DNA of 64,000 nt. Source: Planctomycetota bacterium. GTDB lineage: Bacteria > Planctomycetota > PUPC01 > JACPCR01. The position numbers and the translations under genes are program-made. Under the pieces are notes generated by a model. The model was not told where the DNA came from and searched no databases. It was given only the letters and a program-made list of their open reading frames with translations. Where the stretch lies: assembly GCA_027625095.1 (NCBI GenBank), contig JAQBXN010000027.1, positions 1 through 64,000 of the forward strand. The letters run 5' to 3'. This document shows, in pieces, positions 1-64,000 of the stretch (the first letter of the stretch is position 1; every line of letters starts with the position of its first letter).

Positions 1-1
1 C

Positions 2-331
2 CGTCTGGCCGAGGCCGAGCCGCTCATTCGACGCGCCCTGGCCATTGATGAGCAGTCCTTCGGAGCCGAACACCCCAACGTCGCCATCCGCCTCAACGAT
101 CTGGCGCTGTTGCTCAAGGCCACGAACCGTCTGGCCGAGGCCGAGCCGCTCATGCGACGCGCAGTGGAAATCTTGCTGAAATTCACCCAAGCCACTGGCC
201 ACCAGCATCCACATCTGAACACAGGCTTAGGCAACTACGCCGAATTGCTTCAGGAGACCGGACTAAGTGAATCTGAAGTGGCCCGGCAGCTCAGCGATTT
301 GCGAGCGGAATACGGGGTGCCGCCGGAGTGA
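2..331 (+). CDS. TPR (kinesin-light-chain type) repeat protein, C-terminal part; 5' end outside window
   Basis: Open frame from the window edge; RLAEAEPLIRRALAIDEQSFGAEHPNVAIRLNDLALLLKATNRLAEAEPLMRRAVEI with 42-aa periodicity. Confidence 0.85.
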   Translation, partial: RLAEAEPLIRRALAIDEQSFGAEHPNVAIRLNDLALLLKATNRLAEAEPLMRRAVEILLKFTQATGHQHPHLNTGLGNYAELLQETGLSESEVARQLSDLRAEYGVPPE

Positions 332-587
332 GTCGGATTGGGAAGGGATTCGATCTGCGCTGACAAGGAAACGCGAAGACAAATGGACTTCCTTTCAGTC
401 TGGTCAATGCTTTTAAGTAGTAGCTCTGGCCTCCAGGCCGGAGTGTATTCCCCCGAGCCTGTCGGCTCGAAACGGACGCCGCCCTGGAAGGCAACGCTAC
501 GACGAACATGTATCCGTAACAGATAGTAATTAACTCGAACGGGCTTTTTCACAGGAAACCTCACGCGGCCTAACGGCCACAATCAAT

Positions 588-643
588 CCTGGGAACGGAG
601 GCGTCTCGCCTCCGCACGGAAGCGAGACGCTTCCGCTCCCAGG
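588..643. repeat. REP-like imperfect palindrome (26-nt arms, 4-nt loop)
   Basis: cctgggaacggaggcgtctcgcctcc / ggaagcgagacgcttccgctcccagg, 23/26 paired. Confidence 0.8.
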
Positions 644-1089
644 AAAGTTCGCCGCTTCACGCGGAGAAGTTACAAAGTGAGACTCCAAAGCATCATTCCC
701 ACAGTCAACTTCCTCTTTAATTCTCGTGTGCCTCAGCTCTGCCCCTGCGGCTTTCCCAACCTTCAGAAACGACTTCAAAACCCTCAAGTGCTTTCAGCTA
801 ACTTCCTGCCACAACACAACTTCGGCCTGCGGCTGACCCTCCAAACGTCACAGCAACTTCAAGCTCCTCCTGACGGCGTTCAGGCATCATTCACAAAACG
901 ATAATCAAGGCGTCTGCGAGAGCGTCCTGGCTGGACGCGAGCAGGCATATACATCTCGATACGGCGACAAAAAAGGTCGCCGGAAACACTGTGCTGGGGA
1001 ATTCTGAATCGGATCGGCATCAGACCGCTTCCGTATGCCTGGGTGGCTGCCCGGGTATCCCTTGTTTGGCTCAATGGGAACAAAAAACC

Positions 1090-3756
1090 ATGCGCAGTAT
1101 TTCCGTATTTTCGAGCAATATTTTTTCGAACGGCCTCAGCAACTCGAACGACCTCCAGCGGAATTTTCAGCTTTCCCGCTCAGAGGGAGGCCTGGCTGAT
1201 AACGACCTGGATCAGAAGGGGACAAATCAGCAACAGCAGGACACACTCGCTACCGTTACGTCAATCGTCGGTTCGGGTTACGGCACCTTAAATCTGGGCA
1301 ACGTCCCTAATCTGCACATCGTCACAAAGCAGGTCGCTGGAGACAGCACCACCAGCAACGCCCACAATCAGGAGCTCGGTCAGCGGGCGGTCGTCGACCG
1401 CAACAACACCGGCATCTCCTCACGTTCGCCATTCGCCAACAACTCCGGTCGGCAGAATCTGAACAGCGACCAGAACGCCAACGGCAACACTTTCAATCTC
1501 ACTCGCATCGGCGACATCAACGCCGGCAGCCCCACCGCAAACAACATTCTCCCAGGCGATGTTATCGCCATTACTGACCAGACCAGCGCTACCGCCACTA
1601 CCAACAACTTCGGCGGGCAGAGTGCTGACCAGGACGCGGAAGTGAAACCGCAATTCGCTCTGATCGAGCCGAACGATCCAGCGCTTAACAATCTCGACCA
1701 GAACGCCGTCGCCGGCAAGGCCACCAACTCCAACAACACAACTGTGATCGAAATCGGCCCCGGCGGTCGTCAAGACCCATTCAACGTTGGTGTCGGCCCA
1801 ACCTTTATGCAGGCCAGCCGCAGCTTTTCCGGAGCCCAGTCGAACAACTTCAACGGACAGGCTTTGGATCAGCGCGCTACGGCGAACTCCGGCTTCAGCA
1901 ATGAATTCGCACGCAACAACGCCAAGAGTGTCCAGAGCAATTTCTCCGACAATGGTTCACTCAATATCGTCGATACAACATTCGTCTCTAACCAGGCTGC
2001 TGATTTCGTTGGCAAGATGACCGACCACGCCAGCCGGGCGCAGGACACCAACGAACAACAGCAGCAGGGCAGCCAGTCTGCCGCAGCCTCCGCCCCCGGC
2101 AACAAGGCAAGCAACAACGGCATCGCCAATCAAGTCAACCTTCAGAGGGGGAGCGCTGTGATGACGGCAGGTATGTTCGTGGCTCAGGGTACGTCTGATC
2201 TTCTGAACATCAGCTCCGATGGACTCAGCTTTCTGAATACCCGTTCCATCGACGGTGCGACCAACAATTTCTTCGCCCCGACAACAGGCATGGCTGACAC
2301 CCAGCTTGGACGCGTCGGCCCCGCAGCCTACAGTGACCTCGTCGAAGAACCGGGCGGCACGTATCGCCCCAGCGCGCGCCTCATCAGCAACGTGATTCTG
2401 GCCCAGGAAGAGTCCATTCCCAACGCTCGCAATCTGTCCAATATGATCTGGCAATGGGGCCAGTTCCTCGACCACGATATCGACCTGACGCCAGGACACG
2501 AGCCCGCTGAACTTTTCCCGATTATTGTCCCGAACGGCGATGTTCACTTCGACCCGTTCAACGAGGGCGGAAAGATTATCCCGCTCACTCGCAGCACCTA
2601 CGATGAAAGCACTGGCACTGACCCGAGCAATCCTCGCCAGCAACTGAACAAGATCACCTCCTGGATCGATGCATCCAATGTCTACGGTTCAGACGAGGAG
2701 CGTTCCGATGCCCTTCGCACCTTTGACGGTGGCAAGCTCAAGGTGAGCGCAGGCAACCTGCTGCCATTCAACGAAGGGGGTCTCGACAATGCCGGCGGCC
2801 CTGGCGCCAACCTGTTCCTTGCCGGTGATGTTCGTGCAAATGAACAGACCGGGTTGACCGCTATACACACACTTTTTGTCCGGGAACACAACCGCCTCGC
2901 CGACGAGATTGCTGCTCAGCATCCAGCATTCAGCGACGAGCAGATTTATCAGAAGGCCAGAAAAATTGTGGGCGCTTACCTGCAGAACATCACTTACAGC
3001 GAGTTCCTGCCAGCCCTCCTCGGCGCTGATGCCCTCCCGGATTATCACGGTTACAACCCTGACCTCGACGGCGCTATCGTTAATGAGTTCAGCACCGCTC
3101 TTTACCGCCTCGGCCACAGCATGCTGACCAGCGAGCTCTTGCGCCTCGACGAGAACGGCAACGAGATCCCCGAAGGCAGCCTCGCGCTGCGTGACGCTTT
3201 CTTCAATCCTTCACGCATCATCGACGAAGGTGGCATCGACCCGGTCCTCCGTGGCCTCGTCGGGCAGCAGATGGAAGAAGTCGATACCAAATTGATTGAT
3301 GATGTCCGCAACTTCCTCTTTGGCCCTCCGGGGGCAGGCGGATTCGACCTCGGCGCCCTGAACATCCAGCGTGGACGTGACCACGGCTTGCCGGATTACA
3401 ACACCATGCGGGTGGCTTACGGACTCGCTCCGGTGAATTCCTTCAGCGATATCACGAGCGATTCCGAACTCGCCCAGAAGCTCGAAGAGACTTACGGTGA
3501 TGTCAGCAACATCGACCTTTGGGTGGGCGCTCTCGCCGAAGACCACGTCCCGGGCAGCTCACTTGGACAACTCCTTCAGGTTGCCATGATTGACCAGTTC
3601 GTCCGCCTCCGTGACGGTGACCGTTTCTACTTCGAGAACGACTCCAGTTTAACCGCCGCCGAGAAGAACATGATTCGCAACACCGACCTGTCCGACATCA
3701 TTCGCAACAACACCGATGCGGACAACATCCAGCAGAACGTCTTCTTCGTTCACTAA
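1090..3756 (+). CDS. Animal-type haem peroxidase family protein with Asn/Gln-rich repetitive N-terminus
   Basis: ORF 991-3756, likely ATG at 1090; RLISNVILAQEESIPNARNLSNMIWQWGQFLDHDIDLTP, LFVREHNRLADEIA and LNIQRGRDHGLPDYN are classic animal haem peroxidase motifs. Confidence 0.9.
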   Translation: MRSISVFSSNIFSNGLSNSNDLQRNFQLSRSEGGLADNDLDQKGTNQQQQDTLATVTSIVGSGYGTLNLGNVPNLHIVTKQVAGDSTTSNAHNQELGQRAVVDRNNTGISSRSPFANNSGRQNLNSDQNANGNTFNLTRIGDINAGSPTANNILPGDVIAITDQTSATATTNNFGGQSADQDAEVKPQFALIEPNDPALNNLDQNAVAGKATNSNNTTVIEIGPGGRQDPFNVGVGPTFMQASRSFSGAQSNNFNGQALDQRATANSGFSNEFARNNAKSVQSNFSDNGSLNIVDTTFVSNQAADFVGKMTDHASRAQDTNEQQQQGSQSAAASAPGNKASNNGIANQVNLQRGSAVMTAGMFVAQGTSDLLNISSDGLSFLNTRSIDGATNNFFAPTTGMADTQLGRVGPAAYSDLVEEPGGTYRPSARLISNVILAQEESIPNARNLSNMIWQWGQFLDHDIDLTPGHEPAELFPIIVPNGDVHFDPFNEGGKIIPLTRSTYDESTGTDPSNPRQQLNKITSWIDASNVYGSDEERSDALRTFDGGKLKVSAGNLLPFNEGGLDNAGGPGANLFLAGDVRANEQTGLTAIHTLFVREHNRLADEIAAQHPAFSDEQIYQKARKIVGAYLQNITYSEFLPALLGADALPDYHGYNPDLDGAIVNEFSTALYRLGHSMLTSELLRLDENGNEIPEGSLALRDAFFNPSRIIDEGGIDPVLRGLVGQQMEEVDTKLIDDVRNFLFGPPGAGGFDLGALNIQRGRDHGLPDYNTMRVAYGLAPVNSFSDITSDSELAQKLEETYGDVSNIDLWVGALAEDHVPGSSLGQLLQVAMIDQFVRLRDGDRFYFENDSSLTAAEKNMIRNTDLSDIIRNNTDADNIQQNVFFVH

Positions 3757-3810
3757 GAAAAAGTAGTCTGGGCGTTCAGCGACCAGATTTCAGAATCTCT
3801 CTCGCCCTAT

Positions 3811-3854
3811 AAAGCAGCGTTGGCGACCTCGGTCATCGACGCTGCTTTTTTTTT
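3811..3854 (+). terminator. Rho-independent terminator after peroxidase gene
   Basis: Perfect 10-bp inverted repeat aaagcagcgt/acgctgcttt followed by a T9 run. Confidence 0.85.
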
Positions 3855-4034
3855 GGATTGCCGTTCCGGTGTTTCGTCAGACCTTGACTCAAAGGCTTAG
3901 TGCCATTCCACAGTTTCGTATGAGCTTTTGTTGTTCTCACGAAAAATTACAAATTTAATGTCGCAACGAACCTTTTCCGAGTGATTTTGACAGGTTGGAA
4001 CTCACCTGTTTTTTCTCCACGGAAAGTAATCCGA

Positions 4035-5891
4035 ATGGCATCACCCAACCTGAATATCGCTGGCCCTCTTCGCAATCCCGAATACCGCAAAAAACTGCTG
4101 CGTCCAATATCCCTTTCCGAGACCAGCCTGGCGCGGCGCGATAACACAGATTTTATAGCGGTTCTGAAACAGGAATTCGGGATTGAAGAGCAGTCGCTGC
4201 AACTTGTCTTCGAAGTCTGCAAACTGTCAGGTGAAAAGCTCGGGGACGCGCTCGTTCGCATGGGCTACCTGTCCGATGATGATCGACAGTGTTGCCGGGC
4301 CCTCCAATGGGGGCTGCCCTTCGTGGACCTGGACGAATTCCCGCTCAAGCCCGTCCCGGCAGATGTAGTCCCATCAAAAACATTTGAACGATACCGCATC
4401 GCCCCTCTTTCATGGGATGGTAAGACCTTGACTGTGGCGATCTCTGACCCGCTCGACCTGCGGGCCGTGGATGACCTGCGGGCACTGTTCAGCGTGGAAG
4501 TCAATCCTGTGATCGCAACCGAAGAACAGATAACCCGTGTCATCGATGCCACCTGCAGTTCCCTGAATGATTCTCAAATCCCGGAGCTTGCGCTGGCGCC
4601 ACTTGACGACGAAGTGGTGATGCAGGACGCAGTCGACTGCATCAAATCCAATCTCGACCCGAAGGCTAGAGAAAGCAGGAACCAGTCGTATCAAATGTCA
4701 TCAGGGGAAGAAGAGGGGCCGGCAATCCGGCTGGTGAATTCCATCCTTGTCCGCGCGATTCGGGCGGACGCAAGCGACATTCACCTCCAACCAGAACCGG
4801 AAGCGATACGTGTACGACTTCGTGTGGACGGCATTCTGCGTGACGGCCCCAGGCTGCCTCCTGAAACCTTTCGGCCGCTTGTGGCCCGGCTGAAGGTCAT
4901 GGCGCAGATTGACCTTACCGAAACCCGCGCGCCTCAGGACGGCCGTATCAATCTTCGAATGGAGGGCAAGAGCTATCATCTCCGACTTTCGCTGGTGCCC
5001 ACGGTTACCGGCACGAGCGTGGTCATCCGAGTTGCTGCACAGTCGGAAGAGAAACTCAACCTGGAGCGAGTCGGCCTCGGCCCTCATGACTACAAGCGGT
5101 TCAAACAGGTGGTCGAGCGCCCACTCGGGCTGGTCTTGATTACCGGGCCGACCGGCTCAGGAAAATCCACCACTCTTTACGCCTCCCTGGGACACCTGAA
5201 CCAGGACGAGCGGAAAATTCTAACCATCGAAGATCCTGTGGAACGGCAGATATCCGGCATCACGCAGATGGAGGTGAACGAGAAAAATGGTATGGCCTTC
5301 GCCGACGGTCTTCGCAGTTCGCTGCGCCAAAATCCGGACGTCATCATGGTCGGCGAGATTCGCGATGCTGAAACGGCGATGATTGCGGTTCAGGCTTCGC
5401 TGACCGGTCATCTTGTTTTCAGTACGTTGCATACAAATGATGCTGCAAGCGCGGTTACACGCCTCGTCAACATGGGTATTGACCCATTCCTTGTCGCTTC
5501 AGCGCTGGGAGGCATTATGGCGCAGCGTCTGGTTCGGGTGCTCTGCACTGACTGCAAGAAATCTTACGAGGTCGACGGCTCCTCACTGGGTGACATGAAC
5601 GGGGGCGAATCGAACCTCCTTCTCTTTCGCAAGCAGGGCTGCGACAAATGTGGTCACTCAGGGTATGTCGGCCGTGAGCCGGTGTTCGAGCTCCTGCTCC
5701 ACAGTCCATCCATCGAACAGCTCATCCTTCGAAACGCGGCAGATACTGTGATTCGACAGAAGGCGATCGAAGAAGGCATGCGAACACTTCAACAGGAAAT
5801 CGCTCGTAAGGTTCGTGAAGGGCGGACATCCGTTGAAGAGGCGCTGAGGGTTGTGCAGTCACGCTTTGCCTATGTCAGTGGAAACGAATGA
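4035..5891 (+). CDS. GspE/PilB-type secretion/pilus assembly ATPase
   Basis: Walker A GPTGSGKSTTLYA, ASDIHLQPE, IMVGEIRDAETAMIAVQASLTGHLVFSTLHTNDA, C-terminal paired CxxC; ORF from 3981, ATG at 4035 likely. Confidence 0.9.
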   Translation: MASPNLNIAGPLRNPEYRKKLLRPISLSETSLARRDNTDFIAVLKQEFGIEEQSLQLVFEVCKLSGEKLGDALVRMGYLSDDDRQCCRALQWGLPFVDLDEFPLKPVPADVVPSKTFERYRIAPLSWDGKTLTVAISDPLDLRAVDDLRALFSVEVNPVIATEEQITRVIDATCSSLNDSQIPELALAPLDDEVVMQDAVDCIKSNLDPKARESRNQSYQMSSGEEEGPAIRLVNSILVRAIRADASDIHLQPEPEAIRVRLRVDGILRDGPRLPPETFRPLVARLKVMAQIDLTETRAPQDGRINLRMEGKSYHLRLSLVPTVTGTSVVIRVAAQSEEKLNLERVGLGPHDYKRFKQVVERPLGLVLITGPTGSGKSTTLYASLGHLNQDERKILTIEDPVERQISGITQMEVNEKNGMAFADGLRSSLRQNPDVIMVGEIRDAETAMIAVQASLTGHLVFSTLHTNDAASAVTRLVNMGIDPFLVASALGGIMAQRLVRVLCTDCKKSYEVDGSSLGDMNGGESNLLLFRKQGCDKCGHSGYVGREPVFELLLHSPSIEQLILRNAADTVIRQKAIEEGMRTLQQEIARKVREGRTSVEEALRVVQSRFAYVSGNE

Positions 5892-5993
5892 GTGACCAAT
5901 CTCGATGGAAGGCTGGAGCACGCGGGCAGAATTAGGAGTTATTGAAAACCGCTGCCCGGTTCCCTTCTCGGAGAAGTCCCCGTGCGCCTTCAT

Positions 5994-7634
5994 CTACATA
6001 CCCAGCTTGCCTGGATTCATGATCGATTCGGGATCCAGGCTCGCCTTCACTGCCCGGAGAACGTCCATCTCAAGGCGACCTGCCTGTTTTTTGAAGAACT
6101 CTGACTGATAACTTCCGATGCCGTGATGGTGGCTCAAAGCGGCGCCCTGTTTGATGAAGACATCCATCACTGCTTTCTGCGCATCCCGCCATTGTTGTAA
6201 TTTCTCATCAATCCTGGCGGGAGCGACGACTGTAATGTAAAGCGAAGCACCCTCCGGGTAGATGTGTGAGAGGTGGGCCAGAATCACCGGTTTGCGCCTT
6301 TCAAAAGTCAGAGCTGTATCCAGGGCCTCTTTTACTTCGCGATAGAGGATGAAGAGCTTGCCCCATGTCGCAGCCGTTTCAAAAGTGTCTACAAGAAGCC
6401 CATGCTGGATCAACGGGTCCCGCAGATACGGAAGCCTGAACCGGTCTTCGAACCAGCCTTCGCCGATCGCGGAATCCACGATGGTGGCTTTGGCGTTTCT
6501 CAGGCATTTGGTTGCAGCGAGGGATTCATGGCTCACCAGCTCGCTCTCTCCCTCGAAACCCAGAAGCAGAAGACACCCCTCTTTCCCGGTGATTCCCTTT
6601 GCGCGGAGATAAAGCCTGCTGATCATTGCGGCTGCGTGGCCGGTTACTCCCTTGCTGGGTTCAGAGCTTAACGCCCGAAGAAACTGCGTCTCGGGGGCAT
6701 CAGACAGCCGGATGGTCGCCGGGTGGAAGCCCCGCTGAATGATCTCGCGAACAGCCTCCATCCCGGCCTCGAATTCCGGGACAAGCGCCACAACCCAACT
6801 GCGCTCTTCAGGCACTCGGTGAATCCGAAGGGTCGCGTCACAAATGACGCCGAGGGTGCCCTCCGAACCGCAGAAGATCTGGTCCATGTCAGGCCCTGCA
6901 GACTCTGCCGGTACTGTCCTGGTCTCAATTCTGCCTGCTGGAGTCACTACCGTAAGTGAGACAACCAAATCTTCAATTTTGCCGTAACGAGTCGATTGCT
7001 GGCCCGCTGAACGCGCCGCAATCCATCCACCAACAGTTGAATATTCAAAAGACTGCGGAAAGTGGCCGAGCGTAAATCCCTGAGTGTTCAGTTCGCCTTC
7101 GAGTTTGGGCCCAAGGATTCCGGCCTCAACCCGAACCGTCTGCGCCTGCAGATCGATGTGTTGAACCTTGTTCATCCGAGCCATGCTGAGAGTGAGAGCC
7201 GGTCCAGCCGGATTGACCCCACCCACTACGGATGTGCCGCCTCCGAAGGGAATGATCTTTCTCTTCGATTGACTGGCCCACGCGATAATGCTTGAAACAT
7301 CCTCCGCTGTCCCCGGATAGAGGACGGCATCGCAGGCAAGAGAAAGTTCTCCGCTGCAGTATTCGATAATGTCGAGGTAGCTTTTGCCGAGCGAGTGACG
7401 CAGACGTTCATCATGTTCGTCTTTCACGTTCTCAATACCTATCAGTTCGCTTAATTGGCGTCGTTCCTCGTCTGTCATCTGCGACTTTGGAACTTTCACG
7501 AATTCAGGCCGCGGGTAGGGGAGGGCGTCTCCCGCTTTCCATTTCATCCTTTTCTCTAGAAGCTGAATCAGGCCGCCCGGCACCTCACGCTGTATGCCGG
7601 GGTCGCCCCACTGAATGGTCGGACTGTTACTCAT
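5994..7634 (-). CDS. FAD-linked oxidase, alkyldihydroxyacetonephosphate synthase-like
   Basis: PGTAEDVSSIIAWA...IIPFGGGTSVVGG; FTLGHFPQSFEYSTVGGWIAARSAGQQSTRYGKIEDLV resembles AGPS. Confidence 0.8.
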   Translation of the reverse strand: MSNSPTIQWGDPGIQREVPGGLIQLLEKRMKWKAGDALPYPRPEFVKVPKSQMTDEERRQLSELIGIENVKDEHDERLRHSLGKSYLDIIEYCSGELSLACDAVLYPGTAEDVSSIIAWASQSKRKIIPFGGGTSVVGGVNPAGPALTLSMARMNKVQHIDLQAQTVRVEAGILGPKLEGELNTQGFTLGHFPQSFEYSTVGGWIAARSAGQQSTRYGKIEDLVVSLTVVTPAGRIETRTVPAESAGPDMDQIFCGSEGTLGVICDATLRIHRVPEERSWVVALVPEFEAGMEAVREIIQRGFHPATIRLSDAPETQFLRALSSEPSKGVTGHAAAMISRLYLRAKGITGKEGCLLLLGFEGESELVSHESLAATKCLRNAKATIVDSAIGEGWFEDRFRLPYLRDPLIQHGLLVDTFETAATWGKLFILYREVKEALDTALTFERRKPVILAHLSHIYPEGASLYITVVAPARIDEKLQQWRDAQKAVMDVFIKQGAALSHHHGIGSYQSEFFKKQAGRLEMDVLRAVKASLDPESIMNPGKLGM

Positions 7635-8484
7635 CCGTTTGTATTTCCTTCATGGTCTCGCGCAGGACGTCCGGCCGATCCGTCATGACTCCATCGACGC
7701 CCATTTCGAATACCCGTTTCTGCTCTTCAGGATCATCCACAATAAACGTGAACACCTTTCTGCCTCGTGACTGGAGTTGCCTTACGAACGACTCGGTGAG
7801 GATTTCCTTTCCCCTGTCGAATTGAGGAATGGAGATCACATTATCCGCCAGCGGATACCAGCGAAGCAGCTTCAAGCGAAAGGAAATGTAGAGCCGCCTG
7901 AGCCCCGTTTCGGATGGAAAGGTCGCCAGCCTGTCGGCCACCCGGCGGATACGCCTTCCCACCACACCGCTGGCTGAGCCGATACAGGTTCTTTCTGCGA
8001 GACCCGCGTCACGAATCATCTTCATCACTTCTTCCTCGATGGATGGCTCATTCTGTTTCACATCAATGTGAAAAAGCTTGTCGGGGAATGAATGAAGTAC
8101 CTCGGCAAGCTTCGGGACTTTGTATCCCTGCCCCCGGTAAGGATACGAATTGCCCCCGTCAGGACTGAAGCTGAAGCCTGCATCCAATTGCCCCAATTCT
8201 TTGAACGAAAGCGACTGTATCGGGCCGTTCCCATTGGACGTGCGATCGACATTCGAATCGTGATGAACCACGATGACTCCGTCGGACGTGCTGCGGACAT
8301 CAAATTCCAGCATGTCCGTCTTGAAATCCTCCACGGCACGCTGAAAGGTGGGCATTGTATTTTCAGGGCCGTTGAGGGCGCCGCCTCGATGGGAAATGTG
8401 CAACGGCCGTTGGATATCGAGGATTGCTGAGCCTGAAGCCATCTGCCTCTTTATGTGGAACGTATTCTTAAACATGATTATCAC
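7627..8484 (-). CDS. Glycerophosphodiester phosphodiesterase family protein
   Basis: HISHRGGALNGPENTMPTFQRAVEDFKTDMLEFDVRSTSDGVIVVHHD; overlaps downstream gene by 8 nt. Confidence 0.9.
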   Translation of the reverse strand: MIIMFKNTFHIKRQMASGSAILDIQRPLHISHRGGALNGPENTMPTFQRAVEDFKTDMLEFDVRSTSDGVIVVHHDSNVDRTSNGNGPIQSLSFKELGQLDAGFSFSPDGGNSYPYRGQGYKVPKLAEVLHSFPDKLFHIDVKQNEPSIEEEVMKMIRDAGLAERTCIGSASGVVGRRIRRVADRLATFPSETGLRRLYISFRLKLLRWYPLADNVISIPQFDRGKEILTESFVRQLQSRGRKVFTFIVDDPEEQKRVFEMGVDGVMTDRPDVLRETMKEIQTDE

Positions 8485-8606
8485 TCCAGCGAGTCATCCC
8501 ATTCCATTCTTCAATTGTTTAATACTATCTGCATATGGGTTCAGTCCAAAGTTGACAAAGAACTTCAGGTTGTTGTTCGTTCCACCGAATTCGCATTACT
8601 GACGAC

Positions 8607-10739
8607 ATGATCATCCCAGTCCTTCAACTTGGTCACTCCGATTACATTCTTCGAATAGAGTTCGCCCTTGGTGGGAGCCGGCTGATTACGCTCGATACCG
8701 CCGGTTTGTTGAAACTGTGGGATGTAAAGAACGGGCGTCTCCTTACCAACATCGTTGCTGCCGGTGCCACCTCTGCCACGGCAGACGAGTTTATGAGTAT
8801 CAGTTCTGATGGCAGTCTTATTCTGCTGCAGTTGCCCGAAGGCGGCACGACAGTCTTCGAGGCGGTTGCGGGAAGGCTTGTGGTAAAGCGGCCGAACCAC
8901 CTTCTGATATCAGCCGCGGCATCGTCTGGACGGGTGCTCTCTCCTCTACCTGGAGAGGGCGGTGTTGATCTCTACAGTCATCTGAAGGATGAATTGGTAG
9001 CGACTCTCAAGTGGCCCCAACGAGGGCAACACTTTTATGGCCGAATGGCTATCAGCAGTGACGCCGCTCTTGTCGCCGCACCAAGCTCGCTGGGTAAAAT
9101 GGTCGTATGGGACACGCACACAGGCGAGGTGAAATATGAGTTTCAGATCCCCGTCAACGACATGAGTGTCGAGCCGCTCTTTTCAGGAGACGGACGTAAG
9201 CTTGCCTTTGCCTCCGCCATGGATCCGGTCGTAGTCGTTGACCTGGAGAGTAATAGATTTTCACGAACCTTCGGTAGCCCTGGGGTTGCTGAAAGATTCT
9301 GGCTCAATGACGATGGCAGCCGGCTCGCATTCTTCATGACCAACACGGTTGAAGTCTGGGATGTTGATGCTGGAGAACTGGTGCTGGATTCTGAAAAGGT
9401 TGAGCGAACGGAATCCGATATGGAAACCATGGAGTACGCCTACGCGGAAGAAGCAGGTATCTCTTTCCAATCGAACGGTGAGGTTCTCTTCGCATGGTCT
9501 GATGGAAACGAGTTGTACGTGGATGAACTATCCACCGGCGGGCATTTGTGGAAGGCGCCTCCGCCGCCGGCATGTCCTTACGGCTACCGATTGAACGTAA
9601 GCCCTAACGGCAAGTATCTCCTTCGGAACTCCACCCAGATGATCGAAGAGGAACACGACCTGATTCAGCACCTGACCCTCTGGGATCTGAGTTCCCTGAA
9701 ACCGCTTCACTCAGGACCGGTTGATGGGGATGGTTTCCTGGGCATATGCCCCTTCCCGGACGGAAAAAGCTTTCTTTCTGCTGCGGGTGGTCTCCTGGAA
9801 AAGCGACGCTGGTCAGATGGTGGAGTGCTCGAAGAACTTGACGCATGGATGGAGTCTGTCATGGACATGTCACTTTCACCGGATGGAAGCAGACTCATTG
9901 CGACCGGCTTTGGCAAGACGCCTTACTCCATCAACCTCGAAACCGGTGAAGTGGATCTCGTATTCCGTCAGTCCCTGCTGAATCGGCTCCTCAGCGGTTT
10001 CTCCCGTATTCTGAGAAATGACCCCTTTGAGGGATTCGCACAGGTGTCAGATTCCCAGGGATTCAGACCGGTCGTGCAGCATCTACTGGCGGTATCCGAA
10101 CCACACGGACTGCTCATCACATCTTCCCGAAATTCAGGGTTATGCACCTGGTCACTGGATACCGGCAGGGGGGAGTCCCGGCTGTCTCTGAAAGGTTCGT
10201 ATTGTACGGCTCTTGCCGCCTCTCCTGATGGGCGATATGTGGCGGCTGGCCTTCGCCACGAAATCGTCCTGTTTGCCCTTCCGCATCTTCAACGGGTCGG
10301 TGCGTTACAGGGCCACCAGAATCTCATTCAGACCCTCCGTTTTGATGACGCCGGCGACACCCTTCTCTCGGGTAGTTGTGACAGTACGGTCAAGGTGTGG
10401 CGCATGTCAGACGGAACGCTCCTTCAGACGATGCACGGCCACTGCGGTCCGGTAAACGCTGTGGCCTTCATGCCGGGCAGACGTGCGGTCATTTCCGCAG
10501 GTAATGATTCTACATTTCGATTTTGGGATCAGAGTTCCGGAGCGCTTATTCGAACAATTTACGATCCCTCGCCCGACGAGTTCGTCATCATTTCCCAATC
10601 CGGACAATATATGGCAACCCCGGGCGCAGAAGCCGCCCTGTCATTTACCACTATTGAAGGCGACAACTGCGAAAACATACCGGCCGCGGAGTTTAACCTG
10701 ACGAATGATGTCAAGGTTGAGAGCATGGGTCTGTTTTGA
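8607..10739 (+). CDS. WD40-repeat beta-propeller protein
   Basis: Repeats such as GHQNLIQTLRFDDAGDTLLSGSCDSTVKVWRMSDGTLLQTMHGHCGPVNAVAFMPGRRAVISAGNDSTFRFWDQ. Confidence 0.88.
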   Translation: MIIPVLQLGHSDYILRIEFALGGSRLITLDTAGLLKLWDVKNGRLLTNIVAAGATSATADEFMSISSDGSLILLQLPEGGTTVFEAVAGRLVVKRPNHLLISAAASSGRVLSPLPGEGGVDLYSHLKDELVATLKWPQRGQHFYGRMAISSDAALVAAPSSLGKMVVWDTHTGEVKYEFQIPVNDMSVEPLFSGDGRKLAFASAMDPVVVVDLESNRFSRTFGSPGVAERFWLNDDGSRLAFFMTNTVEVWDVDAGELVLDSEKVERTESDMETMEYAYAEEAGISFQSNGEVLFAWSDGNELYVDELSTGGHLWKAPPPPACPYGYRLNVSPNGKYLLRNSTQMIEEEHDLIQHLTLWDLSSLKPLHSGPVDGDGFLGICPFPDGKSFLSAAGGLLEKRRWSDGGVLEELDAWMESVMDMSLSPDGSRLIATGFGKTPYSINLETGEVDLVFRQSLLNRLLSGFSRILRNDPFEGFAQVSDSQGFRPVVQHLLAVSEPHGLLITSSRNSGLCTWSLDTGRGESRLSLKGSYCTALAASPDGRYVAAGLRHEIVLFALPHLQRVGALQGHQNLIQTLRFDDAGDTLLSGSCDSTVKVWRMSDGTLLQTMHGHCGPVNAVAFMPGRRAVISAGNDSTFRFWDQSSGALIRTIYDPSPDEFVIISQSGQYMATPGAEAALSFTTIEGDNCENIPAAEFNLTNDVKVESMGLF

Positions 10740-10793
10740 TCTGTTTACCGTCGAGGTCGGTCAGCGACAGGACTTGGAACTTGTGAAGCTTCA

Positions 10794-10813
10794 GCCGGGC
10801 CGGGAGGCCCGGC
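10794..10813. terminator. Hairpin between convergent genes, possible bidirectional terminator
   Basis: gccgggcc-ggga-ggcccggc stem-loop in convergent intergenic region; no strong T-tract. Confidence 0.4.
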
Positions 10814-10819
10814 CAAACG

Positions 10820-11647
10820 TCACACTTCGATCGATTCCGCCTCGAGCTCATCTACTTCAAACCGGCAATTCTCACTTTCCACCAGTTCCCGGAATCGGTG
10901 GGTGGCGGCATCCAGGTTTCGAATGGCCGAAGCATCATTTTCGCCATGGCAGACGATATCGACGGGCATGGCTTTGCGTTCGTCTGATCGCAGCGCGACG
11001 TATGCCTTGACGTAAGTGCCTTCAAACTCTTTCATCACTTTTTGCATATGCGGTGAGACCTGCGATTCATACATGTCAGTCCAGATCCTGCGGGTCTTGG
11101 TGACGGTCTTGAACTGCTTACGGAGAAAAGGCTCGAGATACGACTCCCATACGCCCTTCAATTCTCTGGGCGGGCCTGGCATCAGGAAAAAGAGGGTGTT
11201 TTCAAACTTCAATTTGATGCACGGAGCCCAACCTGCCGGATTTGGCATCGGTTCGGATTCGACAGGGACGGTCGCCATGTTCAGAAGGCCTTCGCTCACT
11301 TCGTCGCGGCTCTTGTAGCCGCGACGTACTATGTAATCTTCGATGATGGGTTCGGAAATCTTTGATTCCTGTCCGGTCAATTCGCAGACAGCTTCGACGG
11401 TCATGTCGTCGGGGGTCGGTCCCAGGCCGCCGGTGATTAGAATGATGCTGGTTTTGCGATCTACGGAATCACGCAGGGCTCGGACGATCTCATCGAGGTC
11501 GTCCACGAGTATTGTCAAGCGACGCGGTTGACCGCCCATGCGTGCGATTTCCTGGGCCATCCAGGACGAGTTTGTGTCCTGAATCTGTCCGATGGCCAGT
11601 TCTGTGCCGATTGCGAATGTCTCGATGCTTGGATCGTCCGGATGCAT
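10820..11647 (-). CDS. CinA N-terminal/MoaB-like molybdopterin-binding domain protein
   Basis: AIGTELAIGQIQDTNSSWMAQEIARMGG...ILITGGLGPTPDDMTVEAVCELTG. Confidence 0.85.
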   Translation of the reverse strand: MHPDDPSIETFAIGTELAIGQIQDTNSSWMAQEIARMGGQPRRLTILVDDLDEIVRALRDSVDRKTSIILITGGLGPTPDDMTVEAVCELTGQESKISEPIIEDYIVRRGYKSRDEVSEGLLNMATVPVESEPMPNPAGWAPCIKLKFENTLFFLMPGPPRELKGVWESYLEPFLRKQFKTVTKTRRIWTDMYESQVSPHMQKVMKEFEGTYVKAYVALRSDERKAMPVDIVCHGENDASAIRNLDAATHRFRELVESENCRFEVDELEAESIEV

Positions 11648-11654
11648 TGTGTCC

Positions 11655-12407
11655 TCAGAGTTGGGTTAGTAAGGGTGAGTTTTCGATGTATTCGACAGGA
11701 ATGTCGCAGATCTTCGTTTTCAGATAATCAGTCAGTGTCCGCAGACCAGGGCGGGTGATCTCCACATCTGCGCACAGAATCAGAGCCAGATTTGAGTCGG
11801 CAGCATAGCCTATGGCCAAGTCATCCGCTTCAGCGGCGATAACGCACTTCGCTCCGAATTTGAGGCACTGCCTCAAACAGGCAACTGTTGGTTCGACCAC
11901 AGTCGTGGCAATTCGGCCAACTTCAGTATCCGGCTTGCCGAGGATGCGTACATGCGGGGCCTCCAGACGTTGCTTCACGATTTCCGCAATACTCTTCAGC
12001 GAATCCGGTACAACGGCATAAGAAGCGATGCCATCCTTAGAACGGATCGGCTTGCCAAACCCGATACAGGCGGCCAGGGACTCCGTAAAACAGAAATCCG
12101 GATGCCCGAAACAGAGATCATACAGACGGTAAAGGAGGATCGAGTTCTTTAAGACCTCCTGCATTTTTTCAACAAATGCGTAGTCAGCCTCTGAGTCTTT
12201 GAAGTCATCTTCCAGATGATAGAAGACAGGTTTGTGCGAGATTAACAGGTTCAAGCCTCGTTGTGCGGTTTCCAGGACAACCCGTCGCGTGGCCATACAG
12301 GTGATGGCAATTCCGGTGATCTTTTTTTCGGGGTTGCCGACCTTAAGGCCGTCGGTAGTGGCTGTTTGGGGGACGCCCAGGATGTCTTCGATGCTCTTAA
12401 TGTTCAT
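11655..12407 (-). CDS. Nif3-like dinuclear metal centre protein
   Basis: DGLKVGNPEKKITGIAITCMATRRVVLETAQRGLNLLISHKPVFYH... Confidence 0.8.
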   Translation of the reverse strand: MNIKSIEDILGVPQTATTDGLKVGNPEKKITGIAITCMATRRVVLETAQRGLNLLISHKPVFYHLEDDFKDSEADYAFVEKMQEVLKNSILLYRLYDLCFGHPDFCFTESLAACIGFGKPIRSKDGIASYAVVPDSLKSIAEIVKQRLEAPHVRILGKPDTEVGRIATTVVEPTVACLRQCLKFGAKCVIAAEADDLAIGYAADSNLALILCADVEITRPGLRTLTDYLKTKICDIPVEYIENSPLLTQL

Positions 12408-12593
12408 GGGAAGTGAGAGGCTGGCAGGTCTGCGATGTCAAAATTGTGAATCGGCTCTTCGTCTTAGTCTTGATCTTCAGCATTCATAGAAGCAATCAGA
12501 AGGACGAAGACTACGACTAAGACCAAGATTAAGAATTTGTGCTTGGTGTCTTCATTCGGATTGGACGGAATTAAAATTGAAAGCCTGCCACGC

Positions 12594-13646
12594 CTACCCG
12601 ATCTTTACTTCCTTCCCCGCGTCCTGGCTGCGGTACAGGCCATCAAGAATCGACATCACATCCAGTGATTGCTCGGCCGGGACAGGCGACGGTGCGTCCT
12701 CGACGATCGCTCTGGCGAATTCGACACACTCCTGTGCATGCGCTTCAAGTTGGTCGCCGGTGCGTTTGAGCTGGCGGTTATACATCTGCTGGGTCTTATT
12801 GTTCTGAGAAAGGATCTCACAATTTGGCCAGTGGCTGCCGCCTTTGGTGCCGTAGAGCCACATCTGCATATCCTCGCCCTGAGTGTCGTGATGGAGAAGC
12901 CAGCTCACCTCGATGATAAGTGTGGCGCCGTTTTCGAAACGGACGAAGCCGGCAGCAAAATCTTCGACATCGAATGACTTTGGAATCACCCCGCCCCATA
13001 TGCTCCAGGCTCCCTTCTGATGGGCCAGTTCGGCACGGGCCACACCTGATACGGCTGCCGGTTTGGGGTTGCCCATGAACCATAGCGTCAGGTCAAGAAT
13101 GTGTACTCCGATATCAATACAAGGCCCGCCACTGCTGTGCGCTTTTTGGATAAAGCCGGGCCGCACGGGGGCTGCGCCTCGGCGAAGCATCCAACTGCGT
13201 GCATGATAGATGTCGCCAAGCGCTCCCGAATCGATCTCGGCTTTCATCGCTTTGGATTTTCCCTGGAAGCGGAAGTGTTGTGCTGTCATCAACTTCTTGC
13301 CCGACTTGTCACGGGCCGCAATCATCTTGCGGATGTCTGCCGGTTTGGGTGCCAATGGTTTTTCGCAGATAACGTGTTTACCGGCCTTCAGGGCTGCAAT
13401 AGAGAGCGGTGCGTGATAGTTATTCGGTGTGCAGATATCGATGATGTCGATATCAGGGTCTTTGATGAGATCGGCTGGGTCGGAATAGAGCCTTGTGATT
13501 TCGTGCTTCTCGCCCCAGCCTTTGAGAACCTTTTCAGACAGGTCAGCACCGGCTACGAGTTCCGCGTCCTCCGATGCCCGCCAGCCGGGAATGTGAGAGC
13601 CTGCGATACCTCCGACGCCGATGATTCCGACTTTGAGCTTAGACAT
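12594..13646 (-). CDS. Gfo/Idh/MocA family oxidoreductase
   Basis: KVGIIGVGGIAGSHIPGWRAS...IDICTPNNYHAPLSIAALKAGKHVICEKPLA. Confidence 0.92.
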   Translation of the reverse strand: MSKLKVGIIGVGGIAGSHIPGWRASEDAELVAGADLSEKVLKGWGEKHEITRLYSDPADLIKDPDIDIIDICTPNNYHAPLSIAALKAGKHVICEKPLAPKPADIRKMIAARDKSGKKLMTAQHFRFQGKSKAMKAEIDSGALGDIYHARSWMLRRGAAPVRPGFIQKAHSSGGPCIDIGVHILDLTLWFMGNPKPAAVSGVARAELAHQKGAWSIWGGVIPKSFDVEDFAAGFVRFENGATLIIEVSWLLHHDTQGEDMQMWLYGTKGGSHWPNCEILSQNNKTQQMYNRQLKRTGDQLEAHAQECVEFARAIVEDAPSPVPAEQSLDVMSILDGLYRSQDAGKEVKIG

Positions 13647-13833
13647 GGTTATTCTCCTTGGATGGAATTCTCAGTAGGTGCGGGCGGGATTCTATTGAAA
13701 CAAAAGTAAGTTGATAAACGGGGGGTGATTCATGGTAAGGGCCTTCCTCCTGCCCGGCGTATTCCGGCGTTTTGTAACCGGTCTCCTGGAAGCCGCCACG
13801 GAGTGTCAGCACTACTTGCCGGTTAAAAGCCGG

Positions 13834-15630
13834 CTACAACTCAGCTTCCAAACCTTCGATTTCCTCGGTGGCTTGGAGCCACTTGGCCTCGGTTTCTGCG
13901 AGGTCCGTCTCCAAGACATTCAGCCGCAGAGTGTGTTGCTGCGAATAGGCTGTGGGGTTCTTCTCGAAGTGCTTAAGAATCCCATCTTTCTCTATTCCGA
14001 GAAGAGTCATCCGTTCATCGAATTCCTTTACCTGGTTCTTAAGCTTGCGCAGGCGAGATTTCCGCTCCTTTTGCTTCTGATAATCGTTCCGCTTGTCTCC
14101 CTTTGCCTCTTTCCCAGGCACTGCCACGCCATTGGTTTCATCCTCCCGGCACATTTCTTCGAGGGCAAAAACGTAGGACTCGTAATTGCCGGGATAGAGC
14201 CGAATCTTTCTGTCTTTGACCTCGAGGATCTGGTCCGCAACCAGACTCACGAAGGTGCGGTCATGGCTGGTAAAGAAAATCGTACCCGTGTAATCACTCA
14301 GCGCGTATCCGAGGGCTTCGACGGTATCGAAATCGAGGTGGTTTGTGGGCTCGTCAAGCAGGAGAACCGGGTTCTTCGAGAGCAGTAGACCTGCCAGGCA
14401 GAGGCGGGCCCGCTCGCCTCCACTCAACACGGTAACGTTTTTCTTCACGATATCGCCGCCGAACAGGAAACTGCCGGCCATATTCAAAATCTCCTGCTTG
14501 GTCACGCCCGGGGCAGCGCGTTTTATCAGGTAGCTTTCAATGTCATCCTCAGGATTCATCGAGGCATATACGTGCTGAGCATAATAGGCGGGCTTTAGGC
14601 CGTGTCCCCATTTGAATTCACCGGCGAGTTTGGGGAGTTCGTTCGCAATAGTTCGCAGAAACGTGGTCTTACCTTCACCGTTGTCACCGAGGATGGCGAC
14701 GCGCCTGCCCCGGTCGATATCGAGGTGAACGTCATCCGCAACAGTGGTGCCCGGGTATCCAATAGCCAGGTCTTTTACATTCAGGGCTACGCCTCCCTTC
14801 ACTTCCACCTTTGGAATACGGATTCTGACGGAGCGAATCGGATGAGCGATTTCGATCTTTTCCAGCCTCTCGATCTGTTTCATCTTTGATTTCGCCTGCG
14901 CCGCTTTGGTGGCCTTGGCCCGGAAGCGATCCACAAAGCGCTGCAGTCGTTTCTGCTCGGCTTCCACGTTTTCGTTGTGCCGCTCAGCCAGTTCATGCTG
15001 CTGTTCCTGGTACTCAAGAAATTCCTCCACCGAGCCGGGGTAGAGCGATATGCCGCCGCGTTCAACTTCCATAGTGCATTGGCAAGTGCGTTTCAGAAAC
15101 TCCCGGTCGTGGGAGACGATCATGAAACCGCCATTGAAATCACGAAGGAAGTTCTCGAGTAGTATCAGTGTTTTGAGATCGAGATAGTTTGAAGGCTCGT
15201 CAAGAATCAGGAAATTCGGATCCCGAAGGAGCATTGCGGTCAGTTTCACCCGGGTCTGAAATCCACCGGAGAGTGAGCCAATCGTTTGCTCCAGCATCTT
15301 ACCTTTCATTTGAAACCGTCCCGCCAGCTTGCCGCACTGCCAATCCTCTTTGCCGGTGTAGCGCATCAGGAAACCGAGCACTGATTCGTCCGGTTGAAAA
15401 GGATCATGTTGCTCGAGATAACTGAGCCGAAGTTCAGATGACTCTACCACTTGGCCGTGATCTGCCTCTTCTTCACCGAGGATGATCTTGCACAGGGTGG
15501 ATTTGCCCGCGCCGTTGCGTCCGATGACACCTATCTTGTGCTCGAGACCAATCGCAACGCTGGCCTTCTCAAAGATGACCTGCGGGCCGTATCGTTTATC
15601 CAGATCGTTTATATGTAAGACCGTACCCAT
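13834..15630 (-). CDS. ABC-F family ATP-binding protein (two ABC domains)
   Basis: GRNGAGKSTLCKIILGEE, LSGGFQTRVKLTAMLL, LDEPSNYLDL; second domain GDNGEGKTTFLRTI, LSGGERARLCLAGLLLSKNPVLLLDEPTNHLDFDT. Confidence 0.93.
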   Translation of the reverse strand: MGTVLHINDLDKRYGPQVIFEKASVAIGLEHKIGVIGRNGAGKSTLCKIILGEEEADHGQVVESSELRLSYLEQHDPFQPDESVLGFLMRYTGKEDWQCGKLAGRFQMKGKMLEQTIGSLSGGFQTRVKLTAMLLRDPNFLILDEPSNYLDLKTLILLENFLRDFNGGFMIVSHDREFLKRTCQCTMEVERGGISLYPGSVEEFLEYQEQQHELAERHNENVEAEQKRLQRFVDRFRAKATKAAQAKSKMKQIERLEKIEIAHPIRSVRIRIPKVEVKGGVALNVKDLAIGYPGTTVADDVHLDIDRGRRVAILGDNGEGKTTFLRTIANELPKLAGEFKWGHGLKPAYYAQHVYASMNPEDDIESYLIKRAAPGVTKQEILNMAGSFLFGGDIVKKNVTVLSGGERARLCLAGLLLSKNPVLLLDEPTNHLDFDTVEALGYALSDYTGTIFFTSHDRTFVSLVADQILEVKDRKIRLYPGNYESYVFALEEMCREDETNGVAVPGKEAKGDKRNDYQKQKERKSRLRKLKNQVKEFDERMTLLGIEKDGILKHFEKNPTAYSQQHTLRLNVLETDLAETEAKWLQATEEIEGLEAEL

Positions 15631-15649
15631 TCTCTCCCTGCAATGTTGT

Positions 15650-16885
15650 TCAATGGTTGGTTTTGCCCACTTCCAGGCATTTCAGCGTGCGAGTATCTCT
15701 TACGTATATCCTGCCTTCGGCTAACGCCGGCAAGGCGAACGTGGCGGAGCCAAGCACACGATTCGAGGTGAGTTCTTTGTATGCCTCGGGCGAAGCCTCG
15801 GCAAGAACAAGTGTCCCGTTCGTTTTCATGATGAGCAGCCTGTCACCCGCAAGGATGAGTGCGGCTTTGCCAAAACCTCGTTTGGCCCACTTCACTTTAC
15901 CGGTCAGCATTTCCATGCAGATGAGCCTGGCCTGACCAACGTCCTCCCGGCCATCAATGCCGTAAAGCAGGCCGTCCTTGTATACAGGCGTAGTAAATTG
16001 TGAGGCCATCTCGTTGTTCTCCCAGAGCACAGACGAACCGGTTTCACCAACCTTTACGCACATGGCGCCGAGGCTGTAGCTGGCTGTCACGAAAACGTGA
16101 TTTTCGTGAACTGCCGGGGTCGCAGCATTCACAGTTGGGCCCATGCTGCCGAAGGGAAAACGAAAATACTCAGCACCTGTCGCCGGGTTGATGGAGACAA
16201 GATTCAGCCGGGTCAGAAAAACCACATGCTGCTTTCCGAACAGCTCAACGGAAGTTGGGGACGAATAGCTCGCCTTTTCGCTGCCGGTCTTCCAGACGGT
16301 CTCGCCATCCTTTAACGAGACTGCAATAAGTCCTGCGTCAGGTCTCCCGCCCGGGTTCAGGAGGACGGTGTCGCCGTGTGCAACAGGGGTGCTGCCGTGG
16401 CCAAAGTAACTTTCCGGAGATTTGTAATCCTGCCCGACATGGCGCGACCAGCGTATCTGTCCGTCTTTGAACGAAATACAATGCAGACTGCCGTCAATGC
16501 CAAAGACAACCACCTGATTCTTGTAAATTAATGGGGTGCAGCGTGGCCCTGAATCCGAGGATAGTCCGCCGGAATAGGCGACCGGGAACGAAATATCCCA
16601 CATTACCTTGCCGGTGGCAGCGTCCATACACTCGACAACTTCTTTGCCATCCACCCGGTGGAAGAGTACGGCTTTGGACTGGGAAACAGCGATGCCAGCG
16701 TAGCCTTCCCCAACATCACGCTTCCATAAGATTTTCGGTCCTTGTGCAGGCCACTCGCTCATCAGCGCCTCGCCTTGAGCAATTCCGTTACGTTCCGGCC
16801 CCAGAATCTGTGGCCAGTCTCCGGCAAACAGGGTGGCCGGCACGATTGTAAGTAGCAGCAAAACGAAGTCGTTCATGAATCTCAA
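15650..16885 (-). CDS. PQQ-like beta-propeller repeat protein
   Basis: Signal-like N-terminus; GDWPQILGPERNGIAQGE, DAATGKVMWDISFPVAYSGG, FKDGQIRWSRHVG. Confidence 0.85.
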   Translation of the reverse strand: MRFMNDFVLLLLTIVPATLFAGDWPQILGPERNGIAQGEALMSEWPAQGPKILWKRDVGEGYAGIAVSQSKAVLFHRVDGKEVVECMDAATGKVMWDISFPVAYSGGLSSDSGPRCTPLIYKNQVVVFGIDGSLHCISFKDGQIRWSRHVGQDYKSPESYFGHGSTPVAHGDTVLLNPGGRPDAGLIAVSLKDGETVWKTGSEKASYSSPTSVELFGKQHVVFLTRLNLVSINPATGAEYFRFPFGSMGPTVNAATPAVHENHVFVTASYSLGAMCVKVGETGSSVLWENNEMASQFTTPVYKDGLLYGIDGREDVGQARLICMEMLTGKVKWAKRGFGKAALILAGDRLLIMKTNGTLVLAEASPEAYKELTSNRVLGSATFALPALAEGRIYVRDTRTLKCLEVGKTNH

Positions 16886-16927
16886 AAATCAATTGAGGGT
16901 AGTTGAAACTGCCGCAGCGGCTGGCGT

Positions 16928-18748
16928 TCAGGGCGTTGGAGGCTCTTTCGTCAGCTTGAATTCTCCGGTACTGGAATCTTTGTAAAGGATGGGCGCCCAG
17001 TAGCCGATTGGTTGTTTGCGCCACCATTCTCCAGTTGTCTCCAGAGTTTGCCCGTCACTAAACGTCATTTTGTAAAAAGGAAATCGTATGTATCTGGGTG
17101 GCTGCCCGATAAACGGGTTTTCTGCAAACAAATCAATGACGGATGGTTCACCCTCAAGAAGGCGGGCCCCAGCAATCAGAACAAACCGGTGTCTGTTGTC
17201 CTGGTAGGTGCTCAATTGCGCGAACCAGAGGTTCCAATCAAACCTTGGAAGATGAGGGGCCATAAACCTCGGGGCTTGATCTGTTCGCTGAGCTTGCCAT
17301 TTGAATTTGTAAGGCTTCCAGGTTTTTCCGTCCTGTGAGCCTTCGAACTCAATATGATGGCGGTGATGTGTCATGGCCGCGAAAAGAGCGTATCGATTGA
17401 CTGTTCTAAAGCCCTGAACCCATGTCAGGGGCTTTTGTAAGGCGCTGTTTAACGGTATACGCATCAGGCCAAGGAGGATGATCAGACCGTTAAACGCCAG
17501 AAAGACAAACAGGACTCCCCGGCACAATGTGGCTACCAAACCGATGTATTCAGCGGGCTTTGACCCGAGCAGTGATGCGAGATAGCCCCGGTCATCGGTT
17601 GTCCTTGATTCGACGCCCCTGAGCCTCAGAAACCTGGTGAAGAAACCATCGTCCAGCATCAGGAGCCCGAGCGCGATCGAGTTGTAATTCAGAAACGTGT
17701 AGTTGGCCGTCAGAAGGATACCAATCTGGAATGACATCCAGATCAGGGCGACTACGCGCCTCGGCCATTTGCCCATTAAGATCAGCAGGGGACAGATGAC
17801 TTCGACGAAGAGCGCAAAGGCAGAAGAGAAGGAATGAAATCCTCTTGGCATCTGCTGCACCGCCCAGCCGATCCAGGTCGGGAAAGGGCAGTTCACGTAG
17901 TAGTCATCCATCGCCTCATTGAACCACCAGGCAGTATCCGCACTGAGGAGCTTGGCGATTCCCGAACCGAACATCAGCCGAAAGATCAGCAATCCAAACA
18001 TGGCCATCATGGCGAGCTTTACAGGATTCTTTTCCCCGAGCCCCGGCCTGAATCCTCCGGGCGCAAGAAATAACGCAAGGAAGGCGCTCTCAAGCATGAG
18101 CCCATCCGACTGAAAACCCGAAAAATTGCGCGCAACACTGACAAACGAGAGATAGCACGCCCAGCAGACGAAAACAGAAATTCGAGGGAGAACATTCAAT
18201 GCCAGCAGCAGGCCTGCAATCGTTCCTGCGAGCATCACGCACTGGATTCCCAACGGCCCGCTGTCAAGCCACAGGAGCGATGGCGCGCTCATGAATCCCG
18301 TCCAACCTGGCTGTCTTGAAAGCGCCGCGATCAAATCACGCGCTGGAAGAATCCCCCGAGGCCCGATCAGCCCCATTACCTGACTCCAGATGGACAGGAA
18401 CGACAGGAGAAATCCAATACCAAGAATGCGAAGGTACAGCCATCGCCCCCAGAAGAATGTCTGCCTCTCTTCTGGCACAACAGGAATTCTGAGCTTATCA
18501 CAAAGTGCCTGCAGGCAGGAGAGGTACGCCCTGAGACGCGGCCAGCGCCGCGGTTGTACAGGCTTTGTTTCGTGCTCCAGCGTTGTGGGAAGAAGCTCCG
18601 GAAGATTCGGGGCTTCGATCCGGCTACCAGGAGCGGGTTCTGTTTCGGACTGGGCAGGATCGCGTCCGGTCAGACCTTCTTCACGATTCGCTGCATTGAC
18701 GGATTCGTCGTGCATCCCTCCCAACTCTTCATCCCTTTCTTTACTCAC
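16928..18748 (-). CDS. Lipase maturation factor-like multi-pass membrane protein
   Basis: LRILGIGFLLSFLSIWSQVMGLIGPRGILPARDLI...NFSGFQSDGLMLESAFLALFLAPGG; C-terminal FMAPHLPRFDWNLWFAQL. Confidence 0.82.
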   Translation of the reverse strand: MSKERDEELGGMHDESVNAANREEGLTGRDPAQSETEPAPGSRIEAPNLPELLPTTLEHETKPVQPRRWPRLRAYLSCLQALCDKLRIPVVPEERQTFFWGRWLYLRILGIGFLLSFLSIWSQVMGLIGPRGILPARDLIAALSRQPGWTGFMSAPSLLWLDSGPLGIQCVMLAGTIAGLLLALNVLPRISVFVCWACYLSFVSVARNFSGFQSDGLMLESAFLALFLAPGGFRPGLGEKNPVKLAMMAMFGLLIFRLMFGSGIAKLLSADTAWWFNEAMDDYYVNCPFPTWIGWAVQQMPRGFHSFSSAFALFVEVICPLLILMGKWPRRVVALIWMSFQIGILLTANYTFLNYNSIALGLLMLDDGFFTRFLRLRGVESRTTDDRGYLASLLGSKPAEYIGLVATLCRGVLFVFLAFNGLIILLGLMRIPLNSALQKPLTWVQGFRTVNRYALFAAMTHHRHHIEFEGSQDGKTWKPYKFKWQAQRTDQAPRFMAPHLPRFDWNLWFAQLSTYQDNRHRFVLIAGARLLEGEPSVIDLFAENPFIGQPPRYIRFPFYKMTFSDGQTLETTGEWWRKQPIGYWAPILYKDSSTGEFKLTKEPPTP

Positions 18749-18754
18749 GTCAGA

Positions 18755-19558
18755 TCAAGTCTCGGCCAGGATTTTAAGAAAATTTTCACGAGTCAGCAGG
18801 GCTGTCTCTTGAGGCCGCTCCAAAAAAGGGGCTACATCATCGATCATCAGATCGACGTTCATTCGCCTTGCCCGCTGACTTACCTGATTCCTCCAGTCGG
18901 CTGAGGCCCAGGCGTTATCGGCCAATGTCTGTTCGAGGGCGTTTTGCAGCAGGATGAGGTTGGGCTCGACTGGTGGGCGCTGCGTGAGGTACCAAAGCAG
19001 GTCATACCAGTCCCTGCCTTTGAGGTACTTACGCGTAGAGAGTGCGTGTAATTTGCCCGCCATCAGCGAACTCAGATCATTATGCCGCACCGCATACAAA
19101 AAAGGCGCATTGAGAATCCTGTTTTCAAGCTGTGCGCCTGAAGGCGGGTTACTGTCTATTTCGATCTTTATGGAGAGCTTTTGTGACGGCAACGGTGAGA
19201 TACCCGCTTCGTGCATGATTTCTGATACCTTCACCCAGGCGGTGTGAACGGGCTTCCGGTCATTCCAAGTTACCGACGGCTCAAAGCCGGCAAAGTGTAA
19301 ATCTCTCTTGAGTTTGCCCATCCACTGAACCGGTTTGTAGTCAGCAGAGCTCTCGAGGGAGAAATCTAAATCTTCAGAAAAGCGAGGGAGGCCGAAAACA
19401 ATACGAAGAGCTGTACCCCCCACGAAAGACAGACATTGGAATGCCTTTGACTCATGCAGAGATCTCAAAACGAATGCCTGCAGGTATTCGCGCAAGCGAT
19501 TCATTTTTTCTGCAGGCTCTGATACCGTTTTTGTGACTGCAACCGCTTCAGCTTTCAC
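18755..19558 (-). CDS. AbiEii/AbiGii-type nucleotidyltransferase toxin
   Basis: SFVGGTALRIVFGLPRFSEDLDFSLE nucleotidyltransferase signature; 4-nt overlap with upstream AbiEi-like gene. Confidence 0.88.
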   Translation of the reverse strand: MKAEAVAVTKTVSEPAEKMNRLREYLQAFVLRSLHESKAFQCLSFVGGTALRIVFGLPRFSEDLDFSLESSADYKPVQWMGKLKRDLHFAGFEPSVTWNDRKPVHTAWVKVSEIMHEAGISPLPSQKLSIKIEIDSNPPSGAQLENRILNAPFLYAVRHNDLSSLMAGKLHALSTRKYLKGRDWYDLLWYLTQRPPVEPNLILLQNALEQTLADNAWASADWRNQVSQRARRMNVDLMIDDVAPFLERPQETALLTRENFLKILAET

Positions 19559-20196
19559 AGTTCTATGGTTCCTTCGGTTTCACTCAATGAAATCTGTTTC
19601 CAACTCTCAACGGCTATCAGCAACCGCGGAGAGCGAAACCGTTTGGCATAGACCTGCAACAAATCCTCATCCACAATCTCCTGATTCTGGAGGCGTAATT
19701 CGTCCATTCTTTCTGGCGTCCATACCCCGTGTTGAAGGTGCCAAAAATCAAGCAGCGATTTTTCCGGAGAGGCCAACCAAGTGGGAATCCCCTGAATTTC
19801 ACTCTTGGAAAAACCAAAGAAGAAATCTCGATGAACGCTGGAGTATCGAAAAATCCCGAACGGATTCTCGAATGCCCTGGTGACCCGGCTGCTCACGCTG
19901 GTGAATACCACTACCTTTTCCGGAATCAGACCCCAATAACCCATAGCCCATTGCAAGCTCAAATAGGAGGGTTTGTAGATTTCGTTGGCGAGGTAGGGAG
20001 CATGAATCTCTGCCTTCCGATATTCATCAGATAGCGTGTAAAGTCCGCGCCGGAGACGAATAACCTGATTGGATTTTGCCCATCGATGAAGTTGCGTCCG
20101 AACCTGCGGCATAGGCTCCTGTGCAACTTGGGCAACCATCTGCAGATCGAAAAAAGCTGCATGTCCGAACTGGGAAATGAGGGCATCGAATCTCAT
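19555..20196 (-). CDS. AbiEi-family antitoxin-like wHTH protein
   Basis: WAKSNQVIRLRRGLYTLSDEYRKAEIHAPYLANEIYKPSYLSLQWAMGYWGLIPE...PEKSLLDFWHLQHG. Confidence 0.8.
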   Translation of the reverse strand: MRFDALISQFGHAAFFDLQMVAQVAQEPMPQVRTQLHRWAKSNQVIRLRRGLYTLSDEYRKAEIHAPYLANEIYKPSYLSLQWAMGYWGLIPEKVVVFTSVSSRVTRAFENPFGIFRYSSVHRDFFFGFSKSEIQGIPTWLASPEKSLLDFWHLQHGVWTPERMDELRLQNQEIVDEDLLQVYAKRFRSPRLLIAVESWKQISLSETEGTIEL

Positions 20197-20203
20197 TTAC
20201 AAA

Positions 20204-20231
20204 ACTATACATAAATGACGATTATTGTAAA
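20204..20231 (-). promoter_or_regulatory. Predicted sigma70-type promoter of AbiE operon
   Basis: Minus strand TTTACA-16 nt-TATAGT, followed by 7 nt then ATG of the AbiEi-like gene. Confidence 0.6.
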
Positions 20232-20306
20232 CAAGCTATTCTTGGTCTTAGACCCAAAGGCAGGAGCTTTGAATCGGTGCTCCCCGAGTTCCATGTGCAG
20301 TGCAAT

Positions 20307-21467
20307 TCATCCTAACACGGTCTTCGCTGCATCTTTGATACGTTTGATGATTGCCGTCACCTCTAGAGCCTTTCGGCTCGGATGATTCCCGATCATTACC
20401 GTGCGGTTGAGAATATCCAACGACCGTGCACACATGTCTTCGGTGTAGGTCATGCGGCAACCCTTATTTTCTTTGAACTTGAAAGGGTTCAGGGCGTCGT
20501 GATGCGACGCCGAGTGATCGAAGATCGGGTCCCAATTCAGGTAAACGTGACGGCCGGTCTTTCCCATGATGCCTCCACCGGCTAGGGTAGCGAACTCTTG
20601 AGCCTGCTTCTCAGTCGGGAGAAGAAAGCTATTGCAGGTAGCGCACTCATCATCAGGGCTGTGAGTTGGGGTAAGTTTGAGGTTCGTCTTGGCCGCTTCT
20701 TTGAGAATCCGTTTTTTCTGAGCCTGGAGTTTCTTGAGCATGGAAGGCAGGCGGTCGAGTTGCACGTTCATGATCGCCCCTTCGAATTCGGATGCCCTGG
20801 CACCATTGGCTACAAAGGGACGCCACGTGCCTTTTCCCTTCCAGTAAAAACTGCATGGATCGACCATGCATTTCACCTTTTCGGCAATGGCTCTTGTATT
20901 GGTCACCACTGCGCCGCCTTCGCCACATGTCATGTTTTTGAAGTAATTAAAGCTGAACGCTCCCACGTGCCCGATCGAACCGAGCTTCTTGCCCTGGTAT
21001 CCGCCGCCAACAGCCTGGCAGGCATCTTCGCAGATAAGGAGTTTATGTTTGCGAGCCACCCGCATGATGCTGCGCATATCGCAGGGTTGGCCCCACATGT
21101 GAACCGGTATGGCGGCTTTGGTCCGTGGGCCGATTGCCTCTTCCATTGCTATGGGATCCATACAGGTGGATTCATCCACATCAACGAGCACGGGAATGGC
21201 GCCCACTGCCAGAACGGCGATTGGTGTAGCCATGTAAGTGAGCGCAGGAACAAGTACTTCGTCACCGGGGCCGATACTCAGACCGGCCAGGGCCGCAGTG
21301 AGCGCATTCGTGCCACTGGCGGTCATGCTTACAAATTTGGTGTTCAGGTATTCTCCCCATCGTTTTTCAAACCGGTCGCACTGCCCACCTTCGTGGTACC
21401 GAAACATTTTGCCGCTCTTAATGACGTCTCTGACGGCATCAGCCTCTTTGTCCCCGATGATTAACAT
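20307..21467 (-). CDS. DegT/DnrJ/EryC1/StrS-family PLP aminotransferase
   Basis: VSMTASGTNALTAALAGLSIGPGDEVLVPALTYMATPIAVL...LICEDACQAVGGGYQGKKLGSIGHVGAFSFNYFKNMTCGEGGAVVT. Confidence 0.92.
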   Translation of the reverse strand: MLIIGDKEADAVRDVIKSGKMFRYHEGGQCDRFEKRWGEYLNTKFVSMTASGTNALTAALAGLSIGPGDEVLVPALTYMATPIAVLAVGAIPVLVDVDESTCMDPIAMEEAIGPRTKAAIPVHMWGQPCDMRSIMRVARKHKLLICEDACQAVGGGYQGKKLGSIGHVGAFSFNYFKNMTCGEGGAVVTNTRAIAEKVKCMVDPCSFYWKGKGTWRPFVANGARASEFEGAIMNVQLDRLPSMLKKLQAQKKRILKEAAKTNLKLTPTHSPDDECATCNSFLLPTEKQAQEFATLAGGGIMGKTGRHVYLNWDPIFDHSASHHDALNPFKFKENKGCRMTYTEDMCARSLDILNRTVMIGNHPSRKALEVTAIIKRIKDAAKTVLG

Positions 21468-21826
21468 GGTCACTCCTGTTGTTCGAAGGTTTCAGATTTG
21501 GGTAAGCACTACCGTGGTGGGGACGATCACTTACTATGAATCAGGAGGGACAGCAAATCGGTGGGGTGAGGCTGCCATTGCTCTCGACCCCTCCACTTTT
21601 CCCTCCTTGAGGGGCCGTAACTGGTAAGCACGGCGTGTGACGCTTTGAAAGATTGTTGAAAGCGAACCCCGTGCTCTCGGAGTGCAATTTGGTCGCGGTC
21701 GCGTCTGGCATCGGCGAGGGGGCAGGTCGCGCGTTTACCCTTACTCCGGCCGCCAGTAAGCCGTTAATTTTCACTTTGTGCGAATCGGATTGAGTATGGA
21801 TGCTCAAAATCGAAATTGACGGCCCA

Positions 21827-22831
21827 CTAGACCCTTTTGATGTAGTCCTGGATTTCAATGCAGTTGCCGCCGCCATCTGCTGATTCCCAGCCGGCCAGAA
21901 TGGGAGCGAGTGACTGAAGGCCATCTTGATAATCGTTGAGAAGAAGGCTTGGGTCACCGGTGCGGACGGATTCAAGAAAAGTTTGATCCTGCTTAAGCCA
22001 CGGGTCCATCTGCTCACCTTCCCACTGCCAGGCGGTCTCACCATTTACCTCGATGCGATCGTACATATGAACCGCAAGGTATCCGCCCTCAAAAAAAATA
22101 GTAAACCGCGGCTCATCGGGGTTTTTGTGGCTCGCGGCTGCAGTGATCATTGTCATCGTGGCGCCACTGGTCATCTGCATATTAAAAGAGCAGGAAAGCG
22201 CCTGATCGGCCCCTTGAGGGTGGTGGTAGAACGCTTGTGAACGCGCTACATCTTGACCGCTCATGAATCGGATGTAATCAACTCCATGAACGCCCCAGTC
22301 AAATGCGGGCCCACCTGCTTTCTGAAAATCACCCCACCAGGAGCGATTCTTATTGTTCGGTGACGGAAGGCCGCGGAAGCTCTGATATCGGCAATGAACG
22401 ATTGTCTTATCGCTGAGTATTCGCCGGGCCTCCTGAAACAGAGGTCTGTAACGTTCCCGAAATCCTACCGTGTTGATGACGCCGGCATCTTGAATGGCCT
22501 TGTTGATAGCGACAGCAACTTCCATCTTCCTTGCTTGTGGCTTCTCGCTGAAGATGTGGATGCCTTTTCGGGCCGCCTGAATTTCTACATCTGTGCGAGC
22601 GAACGCGGGAACGATGGAATAGAGCACATCAAACTCCTCTCGTTCGATCATTTCATGGGCGTCTGCATAGGAGCGTGGAATTCCGAATTCCGTGACAGTA
22701 GCTCGCAGGGCATCCGCGTTCACATCTGAGGCCGCCACTATTTCCACTTCTGGAACAGTAAGAATATTCGGAATGTGCGTCTTGTTGGCGAAGTTTCCTG
22801 TGCCGTAAATGGCGATTCTCAGTTTGGTCAT
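21827..22831 (-). CDS. Gfo/Idh/MocA family oxidoreductase
   Basis: RIAIYGTGNFANKTHIPNIL...VAASDVNADALRATVTEFGIPRSYADAHEMI...IFSEKPQARKMEVA. Confidence 0.88.
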   Translation of the reverse strand: MTKLRIAIYGTGNFANKTHIPNILTVPEVEIVAASDVNADALRATVTEFGIPRSYADAHEMIEREEFDVLYSIVPAFARTDVEIQAARKGIHIFSEKPQARKMEVAVAINKAIQDAGVINTVGFRERYRPLFQEARRILSDKTIVHCRYQSFRGLPSPNNKNRSWWGDFQKAGGPAFDWGVHGVDYIRFMSGQDVARSQAFYHHPQGADQALSCSFNMQMTSGATMTMITAAASHKNPDEPRFTIFFEGGYLAVHMYDRIEVNGETAWQWEGEQMDPWLKQDQTFLESVRTGDPSLLLNDYQDGLQSLAPILAGWESADGGGNCIEIQDYIKRV

Positions 22832-22855
22832 CTTTAGTTGTTGAGTTCCTGCAGG

Positions 22856-23686
22856 TCAGAGCCTTCGGCTGTTATTTTTCTGCGCCTCCATGGGCCTTGG
22901 GAGGTTGGACCAATGTCTGGTGGTATCTTCGCCGCGACACCAGATGGATTTTGTATTCCATTCATGAAGGCATCTTACTTCCACTGGTGCGTAGCGGATG
23001 GTCAATCCGCAGCGTCTGCGATTGGAGGCATTGGCATCAGAGCCGTGAATGAGCATGTCGGAATGCACGGAAATCTGTCCGGCTTTCATCTCCATATAGG
23101 CCACTTCGCCATGTTCTTCCGCGTCTATGACTCTCTGGTTCAAGACAACCTGTTCGTCCTTTTGAGCATTCTCGAATGCCAGGTGTCCCTTTCTATGGGA
23201 GCCGGCGACGACTTTCATGGCTGAGTTTTCACGATCAGCATCATCGATCGCCAGCCAGACTGTCACTGTTTTGGAGGGAGTCAACGGCCAATAGGAGGCG
23301 TCCTGGTGCCAGGGGACGGATTTCGCGTCGTTTGCGAGTTTGCAGAAATAGTGAGTGCCCCAGGCCACAAAATCAGGGCCGATGAGGTCTTCGATGATAT
23401 TGAGGATCTTGGGATGGGTGCAGATATCCCAGATTTCCTGGCTCTGGCTGTGATAGCCATTGATGGAATATTCGCTCCGTCCTTCCTTCTGGACATCGTT
23501 CAACAGCCGGTCGAAATACACACGATTTCGTTCTGCCTCTGCTTTGCCGCAAATATCGAAGGGCAGCAGATAGCCGCGTTCATTGAACTCTTGAATCTGA
23601 TGCTGTGTTAATACAGACGGCGAGTCGTTCTTCGTGTCAAAGAACTTGAGCACTCGTTGGGATTGCCAATCGTCGGACATGATCAT
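22856..23686 (-). CDS. Phytanoyl-CoA dioxygenase family protein
   Basis: FNERGYLLPFDI...VPWHQDASYWPLTPSKTVTVWLAIDDADRENSAMKVVAGSHRKGH. Confidence 0.92.
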   Translation of the reverse strand: MIMSDDWQSQRVLKFFDTKNDSPSVLTQHQIQEFNERGYLLPFDICGKAEAERNRVYFDRLLNDVQKEGRSEYSINGYHSQSQEIWDICTHPKILNIIEDLIGPDFVAWGTHYFCKLANDAKSVPWHQDASYWPLTPSKTVTVWLAIDDADRENSAMKVVAGSHRKGHLAFENAQKDEQVVLNQRVIDAEEHGEVAYMEMKAGQISVHSDMLIHGSDANASNRRRCGLTIRYAPVEVRCLHEWNTKSIWCRGEDTTRHWSNLPRPMEAQKNNSRRL

Positions 23687-23769
23687 GTGTTGGAAAAGGA
23701 ATTGAGTAGGAGGAGGTAACTTTTCTCACTCTGAGCTTTATCCACATTCTTCTGCCCCGTAGTGGCATG

Positions 23770-23807
23770 GGCAAGTCGCCGGTGGTCAGAAGCACCGGCG
23801 ACTTGCC
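23770..23807. repeat. Perfect 15-bp inverted repeat, part of a dispersed element
   Basis: ggcaagtcgccggtg-gtcagaag-caccggcgacttgcc; flanking sequence related to 57677-57748. Confidence 0.8.
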
Positions 23808-23905
23808 TGTACGCCTCCGGCGTAACGGAAACAAGATTTGGGCAAAGGCCAGCGGGCAACTCCGTCCACCGGTTTTAATTGCGGGCCTGAAGGCGGCTTC
23901 GGATC

Positions 23906-24937
23906 TTAATCTCTTTTCTTCCGCAGCTTTTTGCTCGCGGATAATAAAATGTCGCGCTCATCTTTGGTCAAACTCGATTCGCCCTGTTCATGAATTTTTC
24001 GAAGAATCACGTCTACCTGCTCCCCGAGATTTTCAGCAGGTTGCGGTTGCTCGACTCGTGGTCTGCTGCCTGGACGAGGGCCAGGCCGAGTTGAAGATCG
24101 AGGACGGAGTCGGCCAATGATCCGCTCTATACGCATGCCCGACCTCGAATAATAAAAGCCGAATGAAAGACCTCCGAGATGGGCAGCGTGGGCGATGCCG
24201 CTGAAGACCTCTTCTCCCGCCAGGGTCAGCAGCACTGGATGCAGGTCGTAAAGAACATAAAAGAGAACCACCCATCTAATCTGGACTGGAATGAATCCAA
24301 AGATAAAAAGCCGTTCACGAGGGAAGTGGATCGCATAAAGCATGGTAACCGCCATCACCGCGCCGGATGCCCCAATAGCTGGGTGCGAATGACCAGTAAA
24401 TAGCGCCAGCGCAATGTGGGCCATACTCGCCATGCTGGCCCCGGCCAAATAGAACAACAGAAACTCACGGGACCCGTACATCCCCTCAAGCGTTGTGCCG
24501 AACCAGAACAGGAACAGCATGTTGAAAACAATGTGAAGGATGTCGAACCTGTCGTGACAGAATGCACAAGTGATCAGCCGCCAGAGTTGTCCGCCTCGGA
24601 CTACTTTCTCAGTATCCAACTGCAACCAATCCTGCATGACCGAAATCTTTGGCGCCCGAGCCAGCATGTCCGCCTCCATCTGTTCAATAACGCCTGGAGG
24701 GGCTCCTTCCAAGGGCCCAACCTGCTGTCTCAGGTCCTCTATCCCCGGGGAGCGAGTGACAAAGATCTGAAGCATAAAGACCAGCCCATTCGCAAGGAGA
24801 AGCCATCTGCAGACCGGCGGTAAACCAATTCCCCGACTGGAATCGGAATAACGAGGTACCTCCCTGATGTAATCGCGATCTTCGACGCCCAAGAAGAATC
24901 TCTCCTGTGTGGTCCATTCCTGTGAGCAGGCCATCAT
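23906..24937 (-). CDS. Rhomboid family intramembrane serine protease
   Basis: FDILHIVFNMLFLFWFGTTLEGMYG...HPAIGASGAVMAVTMLYAIHFP...HAAHLGGLSFGFYY. Confidence 0.92.
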   Translation of the reverse strand: MMACSQEWTTQERFFLGVEDRDYIREVPRYSDSSRGIGLPPVCRWLLLANGLVFMLQIFVTRSPGIEDLRQQVGPLEGAPPGVIEQMEADMLARAPKISVMQDWLQLDTEKVVRGGQLWRLITCAFCHDRFDILHIVFNMLFLFWFGTTLEGMYGSREFLLFYLAGASMASMAHIALALFTGHSHPAIGASGAVMAVTMLYAIHFPRERLFIFGFIPVQIRWVVLFYVLYDLHPVLLTLAGEEVFSGIAHAAHLGGLSFGFYYSRSGMRIERIIGRLRPRSSTRPGPRPGSRPRVEQPQPAENLGEQVDVILRKIHEQGESSLTKDERDILLSASKKLRKKRD

Positions 24938-25046
24938 AACAGGGCTGGGCTGTTCGACTAGCCTGAGGAAGGCCGCCTCGAACGCATGCCACGCGTCGGC
25001 CCTGATATAGTCGTCGAGGTTTCCTGTTGGCCGCCCTCGGAAGTCT

Positions 25047-25826
25047 TTACTGCACCCATCCGATCAGGCTCAACTGCCTGCCTGTCTTTCCATTCTCTGC
25101 GCGATGGCTGAAATAATCTGAGGTATTACAGGCCGTGCAGCTGCCGACACAGTGGATGTCTCCCTGTCCGATTCCAGCCTTATGCATCTGCTGGCGATTC
25201 AGTTCACGCAGGTCCAGGTAATAACACTCACCATTTTCAGTGACCACATCAAGGGGGGAGTCACCGTTCGGCCAACTTTTCTCGAACTCTTCCGCCACAT
25301 CTTCCCCCACAGAATAGCAGCACTCCTGAATGCATGGTCCGATGCATGCCTGCAGCGTGTCAGGTGAGACATCGTATCTGTGTTCCAGGGCCTGGATCGT
25401 TTTCATCACAATGCCCCCTAATGTTCCCCTCCGGCCGGCATGAACTGCCGCGGCGATTTTTCTATCAGGCTCAACGATAAAGATGGGGACGCAGTCCGCG
25501 GTTTGAACCGCCAGGAAGCATCCGGGAGTTCTGGTGATGAGCGCATCACATTTACCTGCCACTTTGCCGGTTTCCGCAATTACTTCGTGCACTTCGCAGC
25601 TGTGCACCTGTTCCATAGCCGTCACGCGATTCTTGTGGGCGCCGATGGCCACTTTCGCATCACACCAATTGCGGGCCAGACAACGCGGTTCATCTCCTAC
25701 GTCATAGGAGACGTTCAGCGAGTCGAACGGCGTTTCACTACAGCCGCCCCGGCGACCAAAGAAAGCGTGTTTGAGCTCCGAATAACCCCACCATGCTGAG
25801 TTGTTGAGGAATGGGACGGATTGCAT
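25047..25826 (-). CDS. YfiH/PgeF-type polyphenol oxidase (laccase-domain) protein
   Basis: TADCVPIFIVEPDRKIAAAVHAGRRGTLGGIVMKTIQAL...ACIGPCIQECCYSVGEDV; internal ATG at 25826 avoids overlap with divergent gene. Confidence 0.88.
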   Translation of the reverse strand: MQSVPFLNNSAWWGYSELKHAFFGRRGGCSETPFDSLNVSYDVGDEPRCLARNWCDAKVAIGAHKNRVTAMEQVHSCEVHEVIAETGKVAGKCDALITRTPGCFLAVQTADCVPIFIVEPDRKIAAAVHAGRRGTLGGIVMKTIQALEHRYDVSPDTLQACIGPCIQECCYSVGEDVAEEFEKSWPNGDSPLDVVTENGECYYLDLRELNRQQMHKAGIGQGDIHCVGSCTACNTSDYFSHRAENGKTGRQLSLIGWVQ

Positions 25827-25901
25827 ATGGTATTTTGCATAGGACTTTGAGGGGCACGTTATAAATGACCTGCCGTCTGTTACCAACACCACCAACCCAT
25901 A

Positions 25902-26948
25902 GTGAAATATCTTCGAATCCAATTCTTTATCGTTGGCGTCCTCCTGGCGTTTGGAATCTCGTTCATGATCACGGCCGGTAGTGATGAAGGCGGGCAGCAG
26001 CTCGATATACCAAAGGAGGCTGAGATTCGGCTTCAGTCACAACTGTCCGGGTTATTTGGCGATTCCACGCGGGAACTGATTGCTGAACACGTTTTGTATG
26101 CCTACGCCATTGTCTATCTGAATAAGCCCACAACGAGTTTAGCGGAATTTGCGGCATTGATTTCGGATTCAAGTTCAGCGTTCCGAATCAGCCGTATGTC
26201 GCCCCGGCAGACAGATGAGCCTACGCTCTTTATCAGCGAAAGGGACAACCTGCGATGGAAACCGATCGATGAATGGGGAGTAAATGAAGAGCCTCCCGAG
26301 ACTTGGCCGCACGCGTTTGAGGTCTGGCTATCCTCGCCTGAGAAGGGCTTACTTCAGAACGTCCTTAACGCCCAGACTTCCTTGTACGAAGTTGCCAAGG
26401 CAACCGGTGGGTTAATCGCCGACATCGAAGCCAGAACTGTTTTTGATATTGATGCATGGAAGGAGCATCGCCTCCACAAGTGGACAGGCAAATATCCGTA
26501 TCTTCCCTCGCAGGTGACCATGACCTACCTGAAGAAAGGAATATGGTACCAAGCGCGAACCATGGGGATGAGAAAGTTTGGATTACCCGAACTCACAATA
26601 GCGGGGTTCTCTGCTTCACATCTGACAGGGCTTGACGCCTTAATGAAGCTGACCTGTCAGACGCTGATAGAAAGACCTTTCCTGGCATTAGATGGCAGGT
26701 ATCGTTTGTGTGTATCCGAGTTAGCGGAACCACAGTTGAAGGCCAAACTCGCTCGGATCGTCGATGAATCGGCACCGGGCAGAATCGAAATTGAGCTGGC
26801 ACTCAAGAAGGCAGTCGACGCGGCAGCGAGTCGCAATCTGGAGATCCGCTGTCTCCATCTGCCAGGGCTGACGCTGATGGAGAAGCAGGAATACCTGGTG
26901 ATGCAACTTTTCGGCGACAGCGGGCATGAGGGCCAAAGTAATCATTAG
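25902..26948 (+). CDS. Hypothetical protein with N-terminal signal/anchor
   Basis: MKYLRIQFFIVGVLLAFGISFMITAG then soluble 320 aa; no family recognised. Confidence 0.7.
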   Translation: MKYLRIQFFIVGVLLAFGISFMITAGSDEGGQQLDIPKEAEIRLQSQLSGLFGDSTRELIAEHVLYAYAIVYLNKPTTSLAEFAALISDSSSAFRISRMSPRQTDEPTLFISERDNLRWKPIDEWGVNEEPPETWPHAFEVWLSSPEKGLLQNVLNAQTSLYEVAKATGGLIADIEARTVFDIDAWKEHRLHKWTGKYPYLPSQVTMTYLKKGIWYQARTMGMRKFGLPELTIAGFSASHLTGLDALMKLTCQTLIERPFLALDGRYRLCVSELAEPQLKAKLARIVDESAPGRIEIELALKKAVDAAASRNLEIRCLHLPGLTLMEKQEYLVMQLFGDSGHEGQSNH

Positions 26949-26994
26949 AGATTCGCTTGTTAACTTCTGCGCGTAGCGAGTGTAATTTTTAAAA

Positions 26995-27066
26995 TTTACA
27001 GGAGGAAACAGAGATAACGGAGACGTTCTTCATTGAATATTCTCTGTCTCTGTCGCCTCCTGTAAA
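26995..27066. repeat. Imperfect inverted repeat (11-bp outer, 7-bp inner arms)
   Basis: tttacaggagg...acagaga / tctctgt...cctcctgtaaa. Confidence 0.7.
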
Positions 27067-27178
27067 CCTCTTTCGTTGCGGCCCCAAGGCAGCAGTAGGC
27101 AGTGGGCCGGCAGATTCTTCGGCGAACTGAAAGAAGGGCTATATCATTTGCCAATACCTGTTGCCTGAGACGACTCAA

Positions 27179-30100
27179 ATGAGACACACAATTTTCTTTG
27201 CAGTTGCATTTGCTTTCCTCCTGGAAATGGCAGCCGCGAATGAGGCATTCACCAAGCAGCAGTTGGAGTTCTTCGAATCGGACATCCGGCCTCTTCTTGC
27301 CGGCAAGTGTTTTCAATGCCATGGCCCGAAAAAAGTTGAATCTGGCCTGAGGCTGGATTCTCGTGAGCGACTGCTCTACGGTGGCGAGCGTGGCCCGGCG
27401 GCCATAGCAAGCAATTCGGCTGACAGCCTTATGTTGAAGGCAGTGCGTCGCCAGGAAAAACTAAAGATGCCGCCGAAAGACGAGGAGGCTCTTGATGAGC
27501 ACCAGGTAGCGGTGTTGGAGAAGTGGATAAACATGGGAGCGCCCTGGCCCGAAGGCGAGGTGGTAGAGCCGGTACTCGGCGACCAGGTGTACCTTTTCAA
27601 GCAGGCTGAATCACACTGGGCCTTTCAGCCGATAAAAAATCCGCCGATCCCAGAGATGAGGAGTCGGGCTGCTGGACAGGCTATTGACGCATTTATCAAT
27701 CGAGGGCTCGAAGCCAGCGGTCTGACTCCTTCACCGGCTGCTGATCGCCGCACGCTCCTTCGCCGGGCTTATTACGATCTCATCGGTCTGCCGCCAAAGT
27801 TTGAGCAGTATCAGGCATTCGAAAACGACAAGTCGCCTGTCGCCTTTGAAAGAGTGGTCGACGAACTCCTCGAATCGAGACACTTCGGCGAACGCTGGGG
27901 CCGACACTGGTTGGATGTTGCCCGTTACGCGGATACTCGTGACTGGCATTCGGCTATAGACATGCGTTACCCGTACGCTTACACCTACCGCGACTGGGTG
28001 ATCGAGGCTCTCAATCGTGACCTGCCCTACGACCAGTTCATAAAGGAACAGATAGCAGCGGACTTCTATACGAAGGAAGCCGACTCACCTGCGCTCGCCG
28101 CACTTGGAATGCTGACCGTCGGGCCCCGCTATATCGATAAAATCCACGAGATCATTAACGACCGCATCGATCTGATTACTCGGGGCATCATGGGTCTGAC
28201 CGTCACCTGCGCACGCTGTCACGATCACAAGTATGACCCGATCCCGATTCAGGATTACTACTCGCTCCACGGTGTATTTTCGAGCATCACTGAGCCTGAC
28301 GATTATCCGAAGATAAGCGGCTATACCGTCCCCGAAAAGGACAAGAAAGCCTTTGATGAGGAATACGGAAAGAAGAGCGATGAATTCGAAAAGTTTCTGG
28401 ACAAGGTTCAATCGGACTCCAACGAAGAATTGCATAACCGAATCGGTGATTACCTGCTTGGAGTCTTTGAATTTGATCCTCAGGCTCAATCTGACAGCGC
28501 ATTCACCGCAAATAAAAAACTAAAGAGAAGTGTTTTTGCAGCCATGCGTACCCGAATGACCGAATTGCAAAGACAGGAAAAGTGGAAGAAACATCCGGTG
28601 TTAGCAACGTGGGCCGCCTTGAACGCAGTTACAGAGACGGAGTTCCCCGACAAACTTGCAAAGTTCCTGGAGCAACCGCCTGTCAATCTGAACGCAGCAT
28701 TCCTGAAAGCACTGGAGATCCGTCCAACAACACCACGCCAATTGCTGGAGCGGATATGCAGCATGATGGCGGAGGTGCACAAAGAGTGGACGGAACTTCA
28801 GAAGAGTGACAAGACGGCAACAACTTTGCCGAGTCCGGAGCGGGAAGAAATCCGGCAGCTTCTGTCCGAAGCTCCGTTCACGCTTACCCGGGATGAATCC
28901 CAGCGTGCGCTCGACGGGGAAGAAAGAACCAAAGAGCAGAAATTCAATCGCGAGCTCAAGCAGATTGAGTCTACGCACCCCGGCGCACCAGCAAGAGCGA
29001 TGGTAGTTGCTGATAAGCCGACACCGGTCAATCCCGTGGTTTTCAAGCGCGGCAATCCGGGAGATCGCGGTGAAAACGTGCCCCGGCGGTTCTTGGCCTG
29101 CATCGCAGGGAAGGATTCGCCGCCATTCAAAGAAGGCAGTGGACGCGGCGAACTTGCGGAGGCCATCGTCAGCAAATCTAATCCGTTGACGGCGAGGGTG
29201 ACGGCTAATCGAGTCTGGCGGCTTCTGTTTGGCAAGGGCTTTGTGGAGACGCCGGGCGACTTCGGGCTGCGAACGCCACAACCTTCTCATCCCGAATTGC
29301 TTGATCACCTGGCGACGAGCTTGATGAATGATGGATGGTCACTCAAGAAACTAATTCGCAGGATCATGCTCTCCAGCACCTACCAACAGGGGAGTGGTGA
29401 TCGCTCGGACTGCGCCACCATCGATCCCGAGAATCAATGTTTCTGGCGAATGAATCGGCGCCAAATGGATTTTGAAGCCATGCGCGACAGCTTGCTTGCT
29501 GCGAGTGGCCTGCTTGATACGACCATGCGCGGCAGATCGGAGAAACTTTTTGAACCACCCTTCTCAAAGAGACGCTCGGTTTATGGCTACATAGATCGTC
29601 TTAACTTCTCAGAAGTCCTGGCAGCTTTCGATGTGCCAAATCCGGATCAGACAAGCCCGGAGCGGCACCACACCTCTGTGCCTCAGCGCACTCTGTTTCA
29701 ACTGAACAGCCCGTTCGTCATCGAACAGGCCCGTCATCTGAAAACGGCCGAAGGATTTCAGAAGCTCGGTGATAGACCACAAAAAATTCAGTTTCTGTAC
29801 CATCGCATCTTCGGCCGCGAAGCGAACAATGAAGAGCTGGATATGGCGGGAGAATTTCTGGAGGGCGTTACTGATTCTTCAACGATTCAAACGGTATGGC
29901 AGTACGGATACGGTTCCCCGGAGCCTGATGCAGACCCCAAGCATAGATTCACAAAGGCGCCTCATTTCTCCGGCACCGCCTATCAAGGCAGCGCTACCTA
30001 TCCAGACCCCGATTATGGTTACTTTCAGATTTTTGCGGAGGGGGGGCATCCTGGCAACGTTCGGAATATGTCCTGTATCATCCGATTCATCGCACCGCTG

Positions 30101-30472
30101 GCAGCGGAGGTTGAAATCGCCGGCCACCTCAAACACATGAACCGGAGCTGCGGCGATGGTGTCCGGGCCGTGGTGATCAGCAGTAACAAAGGCGTCATCG
30201 GCGAATGGGTTGCGTTCAAAGATAAAGAATCGCCAACCAATATCAGCAGCCATTTGATGAAGAAGGACGAGATTCTCGATTTCATCCTCGATATGCAGGC
30301 AAACCCCAGTTGTGATTCCTATCACTGGCGATTCACCATAAATTCATTGAGTGGCAATGACAGTTGGGATTCACAGGGCTCATTTTCGAGTCCGCCTGAA
30401 GCCACGCTCAAGCCATGGGATCAACTCGCGCAAGCACTGTTGCTTACAAATGAATTTATGTTTGTAGATTAG
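27179..30472 (+). CDS. PSCyt1/DUF1549-DUF1553 protein with c-type haem motif
   Basis: KCFQCHGPKKVESGLRLDSRERLLYGGERGPA, LIGLPP, RWGRHWLDVARYADT, LTARVTANRVWRLLFGKGFVETPGDFGLRTPQPSHPELLDHLA, LAQALLLTNEFMFVD. Confidence 0.92.
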   Translation: MRHTIFFAVAFAFLLEMAAANEAFTKQQLEFFESDIRPLLAGKCFQCHGPKKVESGLRLDSRERLLYGGERGPAAIASNSADSLMLKAVRRQEKLKMPPKDEEALDEHQVAVLEKWINMGAPWPEGEVVEPVLGDQVYLFKQAESHWAFQPIKNPPIPEMRSRAAGQAIDAFINRGLEASGLTPSPAADRRTLLRRAYYDLIGLPPKFEQYQAFENDKSPVAFERVVDELLESRHFGERWGRHWLDVARYADTRDWHSAIDMRYPYAYTYRDWVIEALNRDLPYDQFIKEQIAADFYTKEADSPALAALGMLTVGPRYIDKIHEIINDRIDLITRGIMGLTVTCARCHDHKYDPIPIQDYYSLHGVFSSITEPDDYPKISGYTVPEKDKKAFDEEYGKKSDEFEKFLDKVQSDSNEELHNRIGDYLLGVFEFDPQAQSDSAFTANKKLKRSVFAAMRTRMTELQRQEKWKKHPVLATWAALNAVTETEFPDKLAKFLEQPPVNLNAAFLKALEIRPTTPRQLLERICSMMAEVHKEWTELQKSDKTATTLPSPEREEIRQLLSEAPFTLTRDESQRALDGEERTKEQKFNRELKQIESTHPGAPARAMVVADKPTPVNPVVFKRGNPGDRGENVPRRFLACIAGKDSPPFKEGSGRGELAEAIVSKSNPLTARVTANRVWRLLFGKGFVETPGDFGLRTPQPSHPELLDHLATSLMNDGWSLKKLIRRIMLSSTYQQGSGDRSDCATIDPENQCFWRMNRRQMDFEAMRDSLLAASGLLDTTMRGRSEKLFEPPFSKRRSVYGYIDRLNFSEVLAAFDVPNPDQTSPERHHTSVPQRTLFQLNSPFVIEQARHLKTAEGFQKLGDRPQKIQFLYHRIFGREANNEELDMAGEFLEGVTDSSTIQTVWQYGYGSPEPDADPKHRFTKAPHFSGTAYQGSATYPDPDYGYFQIFAEGGHPGNVRNMSCIIRFIAPLAAEVEIAGHLKHMNRSCGDGVRAVVISSNKGVIGEWVAFKDKESPTNISSHLMKKDEILDFILDMQANPSCDSYHWRFTINSLSGNDSWDSQGSFSSPPEATLKPWDQLAQALLLTNEFMFVD

Positions 30473-30515
30473 GTCACCGTGAAGAATCCCTTCATCAACT
30501 AACCATTCCTAGACA

Positions 30516-31913
30516 ATGACCCCTTCCCTCACACGCCGCGAACTTCTGCACCGCTCGACTCTGGGCTTGGGTTCGTTAGCGCTTGCGGACCTTCTGAATG
30601 CCGGTGGTGACTCCAGAAACCCGCTGGGCGTCAAGCAACCACACTACCCGGCGAAGGTAAAGAGGGTCATCCACCTGTTTATGAATGGCGGCCCGTCTCA
30701 GGTCGATACGTTCGACCCAAAGCCGATGCTCGACAAGTATGATGGAAAGACATTACCGACAGGCAATCTTCGAACAGAACGCGCTACCGGCTCGGCAATG
30801 AGGTCGCCGTTCAAGTTCAAGAAATATGGCAAGGTGGGCCTCGATGTGAGCGAGCTCTTCAGCAACGTGGGTGAATGCGCGGACGATCTTTGTGTCATTC
30901 GTTCCATGCACACAAACGTGCCAAACCATGAACCGAGCTTGATGTTGATGAATTGCGGCGACAGCATCATGTCCCGTCCCAGTGTTGGTTCGTGGCTGCT
31001 CTATGGGCTTGGCACAGAAAATCAGAATATGCCCGGCTTCATCGTACTTTGCCCCGGAGGGCGTCCGGTCTCCGAAGCGGCGAACTGGCGCAGCTCATTT
31101 CTGCCGGGCATTTACCAGGGCACACACATTGATACGAAGAGGGCTCGTGACAAGCTGCTGGCGAATGCGACCAACCGAGTCCTGACCACTGAACAGCAGC
31201 GACGCCAGCTCGATTACATCCAGCAACTCAACGTCAGGCACCTCATGGGCCGAGAGGGTGACAGCCAAATTGAGGCGCGCATCCAATCGCTCGAACTCGC
31301 ATTCAGAATGCAGACCGAAGCCACTGATGCTTTCGCCGTCGAAAAAGAGCCACGTCACATCCGCGAAATGTATGGTAACGGCCTGCAGGCCCGTCAGATG
31401 ATGATGGCCAGGCGACTGGTTGAACGGGGCGTGCGTTACGTCCAGGTCTGGCACGGCGCCGGCCAACCCTGGGATTCGCACAACGATCTCGAATGCGCCC
31501 ATCGTCGGCTCGCCCGGGAATGCGACCAACCCATCGCGGCGCTCCTGAAAGATCTCAAACAGAGAGGAATGCTGGAGGACACGCTTGTCATCTGGGGTGG
31601 CGAATTCGGTCGCACACCCGCGGTCGAGCTCCCAAATCCACAGAATGGGAATGCCAAACTAGGCCGTGACCATAACAACCATGGCTTCACCATGTGGTTG
31701 GCGGGAGGAGGTGTTAAGGCGGGTTATATCCACGGCACCACGGATGAATTCGGTTTCAAGGCGGTGGACGGCCGCATCCACATCCACGATTTCCATGCAA
31801 CGCTCCTCCACCTGCTTGGCTTCGACCATGAGAAGCTGACTTACCGCTACGCCGGCCGCGATTTCAGACTGACGGATGTGCATGGCGAGGTGGTGAAAGA
31901 GTTGCTGGCGTAG
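30516..31913 (+). CDS. DUF1501 domain-containing protein
   Basis: RRELLHRSTLGLGSLALADLL Tat-like N-terminus; HLFMNGGPSQVDTFDPKPML...WGGEFGRTPAVE...GRDHNNHGFTMWLAGGGVKAGYIHGTTDEFGF. Confidence 0.93.
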   Translation: MTPSLTRRELLHRSTLGLGSLALADLLNAGGDSRNPLGVKQPHYPAKVKRVIHLFMNGGPSQVDTFDPKPMLDKYDGKTLPTGNLRTERATGSAMRSPFKFKKYGKVGLDVSELFSNVGECADDLCVIRSMHTNVPNHEPSLMLMNCGDSIMSRPSVGSWLLYGLGTENQNMPGFIVLCPGGRPVSEAANWRSSFLPGIYQGTHIDTKRARDKLLANATNRVLTTEQQRRQLDYIQQLNVRHLMGREGDSQIEARIQSLELAFRMQTEATDAFAVEKEPRHIREMYGNGLQARQMMMARRLVERGVRYVQVWHGAGQPWDSHNDLECAHRRLARECDQPIAALLKDLKQRGMLEDTLVIWGGEFGRTPAVELPNPQNGNAKLGRDHNNHGFTMWLAGGGVKAGYIHGTTDEFGFKAVDGRIHIHDFHATLLHLLGFDHEKLTYRYAGRDFRLTDVHGEVVKELLA

Positions 31914-31924
31914 GCCTGTTACTG

Positions 31925-32341
31925 TCAGGGGAATCGCTGCAAAGCGTTAAGCTGTTGTCTAATTGCGATGATGGCTTTTCGGTTCATGCCCATAACACGT
32001 GCGGTAGCACGACCGATTGGTGTCAGGCCATTCACACGCCAGGTCGCTGTCCACGTGAAATGTTCAGACCAACTATCCGTTCGAGGATTGAAAAAAACAA
32101 CCAACCTACCTGTCTTGGGATCGCGAACAGTTACACGAGCCGCCTTTCGTAGTGAGCAGGTAACGCATGCCAGGGCAAGATTGTCAGGATGAGTCTGGCC
32201 ACCGTCAGCCCTTGGCCTGATGTGATCTATGTGGAAAGTAGCTTCCTGAGAGGACTGGGGAAGCAGGCAGTATTCGGAGCGATTCGAGGCTCGCTGACGA
32301 ACAAGCTTTGCGACATTGGCGGGAATATATGCGGAACTCAT
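31925..32341 (-). CDS. HNH endonuclease-like protein
   Basis: ASNRSEYCLLPQSSQEATFHIDHIRPRADGGQTHPDNLALACVTCSLRK. Confidence 0.85.
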   Translation of the reverse strand: MSSAYIPANVAKLVRQRASNRSEYCLLPQSSQEATFHIDHIRPRADGGQTHPDNLALACVTCSLRKAARVTVRDPKTGRLVVFFNPRTDSWSEHFTWTATWRVNGLTPIGRATARVMGMNRKAIIAIRQQLNALQRFP

Positions 32342-32565
32342 GCGCCCGCATGGAGGCTTGCGCTCTCAACTCGCAATTTCATAAGCGCGAGCATATCCAC
32401 CAGCTGGGTGAGTGCCTCGGCCTCTCGGCGTTCTCTGCTTGTGAGCTTCCCTTTTTCATCTTGCTTATCGAGCAATTCCTGCAGGCGCTCGTGAAGTGCA
32501 GGGGGCAACTTGAACTCTTCGAGATCTTTTGGGAGCTGGAGTTGAACTGTTACGGAATGGCCCAT
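32338..32565 (-). CDS. Small helical protein, 4-nt overlap with HNH gene
   Basis: MGHSVTVQLQLPKDLEEFKLPPALHERLQELLDKQDEKGKLTSRERREAEALTQLVDMLALMKLRV; ATGA overlap. Confidence 0.75.
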   Translation of the reverse strand: MGHSVTVQLQLPKDLEEFKLPPALHERLQELLDKQDEKGKLTSRERREAEALTQLVDMLALMKLRVESASLHAGA

Positions 32566-32568
32566 TGT

Positions 32569-32838
32569 CTATCCTCTTGGGTTTGAGCTTTGTTTCAGTT
32601 TTGCTTCGAGAGCGGAAGGAGGCTGATGAATAAATTTATCCACATAACCGGTCTCACTCCGAATTTCATCCCGGATTTCATCGATGTGGCTGCGGATAAT
32701 CACGCTGTCCAAGAAACGAATCCGGTGGCCTGCGATACCTGCTTTACCTCCGCAGATTCCAGGGTTCTGTGTAATCCTTTGCGTCAAAAATTCTGAAATG
32801 TCTTTAGCATCCCTTACTTCAGTCTCAAATCCGGGCAT
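32569..32838 (-). pseudogene. DUF433-like protein with apparent internal deletion (open frame extends to 32913)
   Basis: RITQNPGICGGKAGIAGHRIRFLDSVII joined directly to HIDEIRDEIRSETGYVDKFIHQPPSALEAKLKQ; central segment expected in DUF433 absent. Confidence 0.5.
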
Positions 32839-32903
32839 GAATCCTCGAGGCTCAATGACGTTCCTCAAGGATTGGTCACCCACCTTGTTACCCGCAGCGG
32901 ACT

Positions 32904-33857
32904 TCACTCCCAACCCACTCCGGATGGCATCCCAGCCCGTTCGAGAATTCTGATGGGCACGCGCACATCCAAGTCGACTGCCCAGGGGACGTCTGCATTG
33001 AATATCAATTCGTAGGTGATCTTGACCAAATCACTGGACGTGATCGAGCAATAAAGATCCTCTGGCAAGGAAAACTGCAGGTCGATTGTTGAAGGTATGC
33101 CCTGCTTGATATTGGGGTGAGGCACTTCCAGCAATCGATGCTTGATCTCTCGCGTCGAATCCCGGCTGCGTGCCTTTTGATGGACGATCATGTTCAGGTC
33201 GACGGTTACCTGTTTAATGACCCTGTTCGAGTCGTTATTGGCTTGGAGAGCACCCTTGATGACTTCGCCTGGGAAGTACATGTTGCGTTCAACGCCTGCT
33301 TCCAGTTCCAACGATCCGCCGCCCATGTCGAACATGAATGACTTATTGTTTTTTGATGAGACGGGATTGATGTCCCACGGGTCATAGGTTTCGTAGACGG
33401 TGAACTCGCCCATTTCAATAATGTCGAAGCTCAGTGGAATGTCCGCGTATGCCTTCACCTGATGGGCTATTTTATAGTGGCTGTCACCCGGGTTGTAATC
33501 CGCAGGCAGGTTCGGTGGCAGCGTGTATTCGAACTCAAAGGGATGCTCGCCGAGCGCGAGAAATTCGTAATGTTCTTTCGAAAAAATCCCCCTCACTGCA
33601 TCCGCCAGTAGTTCTGTTCTTGACAATGCAGGCCGACCAAAGAGCGTGAGTTCGTCATGGTAGAAGTCTGCTGTCTGTGTGTGGGTGGAGCTGTTCTTTC
33701 CGCCGCCGGTTCTCCAGTAGGATTTTTCAAATCCATGAAAATCGATGCGTATGCCTCTGACCGGGATGGTTTCCGATAATGAAAGAATGACCCGGCCTCT
33801 GATAGTCTCACCGCCGGTGTAATCGGTCTTCTCAGTTTCTATTTGAATGCTGCTCAT
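32904..33857 (-). CDS. Arrestin-like (N and C domain) protein
   Basis: TEKTDYTGGETIRGRVILSLSETIPVRGIRIDFHGFEKSYW...; SLELEAGVERNMYFPGEVIKGALQANNDSNRVIKQVTVDLNMIV; start ATG 33857 inside longer ORF. Confidence 0.72.
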   Translation of the reverse strand: MSSIQIETEKTDYTGGETIRGRVILSLSETIPVRGIRIDFHGFEKSYWRTGGGKNSSTHTQTADFYHDELTLFGRPALSRTELLADAVRGIFSKEHYEFLALGEHPFEFEYTLPPNLPADYNPGDSHYKIAHQVKAYADIPLSFDIIEMGEFTVYETYDPWDINPVSSKNNKSFMFDMGGGSLELEAGVERNMYFPGEVIKGALQANNDSNRVIKQVTVDLNMIVHQKARSRDSTREIKHRLLEVPHPNIKQGIPSTIDLQFSLPEDLYCSITSSDLVKITYELIFNADVPWAVDLDVRVPIRILERAGMPSGVGWE

Positions 33858-34102
33858 TCTGAATTTGCTCGATGGCCCTTGTGATTGTGCTCCACAAAAC
33901 AATGCCTGCCAGCCTTTTGCTTGCGCTGTATCAGAAGCTCTGTAACTCGTAGAGGATAAAAGATTACGAGTAAGAGCTTTCAGATTTGGCCAGAATCGCC
34001 GGCGATTCGAGACGCCGCCACTTCCAGCAGAATTTGGGCGAAGGGTAGCCTGTAGCCCTGCTGCTTGATTCCCTGTGGACTTGGGCGATATAGTTCGCGC
34101 AG

Positions 34103-35122
34103 ATGGACTCACCTAGCAAAATTATGGAAGCAACTGATCCTCAGCCTGTTATCGAATTGGCCACCTCTTACTGGCGGTCGGCCACTTTCCTGGCTGCGAA
34201 CAAACTTGGTTTGTTTGCAAAGCTCGGTGATATGTCTTTGACAGCAGCGGAAATAGCGTCTGCAATCGGGGCTCGGACAGATAATGTGGAGGGGCTTCTG
34301 AGGGCCTTGTGTTCCCTTAAATTGCTGCGGAAGGAGGGTGAACACTACGCAAACACGCCCACAGCAAAGGTATTTCTGGTACCGGGGCGTTCAACCTATC
34401 TCGGTGAAGCGATTCAATACATGCAGGATGTGTATCATGCATGGGGCAACCTTTCCGAGGCCATATCGAACGGCGGCCCAGCCACCTCCCCTCAACTTCA
34501 GCTCGGGGGCGACAACTCAAAGACCCGCAGCTTCGTGCTCGGAATGCACAACCGAGCCCTTGCAATAGCCCCCGGTATCGTTGAAAAAGTGGATTTGACC
34601 GGCATGCGTAAACTCTTCGATGTCGGCGGCGGTCCAGGCACTTACTCGCTTCTCTTTTGCACGAAGTATCCGGACCTGAGAAGTGAAGTACTCGACTTGC
34701 CTGCTGTAGTCAGTGTTGCCAGGGAAATCGTTGCTGAGTGGCAGATGAATTCGAGGGTCGAGTTCCGATGTGGCAGTTACCTGGATGATAAATTTGGAGA
34801 AGAAAACGACGCGGTCCTTATGTCAGGGATTCTGCATCGCGAGACCGCTGAAACCTGCCGGCAGATCATCTGCCGTGCAGCAGATTCGGTAAAGTCAGGC
34901 GGGATCTGTGTGGCAGCAGATGTCTTTCTCAACGCTGAAAAGGACGGTCCTGAAATGGCTACCCTGTTCGCTCTCAATATGTTTTTGACCAGCGATTCCG
35001 GCGGAGCGCATTCCTGGACGGAAATCGAATCATGGATGGAGGAAGCAGGACTAAAGAATCTGGAAACGATTCACTTGGACCCACCCGCACCGCACACCAT
35101 CGTTGTCGGGCGAAAAGCATGA
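34103..35122 (+). CDS. SAM-dependent (O-)methyltransferase with dimerisation domain
   Basis: YWRSATFLAANKLGLFAKL...GLLRALCSLKLLRKEGEHYANT...LFDVGGGPGTYSLLFCTKYPDLRSEVLDLPAVV. Confidence 0.88.
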   Translation: MDSPSKIMEATDPQPVIELATSYWRSATFLAANKLGLFAKLGDMSLTAAEIASAIGARTDNVEGLLRALCSLKLLRKEGEHYANTPTAKVFLVPGRSTYLGEAIQYMQDVYHAWGNLSEAISNGGPATSPQLQLGGDNSKTRSFVLGMHNRALAIAPGIVEKVDLTGMRKLFDVGGGPGTYSLLFCTKYPDLRSEVLDLPAVVSVAREIVAEWQMNSRVEFRCGSYLDDKFGEENDAVLMSGILHRETAETCRQIICRAADSVKSGGICVAADVFLNAEKDGPEMATLFALNMFLTSDSGGAHSWTEIESWMEEAGLKNLETIHLDPPAPHTIVVGRKA

Positions 35123-35910
35123 ACCGGGATAAGAGTCTGAATAAAACAGATAGTAATTTTCAAACTCTTCACGGGCCTTACCGAAATAACGAACGCCCCC
35201 AAATGCCTGAGAGTTCATTTTACTCATTACTCATTACTTATTACGCCGCGCTCTTCCTGCTATTAAGCACTTCCGCCGCAGAGCAATCTTCGGCCAAAGT
35301 CACCTTCCCGGGCATCCGCGTATTTCCCTCCGAAAAGCGAGTCGAGGTCGATGCCAAGCTCTCCCTGAACGAGGGTATCATCGAGTTCCTCCTGGTGCAG
35401 ACGGAGGGCAAGGACTACGAAAGTTTCCTCGTGACCGAAGCTAAGGCATCGCATCTCAACGTAGCGCTCGGCCTGATCGGACTGAAAAAGAAAGAAGTTG
35501 AGCTTACAAAGGAAGGCATGGTCAAGAGCGTTCCCGGACATGCGCTTATCGACGGTGCAGCCACGATTCAGCTCAGGTGGGAATGGAGAGGTAAGAAATC
35601 AACCTCTGCTGTTGAAGATCTGTGGATACGTCGTTCTACAAAAAAGACCCCGCCGCCCGCGCCATGGATATATGTCGGTTCACGCATTCGGGATATTGAA
35701 GGTGTGGGTAAGGTCTTCGGCGGGGATTATGAAAAGGTCTTGGCGGGCGTTTGGTATGATCCGTCTGCGGTACTGAATTACTCTGTTTCCGCACGTAACC
35801 CTTACTGGGGTGATGACGCAGGATTCATGGTGAATAAAGATGAGGCACCGCCCTTGGGCACGCTGATCACGGTCATTATTACTCCTTGGAAAAACGAGGA
35901 CGGCAAATGA
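35119..35910 (+). CDS. YdjY-domain-like secreted protein
   Basis: FPGIRVFPSEKRVEVDAKLSLNEGIIEFLLVQTEGKDYESFLVTEAKASHLNVALGLIGL; hydrophobic N-terminus; ATGA overlap with next gene. Confidence 0.7.
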   Translation: MNRDKSLNKTDSNFQTLHGPYRNNERPQMPESSFYSLLITYYAALFLLLSTSAAEQSSAKVTFPGIRVFPSEKRVEVDAKLSLNEGIIEFLLVQTEGKDYESFLVTEAKASHLNVALGLIGLKKKEVELTKEGMVKSVPGHALIDGAATIQLRWEWRGKKSTSAVEDLWIRRSTKKTPPPAPWIYVGSRIRDIEGVGKVFGGDYEKVLAGVWYDPSAVLNYSVSARNPYWGDDAGFMVNKDEAPPLGTLITVIITPWKNEDGK

Positions 35911-36914
35911 AAAAAGTGACCGTCTTAGGCACCGGCGGATGGGGAACTGCCATTGCCATCCACCTCAGAAACCAGGGCTGCTCGGTCACTCTGTGGGGCA
36001 GGGATCCGGAATACGTAGCGCAGATAAACGAGACCCGAGTGAACGAGCGTTACCTTCCCGGAACGACGATTCCGCCGGAGATCGCCATTAGAGGTGACGC
36101 GGAGAAATCTCTGAAGGGGGCTGAACTCGTCCTTGAAGCCATCCCCTTGCAGAGCCTGCGCACAATTCTGAAACGTATTGCTCCGGTCTATCCGGCAGGC
36201 GTCCCGATGATCAACTGTTCGAAGGGCATTGAGGGGCAAACCTTGATGCGCGGGTCAGAGATCATTCGGGATGTGCTTGGAGATATCCCGGTCGGCGCGC
36301 TTTCCGGACCAAGCCATTGTGAGGAGGTGGTGCATGGCCGGCCCACTGGAGTCGTCATAGCGTCCTCCGATCCCAGGCTCGCGGAACAGGTGCAGTTGTT
36401 GTTTACCGGCAGAAATTTTCGTGCTTACACAAATACGGACCTGGTTGGAGTAGAGCTGGGCGGTGCAGTAAAGAACGTCATCGCCATCGCTGCCGGCATC
36501 TGTGACGGGCTCGGTTACGGTGACAATTCGAAGGCCGCTCTTGTCACCCGCGGTCTTTCTGAATTGGTGCGACTCGGGCAGGCCATGGGCGCTGAGCCGC
36601 AGACCTTTCTCGGCCTGGCCGGTGTCGGCGATCTTTACACCACCTGTGCGTCTCCCTATGGACGTAACCGTGCCGTTGGAGAACGACTCGGGAGTGGTGA
36701 GACCCTCGACGAAATCCGAAAATCCATGAAGCAGATTGCTGAAGGTGTCGAAACAACAAAGTCGCTGCGAGACCTTAGCATTAAACATCAGGTCGAAATG
36801 CCTATCTGCGAGGAGGTCTACGCAGTCCTCTTTCATGCGAAGAGCCCGGCAGAGGCAGTGCGGGATCTGATGAGCCGCGAGCCCAGAGCAGAGCATGAAG
36901 TGCCGGGTAATTGA
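35907..36914 (+). CDS. gpsA: NAD(P)H-dependent glycerol-3-phosphate dehydrogenase
   Basis: VTVLGTGGWGTAIAIHLRNQGCSVTLWGRD...GALSGPSHCEEV...GGAVKNVIAIAAGICDGLGYGDNSKAALVTRGLSEL...GLAGVGDLYTTCASPYGRNRAVG. Confidence 0.96.
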   Translation: MKKVTVLGTGGWGTAIAIHLRNQGCSVTLWGRDPEYVAQINETRVNERYLPGTTIPPEIAIRGDAEKSLKGAELVLEAIPLQSLRTILKRIAPVYPAGVPMINCSKGIEGQTLMRGSEIIRDVLGDIPVGALSGPSHCEEVVHGRPTGVVIASSDPRLAEQVQLLFTGRNFRAYTNTDLVGVELGGAVKNVIAIAAGICDGLGYGDNSKAALVTRGLSELVRLGQAMGAEPQTFLGLAGVGDLYTTCASPYGRNRAVGERLGSGETLDEIRKSMKQIAEGVETTKSLRDLSIKHQVEMPICEEVYAVLFHAKSPAEAVRDLMSREPRAEHEVPGN

Positions 36915-36919
36915 GCCGG

Positions 36920-37024
36920 GGTTGGAGTAACGGCTTTAACCGGGTTTGGATTTTTGAAGAACACAATTCTGTTTGACTCGCATGGCATACGTTGCAGAAC
37001 CCGGCTAAAGCCGTTACTCCAACC
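36920..37024. repeat. Inverted repeat, 27-nt arms (26/27 identical)
   Basis: ggttggagtaacggctttaaccgggtt (36920-36946) / aacccggctaaagccgttactccaacc (36998-37024). Confidence 0.9.
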
Positions 37025-37057
37025 TTGTTTTTGCTGGTCCTGATTCCCCATTTCCCC

Positions 37058-38566
37058 ATGCATCGTTTCACCGAACGCTACCGCACCGTCATTGAAAAAG
37101 CATCGGGCGTCGCCGAGCCGCGGCTGAACTATCGCGGCATGCAAATTCGTGAACGTGTGGTGCGGTGCATCTGGTACGGCCAATATTTAGCTGCCGACTC
37201 TTTAACCACCGTCGATGGCGAATCAGTTCGGGTGGTCACGCCCGGATGGTGGAATGTGGAATCAGGCCCGGATTTTTTCAAAGCCGAACTGGTCTTCGGT
37301 GACGGCGAAGTTCAGCGTGGCGATGTTGAAATCCATCTGGAGCCATCCGGCTGGTACCAGCACAGTCATCAGGACGACCCTGCGTATAACAATGTCCTCT
37401 TACATGTGGTGCTTTGGAATGACAGCGATGATGACTTCATCGTGAATCAGGCCGGCCAGCCCATTCGACAGCTCGTCATTGAAGACAACATAGAAGGCGA
37501 TTTGACAGAGCTGCTCAGTGTCCTCGATCAGGGCGATTTCCCTCGGCCGGAGGGGGCTACAGCAGGGCTTTGCCATCAGTATCTTGAGGAGGGTACGGTG
37601 AGCGAAGGGTGGGTGGGTGATTTCCTCGATAATGCGGGAGATGAACGCATCCTCCGTAAGGCTCAGTACTTTGGCTATCGAGCAAAAATCGTCGGAGAAG
37701 ACCAGATTTTTTATGAACTCCTCATGCAGGCCCTTGGCTACAAAAAGAACAAGCAGCCTTTTGAGGAACTCGCCCGCGAAGCCACGCTGAAGAAGCTCCG
37801 CAATGTACTTCCTTCCGGTGTGAAAGCCGTCCAGGCCGCGCTTTACCATGCAGCAGGCTTTATGCCCCTCGAGCAATTTCTTCCGGGGATGCCTGATCGT
37901 GAAACTTATGAACTGGTCAGGGAATACCGGGAGGAACTTACCACCACAACAGGCATCGAATCGAATGCGCTTGAGGCCTCCTGGAACTTCTCAGGGACAC
38001 GTCCGGTAAACTTCCCCCAACGTCGCATCGCGGGCGTGGCCCATTTTATTCATCGTTACCACGACGACGGATTGCTCAACAGCGTTCGCCAGGCTTTGCC
38101 ACAGGCAATTGTTCAAAAGGATGGTTTCCTGGTTCGGAAAGATATCGGGCAGATCATGAAAGCTGTCGATTCCATGTTTGCTGATCTCAAGGATCCTTAC
38201 TGGGGCCTGCGCTGTAAATTCGGCGGCAAGGAAACGAAGGCTCCGATGCGTCTGATCGGCAAGGAAAGGGTGGAGATCATTCTCATAAACGTCCTCCTGC
38301 CGGCACTGCTGGAGATGGCTCGCAAAGACCGGGATGAACGTCTGGAATCGTTCCTCCATCAGCTCTACGACCAGATGCCGCCGCTGCCGGAATCGAGCGT
38401 CACCCGCTTCATGGTGGATCGGGTGCTCGGAGGATCGGAGAGAGCGAAACGCCTGATCACAAACGCCCGCCGCCAGCAGGGCCTTTACCAATTATTCAAT
38501 GACTTTGAACGCGATGATCGCAGTTGCCAGGACTGCGCTTTCGCACGCGCAATGCTGATGACGTGA
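37058..38566 (+). CDS. DUF2851 family protein
   Basis: ERVVRCIWYGQYL...GWWNVESGPDFFKAELVFGDGEVQRGDVEIHLEPSGWYQHSHQDDPAYNNVLLHVVLWND. Confidence 0.85.
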   Translation: MHRFTERYRTVIEKASGVAEPRLNYRGMQIRERVVRCIWYGQYLAADSLTTVDGESVRVVTPGWWNVESGPDFFKAELVFGDGEVQRGDVEIHLEPSGWYQHSHQDDPAYNNVLLHVVLWNDSDDDFIVNQAGQPIRQLVIEDNIEGDLTELLSVLDQGDFPRPEGATAGLCHQYLEEGTVSEGWVGDFLDNAGDERILRKAQYFGYRAKIVGEDQIFYELLMQALGYKKNKQPFEELAREATLKKLRNVLPSGVKAVQAALYHAAGFMPLEQFLPGMPDRETYELVREYREELTTTTGIESNALEASWNFSGTRPVNFPQRRIAGVAHFIHRYHDDGLLNSVRQALPQAIVQKDGFLVRKDIGQIMKAVDSMFADLKDPYWGLRCKFGGKETKAPMRLIGKERVEIILINVLLPALLEMARKDRDERLESFLHQLYDQMPPLPESSVTRFMVDRVLGGSERAKRLITNARRQQGLYQLFNDFERDDRSCQDCAFARAMLMT

Positions 38567-38597
38567 TGTTACAACTTTCCGAAAACAGGACACAAAC

Positions 38598-41500
38598 ATG
38601 AATTCACGACCTCCCTTCTCCATTCTGATTCTGCCGGCCTGCCTCTCAGTCCTGCATGCCGAAAGCTTTCAGCCCAGTCAGCCGCAGAACATTCCTTCCG
38701 ATGCATGGCAAACGTCTGGAGAGGGCGTCAAAGAGGGCGATAGCGAATTCGTGCAGAAGGGCAGGGCAGCTTTCACCTTATCACTGGCTGATACTCGCTC
38801 CCCCAATTATTTGCTTCGTGGCGAATTCCTCCTGCCTGAACCTGGTGCGTCGTTTTCAGTAGCCGGTGGTATTCAGGAGGTTGACGGAAAAACACTTTCG
38901 GCCCGTGGGAATATTGCCCTGATGGGTGACGGTAAGACTTTGAGATTGGGGCGTGAAAAGCCACAAATCGAAAATGTCACGACTGCCTGGCAGCCATTCG
39001 AACTTGGCCGTATCGGTAAAACTGCGCAGATTTCATTGGCAGGGATGGCCGTCCCGGCAAACCCGCTTCCCTCGGCGGGAGGCGGTTGCTCGGTCACTCT
39101 AATTAAGGGTGCAAGAGTCAGGAATCTGTCTGTTCTGTCACTGCCCACTGGCTTTTTTCCGCTGTCAATGCAAGACAAGGCTAATACAAACGTCAGCTAC
39201 CTGGAATCATTACCCAGGGGAATGAATTCTTTCAGAGACATCCCATTTCTCTTCTCTGATAAGGCAGAGGCCAACGCCCTCGACGTGGCGTCCTCTATGA
39301 GCGGGCTGAAAGAACCCATTCGGCTCAAGTACACTTACCTTCATCAAAATGGCACAAACGCGAACGGCCGAATTGTGCTGCCTGTCCCCGGTGACCAGTA
39401 CTCCGCGCTGCATCTGGTTGCATTCTCCGGCAGTCGGGATGGTCATGTGCCGCGGATGACGGTGAGTATTGGTTACTTCGGTGGCGCTTCCGGTATTCTG
39501 CATCACCAGGTTGTTGCCGTACCGGAACTCGGCGGGAAAGACAAAGTTCCGTTCCTCGAAGCAAGCATCCTGGTCAAGCTCAAGGACGGTAAGAGTGGTT
39601 ATCTGCACTACCTGCGAGTCCCGATGCCGCAGAGTGGCAACGTTCGTGAGTTTGAATCTCTAAGCATCGAGTTCACACGCGACATCAATGTTCACCTCCC
39701 TGTCCCCGACCCGTTCGAGTTTGGTAATCTGCCTGCAGGGAAGCCCAGTGACGTTCATCTGCTTGCAGCAACTCTTGAGAGTTCACCGCTGCTGTTTACC
39801 CACATTTCCGATGAGCCGGGGAATGTCTTTTCCGACAAACAGAAAGCGATATTCAAGTGCGCCGTGACGAACCGCGGAAAGGAGAAGATATCTGCACGAG
39901 TCTTCGCCAACTGTTCGGGGCCGGGCACGGGCGAACAGCATGGAATTGACCATAAGGCGTGGACCGAAGACATAAAAATCGAGATCGGTCCGGGTGAGAC
40001 AAGAGAAGTTCCGCTCGATGTTACACCCGAGAGGCGAGGCTGGTACTCTTGCGCGATTGGCGTCGAAGCGGATGGCCGAGTCCTTCAGCAGCGCGATACC
40101 ACATTCGCCGTTCTTGCCCCGGATACGCGCAAGGCAAAAGAGGACTCACCGTTCGGCGTCTGGGCCTTCTGGTTGCCGCACAGTGTGAAATTTGGCGGCC
40201 AGAAACAGATCGACGATATCGCCAGTCTGATTCAGAAAGGCGGCTGGCGTTGGACCTACGGCGGCAGGCCTGTAGTAAGTCGCAACAATAAGCCGGAAGA
40301 CACAACCCAGGCGATGCACCGCATAAAGGATATTTATGGCATCACCCTGACTCTTCAGAGCCCGCCTAATGGTTATCAGCGTGGTGAAGGCTGGTTTGAC
40401 GAAACGGAGTTTGAGAAGCAGGTCATTCCCTGGTTGAAGACCTCACAGGAGAATCGAATCGATAACTACTACAAAGTGATGCACGAATCGCGATCTTCTA
40501 CAGACATCGTCCGACGCGTCAGCGAGACCCTTGGCGGCAGCGAGTACGACATGCCCGATGCTGAAAAGGAAAAACTCAAAAAGCAGTTCGAGAACGTGAA
40601 GAAATATTGTGCTGCAATCAAGAAGGCAGATCCGCAGGCCAAAATTGTCCTGATTAACGATTATCCGTCCGTCGGCATTGAATTCATGAAGCTTGGCATG
40701 CCTGCCGAGTACTTCGATGCCTGGGGAAGCGAAGGCGCCATGTTCATGCGTCAGCCAGAACGTCAGCCGGACTGGCTCTGCCTGCTCGGGCAGGTGAATA
40801 TATGGAAACGTGCTCAAAAGAAATACGGCTACAGCAAACCGGTCTGGTTTACCGAGGCACTCTATCACGGCACGAACCCGGGTAACCTTACCCTGCACCA
40901 GCAGGCCGTCATAGGCGTCCGCGAAGCCATGCTGGCTCTGGCAAACGGCATTGAACGTCTTGCCTCATGTGGCTTGATTAAAGACTCGTCCGATGACTAT
41001 CACTGGAGCAACTGGGGCGCAGGTGGTTACTGCTACCGCGAGCCTGAGATCAATCCAAAACCGAGTTACGCTATGTTTGCCTGGCTTACACAACTCCTCG
41101 ACCAGGCCAGGCCCGCCGGCTTCGTCAAGAGCGACAGCGATGTCCTTCACGTCCTTGACTTTGAGAAAAAGGACGGCTCACACATCTATCCAATCTGGAT
41201 CGTTCGAGGCCTCCACCAGGTCCAACTTGCTATCTCCGGCAGCCCTCAGGTATTCGATGCGTTCGGTAATGTCCTGAACGTAAAGACGCAGGAAGGCGTT
41301 CTCTCCCTCGAAATTTCAGATACACCGGTTTACATCACCGGAGCGACCGTTTCCGGGGTAGTCAGCAACGAGCCTGTTGAACAAGAATCGAAGACTCTTC
41401 CGAACGTGCTGAAATTTGAGAGCACCAGGTTCCAGGTTGTCCAGGCAGCCAATCCAATCCTTGATAACGATTGGGCCGTGCCACGCCTGAAGGGGACGTT

Positions 41501-42215
41501 CGATCTGTCTACACCGGCTGAAGACGGGGTATCTTGCCTGAAGGTAGAACTGCAGGATGACGATGACGCGCGGAAACTCCTGCCACGCTACGTAGAACTC
41601 GCCCTTCCGCAGCCTCTCGAACTGACCGGCCGCCCAATCCAGTTCTCACTCCGGATGAAGGGCAACGGGGGCTGGGGCCGGGTGATGTTCGAACTTGCCG
41701 ACGCAAAAGGACGCATTTGGACCTCCTGCGGAAACCAGTATTCGGGCGCTTCCAATTCTTCGGACAACAAGGGGACTTCCTGGATCAACTTTGAAGGCTG
41801 GAACACCATCACCATGCCGCTGCCTGGCCAGTATCCCGGCGACGACCAATTCGTTCATCGTCCACACAAATTCGACTGGTGGCCCACCAATACTCCTGAG
41901 GCTATCGAGATCGAAAAGACCTATCAGGAGTCATTGAAAAAACACGAGGTCGCGCTCAAGGAACACGAGATCGCATTGCAAGCCTACGAGGCCCTGAAAG
42001 CGAAAGCCCTTGAAGAAAAGAAGCCTATCCCAGTCCCCCCCAAGGCGCCCGGCGGCCCACGGAAGCCGCATCCTGGCCATGAGCCCGTCGATTACCCGAT
42101 TAAACTGACCAAGGTCATTGTCTCGATGCGACCGCACATTCTGTATGTGGACGAAGAACGGCCTGTAAAGAACCGTTCCGTGTATCTGGACTGGCTGAGT
42201 GTGGAAGGGGAGTGA
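38598..42215 (+). CDS. Large secreted protein with putative TIM-barrel glycoside-hydrolase-like core and C-terminal jelly-roll-like domain
   Basis: Signal peptide; APDTRKAKEDSPFGVWAFWLPH...KPVWFTEALYHGTNPGNLTLHQQAVIGVREAMLALANGIERL; sugar-binding-like C-terminus. Confidence 0.6.
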   Translation: MNSRPPFSILILPACLSVLHAESFQPSQPQNIPSDAWQTSGEGVKEGDSEFVQKGRAAFTLSLADTRSPNYLLRGEFLLPEPGASFSVAGGIQEVDGKTLSARGNIALMGDGKTLRLGREKPQIENVTTAWQPFELGRIGKTAQISLAGMAVPANPLPSAGGGCSVTLIKGARVRNLSVLSLPTGFFPLSMQDKANTNVSYLESLPRGMNSFRDIPFLFSDKAEANALDVASSMSGLKEPIRLKYTYLHQNGTNANGRIVLPVPGDQYSALHLVAFSGSRDGHVPRMTVSIGYFGGASGILHHQVVAVPELGGKDKVPFLEASILVKLKDGKSGYLHYLRVPMPQSGNVREFESLSIEFTRDINVHLPVPDPFEFGNLPAGKPSDVHLLAATLESSPLLFTHISDEPGNVFSDKQKAIFKCAVTNRGKEKISARVFANCSGPGTGEQHGIDHKAWTEDIKIEIGPGETREVPLDVTPERRGWYSCAIGVEADGRVLQQRDTTFAVLAPDTRKAKEDSPFGVWAFWLPHSVKFGGQKQIDDIASLIQKGGWRWTYGGRPVVSRNNKPEDTTQAMHRIKDIYGITLTLQSPPNGYQRGEGWFDETEFEKQVIPWLKTSQENRIDNYYKVMHESRSSTDIVRRVSETLGGSEYDMPDAEKEKLKKQFENVKKYCAAIKKADPQAKIVLINDYPSVGIEFMKLGMPAEYFDAWGSEGAMFMRQPERQPDWLCLLGQVNIWKRAQKKYGYSKPVWFTEALYHGTNPGNLTLHQQAVIGVREAMLALANGIERLASCGLIKDSSDDYHWSNWGAGGYCYREPEINPKPSYAMFAWLTQLLDQARPAGFVKSDSDVLHVLDFEKKDGSHIYPIWIVRGLHQVQLAISGSPQVFDAFGNVLNVKTQEGVLSLEISDTPVYITGATVSGVVSNEPVEQESKTLPNVLKFESTRFQVVQAANPILDNDWAVPRLKGTFDLSTPAEDGVSCLKVELQDDDDARKLLPRYVELALPQPLELTGRPIQFSLRMKGNGGWGRVMFELADAKGRIWTSCGNQYSGASNSSDNKGTSWINFEGWNTITMPLPGQYPGDDQFVHRPHKFDWWPTNTPEAIEIEKTYQESLKKHEVALKEHEIALQAYEALKAKALEEKKPIPVPPKAPGGPRKPHPGHEPVDYPIKLTKVIVSMRPHILYVDEERPVKNRSVYLDWLSVEGE

Positions 42216-42393
42216 CGTATTTCGTGCCTACATTCTGGCGGTATGGAGAGCCATCGTGCCCAAAACCCAAGACCTGGGAGGTCCTGACAGACCGAGCCGG
42301 GAGGGATGTTCCGAATTCTTGCCAGTCAAGGCGGTCGGTGAAAGCAGGTAGCCCCGCGCTGTCGCCCTGATCTGTACCTCGAATTTTGTCTTG

Positions 42394-44580
42394 CTAAGCC
42401 GAACTCTCATGACATTCTCGTGGGGCCAGGAAAAGAATCGCATCGTGTGTCAGGGCTTTCAAATTCGAGATGTGAACTGAGACTGGATTCTCAGAGTGAA
42501 CTACATGTCGCTCCAGAAGCACAAATCCTCCTCTCTTGAGTGCAAGTGTTAATGCAGACCAAGCTTTGGGATTCCAGTGATGAAAGGTAAATACGAGTCT
42601 GCCTCTGTCCTTCTTCAATACTCGATGGCACTCAGCGAAGATACCCCCAAGCAAATCGGCGTATTCAATATCCTGCCGGCTATTCTGACCGACGGCGGAA
42701 TCTTTGAGTGCGTAATCCCAGTTGGCTTCATTGGGTAAAAGTCTTTTCAACCAAACCCGAAAAAAAGCAGCGAGGTCACTGTATTGAACACTGTCGAAAT
42801 AGGGTGGGTCCGTGACTACATAGTCTACTGAGTCTGAGTCGAGTTTAAGAGAGACAGACGAGCCCTGAAGCATTAAGAACCGACGACTATCTTTCTTCAG
42901 GGCTGACTGTCGCTTAACCTCTTGACCGTAATCCACCTCGCCATCAATGGAGACGGTTTCTGCCGAGCCATTGTTTATGTATCTCTCTTTCGGCAAATTC
43001 GCCCATTTCTTGCCTTTCCTGATTCTACTTCTGAACAGATTCTGCAGGGTGCCGGAAACAGACGCGGGATTAACCGGGTTATTTTCGAGAGCGGTGTACG
43101 GGAATGAATAGGCATGGTGAGAAAAGGTATGACGAATTGCCCCAGGACGATTCTTGGCCCCGCCCTTATAGCCGCAAAGCATACAATTGAACTCCAGTGA
43201 CGTAGAAACGAGCAAGGCCAGACTCATCCTGGCGCCCGGTTCAATTGACTGAAGAATATCGTTGGCCTCCGCAAGATAGAGTAATTGCCGGCTGGAAAAT
43301 AAATCCAGGTAGCTCGTTATGTTTCTCCGGACAAGGTCACGGGACTTCGGCCCTTGAATGATTTTAAAGTCCCTTTCGTCTCCGAGGTCCAGTTTGAGTC
43401 GCTGCTTGTCAGCCTCGCGGGTGAGGGCCAGGTCTCTCTCGGAAGGTGGTTTGAAGAAGAGCCCGTGATGGCTGCACTCGCCAACTATGGCGATGGGCTC
43501 GAACCGTGCATAGTAAGGCGCATCTGTGGGCTCCTTGAATGGCTCATCACACATTGAACACGACTGAGTTCCCTTTGTCTTGATGGGCGGCTTTGGAGAA
43601 CCTGACGCCTTGAGGATTTCGCCTCTATTGGAAATATTGTGAGTTTCGGGACATATCTCAATGTTTGTGTCGTCACTCTCCTGACGGAGAACGGTCGAAT
43701 CCAGGAAGAGCGCAGGGCCACACTTACAGGTTCTCTTCGCCGCATAGAGGGTGAATCGGCAATCGACATCGTTAGGGCAGAAAGAACATTGGGTTTTGAA
43801 GAACTGGCTCAACCGCGAATTCAACGCCTCAAAAAATACGCTGAAGGCTTTCTCCAGATCACGAAGCGAGATATCCGAAAGTGTGGCCTTTGCCTGCAAG
43901 ACAGGAATGGGGTCAATATCCGCCCCGATCACGTTGGCGCCCAATCGAATCGCTTCATGGACCGTGGTGCCTCCGCCCATCATGGGATCGAGGATAATTT
44001 TCCCTTCAAGACCGCCAGGAGTGTAGTAGTCCCTTTTAGCCTCATCTTCGACGAGATGCTTCAGAATCATACGGAAAGTGCTTCCGCATCTTCTAGCCCA
44101 CCACTTGTGAAGATAAGTGTTCGGCCGATAGAGATGTTTGTTATAGGATTCAAACTTGGCGATGGAATTGGCCAGTTCCGCGTCAAATCCTGCCGCCACC
44201 CTCGCCGACTCCGTTAGACTCCACAAGTATGCTTGGGCTGGATCGTTTATGACGAATCCGTTGACTTGCTCGGCGCTTGTGATTCGTCTGGCAATCTCCC
44301 GTGCTGCCGCTACCTGTGCTGCCTTTGCACCCGTCAAACCTTTTACCCCCATCAATTCTTCAAGGGGCGCCTCGGACAACGCGCCCAGGCTGCCGAACCG
44401 CTTCAGAAGTTGCTTAGCCAAGTTGACCGCGCTACCTCCCGGAACACCAACTCGAATCAGAATTGCAAGGAGTTCAGCGTCAGAGACGGTCTGAGGACCC
44501 TTTTTCAGCAATTTTTCTCGCGGACTAGTCTCCCTGGACCGGGAAGAAATTCCGACCGAATTCTTCTGCTTCTTCGACAA
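42394..44580 (-). CDS. RadC N-terminal (HhH) domain fused to zinc-ribbon-containing DNA methylase
   Basis: TTG start at 44580 preceded by AGGAG-8 nt; PREKLLKKGPQTVSDAELLAILIRVGVPGGSAVNLAKQLLKRFGSLGALSEAPLEELMGVKGLTGAKAAQVAAAREIARRI (RadC_N) then YRPNTYLHKWWARR, IILDPMMGGGTTVHEAIRLGANVIGADIDP, DYVVTDPPYFDSVQYSDLAAFFRVWLKR. Confidence 0.85.
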   Translation of the reverse strand: MSKKQKNSVGISSRSRETSPREKLLKKGPQTVSDAELLAILIRVGVPGGSAVNLAKQLLKRFGSLGALSEAPLEELMGVKGLTGAKAAQVAAAREIARRITSAEQVNGFVINDPAQAYLWSLTESARVAAGFDAELANSIAKFESYNKHLYRPNTYLHKWWARRCGSTFRMILKHLVEDEAKRDYYTPGGLEGKIILDPMMGGGTTVHEAIRLGANVIGADIDPIPVLQAKATLSDISLRDLEKAFSVFFEALNSRLSQFFKTQCSFCPNDVDCRFTLYAAKRTCKCGPALFLDSTVLRQESDDTNIEICPETHNISNRGEILKASGSPKPPIKTKGTQSCSMCDEPFKEPTDAPYYARFEPIAIVGECSHHGLFFKPPSERDLALTREADKQRLKLDLGDERDFKIIQGPKSRDLVRRNITSYLDLFSSRQLLYLAEANDILQSIEPGARMSLALLVSTSLEFNCMLCGYKGGAKNRPGAIRHTFSHHAYSFPYTALENNPVNPASVSGTLQNLFRSRIRKGKKWANLPKERYINNGSAETVSIDGEVDYGQEVKRQSALKKDSRRFLMLQGSSVSLKLDSDSVDYVVTDPPYFDSVQYSDLAAFFRVWLKRLLPNEANWDYALKDSAVGQNSRQDIEYADLLGGIFAECHRVLKKDRGRLVFTFHHWNPKAWSALTLALKRGGFVLLERHVVHSENPVSVHISNLKALTHDAILFLAPRECHESSA

Positions 44581-44879
44581 TCTAGTTGCTCCTAAGAGGG
44601 GCGCGGGCTCTATCCAGTAGCCTCTGGAATGGCAAGCTTGAGGGTGGGTCTTATGGCCGCTGGCCGCGGTCCACAACACATGTAGAGCCGGAGAACGCGC
44701 TCCTTCCATCCCTTTGTATGATGAGCTAATATTGGCCACCATGTGGTCGCAGCGACTGCTAGGAAAGGAAACGCTTGTTCGGCGTGGGTAACACCTTCTT
44801 TCCAAAATGGTTTCCCCAGTGAACATTTGCGATTGGAGGCAAAGTGTCCCCCGATACTCACCGCGCCGCGCGGCTTCCC

Positions 44880-45250
44880 TTACTTCATTCCAAAGACATC
44901 CTTCAGGTAGATCTTGAATGAAGGTGAAGGCCGGAACAGCTTGCCTTCGGTGTTGTTGACGACGAGGAAAAGATAGAAGTCGGTGTCCGTGCGTAGGCCG
45001 GACGGCATCTGGGCTGGCTTGGGCTATGCGTTGCCGAGTTTCATGGCGCCTTTGCCGTCCTGGTAGGGACTCATCCAGATGTCGTAGCGTTTGGCGCCTT
45101 CTACTGGTTCGAAGTGGACGTAACAGCGGGTGCCGTCGGCTGTCTGATCGGGGAGCGTTGTTCGGGTGATGTCGGCGGAATCGAATGTGCCGCACTGGGC
45201 CATTTCTTCGATCGGATTGCCCAGTTCGGGGATGCCCTTCGGACGAGCAT
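44880..45250 (-). pseudogene. Decayed C-terminal fragment of an unidentified protein
   Basis: Minus frame PKGIPELGNPIEEMAQCGTFDSADITRTTLPDQTADGTRCYVHFEPVEGAKRYDIWMSPYQDGKGAMKLGNA*PKPAQMPSGLRTDTDFYLFLVVNNTEGKLFRPSPSFKIYLKDVFGMK* with one internal stop. Confidence 0.65.
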
Positions 45251-45432
45251 GCGGAGTCTGGACAGGCGGATCGTTTCGCGGGTCCTGTTCGGTTGCTTAC
45301 TCGGCGAGAAGATAGGCCAGGAGAACCTCGTCTTTCCTTGCGGGTATCGACGTCGCCCGCCGGAAGAATCCAAAGCATCTGACGTCATCCTGAAATGCTC
45401 CGGCGTTCGCTCACGGAGCATTACTTGGATAT

Positions 45433-45710
45433 TCAAAATTTAAAGGCGCCATTATCCCATCCTTTGGCCGACCGCTGACCCTGGCAGTCGAATGGGATGC
45501 TGAGGCCGTAGCGGTTCCTGAAATCGGCATAAGGAACTTTTTCTTAATGGGCGCTGTGCCCTGATCGAGAGTGGCGTCAACGTCATACACATTCGAGTCT
45601 TTCAACTTCAGGTCACTGGGGCCCGCTGCATTGATCAGTCCGATTTTGCCAGCACTTTCTGAATAACGGAGGTATGGCATTCGGATCCGACTATCTTCGC
45701 ACGAGTCTCA
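45433..45710 (-). pseudogene. Frameshifted C-terminal fragment resembling a parallel beta-helix (polysaccharide-lyase-like) protein
   Basis: Frame 1 MPYLRYSESAGKIGLINAAGPSDLKLKDSNVYDVDATLDQGTAPIKK, frame 2 VPYADFRNRYGLSIPFDCQGQRSAKGWDNGAFKF*; shift near a 5-A run at ~45533-45545. Confidence 0.6.
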
Positions 45711-45769
45711 AACTACCATGTTGGCCAGCGGTGCATATCCATTTCAGCAGCGACAAGAGGAGACATCCC

Positions 45770-46846
45770 ATGGCGAAGAAATCAGGCAAGACATCAAATA
45801 GAAACGCTTCTGTAAAGAAACCCGGAAAACTACGCGCCGTTCAGGTCGGTTGCGGAGGCAGGGCGCAAACCCACATGGACAGCATGATCGGTAGTAAGGC
45901 TGTGGACCTCGTAGCGATCTGTGATATCGATGAGGTAAAGCTGAAGGCGGCAGGGGAGCGATTTCAGATCGACCGGCTCTACACCAGCATGGAGGAGATG
46001 ATCCAGAAGGAGGAGCCCGAATTCGTAGACATCTGTACTCCTCCAACCATTCGGACCAGCATTGTCGGCCCGGCCATTGCAGCGGGGGCGCCGGCCATCC
46101 TGATTGAAAAACCCATTGCCTTGAAACCTTCCGAGTCTCGCAAACTGGTCGAGTGGGGAGAAGACCGTCTGATCGCGGTCAATACCCAATATCAGTGGAT
46201 GCCGCACTGGCAGAAATTCTGGCCTATGCTGCGCAAGGGGCAGCTTGGAGAAATTCGTTCCATTCGCTGCAGTACTCGAGCGAACATCCTGGAGCAGGGG
46301 CCCCACACTCTCGACCTTGCCCTGACCGCTGCCCGAGTGTCGGGCCTTCCTGAACCGGAGTGGGTTGTGGCCGGTGCCCGCGGTCTGGTGCACTTTGGTG
46401 ACATCCCTGTTCCGGCAGACACCAACGCCATTGCAGGTCTTGGAGAGGCGAGACTGCAATTCACCCACGGCCCGTCGGCGCCTATCGTTCCGGGCGAGGA
46501 GCGTGGCTATGCACACATCCAGGTTGAAGTGATCGGCAGCAAAGGCCGCATCTGGGTCAGCCTGGCGGGAGGCTGGACCCTCTGGCTGAACGGGAAGTTT
46601 TCAAAAGGAAAAACCGGCTGGCCAAAGAACGACGGGGAAGCGCAGCGAGCCATGTACGTCCATCTGAGAGACGCCATCCACGGCGGAAAAGAAAAGGAAT
46701 TCCCCACGCGAGTCGAACTCGCCGCAAGGAATTCAGACCTGATGATGGCGTGCTACGTTTCTGCCCTGACCAACGAAAGAGTCGACCTTCCGGCCAAATT
46801 GTCAGACTCCATCATCAAACGGCTCAACAAACTCGGGAAGAAGTAA
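45770..46846 (+). CDS. Gfo/Idh/MocA family oxidoreductase
   Basis: RAVQVGCGGRAQTHMDSMIGSKAVDLVAICDIDEVKL...VDICTPPTIRTSIVGPAIAAGAPAILIEKPIAL; SD AGAGGAG before ATG. Confidence 0.9.
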   Translation: MAKKSGKTSNRNASVKKPGKLRAVQVGCGGRAQTHMDSMIGSKAVDLVAICDIDEVKLKAAGERFQIDRLYTSMEEMIQKEEPEFVDICTPPTIRTSIVGPAIAAGAPAILIEKPIALKPSESRKLVEWGEDRLIAVNTQYQWMPHWQKFWPMLRKGQLGEIRSIRCSTRANILEQGPHTLDLALTAARVSGLPEPEWVVAGARGLVHFGDIPVPADTNAIAGLGEARLQFTHGPSAPIVPGEERGYAHIQVEVIGSKGRIWVSLAGGWTLWLNGKFSKGKTGWPKNDGEAQRAMYVHLRDAIHGGKEKEFPTRVELAARNSDLMMACYVSALTNERVDLPAKLSDSIIKRLNKLGKK

Positions 46847-46988
46847 CCAGATGTGAACCTGAATGACCCCGGGCCACTAACGCCCACGTGTGTTCGCTCA
46901 CAGATGATTGGAATTTCCGGTCCAAGAGGCCGCAGGCATCCTCAAGAGCCGTTGCGGTACATGCTCTGCCCACCACCCATCACTCAAC

Positions 46989-47819
46989 ATGCCAACTGAA
47001 CAAGACAATTATCTTTTCGATCTTCGTGGCTTTCTGGTCATGGAAAGCGCGGTGTCAGCCGGGATGCTTCAACGACTCAACGATGCGATTGATAAGATCC
47101 CTCCGCTCGAACCGGGGGAGTGGTATGGCAATGTGATGCGCCAGCGGCATCCCGAGAATCGAGGAAAAAACATTCAGAATGTGCACGAACTTGGTGGGGT
47201 GTTCGAAGAACTCCTGGACCACCCGGCCTGGTTTGATCATGCGGGCGCCTATCTGGGTAAGAGCGACGGGATTTCGGTGACCGAATATTTTGTGAATATT
47301 CGTGGCCAGGGCGGTGCCATCAATATCCATTCCGGCGGGCACATGCATTTGACGCGCACTCAATATGCTTACCAGAACGGGAAGTTTCATTGCGGTGAGA
47401 TAAACATCCTGCTGGCCCTGACAGACATCGGGCCGGGCGATGGTGCTACAGTAGTCGTACCCGGCAGTCACAAATCCAATTTTGAGCATCCGGTATTCAA
47501 AGCCGGCTATCGCAACTTGATGAAAGACTCTTCCGATGGAGTTCTGGCCGCCGAGGAAGTTTACTTGAAGGCAGGGGATGCGGGCCTGTTCGTAGATTCT
47601 CTATGCCACGGAGCGGTGGCTCGGAAGAATCCGGGTGAGAGACGGGTCATCATTATTCGGTACTGCCCGAAGTGGTCGAGGAATTATCACGGCTTCGTGC
47701 CATCGGAGGAGATGCTGGCACGGTTGACGCCTGAACGACGGGTGCTGGTCAAGCCGCAGAACGAGCTGAGAAGGCCAGACTCAGGTATCCGAACTCAGGA
47801 CTCCGGCCAGAGTTACTGA
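46989..47819 (+). CDS. Phytanoyl-CoA dioxygenase family protein
   Basis: FDLRGFLVMESAVSAGMLQRLNDAIDKI...INIHSGGHMHLTRTQ...LLALTDIGPGDGATVVVPGSHKSNFEHP. Confidence 0.88.
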   Translation: MPTEQDNYLFDLRGFLVMESAVSAGMLQRLNDAIDKIPPLEPGEWYGNVMRQRHPENRGKNIQNVHELGGVFEELLDHPAWFDHAGAYLGKSDGISVTEYFVNIRGQGGAINIHSGGHMHLTRTQYAYQNGKFHCGEINILLALTDIGPGDGATVVVPGSHKSNFEHPVFKAGYRNLMKDSSDGVLAAEEVYLKAGDAGLFVDSLCHGAVARKNPGERRVIIIRYCPKWSRNYHGFVPSEEMLARLTPERRVLVKPQNELRRPDSGIRTQDSGQSY

Positions 47820-47830
47820 TTGAGCGAGAC

Positions 47831-48661
47831 TCACTTCTCCTGCTTCGGATCTTCTGGAACGTGATTGAAGTTTCGTCTCGGAAGAATTTTTCGGGCCCGA
47901 TACTCATCGAGGAATTTGGTCAGACGCTCGATAGTCGCCTCTGCCCAGATTTTTCCCTTCTCTGCCGAGGCGGTCAGGGGGTCCCCTTCGACGCCGCTTT
48001 GGTTAATGCGTGACCAGTCATCGCACATGGCTACCGGGCCGCCGCCCTGGAGGTCTACCCAGAATTGTTCAGCCCAGCGCGGCTGGTTTTCTTTCACCGC
48101 TAGCTCCATTCGTACTCGCTCGGGGCAGATATGAAGGTATAGCGATGTTTCGAGCTCTCCCGCGTGCGCACAGCCTCCCGGGTAAACGCTCTCCCGGTGT
48201 GCAGCGATGACGTCCGAAATCAGATCCCAATGGTTGACCGTTCCTACGTGCGCTTCGGTCTTGTTCACCACCATGCGCGATGCAATGGTCAAGAAAGTGG
48301 GATTCGAGCCGTGTCCATTCAGGAAAAGGATTTTTCGAAATCCCATGCGGGTGAAGCTCTCAGCAATGTCCGCATACAATTCAATCAGTGTGTGAGGGCC
48401 GATGCCGATGCATCCCGGAAAACCCATGTTGTGCTCGTTGAATCCGAACGGAATCAGCGGTGCGACCGTACAAAGCTCCGGTCGTCTCTTTGCCGTTTCA
48501 TCGCAGAGATACTGGACGATCAGGTTATCCACGTCGCACGGCAGATGGGGGCCGTGCTGTTCCATGGTGGCAGCGGGGATGAGCACGACCATGCTGGCCT
48601 CGGCCATGGCCTTCACTTCGTGCCAGTCATGATGTTCGATGCGGGGGCTTCGGATGTTCAT
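47831..48661 (-). CDS. Creatininase family protein
   Basis: VVLIPAATMEQHGPHLPCDVDNLIVQYLCDETAKR...GFRKILFLNGHGSNPTFL...CAHAGELETSLYLHICPE. Confidence 0.9.
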   Translation of the reverse strand: MNIRSPRIEHHDWHEVKAMAEASMVVLIPAATMEQHGPHLPCDVDNLIVQYLCDETAKRRPELCTVAPLIPFGFNEHNMGFPGCIGIGPHTLIELYADIAESFTRMGFRKILFLNGHGSNPTFLTIASRMVVNKTEAHVGTVNHWDLISDVIAAHRESVYPGGCAHAGELETSLYLHICPERVRMELAVKENQPRWAEQFWVDLQGGGPVAMCDDWSRINQSGVEGDPLTASAEKGKIWAEATIERLTKFLDEYRARKILPRRNFNHVPEDPKQEK

Positions 48662-48721
48662 GGAAAGATGGCAGAAAAAGGGATGTCAAAAATATACGAA
48701 TGAGAATCGGGTTCCGTCGGC

Positions 48722-50023
48722 TCATTCAGCCGTCGCGCGATACGTCTTCCTGTCTCCATTGAACAGCTCCGGATTCAGCCTCACGCCCAGGCCTGGATCA
48801 CGGGGCAGCTCTGCAAAACCGTTCTTGATGACCACTTCGCGGTCGATCAGGAATTTGTAAATGGTGCGAATTTGTGCACGCACGGTTTCCTGGAAGCAGC
48901 AGCCGGGCACCGCGGCGTTGACATGCAGGCCAGCGAAGAGTGTCAGTGGGCCGGTGCAGTCATGCATGGTTGCGGGCACGTTATATGCCTGCGCGAGATG
49001 AGCGAGTCGAGCGGTCTCGGAGATGCCTCCCACCCATGTGGGATCAATCATCACGAAATCTGCGGCCTGTTCCGCCAGCACCTGTGCGAAGTCCGCACGT
49101 GTCAGAAGCATCTCGCTGATCGAAATCGGCATGCGGGATTGCTGCCGAAAATCTTTAAGCGTGTGCAGGTTGTCGGTCTTGAGAATGTCTTCGAGCCAGA
49201 GGGGCTGTACCTCACGTAACGCTTCGGCGATTCGGAGCGCCGCGGGCAGCATGAAGAAGCCGTGGCCATCCACCATGATCTCAAGCTTGTTACCGACGTG
49301 TTCACGAATCTTGCGTAGTGGCGCTACCGCCTCTTCAAGATCGTCCAGCGAAATTTGCATTCCCCCGTGCTTGTGAGCAATGCGGTCAAAAGGCCAGGTC
49401 TTGATTGCTGTGTAACCCTCGCTGAGCAGGTCGTCTGCAAGTTCGAGTGGATGATGAAACAGGTTGTAGGAATCGCCGAGTGGCCCGGGATCCCCGAGAC
49501 TGCCATAGCCCGGCCAGCCAAGATTGCCGTGTGGATTGGGCCCGTATGCGGGGTTTCCACAACTGTTGTAGACCGGCACCCGGTCGCGCACAGGCCCGCC
49601 AAGCAGGCGATAGATCGGTTTGTTGCAGACCTGCCCCAGGATGTCCCACAGCGCCAGATCAATCGCCGACAGGGCACGCAACTCCGCGCCTCTCACACCG
49701 AAGTTGGCACAACGCTCGTACAGGAAACGCCAGTGCGATTCGATGGCGAGAGCGTCGTGTCCGATGAGCCGACGAGCCATCCAATCGTGAACGATGGCGG
49801 CCATGCCGTGCGCAAGATAGTAGGACTCGCCATGTCCGATGATGCCGGCGTCCGTGTGGATCCTTAACAGCATCAGGCCGGGGAAGAGGTCGTCCGGGAT
49901 GACCGTTTCGATCTTGGTGATCCGAAGTACGTCGTCATCGAGCGGCGTCGGAGGGAGATACATTTTACCTTCCATCGCAGGCACGCCGGGCATCGGTGAA
50001 ACCGGTTCTTGTTGACTAGCCAT
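48722..50023 (-). CDS. Mandelate racemase/muconate lactonizing enzyme (enolase superfamily) protein
   Basis: AIDLALWDILGQVCNKPIYRLLGGPVRDRVPVYNSCG...LEIMVDGHGFF...LWLEDIL...DFVMIDPTWVGGISETARLAHLA. Confidence 0.92.
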   Translation of the reverse strand: MASQQEPVSPMPGVPAMEGKMYLPPTPLDDDVLRITKIETVIPDDLFPGLMLLRIHTDAGIIGHGESYYLAHGMAAIVHDWMARRLIGHDALAIESHWRFLYERCANFGVRGAELRALSAIDLALWDILGQVCNKPIYRLLGGPVRDRVPVYNSCGNPAYGPNPHGNLGWPGYGSLGDPGPLGDSYNLFHHPLELADDLLSEGYTAIKTWPFDRIAHKHGGMQISLDDLEEAVAPLRKIREHVGNKLEIMVDGHGFFMLPAALRIAEALREVQPLWLEDILKTDNLHTLKDFRQQSRMPISISEMLLTRADFAQVLAEQAADFVMIDPTWVGGISETARLAHLAQAYNVPATMHDCTGPLTLFAGLHVNAAVPGCCFQETVRAQIRTIYKFLIDREVVIKNGFAELPRDPGLGVRLNPELFNGDRKTYRATAE

Positions 50024-50171
50024 GACTGTCTCTGTGTGGTTCAGGGTGGAAAAATGTTGTAACTGGCCGGGCCGTCAGAGCAAGTGGAGTTGAGACTGGG
50101 TGGCGACTTAATGACAACTCGACATTTTAAGGACTCTGGAATTCAGCAACTTTTTCAATAGAGAACCACCC

Positions 50172-51638
50172 ATGAAAAACGCTTGTCTCATTCTTTTGGC
50201 CATATGCCAGACGCTCGTCCTGACCGCCTCTGCCGAAAATGTGATTTTTGATTTCGAGTCCGGTGACATGCAAGGCTGGAAAATCGTTGAGGGAAAATTT
50301 GAAAAGCTGCTCACGGATCGAGCCGAGTTCCATCACAAACAGGGGCCCTACAACAAGGAGGGTAAATACTTCCTGTCGACGCTTGAGCTCGCCGACAATT
50401 CCCCCTCTGACAAAGCGACCGGTGTGGCGGAATCCCCGGTCTTCAGGCTGGACAATGCAGAAATGTCATTGCTCGTGGGAGGCGGACGCCATCACGATAC
50501 TTACGTGGCGTTATGCACTCTGGACGACAAGCAGCATCTAACTGCCTCGGGCGATGATGCTCAGCCGATGAAGAAGATTACATGGAAGGCGCCCAAGGAA
50601 TTACTGGGTCAAAAGGTGTTCCTTCGCCTGGTTGACGGCAACGCTGGCGGCTGGGGCCATATCACGTTCGACAATTTTCAGGCCGTCGGACAGCTCGACG
50701 AGGCTGCGTCCGAGGCACACTTTGCCAGTCGCAAACCGATGCTTAATGACATTCCTAAGCCACCCGCCCCCGAGGCCAGCCAGATCAGCAAGACAGGCAT
50801 CCGGCATTCTTTTCTGATCACAGGAGCGTGGACGGCCATCATCGGCGAGGACAACGAAATCATTTGGCGGACACCGGGCGGATCACGGGATGGATGTGTG
50901 CTGGAAAATGGAAATGTGCTTATAGCGTTTGGCAACGTGGTCAAAGAATTCACGCGTGATGGAAAGGTTGTCTTTGAGTACAAGATCGGCAAGGGCAATC
51001 GTGAAATCAGCACCGCCATCCGTCTCGCCAACAACCGCACTCTGATCACCGAACTTGGCAACAGTCCCCGGCTGATTGAGGTTGAGGCAGGCGGGACAAT
51101 CGCCGTCGATGTGGTCCTGGAACCCGAAACGAATAACGCGCACATGCAGACCCGCATGGCACGTAAGCTTCCGAACGGAAATTACCTTGTGCCGCATCTG
51201 CTTGCCTTCGCCGTGAAGGAATATCAGCCAGACGGCAAAATAGTGAAAGTTCTCAAGACCGACCTTGAAGATCTCGGCGGACGTAAGGCTGAGAACTGGC
51301 CGTTTACAGCTATCAGACTTGAAAACGGTAATACGGTGATCAACCTCACCCACGGCAACAAGTGCGTTGAATTGGACGCCGATGGCAAGGTGGTCTGGGT
51401 GGCGACGAATGCGGACGCGGGCGGTCTGTTTAAGGACCCGTGTGGGGGGCAGCGATTGCCCAACGGCAATACCGTATTCGTCAGTCACGCGGAGGGGCGA
51501 CCGGATGGAACGAAAGTTTTCGAGATTACCCGGGATAAAGAGGTCGTCTGGGAATACAAGGACCCGCGGTATCAATCGGGTCACGAGATTCACATCCTGA
51601 CCACCAACGGCGAGCCGGTAACCCCGGCACTCAGGTGA
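50172..51638 (+). CDS. Secreted beta-propeller protein with N-terminal jelly-roll-like domain
   Basis: Signal peptide MKNACLILLAICQTLVLTASAE; FDFESGDMQGWKIVEGKF...LVDGNAGGWGHITFDNFQ; repeats DGKVVFEYKIGKG, RLPNGNTVFVSHAEG, EVVWEYKDPRY. Confidence 0.75.
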   Translation: MKNACLILLAICQTLVLTASAENVIFDFESGDMQGWKIVEGKFEKLLTDRAEFHHKQGPYNKEGKYFLSTLELADNSPSDKATGVAESPVFRLDNAEMSLLVGGGRHHDTYVALCTLDDKQHLTASGDDAQPMKKITWKAPKELLGQKVFLRLVDGNAGGWGHITFDNFQAVGQLDEAASEAHFASRKPMLNDIPKPPAPEASQISKTGIRHSFLITGAWTAIIGEDNEIIWRTPGGSRDGCVLENGNVLIAFGNVVKEFTRDGKVVFEYKIGKGNREISTAIRLANNRTLITELGNSPRLIEVEAGGTIAVDVVLEPETNNAHMQTRMARKLPNGNYLVPHLLAFAVKEYQPDGKIVKVLKTDLEDLGGRKAENWPFTAIRLENGNTVINLTHGNKCVELDADGKVVWVATNADAGGLFKDPCGGQRLPNGNTVFVSHAEGRPDGTKVFEITRDKEVVWEYKDPRYQSGHEIHILTTNGEPVTPALR

Positions 51639-51791
51639 CTCTTGTTCCATGCCGCTTGACGGTCACCACTTTATGGCCAAGGTGTCCGCCCTAATACCAT
51701 AGGAATCGCCATCTTGACTGACGGCAGGCATCGACTGTAAGTTGTTCAGCCAATTTCGAACCGCCCGCCTGCTCCTGCGTATACACAAGCC

Positions 51792-52940
51792 ATGACCACC
51801 GAAGAATACATCGAGTCGTTTCTTCCCAGCCGCGAGCAGGTGGAGAACTTTCTGGCCAAGGCTACCACGGGATCGCTCCAGCCAAATCGGGGCTGGACGC
51901 ATGACCCGGAACTCGGATGGGTTCACGATGACACGATGCATGAGGGGGATGGCGTAAACGGCACACGCACCTATTACAACTATGAAAAAGATGGCGCTCG
52001 CAGGGTCATGCAGTTTGCCGACCAGCCCTGTAGATTGCACACCTATGGCGACAGCTTCACGCATTGCGATCAGGTAAACGACGGTGAGACCTGGCAGGAG
52101 TACCTCGCAGGGCACATCGGCGAACCGATCCGAAATTACGGTGTCGGCGGCTACAGCGTTTATCAGGCATACAGACGTATGCGGAAGATTCATCGAGAAG
52201 GTCAACATGTCGCTGACCACATCATTCTCAACATCTACGACGACGATCATTTCCGGAATCTTGACGCATGGCGGCGGGTCCGCTTTGGTCGCAGTACGAA
52301 CTGCGGGTTCACGCTGCCCCACATGCGGGTAAATGTTGAGAAAGGCGAGTGCATCGAGAACGGCAACCTGCTGTCTGCTCCCGAAGACGTTTACAAATTG
52401 TGTGACAGAGATTGGAGCATAAAAAACTTCAAGGATGATCCTGTCCTCAAGCTTGTCATGGCCACCAAAGCAGCGGCCGAGGGCGCGAAAGATCTGGAAC
52501 CCGTCGCAGTAAGTTTCGGCCTTCCTGCAGACCAGGTCTCGAATGATGAGGCTGGGGATGCCATCCGAAAATTGCACACGGAGGCCGCGCTGTTCGCGAC
52601 TAAAAACGTCATTGAACTGACCGAGCAATTCGTAGCAGAGACCGGCAAGAAACTGATGGTCGTTCTGTCCTTCAACCGGGCGAATATACGTCGGGCCCTG
52701 GCGGGGGAATCCAGGTTTGACCAGACATTCGTTGACTACCTTTCAGCGAAATCTTATCCCGTCATTGACATGCGTGAGTGCTACGCAGCCGACTTTGAGA
52801 ATTCAAGGCTCGATCCGGATGCATACCTCAAGCGCTATTACAACGGCCATCAATCCCCGGCCGGGAATTTTTTCTCAGCCTGGTCGCTGATGGATAAAGT
52901 CGTGGAGTGGTTAGAGCCCAAGCCGCGACCGTATTCGTAG
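51792..52940 (+). CDS. SGNH/GDSL-hydrolase-like protein
   Basis: CRLHTYGDSFTHCDQVNDGETWQEYLAGHIGEPIRNYGVGGYSVYQAYRRM. Confidence 0.7.
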   Translation: MTTEEYIESFLPSREQVENFLAKATTGSLQPNRGWTHDPELGWVHDDTMHEGDGVNGTRTYYNYEKDGARRVMQFADQPCRLHTYGDSFTHCDQVNDGETWQEYLAGHIGEPIRNYGVGGYSVYQAYRRMRKIHREGQHVADHIILNIYDDDHFRNLDAWRRVRFGRSTNCGFTLPHMRVNVEKGECIENGNLLSAPEDVYKLCDRDWSIKNFKDDPVLKLVMATKAAAEGAKDLEPVAVSFGLPADQVSNDEAGDAIRKLHTEAALFATKNVIELTEQFVAETGKKLMVVLSFNRANIRRALAGESRFDQTFVDYLSAKSYPVIDMRECYAADFENSRLDPDAYLKRYYNGHQSPAGNFFSAWSLMDKVVEWLEPKPRPYS

Positions 52941-52987
52941 GCGCGTGTCTCACGCTTAACACTGGATTCATAAATTGCGAGGACAAC

Positions 52988-54214
52988 ATGGCTGAAAGGA
53001 TCCGATTGGCAATGGCAGGCTGCGGCGGCATGGCGGGGGCGCATCTGAGTGGTTACCAGGACATCAAGAAAAGGGGACTCGATTTCTTCGATATCGTCAG
53101 CGTCTGCGATCCCGTCCTCGAAAGGGCGGAAGGATTTGCAAAGAGAATTGCGGAATTCCAGCCGGATCGAAAAGTCACTCTCTACGCCTCTCTTGATGAG
53201 ATGTTGGATGAGGAGGATCTCCATTGTGTAGATACCTCGAGCCCGCATCACCTCCATCATGTGATTGCCTGCGCCTGTATGGAGGCAGGAGTAGATGTCA
53301 TGGTCGAGAAGCCTCTCGGAGTCACAATTCGCGCTGCTCGGAAGATGATCGAAACAGCCGGGCGGACTGGCCAGATTCTGGCAACTGCAGAACAGGTCCG
53401 GCGCTGGATTGGCCCGCGGGTTGTCCAGTGGGCCGTAGCGAATGAAGCCATGTCCGGCCGCTCCAGGATGTTCTTTGCGCAAAGCTCAAGGGGGCCCGAA
53501 GGGATGCCCGTCGAGGCGGAAGAAAAGAACAAGGTCTGGCGGCATGAGAAGCTGAAAGGAGGAGGCGGAGCGGTTATCGACGGCATGGTGCATTACGCCG
53601 ATTTCCTCATCTATTGCTATGGCGAGCCCGAGACGGTTTCAGCTACCTGTGGCCAACTGAATCGCTCTTACACGCTGGATGAGAACGGGCAGCGGCAGCC
53701 CATGGACTGGCCGGAAACATTGATCAGTCACATCCGATTCAAGAGTGGGGTCGCCGGGACCTGGACGTGGACCGGGGCTGCTCCCGGCAAAGCAATCTCA
53801 TTCACCATTCATTACGGGGATCTCGGCTCTGTTTACGCCGAAGGCAATTACCCCATGAAGCCTGAGTTTCATCAGCGGGACAAGACCTGTATCTCGCACG
53901 AGGAACTTCTTGAGCAGTACCTGGCGAGCCTTTCGGAAGAGAAACTTGCTGCGCTGTTCCCACCTGAGCTTTATCCCGAACCCAGGGAACTCACCGGTGA
54001 TCATGGCGTGCCTTTGGAGGTATATGACTTTCTTTGCGCAGTCAGAGACCGGCGGCGACCAGAACTCGATGGCATGGATGGCCTCATCGCCCAAGCTCTG
54101 TCCGAAGCCTGCCTGGAATCTTCAGAGCTTGGAAGAAGCGTTTCTTACGACGAAGTGCTCTCCGGTGAAGTCCGGGCATATCAACATGAAATTGATGAAG
54201 CTTACGGGCTTTGA
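52988..54214 (+). CDS. Gfo/Idh/MocA family oxidoreductase
   Basis: RLAMAGCGGMAGAHLSGYQDIKKRGLDFFDIVSVCDPVLERAEGFAKRI...HCVDTSSPHHLHHVIACACMEAGVDVMVEKPLGVT. Confidence 0.92.
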   Translation: MAERIRLAMAGCGGMAGAHLSGYQDIKKRGLDFFDIVSVCDPVLERAEGFAKRIAEFQPDRKVTLYASLDEMLDEEDLHCVDTSSPHHLHHVIACACMEAGVDVMVEKPLGVTIRAARKMIETAGRTGQILATAEQVRRWIGPRVVQWAVANEAMSGRSRMFFAQSSRGPEGMPVEAEEKNKVWRHEKLKGGGGAVIDGMVHYADFLIYCYGEPETVSATCGQLNRSYTLDENGQRQPMDWPETLISHIRFKSGVAGTWTWTGAAPGKAISFTIHYGDLGSVYAEGNYPMKPEFHQRDKTCISHEELLEQYLASLSEEKLAALFPPELYPEPRELTGDHGVPLEVYDFLCAVRDRRRPELDGMDGLIAQALSEACLESSELGRSVSYDEVLSGEVRAYQHEIDEAYGL

Positions 54215-54304
54215 AACTAGGGAATTCAAGTGGGGCGCGCCCAAGGTTCTTCGAATCATTCTTGCGAATACGTAACACCGTTTTATTGAAAAGGAGCATT
54301 TACG

Positions 54305-55426
54305 ATGTTGGACAAACTCTCTCACATCACCAACGGAAGGACAGCGAGACATTCTTCGTGGGACGTCTCGGGACGGAATGCGGATGCATGGACGATTCCC
54401 GCCGGTGAGTCTGCCGTACTGGCGGATATCAAAGGCCCGGGAAAGATCACCCACCTATGGATGACTCAGCCAAACCATTACCGCGAATGCCTCCTCAAAA
54501 TAACGTGGGATAACGCGAAGCACCCGAGTGTGGTTGCGCCGCTCGGCGATTTTTTTGGGCTGGGTCACGGCATCGTGAATTCATATCAATCGCTGCTATT
54601 CACGGCATCCACCGGCCGGAATAATCAGTTCAACGGGGGCTGCGCTCTGAACAGCTACGTGCCGATGCATTTCCGGGAGCGAGCGGTTGTCGAGCTTGTT
54701 AACGAAAGCAGCGTGCCGCATCGCCAATACTTTTATGTGGATTATGAAACCGGAGAAGTTGCCGATGAGAGTGGATATTTTCACGCGGAGTTCCGCCGTA
54801 CGAATCCCTTCGGTGGGTGGGGACACGAAATTCGGGTCAACACACCGGAAGCGGATGTCGTGAACAAGGACAAGGAAGCGTGGGACAACAACTACCTGAT
54901 CCTTGAGACGAAGGGCCGCGGCCACTACATCGGCTGTAATCTTTCAGTCACAAATTTTCAGGGTACCTGGTGGGGCGAGGGCGACGACATGATCTGGATC
55001 GACGGGTACAAGTGGCCCCCCGAACTCCACGGCACCGGCAGCGAGGATTACCTGAACCAGGCGTGGGGCATGCAGGACAACGCATTTCTGCGCAACGGCT
55101 CATCCATCCACGAGAGCAATACAAAGGGCTACCAGACCAGCTATGTGCACCACATCGAAAACCCGATCCGGTATCAGAAAGAAGTCAGGGTGACCATAGA
55201 GCACGGTCACGGGAACCATCTGGCAAATGAAATGTCATCCGTGGCCTACTGGTATGCGGAGAAGCCAACCAGGGTCGCCAAACCGCCGTCAGTACAAAAA
55301 CGAATGCCGGTACTCCGGGACAACCAGGGCCAGTGGCTCTATTCGAAAACGAATCAATGCCCCGGAGCGCCGATTAAAGCGAATGCGGAGATGAAGAAAA
55401 TGAAACAGCAATGGGCAAAGAAATGA
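54305..55426 (+). CDS. DUF2961 domain-containing protein
   Basis: TIPAGESAVLADIKGPGKITHLWMTQP...PLGDFFGLGHG...DDMIWIDGYKWPPELHGTGSEDYLNQAWG. Confidence 0.9.
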   Translation: MLDKLSHITNGRTARHSSWDVSGRNADAWTIPAGESAVLADIKGPGKITHLWMTQPNHYRECLLKITWDNAKHPSVVAPLGDFFGLGHGIVNSYQSLLFTASTGRNNQFNGGCALNSYVPMHFRERAVVELVNESSVPHRQYFYVDYETGEVADESGYFHAEFRRTNPFGGWGHEIRVNTPEADVVNKDKEAWDNNYLILETKGRGHYIGCNLSVTNFQGTWWGEGDDMIWIDGYKWPPELHGTGSEDYLNQAWGMQDNAFLRNGSSIHESNTKGYQTSYVHHIENPIRYQKEVRVTIEHGHGNHLANEMSSVAYWYAEKPTRVAKPPSVQKRMPVLRDNQGQWLYSKTNQCPGAPIKANAEMKKMKQQWAKK

Positions 55427-55497
55427 CGGGGCCGAAAGAGCTGTTGAAGAAAGGGCAAATTCGTTCAATGACCGTGGCTGCAGGTCTCCTGCTGGAG

Positions 55498-56811
55498 TCA
55501 TGGCTGTTCTTTGGCCCAATTGAGAATCTGTGCCCGCCCACCAGCGATGGCGACGGCCAATTTATGCCCATCGTTTGAAACGATGCATGTTCTCGTATCC
55601 CAGGGTAAAGCCTTCTGCCCGGCCGTGGTTCCGTCCGCCAGATTCCACATCTTCAACTCCACTTTCCGCTGCCACTTCTCCTCAGCTTGAGCGAAAGCAA
55701 CCGTAAATACAGCAAGCTGCAATTCACCCACGAACTGCAGGCCTTCGACCCCGCCCTCTTCTACATTCAGGGAAGTCTCCTGGTCCCAGAGCTGCCAATC
55801 TTTCCAGAATCGAATGGGACGCGAGACCATGGATTCGTCATCCATCCCGCTGGAGAATCCGACCGCCGCTCTCCTGCCTTTACTGGCGAGTGCCACGATT
55901 GTCTTGGTTCGCCCTGGGTAAAAAGTTTTGCGTTGAGTTATCTCTTCTGGGGCGCCACCGCTGAGAAGAACGGCCCCCGACGTTTCACCAACAAGGATGT
56001 CTTCCCCGCCTTCTCCACCGATCGCTACCGTGGACGGAAATCTGAAATCCACTGGGGAAGTGTATGCCTTCAGGTGCTTCAGGTCGCAGAGGTGGAGCTC
56101 GTTGGGAGATGCGATGACAAGTGACAACCCGTTCGAGCTGAAACTGACAGCCTGGATCTGAACGAGCGGTATTCGCAACTGCTCGCGCTGTTCGCCAGTG
56201 TTGAGATGCCACAGGACCAGCCGGCAGTCTTCGTATCCTCGCGGCCGGAAAGTGCCATGGACACTGTAGAGGTATGGCTCTTCCTCTTCGTCGTCGTTGA
56301 TGCGTGTGCCGAACGCCAGGGCGAGGACCTCGCCCGTATTTTCAAGGTCATGCTGCTTTCGGCCTTCACTGACATCCCAGACCTCTATTGAGCCCGTGTC
56401 GCCACCCACCGCAAGATGCCGGCCACTTGCATCCCATGCCAGCGAACGAATGTTGCCTTCACGTATTTGCCATTCGAAGCCGTCATCGACTTTCCTTCGG
56501 GCTTGAGGGTTATCAGAATCGGTCGGGCTCGGAAGCTGCGCGCCCCTTTTGGAACCGCTCAATCCGACCAGAAGCAATACGATGCCCACGACGATGACCG
56601 CGTAATCAAGATATCCTTTGCCGGCCAGCCTCACGGCCGCTGTAAGGTGCTTGGTATCGTCATCACGGCTGACTGCCTGGTGTGCCTTGGTGTCGTCATC
56701 GGGATTGACTGCCTCGACCGGGCCGGTTTCCTCCTCTTCAAAGGTGTCTTCATCCAGCGGCATTGGTCTCATCCCTCCATAGTGCACATCCGCACTTATT
56801 TTTGAATTCAC
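55498..56811 (-). CDS. Membrane-anchored WD40-like protein
   Basis: TM segment DYAVIVVGIVLLLVGL; IRSLAWDASGRHLAVGGDTGSIEVWDVSEGRKQH. Confidence 0.8.
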   Translation of the reverse strand: MNSKISADVHYGGMRPMPLDEDTFEEEETGPVEAVNPDDDTKAHQAVSRDDDTKHLTAAVRLAGKGYLDYAVIVVGIVLLLVGLSGSKRGAQLPSPTDSDNPQARRKVDDGFEWQIREGNIRSLAWDASGRHLAVGGDTGSIEVWDVSEGRKQHDLENTGEVLALAFGTRINDDEEEEPYLYSVHGTFRPRGYEDCRLVLWHLNTGEQREQLRIPLVQIQAVSFSSNGLSLVIASPNELHLCDLKHLKAYTSPVDFRFPSTVAIGGEGGEDILVGETSGAVLLSGGAPEEITQRKTFYPGRTKTIVALASKGRRAAVGFSSGMDDESMVSRPIRFWKDWQLWDQETSLNVEEGGVEGLQFVGELQLAVFTVAFAQAEEKWQRKVELKMWNLADGTTAGQKALPWDTRTCIVSNDGHKLAVAIAGGRAQILNWAKEQP

Positions 56812-56870
56812 AAAATGGACTCGTGCAGGCTGGAAACCCGCACGACATGGATTAGCTTCAAATCCAGATT

Positions 56871-57320
56871 TCAGTCAACCAATCTCGGCCGGGCAAATTG
56901 CACCTTGTGGTATTCTGCGCTCTTGCACGCATCCAGGGTTTCCAGGATTTTGTTGAAGGGAACTCTGGGCCCGCCATCAATGATGACAGGAACGCCGGCC
57001 AGGTCTTCTTTAAGCACGAACAGTTTGTTGCGTAAATCTGCGATGTCCTCACACCGATACTGCTCGAACATGATTCGGACACCAGACCCGTCTCTCGTAA
57101 CAGCATCCGTGGTGTCCAGCCGTATGCGGATTTCGGGAAAACCGACAACCACATCCTCACTTCCACCGGAGATCTGTTGAATGGTCGAATCGATTTTGTG
57201 CCGATCCGAGATCTCAGAAACAACCATAAAGAAGATCAACAATTGAAAGGTCACATCAATCAGCGGCGTTAACTGGATGCGGCACGAACTTTCTTCGATG
57301 AACATTCGGGATCTAGGCAT
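56871..57320 (-). CDS. ExbD/TolR-like biopolymer transport protein
   Basis: CRIQLTPLIDVTFQLLIFFMVVSEI...ADLRNKLFVLKEDLAGVPVIIDGGPRVPFNKILETLDACKSA; ATG 57320 inside longer ORF. Confidence 0.85.
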   Translation of the reverse strand: MPRSRMFIEESSCRIQLTPLIDVTFQLLIFFMVVSEISDRHKIDSTIQQISGGSEDVVVGFPEIRIRLDTTDAVTRDGSGVRIMFEQYRCEDIADLRNKLFVLKEDLAGVPVIIDGGPRVPFNKILETLDACKSAEYHKVQFARPRLVD

Positions 57321-57536
57321 TGCTGTTCTCCTCTGTTGGGAAACGAAATTCAATGATTGGATGCTAGAGAGATGCCCCGTACCGAGCACAATCAATTTCA
57401 GTGAAGCGATTGCTTCCGTCTTTCCTGTCTTGTTCACTGACGGAGAGGAAGTGGAAAGATTAAGACGAAGATTCCGACGAAGGGGGCGCAGGACATCGAC
57501 CTTATCAAAAATGTTACATTACCCGTCCGTCTCTTC

Positions 57537-57748
57537 AGTCCCGGAGGGGCTTAGGCAGATAGCCGGTGGTTTTAACCACCGGATCAAGAGGAGAGCGATT
57601 CTCTTAGCCCCGGAGGGGCGTAGGCAGAAGGTCGCCTACGCCCCTCCGGGGCTATTTTCTGATTTTGTTACGTGTACCGGTGGTTAAAACCACCGGCTAC
57701 TTGCCTATACGCCTCCGGCGTAATCTGAAACAGAATGTGGGCAATGCC
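57537..57748. repeat. Composite intergenic repeat with three hairpins and direct repeats
   Basis: Direct repeat agtcccggaggggcttaggcaga/agccccggaggggcgtaggcaga; 20-bp perfect IR 57606-57625/57634-57653; ccggtggtt hairpins at 57563-57582 and 57677-57696. Confidence 0.9.
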
Positions 57749-57954
57749 CAGGGCTTGCGCTCCAGGCTACATGCTCCCGCCCCTACTTGGCTGAAAATGT
57801 GTAAACTAAATTCCGGAACGAAAAACCTCGCAAAACCGCCCCTAGAGATCGTTTACAAGCCGATGTCCGGAGTTCTGTGAAGGGGGCTCATCTGGTCGCT
57901 TCACACGATGCCATTCATATAATCGCTGCCACAACTTTCTTGGAGGAACATCAA

Positions 57955-58281
57955 ATGGAAAGCTATTACGACCCAGAAGATCTCGCACGGTTCGGCGAGG
58001 TCGGTGAGCACAAACCGGAGCTTTATGAAGCATTCAATCGCTGGTACGGCGACACTATGGCCGAAGGCGCTCTGTCGAAGAAAACCAAGGCCCTGATCGC
58101 TATGGCCGTGGCCCACGCAGTGCAATGTCCCTATTGCATCGATGCCTGGGCCGTCGGCGCAAGAAATGCTGGTTCTTCCATGGATGAGATTACAGAGGCG
58201 CTCCACGTGGCCTCAGCGATCCGTGGAGGAGCAACGCTTGTGCATGGCGTGCAGGCCATTAACGCTATGGAAAGAGATTAG
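57955..58281 (+). CDS. Carboxymuconolactone decarboxylase/AhpD-like peroxidase family protein (radical-SAM-associated type)
   Basis: YYDPEDLARFGEVGEHKPELYEAFNRWYGDTMAEGALSKKTKALIAMAVAHAVQCPYCIDAWAVGARNAGSSMDEITEALHVASAIRGGATLVHGVQ. Confidence 0.85.
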   Translation: MESYYDPEDLARFGEVGEHKPELYEAFNRWYGDTMAEGALSKKTKALIAMAVAHAVQCPYCIDAWAVGARNAGSSMDEITEALHVASAIRGGATLVHGVQAINAMERD

Positions 58282-58313
58282 CCGCACCGGCACGCTTAAT
58301 TCAGAGGAAACTT

Positions 58314-59930
58314 ATGGAACTCGTTCACGTATTTGTCCCACCCCGTATGCGCAGAGGTGGTGTTGAGAGTCTTGAGCCGCAGCCTCCCTGGGCCGGGCCG
58401 AAGGAAAGGCAGGGATTCGATCCCTCTGGCTCGTTGTTCGTGCCGCAGTTCCGTCATGAAAAATTGGACGCGGGGCACTTGCTGCTCGATACCGATGAGG
58501 CCAACTGGGTGTTTGTGAATGACGGTGGATTCCAGGCCATGAATGCCATTCGCGCTTCGCAGGGCAAGTCTGCAAGCGAGCTGTTTCAGAATGATGCCCG
58601 GAGCAGAGAGAAGTTCTTCAGCCAGTGTGCAAAGCGTGAGTTCCTTTCCAACACGGGCTACGACAAACCGGTTTATACCGGTCGCCATCACCTTCTCGGC
58701 CTGGAACGTCTGCACGAGTTCTGGATTGTGCCGAACTACGATTGCAACCTGCGTTGCAAGCACTGCTACACCATTGAACAGGTGATGCACAATCCGCATC
58801 GCCTCCCGCTTGAAGCCTGCAAGGCGGTCGTCGATGAGGCAAAGGCCCTTGGCACAGAAGTCTTCTATCTGACTGGTGGCGAGGTGATGCAGCATCCGCA
58901 GATCCTCGAAATGGTGGAATACATAGCGAGTGAGCGAAAACTAATTTTGTTTACCAACGGAATGCTCATTGACCCCAAGGCCGCGGATTTCCTTGCGCGA
59001 TTTCGTGAGCGGCTAATCGTCCAGGTCAGCATTGAAGGCCACAACGAGGAAAACAATGCGCTCATTCGGGGCAAGCGCTCGTTCGGCCCAGCTCTGGAGG
59101 GACTCCGCAATCTGTTGAATGTGGGTGTACGCGTGGGCGTAAGTTCGACTCCGACCAAGGCGACCTTGGACAGCATTCCCCAGTTGACCGAACTGTTGTG
59201 TCAGATGGAGGTAAACGGAAATCGGGCCGAGTACCATCACCTTATCATGCTGCTCGACGTTGGCGGCACGAAGAAGAATCCGGAGCGTACTCTGCTGACT
59301 CACGAGGAGTTTTCAGCGGTCATGGATCGCTGTAAAGAAGAGGTGAAGCGGGGCAAGAATGAGTACGGCTCACGTTTGAAGCTGGCGAACGAAAAAATCA
59401 TGCACGCCTGCGCATCCAACGGCCCGAAAAAAGACTTCTGTGGTGCTGGCTACACGATTCTTGGCCTCGATCCCGAGGGCAACCTCAAGACCTGTGCGGC
59501 CACCATCAACGATACGCGATTTGATCTCGGCAAGGTGCTGGATGAGGACGGGAAATACATCGAAGGCAGCATCACCGAACTCTGGCAGAACGGCGAACGG
59601 ATGAAATGGGTGCGCGCCTTCACCATAGCCCGGCAGAAGGGTGAAAGAGAAGATGACCTGCGATTCTTCCACGGTGGCGCCTGCTGGTACAACATGCAGG
59701 ACCCGGAAAAGCCGTTGAGCTCTGAGCACCCTTTTTATGAAACTCTCGAAGATCAGACTCTCAAATCCATCATCGAAGAAGCGACAAAGCACACCCGGCA
59801 ACCGCGAAAGGCAGGTCCGGCGATCCTCTCCTACATGCACCGTTCACGAATCGCCTGTGCGGGTGGCAGAAAGACCACGGACCTCAGCGAAGAGGGGCTG
59901 GATAACGGCTACTGCATTTGTTTTGCGTGA
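58314..59930 (+). CDS. Radical SAM/SPASM protein with PqqD-like N-terminal domain
   Basis: CNLRCKHCYTI; TGGEVMQHPQILEMVEYI; SPASM-like CGAGYTILGLDPEGNLKTCAAT; N-terminal GHLLLDTDEANWVFVNDGGFQAMNAIRASQGKSASEL. Confidence 0.85.
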   Translation: MELVHVFVPPRMRRGGVESLEPQPPWAGPKERQGFDPSGSLFVPQFRHEKLDAGHLLLDTDEANWVFVNDGGFQAMNAIRASQGKSASELFQNDARSREKFFSQCAKREFLSNTGYDKPVYTGRHHLLGLERLHEFWIVPNYDCNLRCKHCYTIEQVMHNPHRLPLEACKAVVDEAKALGTEVFYLTGGEVMQHPQILEMVEYIASERKLILFTNGMLIDPKAADFLARFRERLIVQVSIEGHNEENNALIRGKRSFGPALEGLRNLLNVGVRVGVSSTPTKATLDSIPQLTELLCQMEVNGNRAEYHHLIMLLDVGGTKKNPERTLLTHEEFSAVMDRCKEEVKRGKNEYGSRLKLANEKIMHACASNGPKKDFCGAGYTILGLDPEGNLKTCAATINDTRFDLGKVLDEDGKYIEGSITELWQNGERMKWVRAFTIARQKGEREDDLRFFHGGACWYNMQDPEKPLSSEHPFYETLEDQTLKSIIEEATKHTRQPRKAGPAILSYMHRSRIACAGGRKTTDLSEEGLDNGYCICFA

Positions 59931-60117
59931 GTGGGATTCACATGGCCGCACGAATTGCTTGTGGGGTAGGGAATGTTTTCCATTTGATCGCAAAGCGGCG
60001 ACACGGGATAGCCAGTGATTTCGAACAAGTGGGTTTACCGTCATTTGCTGAGGATGGAGAGCAGTGATTCAGAAAGAAGAGGGCCTTAAGTTTCCTCTTC
60101 GCCAATGAGGAACTTGT

Positions 60118-62301
60118 ATGCCAGACACAGAGAAGCCGAGCTTGGGCCGTGCATCCATCACACCCGCGGAGCCCGTCCGTGCGGGTAGCTGGGGAACCTG
60201 GACTATCGAGTATGAAGTTGCCGACCTCGGAATAGATGATGGGGGTTCGATTCGGGTGGGCATTCGCGGGGTGAGTGACTGGGGTGTGCCTCAAGTAGAG
60301 GAGCCTGCGGCTGACAATTACGCGTCGGTTTCATGTACGAATCCAGAGGTGCAACTCGTGCTCAGTTGGCGTGCCCGGGCAAGTGTCAGACCGTATCAGG
60401 AGCATCTTTTTATCGAGGTAATTGATGCTCCCCTGGAGGAGGGCGATGTCGTCACGCTGGTCTACGGCGATACAAGTGGCGGCAGCAGAGGTACCCGAGC
60501 TCAGACCTATCAACAGGACCATTTTGACTTCCAAATCTCTATAGATCGGCTTGGCGCCGGGGTATACGAGTGGCTGCCGCAACACCCGGCCCTGGAGATT
60601 ATTCCGACACAACCGGACCGTCTTGAAGTTATGGCCACTGGCGACGGCTCCGAAGTGCATCCGGTTCGCCTGCTCGTCAGGGCCATTGATAAATGGGGGA
60701 ATCCGATCCGTGAGCCGTTGGCGGGAAACATCACTTTGAACAGCGAAGGCCTCGAAACAAACCTCCCCGATCAGATTGAGCTGACCGAAGGCAGGCACCT
60801 CTTTGAACGCGTGGCTTGCAGTGGCAGCGGATACTTGCGAGTTCGTGCCGAACATGGCGAGCTTGGGGCGGCAGAAAGCCCTCCGCTCAAGATCTCAGGC
60901 CCGGAAGCCCTGCATGCTTTCTGGGGAGACTTGCATGGCCAGAGTGAAGAAACCGTCGGTTCGAATTCTGCCTCGAAATATTTCCGTTACGCCCGCGATT
61001 TCGCGTTGAACGACTTCTCCGGGCATCAGGGCAACGATTTTCAAATCACCGATGACTTCTGGCAGGAACTCAACGAACTCAGCCGCGAACTTACGGAACC
61101 GGGCCGCTTTATCGTTTTTCCAGGGTACGAGTGGTCTGGGCTCACCCCTGTCGGAGGTGACCGGAATGTTCTGTTTCTTGAAGAGGGAAAAGTAATCCGG
61201 CGTTCTTCTTTGATGCAGGTGCAGGGCAAGGCAGCGCAGCGGGAGGGTTTTGCCCCGCTTCCCAGACTCTATGAGGCACTGAAGCAATCAGGCGACGAGT
61301 GCATCGTCATTCCGCACATCGGGGGACGCCGGGCAAATCTGAATTACTTCGATCCCGAACTTGAACCAGTGATCGAAGTTCATTCGTGCTGGGGAACGTT
61401 TGAATGGTTTTTCTTCGATGCACTACGGCGCGGATATCGAGTGGGCGTAGTCGCCAACAGCGATGGCCACAAGGGCCGGCCGGGCGCTGAGCACGCGGGC
61501 GCAGGCAAATTTGGCGTGCTGAGCGGACTTACCTGTATTCTGGCGGAGAAGTTCGAGCGAGCATCGCTCTTCCGTTCTTTAAAGTCACGTCGCTGTTATG
61601 GTACGAGCGGCCCCCGGATATTTGTTAATGCCTTACTGAATGGGAAAACGATTGGCAGTGATATCGATAGCGTGGAAGGTGACTTGTTGCTTCAGGTTGA
61701 AGTCGCAGGAACGGCCGGCATCGAGCGGATCGATCTGCTCGCAGGCGGCAACGATGTTGACGCGTGGACTGCCAGTCCCTACGAATCGCGCCCACAGGAC
61801 CGTGTACGTATCCGCTGGTCAGGAGCGAGAATCCTCAATCGAAAACGCGCGACCGAATGGCATGGTTCTCTGCGCATTGCAGGGAATACCATCACCGCAA
61901 TTGAAGGTTTTGCATTCGATTCACCGGCAGAAGGAATTCAGGACTGGGATTCAGAAAGCGTCAGATGGAAAAGTATCACGACTGGAGACGAGGATGGGTT
62001 GATAATGACTGTGGAGAGGGCAGGGGAGGGCAGAGTGGAATTCGTTACCGATATAATCTCCTGTTCCGTGAATCTTTCAGATCTTGCGGAGGGCCCGCAG
62101 ACTTTTGAGGCGGGCGGGATTGAGCAGCAGGTCGTATTTGAGTGGGCGCCTCCGGAATCGCTTCAGCGTGAGGCCATCTGGGAATGTGCGGTGAGAGCCT
62201 CGAAAGAGCTGGCCGTGAAAGGCGTCATCCCATTCCATCTGCGCATCGCCCAAACAGACGGACACACGGCATGGACGAGCCCATGGTTTGTGAGTCTTTA
62301 G
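60118..62301 (+). CDS. DUF3604/PHP-like metal-dependent hydrolase
   Basis: HAFWGDLHGQSEETVGSNSASKYFRYARDFALNDFSGHQGNDFQITDDFW...RFIVFPGYEWSG...VGVVANSDGHKGRPG...RRCYGTSGPRIFV. Confidence 0.8.
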   Translation: MPDTEKPSLGRASITPAEPVRAGSWGTWTIEYEVADLGIDDGGSIRVGIRGVSDWGVPQVEEPAADNYASVSCTNPEVQLVLSWRARASVRPYQEHLFIEVIDAPLEEGDVVTLVYGDTSGGSRGTRAQTYQQDHFDFQISIDRLGAGVYEWLPQHPALEIIPTQPDRLEVMATGDGSEVHPVRLLVRAIDKWGNPIREPLAGNITLNSEGLETNLPDQIELTEGRHLFERVACSGSGYLRVRAEHGELGAAESPPLKISGPEALHAFWGDLHGQSEETVGSNSASKYFRYARDFALNDFSGHQGNDFQITDDFWQELNELSRELTEPGRFIVFPGYEWSGLTPVGGDRNVLFLEEGKVIRRSSLMQVQGKAAQREGFAPLPRLYEALKQSGDECIVIPHIGGRRANLNYFDPELEPVIEVHSCWGTFEWFFFDALRRGYRVGVVANSDGHKGRPGAEHAGAGKFGVLSGLTCILAEKFERASLFRSLKSRRCYGTSGPRIFVNALLNGKTIGSDIDSVEGDLLLQVEVAGTAGIERIDLLAGGNDVDAWTASPYESRPQDRVRIRWSGARILNRKRATEWHGSLRIAGNTITAIEGFAFDSPAEGIQDWDSESVRWKSITTGDEDGLIMTVERAGEGRVEFVTDIISCSVNLSDLAEGPQTFEAGGIEQQVVFEWAPPESLQREAIWECAVRASKELAVKGVIPFHLRIAQTDGHTAWTSPWFVSL

Positions 62302-62364
62302 ATCGTGGAGACGGTTGCTGTTACTCCAGCATTCTGACCAATCGCCGCGGAGCGTTGAGATCGC

Positions 62365-63840
62365 TCAGGAGTCTTTGCTCGGCGGGGGGATCAGCCGGCC
62401 TTGCGGGTCGGTGGTGGGTAAATCGACAGCTTCAGCGAGTCGTTGGCCCAGTTCCGGATCCGTGATGTGCTCGAGCCGTTCTGCGCTGCGGTGGAGGCGA
62501 TTAAGCGAAAGCTCGAAATGCTTGTGCAGGTAGCTTTCCCAGAGCCGGTGTGAGCGAATGAGTTGTCCTGCCTTTTCGCGGCCAATTTCAGTGAGCTGGA
62601 ATTCTTCACCTTCCTTGCTGATCAGGCCCCCCAGTTCGAGGCTCTTCAGCGACAGCCATCGGAGGATCGGGCCGGCGCCCATGGCCTGTCGGAAAAGCCT
62701 GATGGCGCTGTCGACACGATCCTTCAGGTCATCTTCCTCCAGCCGGTACAACAGGCCGAGAATGTCTTCTCTGGTGATTTGAAGACTCAGAATAAGGCGG
62801 TGGAACACTTTGCTGAACAGGCCGTGATGGGGAGCGAGAAACATGGTGACGAGAAGAATGAGCCCGGCGACCACGGCCATCATTCCTGAAGTGTTGGTGC
62901 TCATTCCGATGCCGCTCTGTTCATGAAATCCGAACCAGCCTGGAACGACGATCGCGGAGATGTGGCCCAGAACTGAGCAGAGCATCCCGATGATGAGGCT
63001 GACCCCGATCATCCATGGAAGGCGATCCGTGAGAAGGTGGGCTGCAGCGCCCGGAACGATGAGCATGGCAATGACAAGGATGCTGCCGACGCTTTCGAAT
63101 GAAGCTACCGTGGTGATGGCCACCAGGGTCATCAGCAGGTAATGCATCAGATGGGAGTTGATGCCAAGCGTGGTTGCCAGCGCCGGATCGAACGAACTCA
63201 GTTTCATTTCTTTGTAGAAAAGCAGGATGACTGCCAGATCGAATGCGAAAACCACGGATAGCAGAACCACCGCCCTGGGAACTGGTTCAAGAACTCCGTC
63301 GATGGTGATCGCTAAAGGTTTGTCACCAATCATGTATGAATCCAGGGGCACAAACTCAATAGCGCCGTAGAGCACGCAATCTGCATCGATATGCACGCTG
63401 TCCGCTGCCTGGCGGATGAGGATCAACCCAAGGGCAAAAAGTGTGGTGAACACGACCCCCATGGACGCGCTCTGTTCTACTTTTCCGAAGTGCAGAATCG
63501 ATTGGGTGAACACTGCGGTCATAACACCAACAACGGCCGCCCCCACGAACATGGCTAAGCTGCTCGTGCTTTGCGTGACCAGAAAGGCGATGGCCAGACC
63601 CGGCAGCACCGCATGGCTGATAGCGTCGCCCATCATGCTGAGCCGGCGGAGAATCAGGAAGTTGCCCAGAAGAGAGCAGGACATCGCACTCAGACAGCCG
63701 GCAATGACGATCCAGGTATCGAAGATGGACCATTCATTGAGATCGGCAGGTATGACCCATCCACGAAATTTGCTGGAAAAACTCAGCAGCAGTAAGAAAA
63801 GGGCAACGGTAAAGGGCAGTATCAGTTTTGCGATTTTCAT
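62365..63840 (-). CDS. Zn/Mn-type metal ABC transporter permease with C-terminal DtxR/MntR-like domain
   Basis: SCSLLGNFLILRRLSMMGDAISHAVLPGLAIAFL permease; C-terminal LTEIGREKAGQLIRSHRLWESYLHKHFELSLNRLHRSAERLEHITDPELGQRLAEAVDLPTTDPQGRLIPP. Confidence 0.93.
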   Translation of the reverse strand: MKIAKLILPFTVALFLLLLSFSSKFRGWVIPADLNEWSIFDTWIVIAGCLSAMSCSLLGNFLILRRLSMMGDAISHAVLPGLAIAFLVTQSTSSLAMFVGAAVVGVMTAVFTQSILHFGKVEQSASMGVVFTTLFALGLILIRQAADSVHIDADCVLYGAIEFVPLDSYMIGDKPLAITIDGVLEPVPRAVVLLSVVFAFDLAVILLFYKEMKLSSFDPALATTLGINSHLMHYLLMTLVAITTVASFESVGSILVIAMLIVPGAAAHLLTDRLPWMIGVSLIIGMLCSVLGHISAIVVPGWFGFHEQSGIGMSTNTSGMMAVVAGLILLVTMFLAPHHGLFSKVFHRLILSLQITREDILGLLYRLEEDDLKDRVDSAIRLFRQAMGAGPILRWLSLKSLELGGLISKEGEEFQLTEIGREKAGQLIRSHRLWESYLHKHFELSLNRLHRSAERLEHITDPELGQRLAEAVDLPTTDPQGRLIPPPSKDS

Positions 63841-63998
63841 GCAGTGCTCCCATCTTTCACTAGTGAATGGGGGCTCGAGGGGACTGTAAGTTGTGGGTAA
63901 TCCTTCAGGAGGAGGTCTTCGAGCCGTTGCACCATCGAGTGACCCAGCACGTGTTCGATCTGGTCGGCGTCCCGGTCGACGTGGCTCGGGGCTATATC
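63837..63998 (-). CDS. C-terminal fragment of adjacent upstream gene with DtxR-like tail (5' end outside window)
   Basis: Minus frame DIAPSHVDRDADQIEHVLGHSMVQRLEDLLLKDYPQLTVPSSPHSLVKDGSTA*; ATGA overlap with permease start. Confidence 0.75.
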   Translation of the reverse strand, partial: DIAPSHVDRDADQIEHVLGHSMVQRLEDLLLKDYPQLTVPSSPHSLVKDGSTA

Positions 63999-64000
63999 CG

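Follow-up and report, generated by a model that had tools for sequence, protein, structure and literature searches.

A RadC N-terminal domain without its JAB domain joined in frame to a zinc-ribbon DNA methylase in a planctomycete genome

In a 64-kb stretch of planctomycete DNA (hereafter the window), a single open reading frame on the minus strand (42394..44580) carries the N-terminal helix-hairpin-helix (HhH) domain of RadC followed by a zinc-ribbon DNA methylase. We read this gene most readily as a single-chain version of a pairing of RadC with DNA methylases that recurs elsewhere. On balance, we lean towards the explanation that it encodes an orphan methyltransferase with a JAB-less RadC HhH tether, made in a planctomycete from the 5' part of a RadC gene and a methylase of the Anaerolineae type.

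The frame is open through all 728 codons, from a TTG at 44580 to 42397, with the stop codon at 42394-42396. A Shine-Dalgarno-like AGGAG (44593-44589) precedes the TTG by 8 nt, and the proposal that translation starts there, made from the sequence alone, is supported by the alignment of this codon with the start methionine of a planctomycete RadC (L020; MSKKQK.. versus MKKQNK..) and by the codon bias. The bias amounts to 0.07-0.10 per codon in the fusion frame and falls below zero in both remaining sense frames; it favors the fusion frame in both the RadC half and the methylase half and gives no coding support for an in-frame extension upstream of 44580. It is weaker than that of the neighboring genes. 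The RadC part and the methylase would be translated as one chain.

Residues 15-105 (44266..44538, minus strand) make up the RadC/UPF0758 N-terminal HhH domain, as indicated by a Pfam match, the predicted structure, and a phylogenetic tree. UPF0758_N (PF20582) matches residues 15-88 with E=1e-22 and a score of 80 bits (cut-off 27). The sequence-only reading had placed this domain at about residues 20-105; the identification stands, whereas the extent needs correction, since similarity to RadC reaches about residue 117. The same reading noted the absence of the JAMM/MPN domain, and indeed a Pfam search did not find the RadC JAB domain (PF04002) in the fusion protein, nor is there any JAB similarity in the 64-kb window, including any JAB remnant at the fusion site. 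The protein scores 87 on the RadC equivalog model, below the cut-off of 180. The junction (44200..44265, minus strand) holds a RadC remnant that runs towards JAB as far as about residue 117, plus a linker. Because methylase similarity begins only at about residue 128-133, the join lies slightly inside the expected start of the JAB domain and not exactly at it, as had been suggested. No flanking repeats were found at the junction.

The remainder of the gene (42397..44199, minus strand) encodes a zinc-ribbon N6/N4 DNA methyltransferase, recognized by the Pfam profile N6_N4_Mtase (PF01555; E=2.7e-13, 50.8 bits against a cut-off of 26.7), by its motifs, and by its relatives. The YLHKWWARR motif (44115-44089), motif I (DPMMGGGTT, 43989-43963), and the catalytic DPPY (42810-42799), all on the minus strand, are accompanied by intact CxxC clusters, so the motifs and the profile together uphold the original assignment. 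The best match among solved structures is the DNA-adenine methylase CcrM (6pbd), and the methylated base is most likely adenine-N6. In the defence library, the methylase part matches PglXI, HmaB, and DUF1156-type methylases; it scores 61.6 bits on the NF042963 equivalog (DUF1156 anti-phage), which has a cut-off of 1000 bits, and 12.4 bits on DUF1156 (PF06634), under the cut-off of 24. Two relatives of the window methylase (L005:1195-3696(-) and L030:1999-4548) appear by eye to possess an N-terminal Xre-type helix-turn-helix region, i.e. another DNA-binding module in the position that is occupied by RadC_N in the window gene.

An AlphaFold model of the fusion has a mean pLDDT of 85, with the RadC helices (residues 20-107) mostly at 78-93, a confident methylase, and values below 50 for residues 107-123. 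The model thus consists of two domains predicted with confidence and connected by a flexible linker. HhH domains of the RadC kind bind the DNA backbone without sequence specificity. In the fusion protein, the RadC module would bind backbone or structured DNA in this nonspecific manner and would probably tether the methylase to DNA, so that the enzyme binds more tightly or is guided to particular substrates, while the methylase domain would provide sequence recognition and catalysis.

Sequence comparisons place the nearest relatives of the two parts in separate groups, planctomycete RadCs for one and Anaerolineae methylases for the other. The RadC part falls into a 99/84 clade with five planctomycete RadCs, apart from the complete RadC of the same genome (contig 133), in a tree that carries modest weight because it was built on a short alignment. 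Three RadC genes of this clade group (L279, L281, and L282) abut or overlap type III mod genes. For the methylase part, identity to Anaerolineae methylases (L025, L027, and L028) is 52-60%, with L026, from another Chloroflexi MAG, similarly close; its planctomycete relatives are just about 30% identical. The fusion may have arisen when the 5' part of a planctomycete-type RadC gene met an Anaerolineae-type methylase gene gained by lateral transfer; the two could have been joined in one step, or JAB could have been deleted from an existing pair of RadC and methylase genes.

None of the four closest methylase relatives (L025-L028) carries a RadC domain ahead of the methylase, and their N-termini begin at about residue 128-133 of the window protein. 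An internal GTG (44199-44197) with a GGAG 9 nt upstream of it (together 44197..44212, minus strand) lies at this point, and a methylase-only product could begin there because the codon has its own GGAG and its position is that of the relatives' N-termini. The functional product might then be the methylase alone, the RadC part being an in-frame leftover or serving translational coupling only; moreover, elsewhere RadC_N and methylase are encoded by separate touching genes. We consider this account unlikely, although it is the alternative we take most seriously: RadC_N retains a start codon, a Shine-Dalgarno sequence, in-frame codon bias, and a complete fold with no stop, and a ribosome initiating at the TTG necessarily makes the fusion.

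No second copy of the exact fusion turned up in anything searched. The expectation that the same architecture would occur in other genomes failed in this strict sense, as it was found neither in 399 planctomycete genomes nor in 9 genomes of the class, the four closest relatives of the methylase, 80 methylase loci from genome contigs, or in plasmids, phages, or viral contigs. Several candidates were rejected. RadC within frames of 650-783 residues (L018 and L021) reflected spurious open frames in GC-rich DNA, and L314-L318 held no RadC-methylase fusion either; L016/L278 was a truncated ordinary RadC without a methylase, and two short Chloroflexi frames were an ordinary RadC cut off where the retrieved sequence ended and a frameshifted ordinary RadC.

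A single known copy could also indicate a chimeric gene in decay, produced by illegitimate recombination and having no selected function. The C-terminus of the methylase is about 50 residues shorter than in the four closest relatives, and a search downstream at the site recovered no trace of the missing tail. Upstream of the fusion, and not part of the gene, lies a degraded coding sequence (44600..45673, minus strand; codon bias 0.11 in a different frame, with stops), two scanned pieces of which have no Pfam match. The codon bias of the fusion, being below that of its neighbors, would agree with decay as well. Nevertheless, we regard this origin as improbable given that 728 of 728 codons are open and the catalytic and zinc-ribbon motifs are kept, and that the lost tail falls outside the catalytic motifs and is variable across the wider methylase family. 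The singleton status, the internal GTG with its GGAG, the missing C-terminal residues, and the adjoining degraded sequence were all counted against the tethered-methyltransferase explanation.

The genome assembly is fragmented (262 contigs) and has 5.8% contamination, which counts in favor of an assembly artefact uniting two unrelated genes. Such an artefact is very improbable, because the parts join in frame to give one 728-codon gene with even codon bias and a repeat-free junction. Furthermore, the contig looks authentic, since its adjacent gpsA and DUF2851 genes are also side by side in the same-family genome G063, where the fusion site itself is not syntenic. The neighbors of the fusion gene encode DUF2851, a 1205-residue protein, Gfo/Idh, PhyH, creatininase, and MR_MLE; a restriction nuclease was found neither in the operon nor in the fusion protein itself, in agreement with the earlier statement that no restriction partner is adjacent. 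The 1205-residue protein (38598-42215) has no Pfam match, and a 26%-identical relative of it sits near the gpsA-DUF2851 pair in G063.

RadC_N proteins lacking JAB also exist in free-standing form, with about 95-126 residues. Their genes lie immediately upstream of a methylase gene in 11 of 12 assessable loci, from Planctomycetota, Patescibacteria, Bacteroidota, and one viral contig, and the partners comprise 7 type IIG-like, 3 DUF1156-like, and 1 HsdM enzymes. In most pairs the two genes overlap or are separated by only a few bases. The window gene fits the general description as well, in that a JAB-less RadC_N either directly precedes a DNA methylase or forms one protein with it. Among 389 Patescibacteria genomes, all three JAB-less RadC_N genes located away from contig ends are directly upstream of a methylase, which is an 820-residue DUF1156-like enzyme in L087 and L149 and an HsdM-like enzyme within a type I operon in L148. 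Six such genes in Planctomycetota (L271-L275 and L289) precede Eco57I-type methylase-domain enzymes of 1041-1160 residues, those of L272 and L275 matching type IIG models; of two further planctomycete loci, L276 ends at a contig edge and L278 is the truncated ordinary RadC, which has no methylase. In the one Bacteroidota case (L312) the neighboring methylase is closely related to that of L149, and on the viral contig (L311) the neighbor is a type IIG-like enzyme. A plasmid search with solo RadC_N gave no matches.

Nine of the solo proteins carry HPGGK or a very similar sequence in place of the RPRE(R/K) of RadC, and they form a 100/99 clade spanning two phyla and the viral contig. In L272:1914-5446, L275:836-4589, L311:4977-8523, and others, a small HPGGK-type RadC protein overlaps a type IIG-like enzyme as a conserved two-gene unit. 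L289, from the same class as the window genome, belongs to a different RadC_N lineage and has a different methylase class from the fusion, which we also counted against the preferred explanation. A further viral contig (L324:2047-9364) encodes a 406-residue protein with a weakly RadC_N-like N-terminus (E=3e-6), together with a methylase of DUF1156-like type and an ATPase that by eye resembles DUF499. The persistence of RadC_N without JAB, in more than one lineage and beside different methylase classes, argues that HhH may be the part that matters in the JAB-less loci. These loci are consistent with RadC-methylase operons having lost JAB to leave either a solo RadC_N or a one-chain form.

RadC proteins that keep JAB are associated with methylases as well. 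In L146:3377-7788 (Patescibacteria), an in-frame fusion of RadC-JAB to a D12 adenine methylase precedes an AlwI-type nuclease and another methylase, and a second Patescibacteria genome (L147:1-3842) has a RadC-JAB-D12 arrangement like that of L146. L150:2960-5992 combines an Xre regulator, a RadC-JAB-C5 cytosine methylase fusion, and an HpaII-type nuclease in one operon. In Patescibacteria, separate RadC genes are also neighbors of genes of type I, II, and III systems (L155, L156, L162-L164, L168, L171, L183, and L185). For contrast, 13 of 60 Patescibacteria full-RadC loci have any methylase within 4 kb, compared with 11 of 12 for the JAB-less set; the difference (Fisher p=8e-6) is a guide only, since shared ancestry is ignored, the criteria are unequal (immediately adjacent versus within 4 kb), the JAB-less set covers more phyla, and some methylase queries were taken from the same loci. 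The initial suggestion that the RadC HhH module works with DNA methylases gains support from this repeated pairing and fusion with restriction-modification methylases.

RadC is a very common bacterial protein whose function is not agreed upon. Its role in repair is disputed, and PMC5512222 cites both sides. In PMC9674854, RadC and a DUF1156 methylase are reported on the same archaeal plasmid group and are not linked to each other. We found no paper linking RadC_N to methylases in the open-access literature, an absence that is weak evidence because only open-access papers were covered; as far as the searchable literature goes, the pairing is undescribed. Tentatively, and with a little more doubt than belief, we propose that RadC HhH, with or without JAB, is a widespread unrecognised accessory of type I, II, IIG, III, and DUF1156-like restriction-modification methylases, of which the window gene would be the one-chain, JAB-less form with an orphan methylase. 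If so, the long-disputed RadC family would acquire a function, either in modifying DNA or in handling the substrate DNA of such systems. The recurrent and separable use of RadC_N beside or inside several methylase classes would give the domain a concrete, testable role, and a small protein that currently goes by no other name than "RadC family" would become a candidate part of systems that are type IIG-like or related. The window gene would offer a natural single-chain form of the pairing.

Compared with known systems, the fusion shares with the RadC/UPF0758 family (PF20582 plus PF04002, TIGR00608) its N-terminal HhH domain, start site, and planctomycete sequence type, but a methylase stands in the place of JAB. 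It resembles the zinc-ribbon methylases near DUF1156 (NF042963, PADLOC DUF1156_MTase, PglXI, and HmaB) in HKWWARR, DPPY, CxxC, and profile similarity, whereas it falls far under the equivalog cut-off and carries an N-terminal RadC domain; unlike in DUF1156-type systems, neither DUF499 nor a helicase partner is present in the window. With the solo RadC_N-methylase pairs (L087, L148, L149, L271-L275, L289, L311, and L312) it has in common a JAB-less RadC_N that comes first and is methylase-linked, but those are two touching or overlapping genes instead of one, mostly of the HPGGK lineage and with type IIG-like partners. Finally, the RadC-D12/AlwI (L146 and L147) and RadC-C5/HpaII (L150) proteins likewise place a RadC N-terminal domain in frame ahead of a methylase, yet JAB is retained in them, their methylases are of other classes, and a restriction nuclease is encoded next to them.
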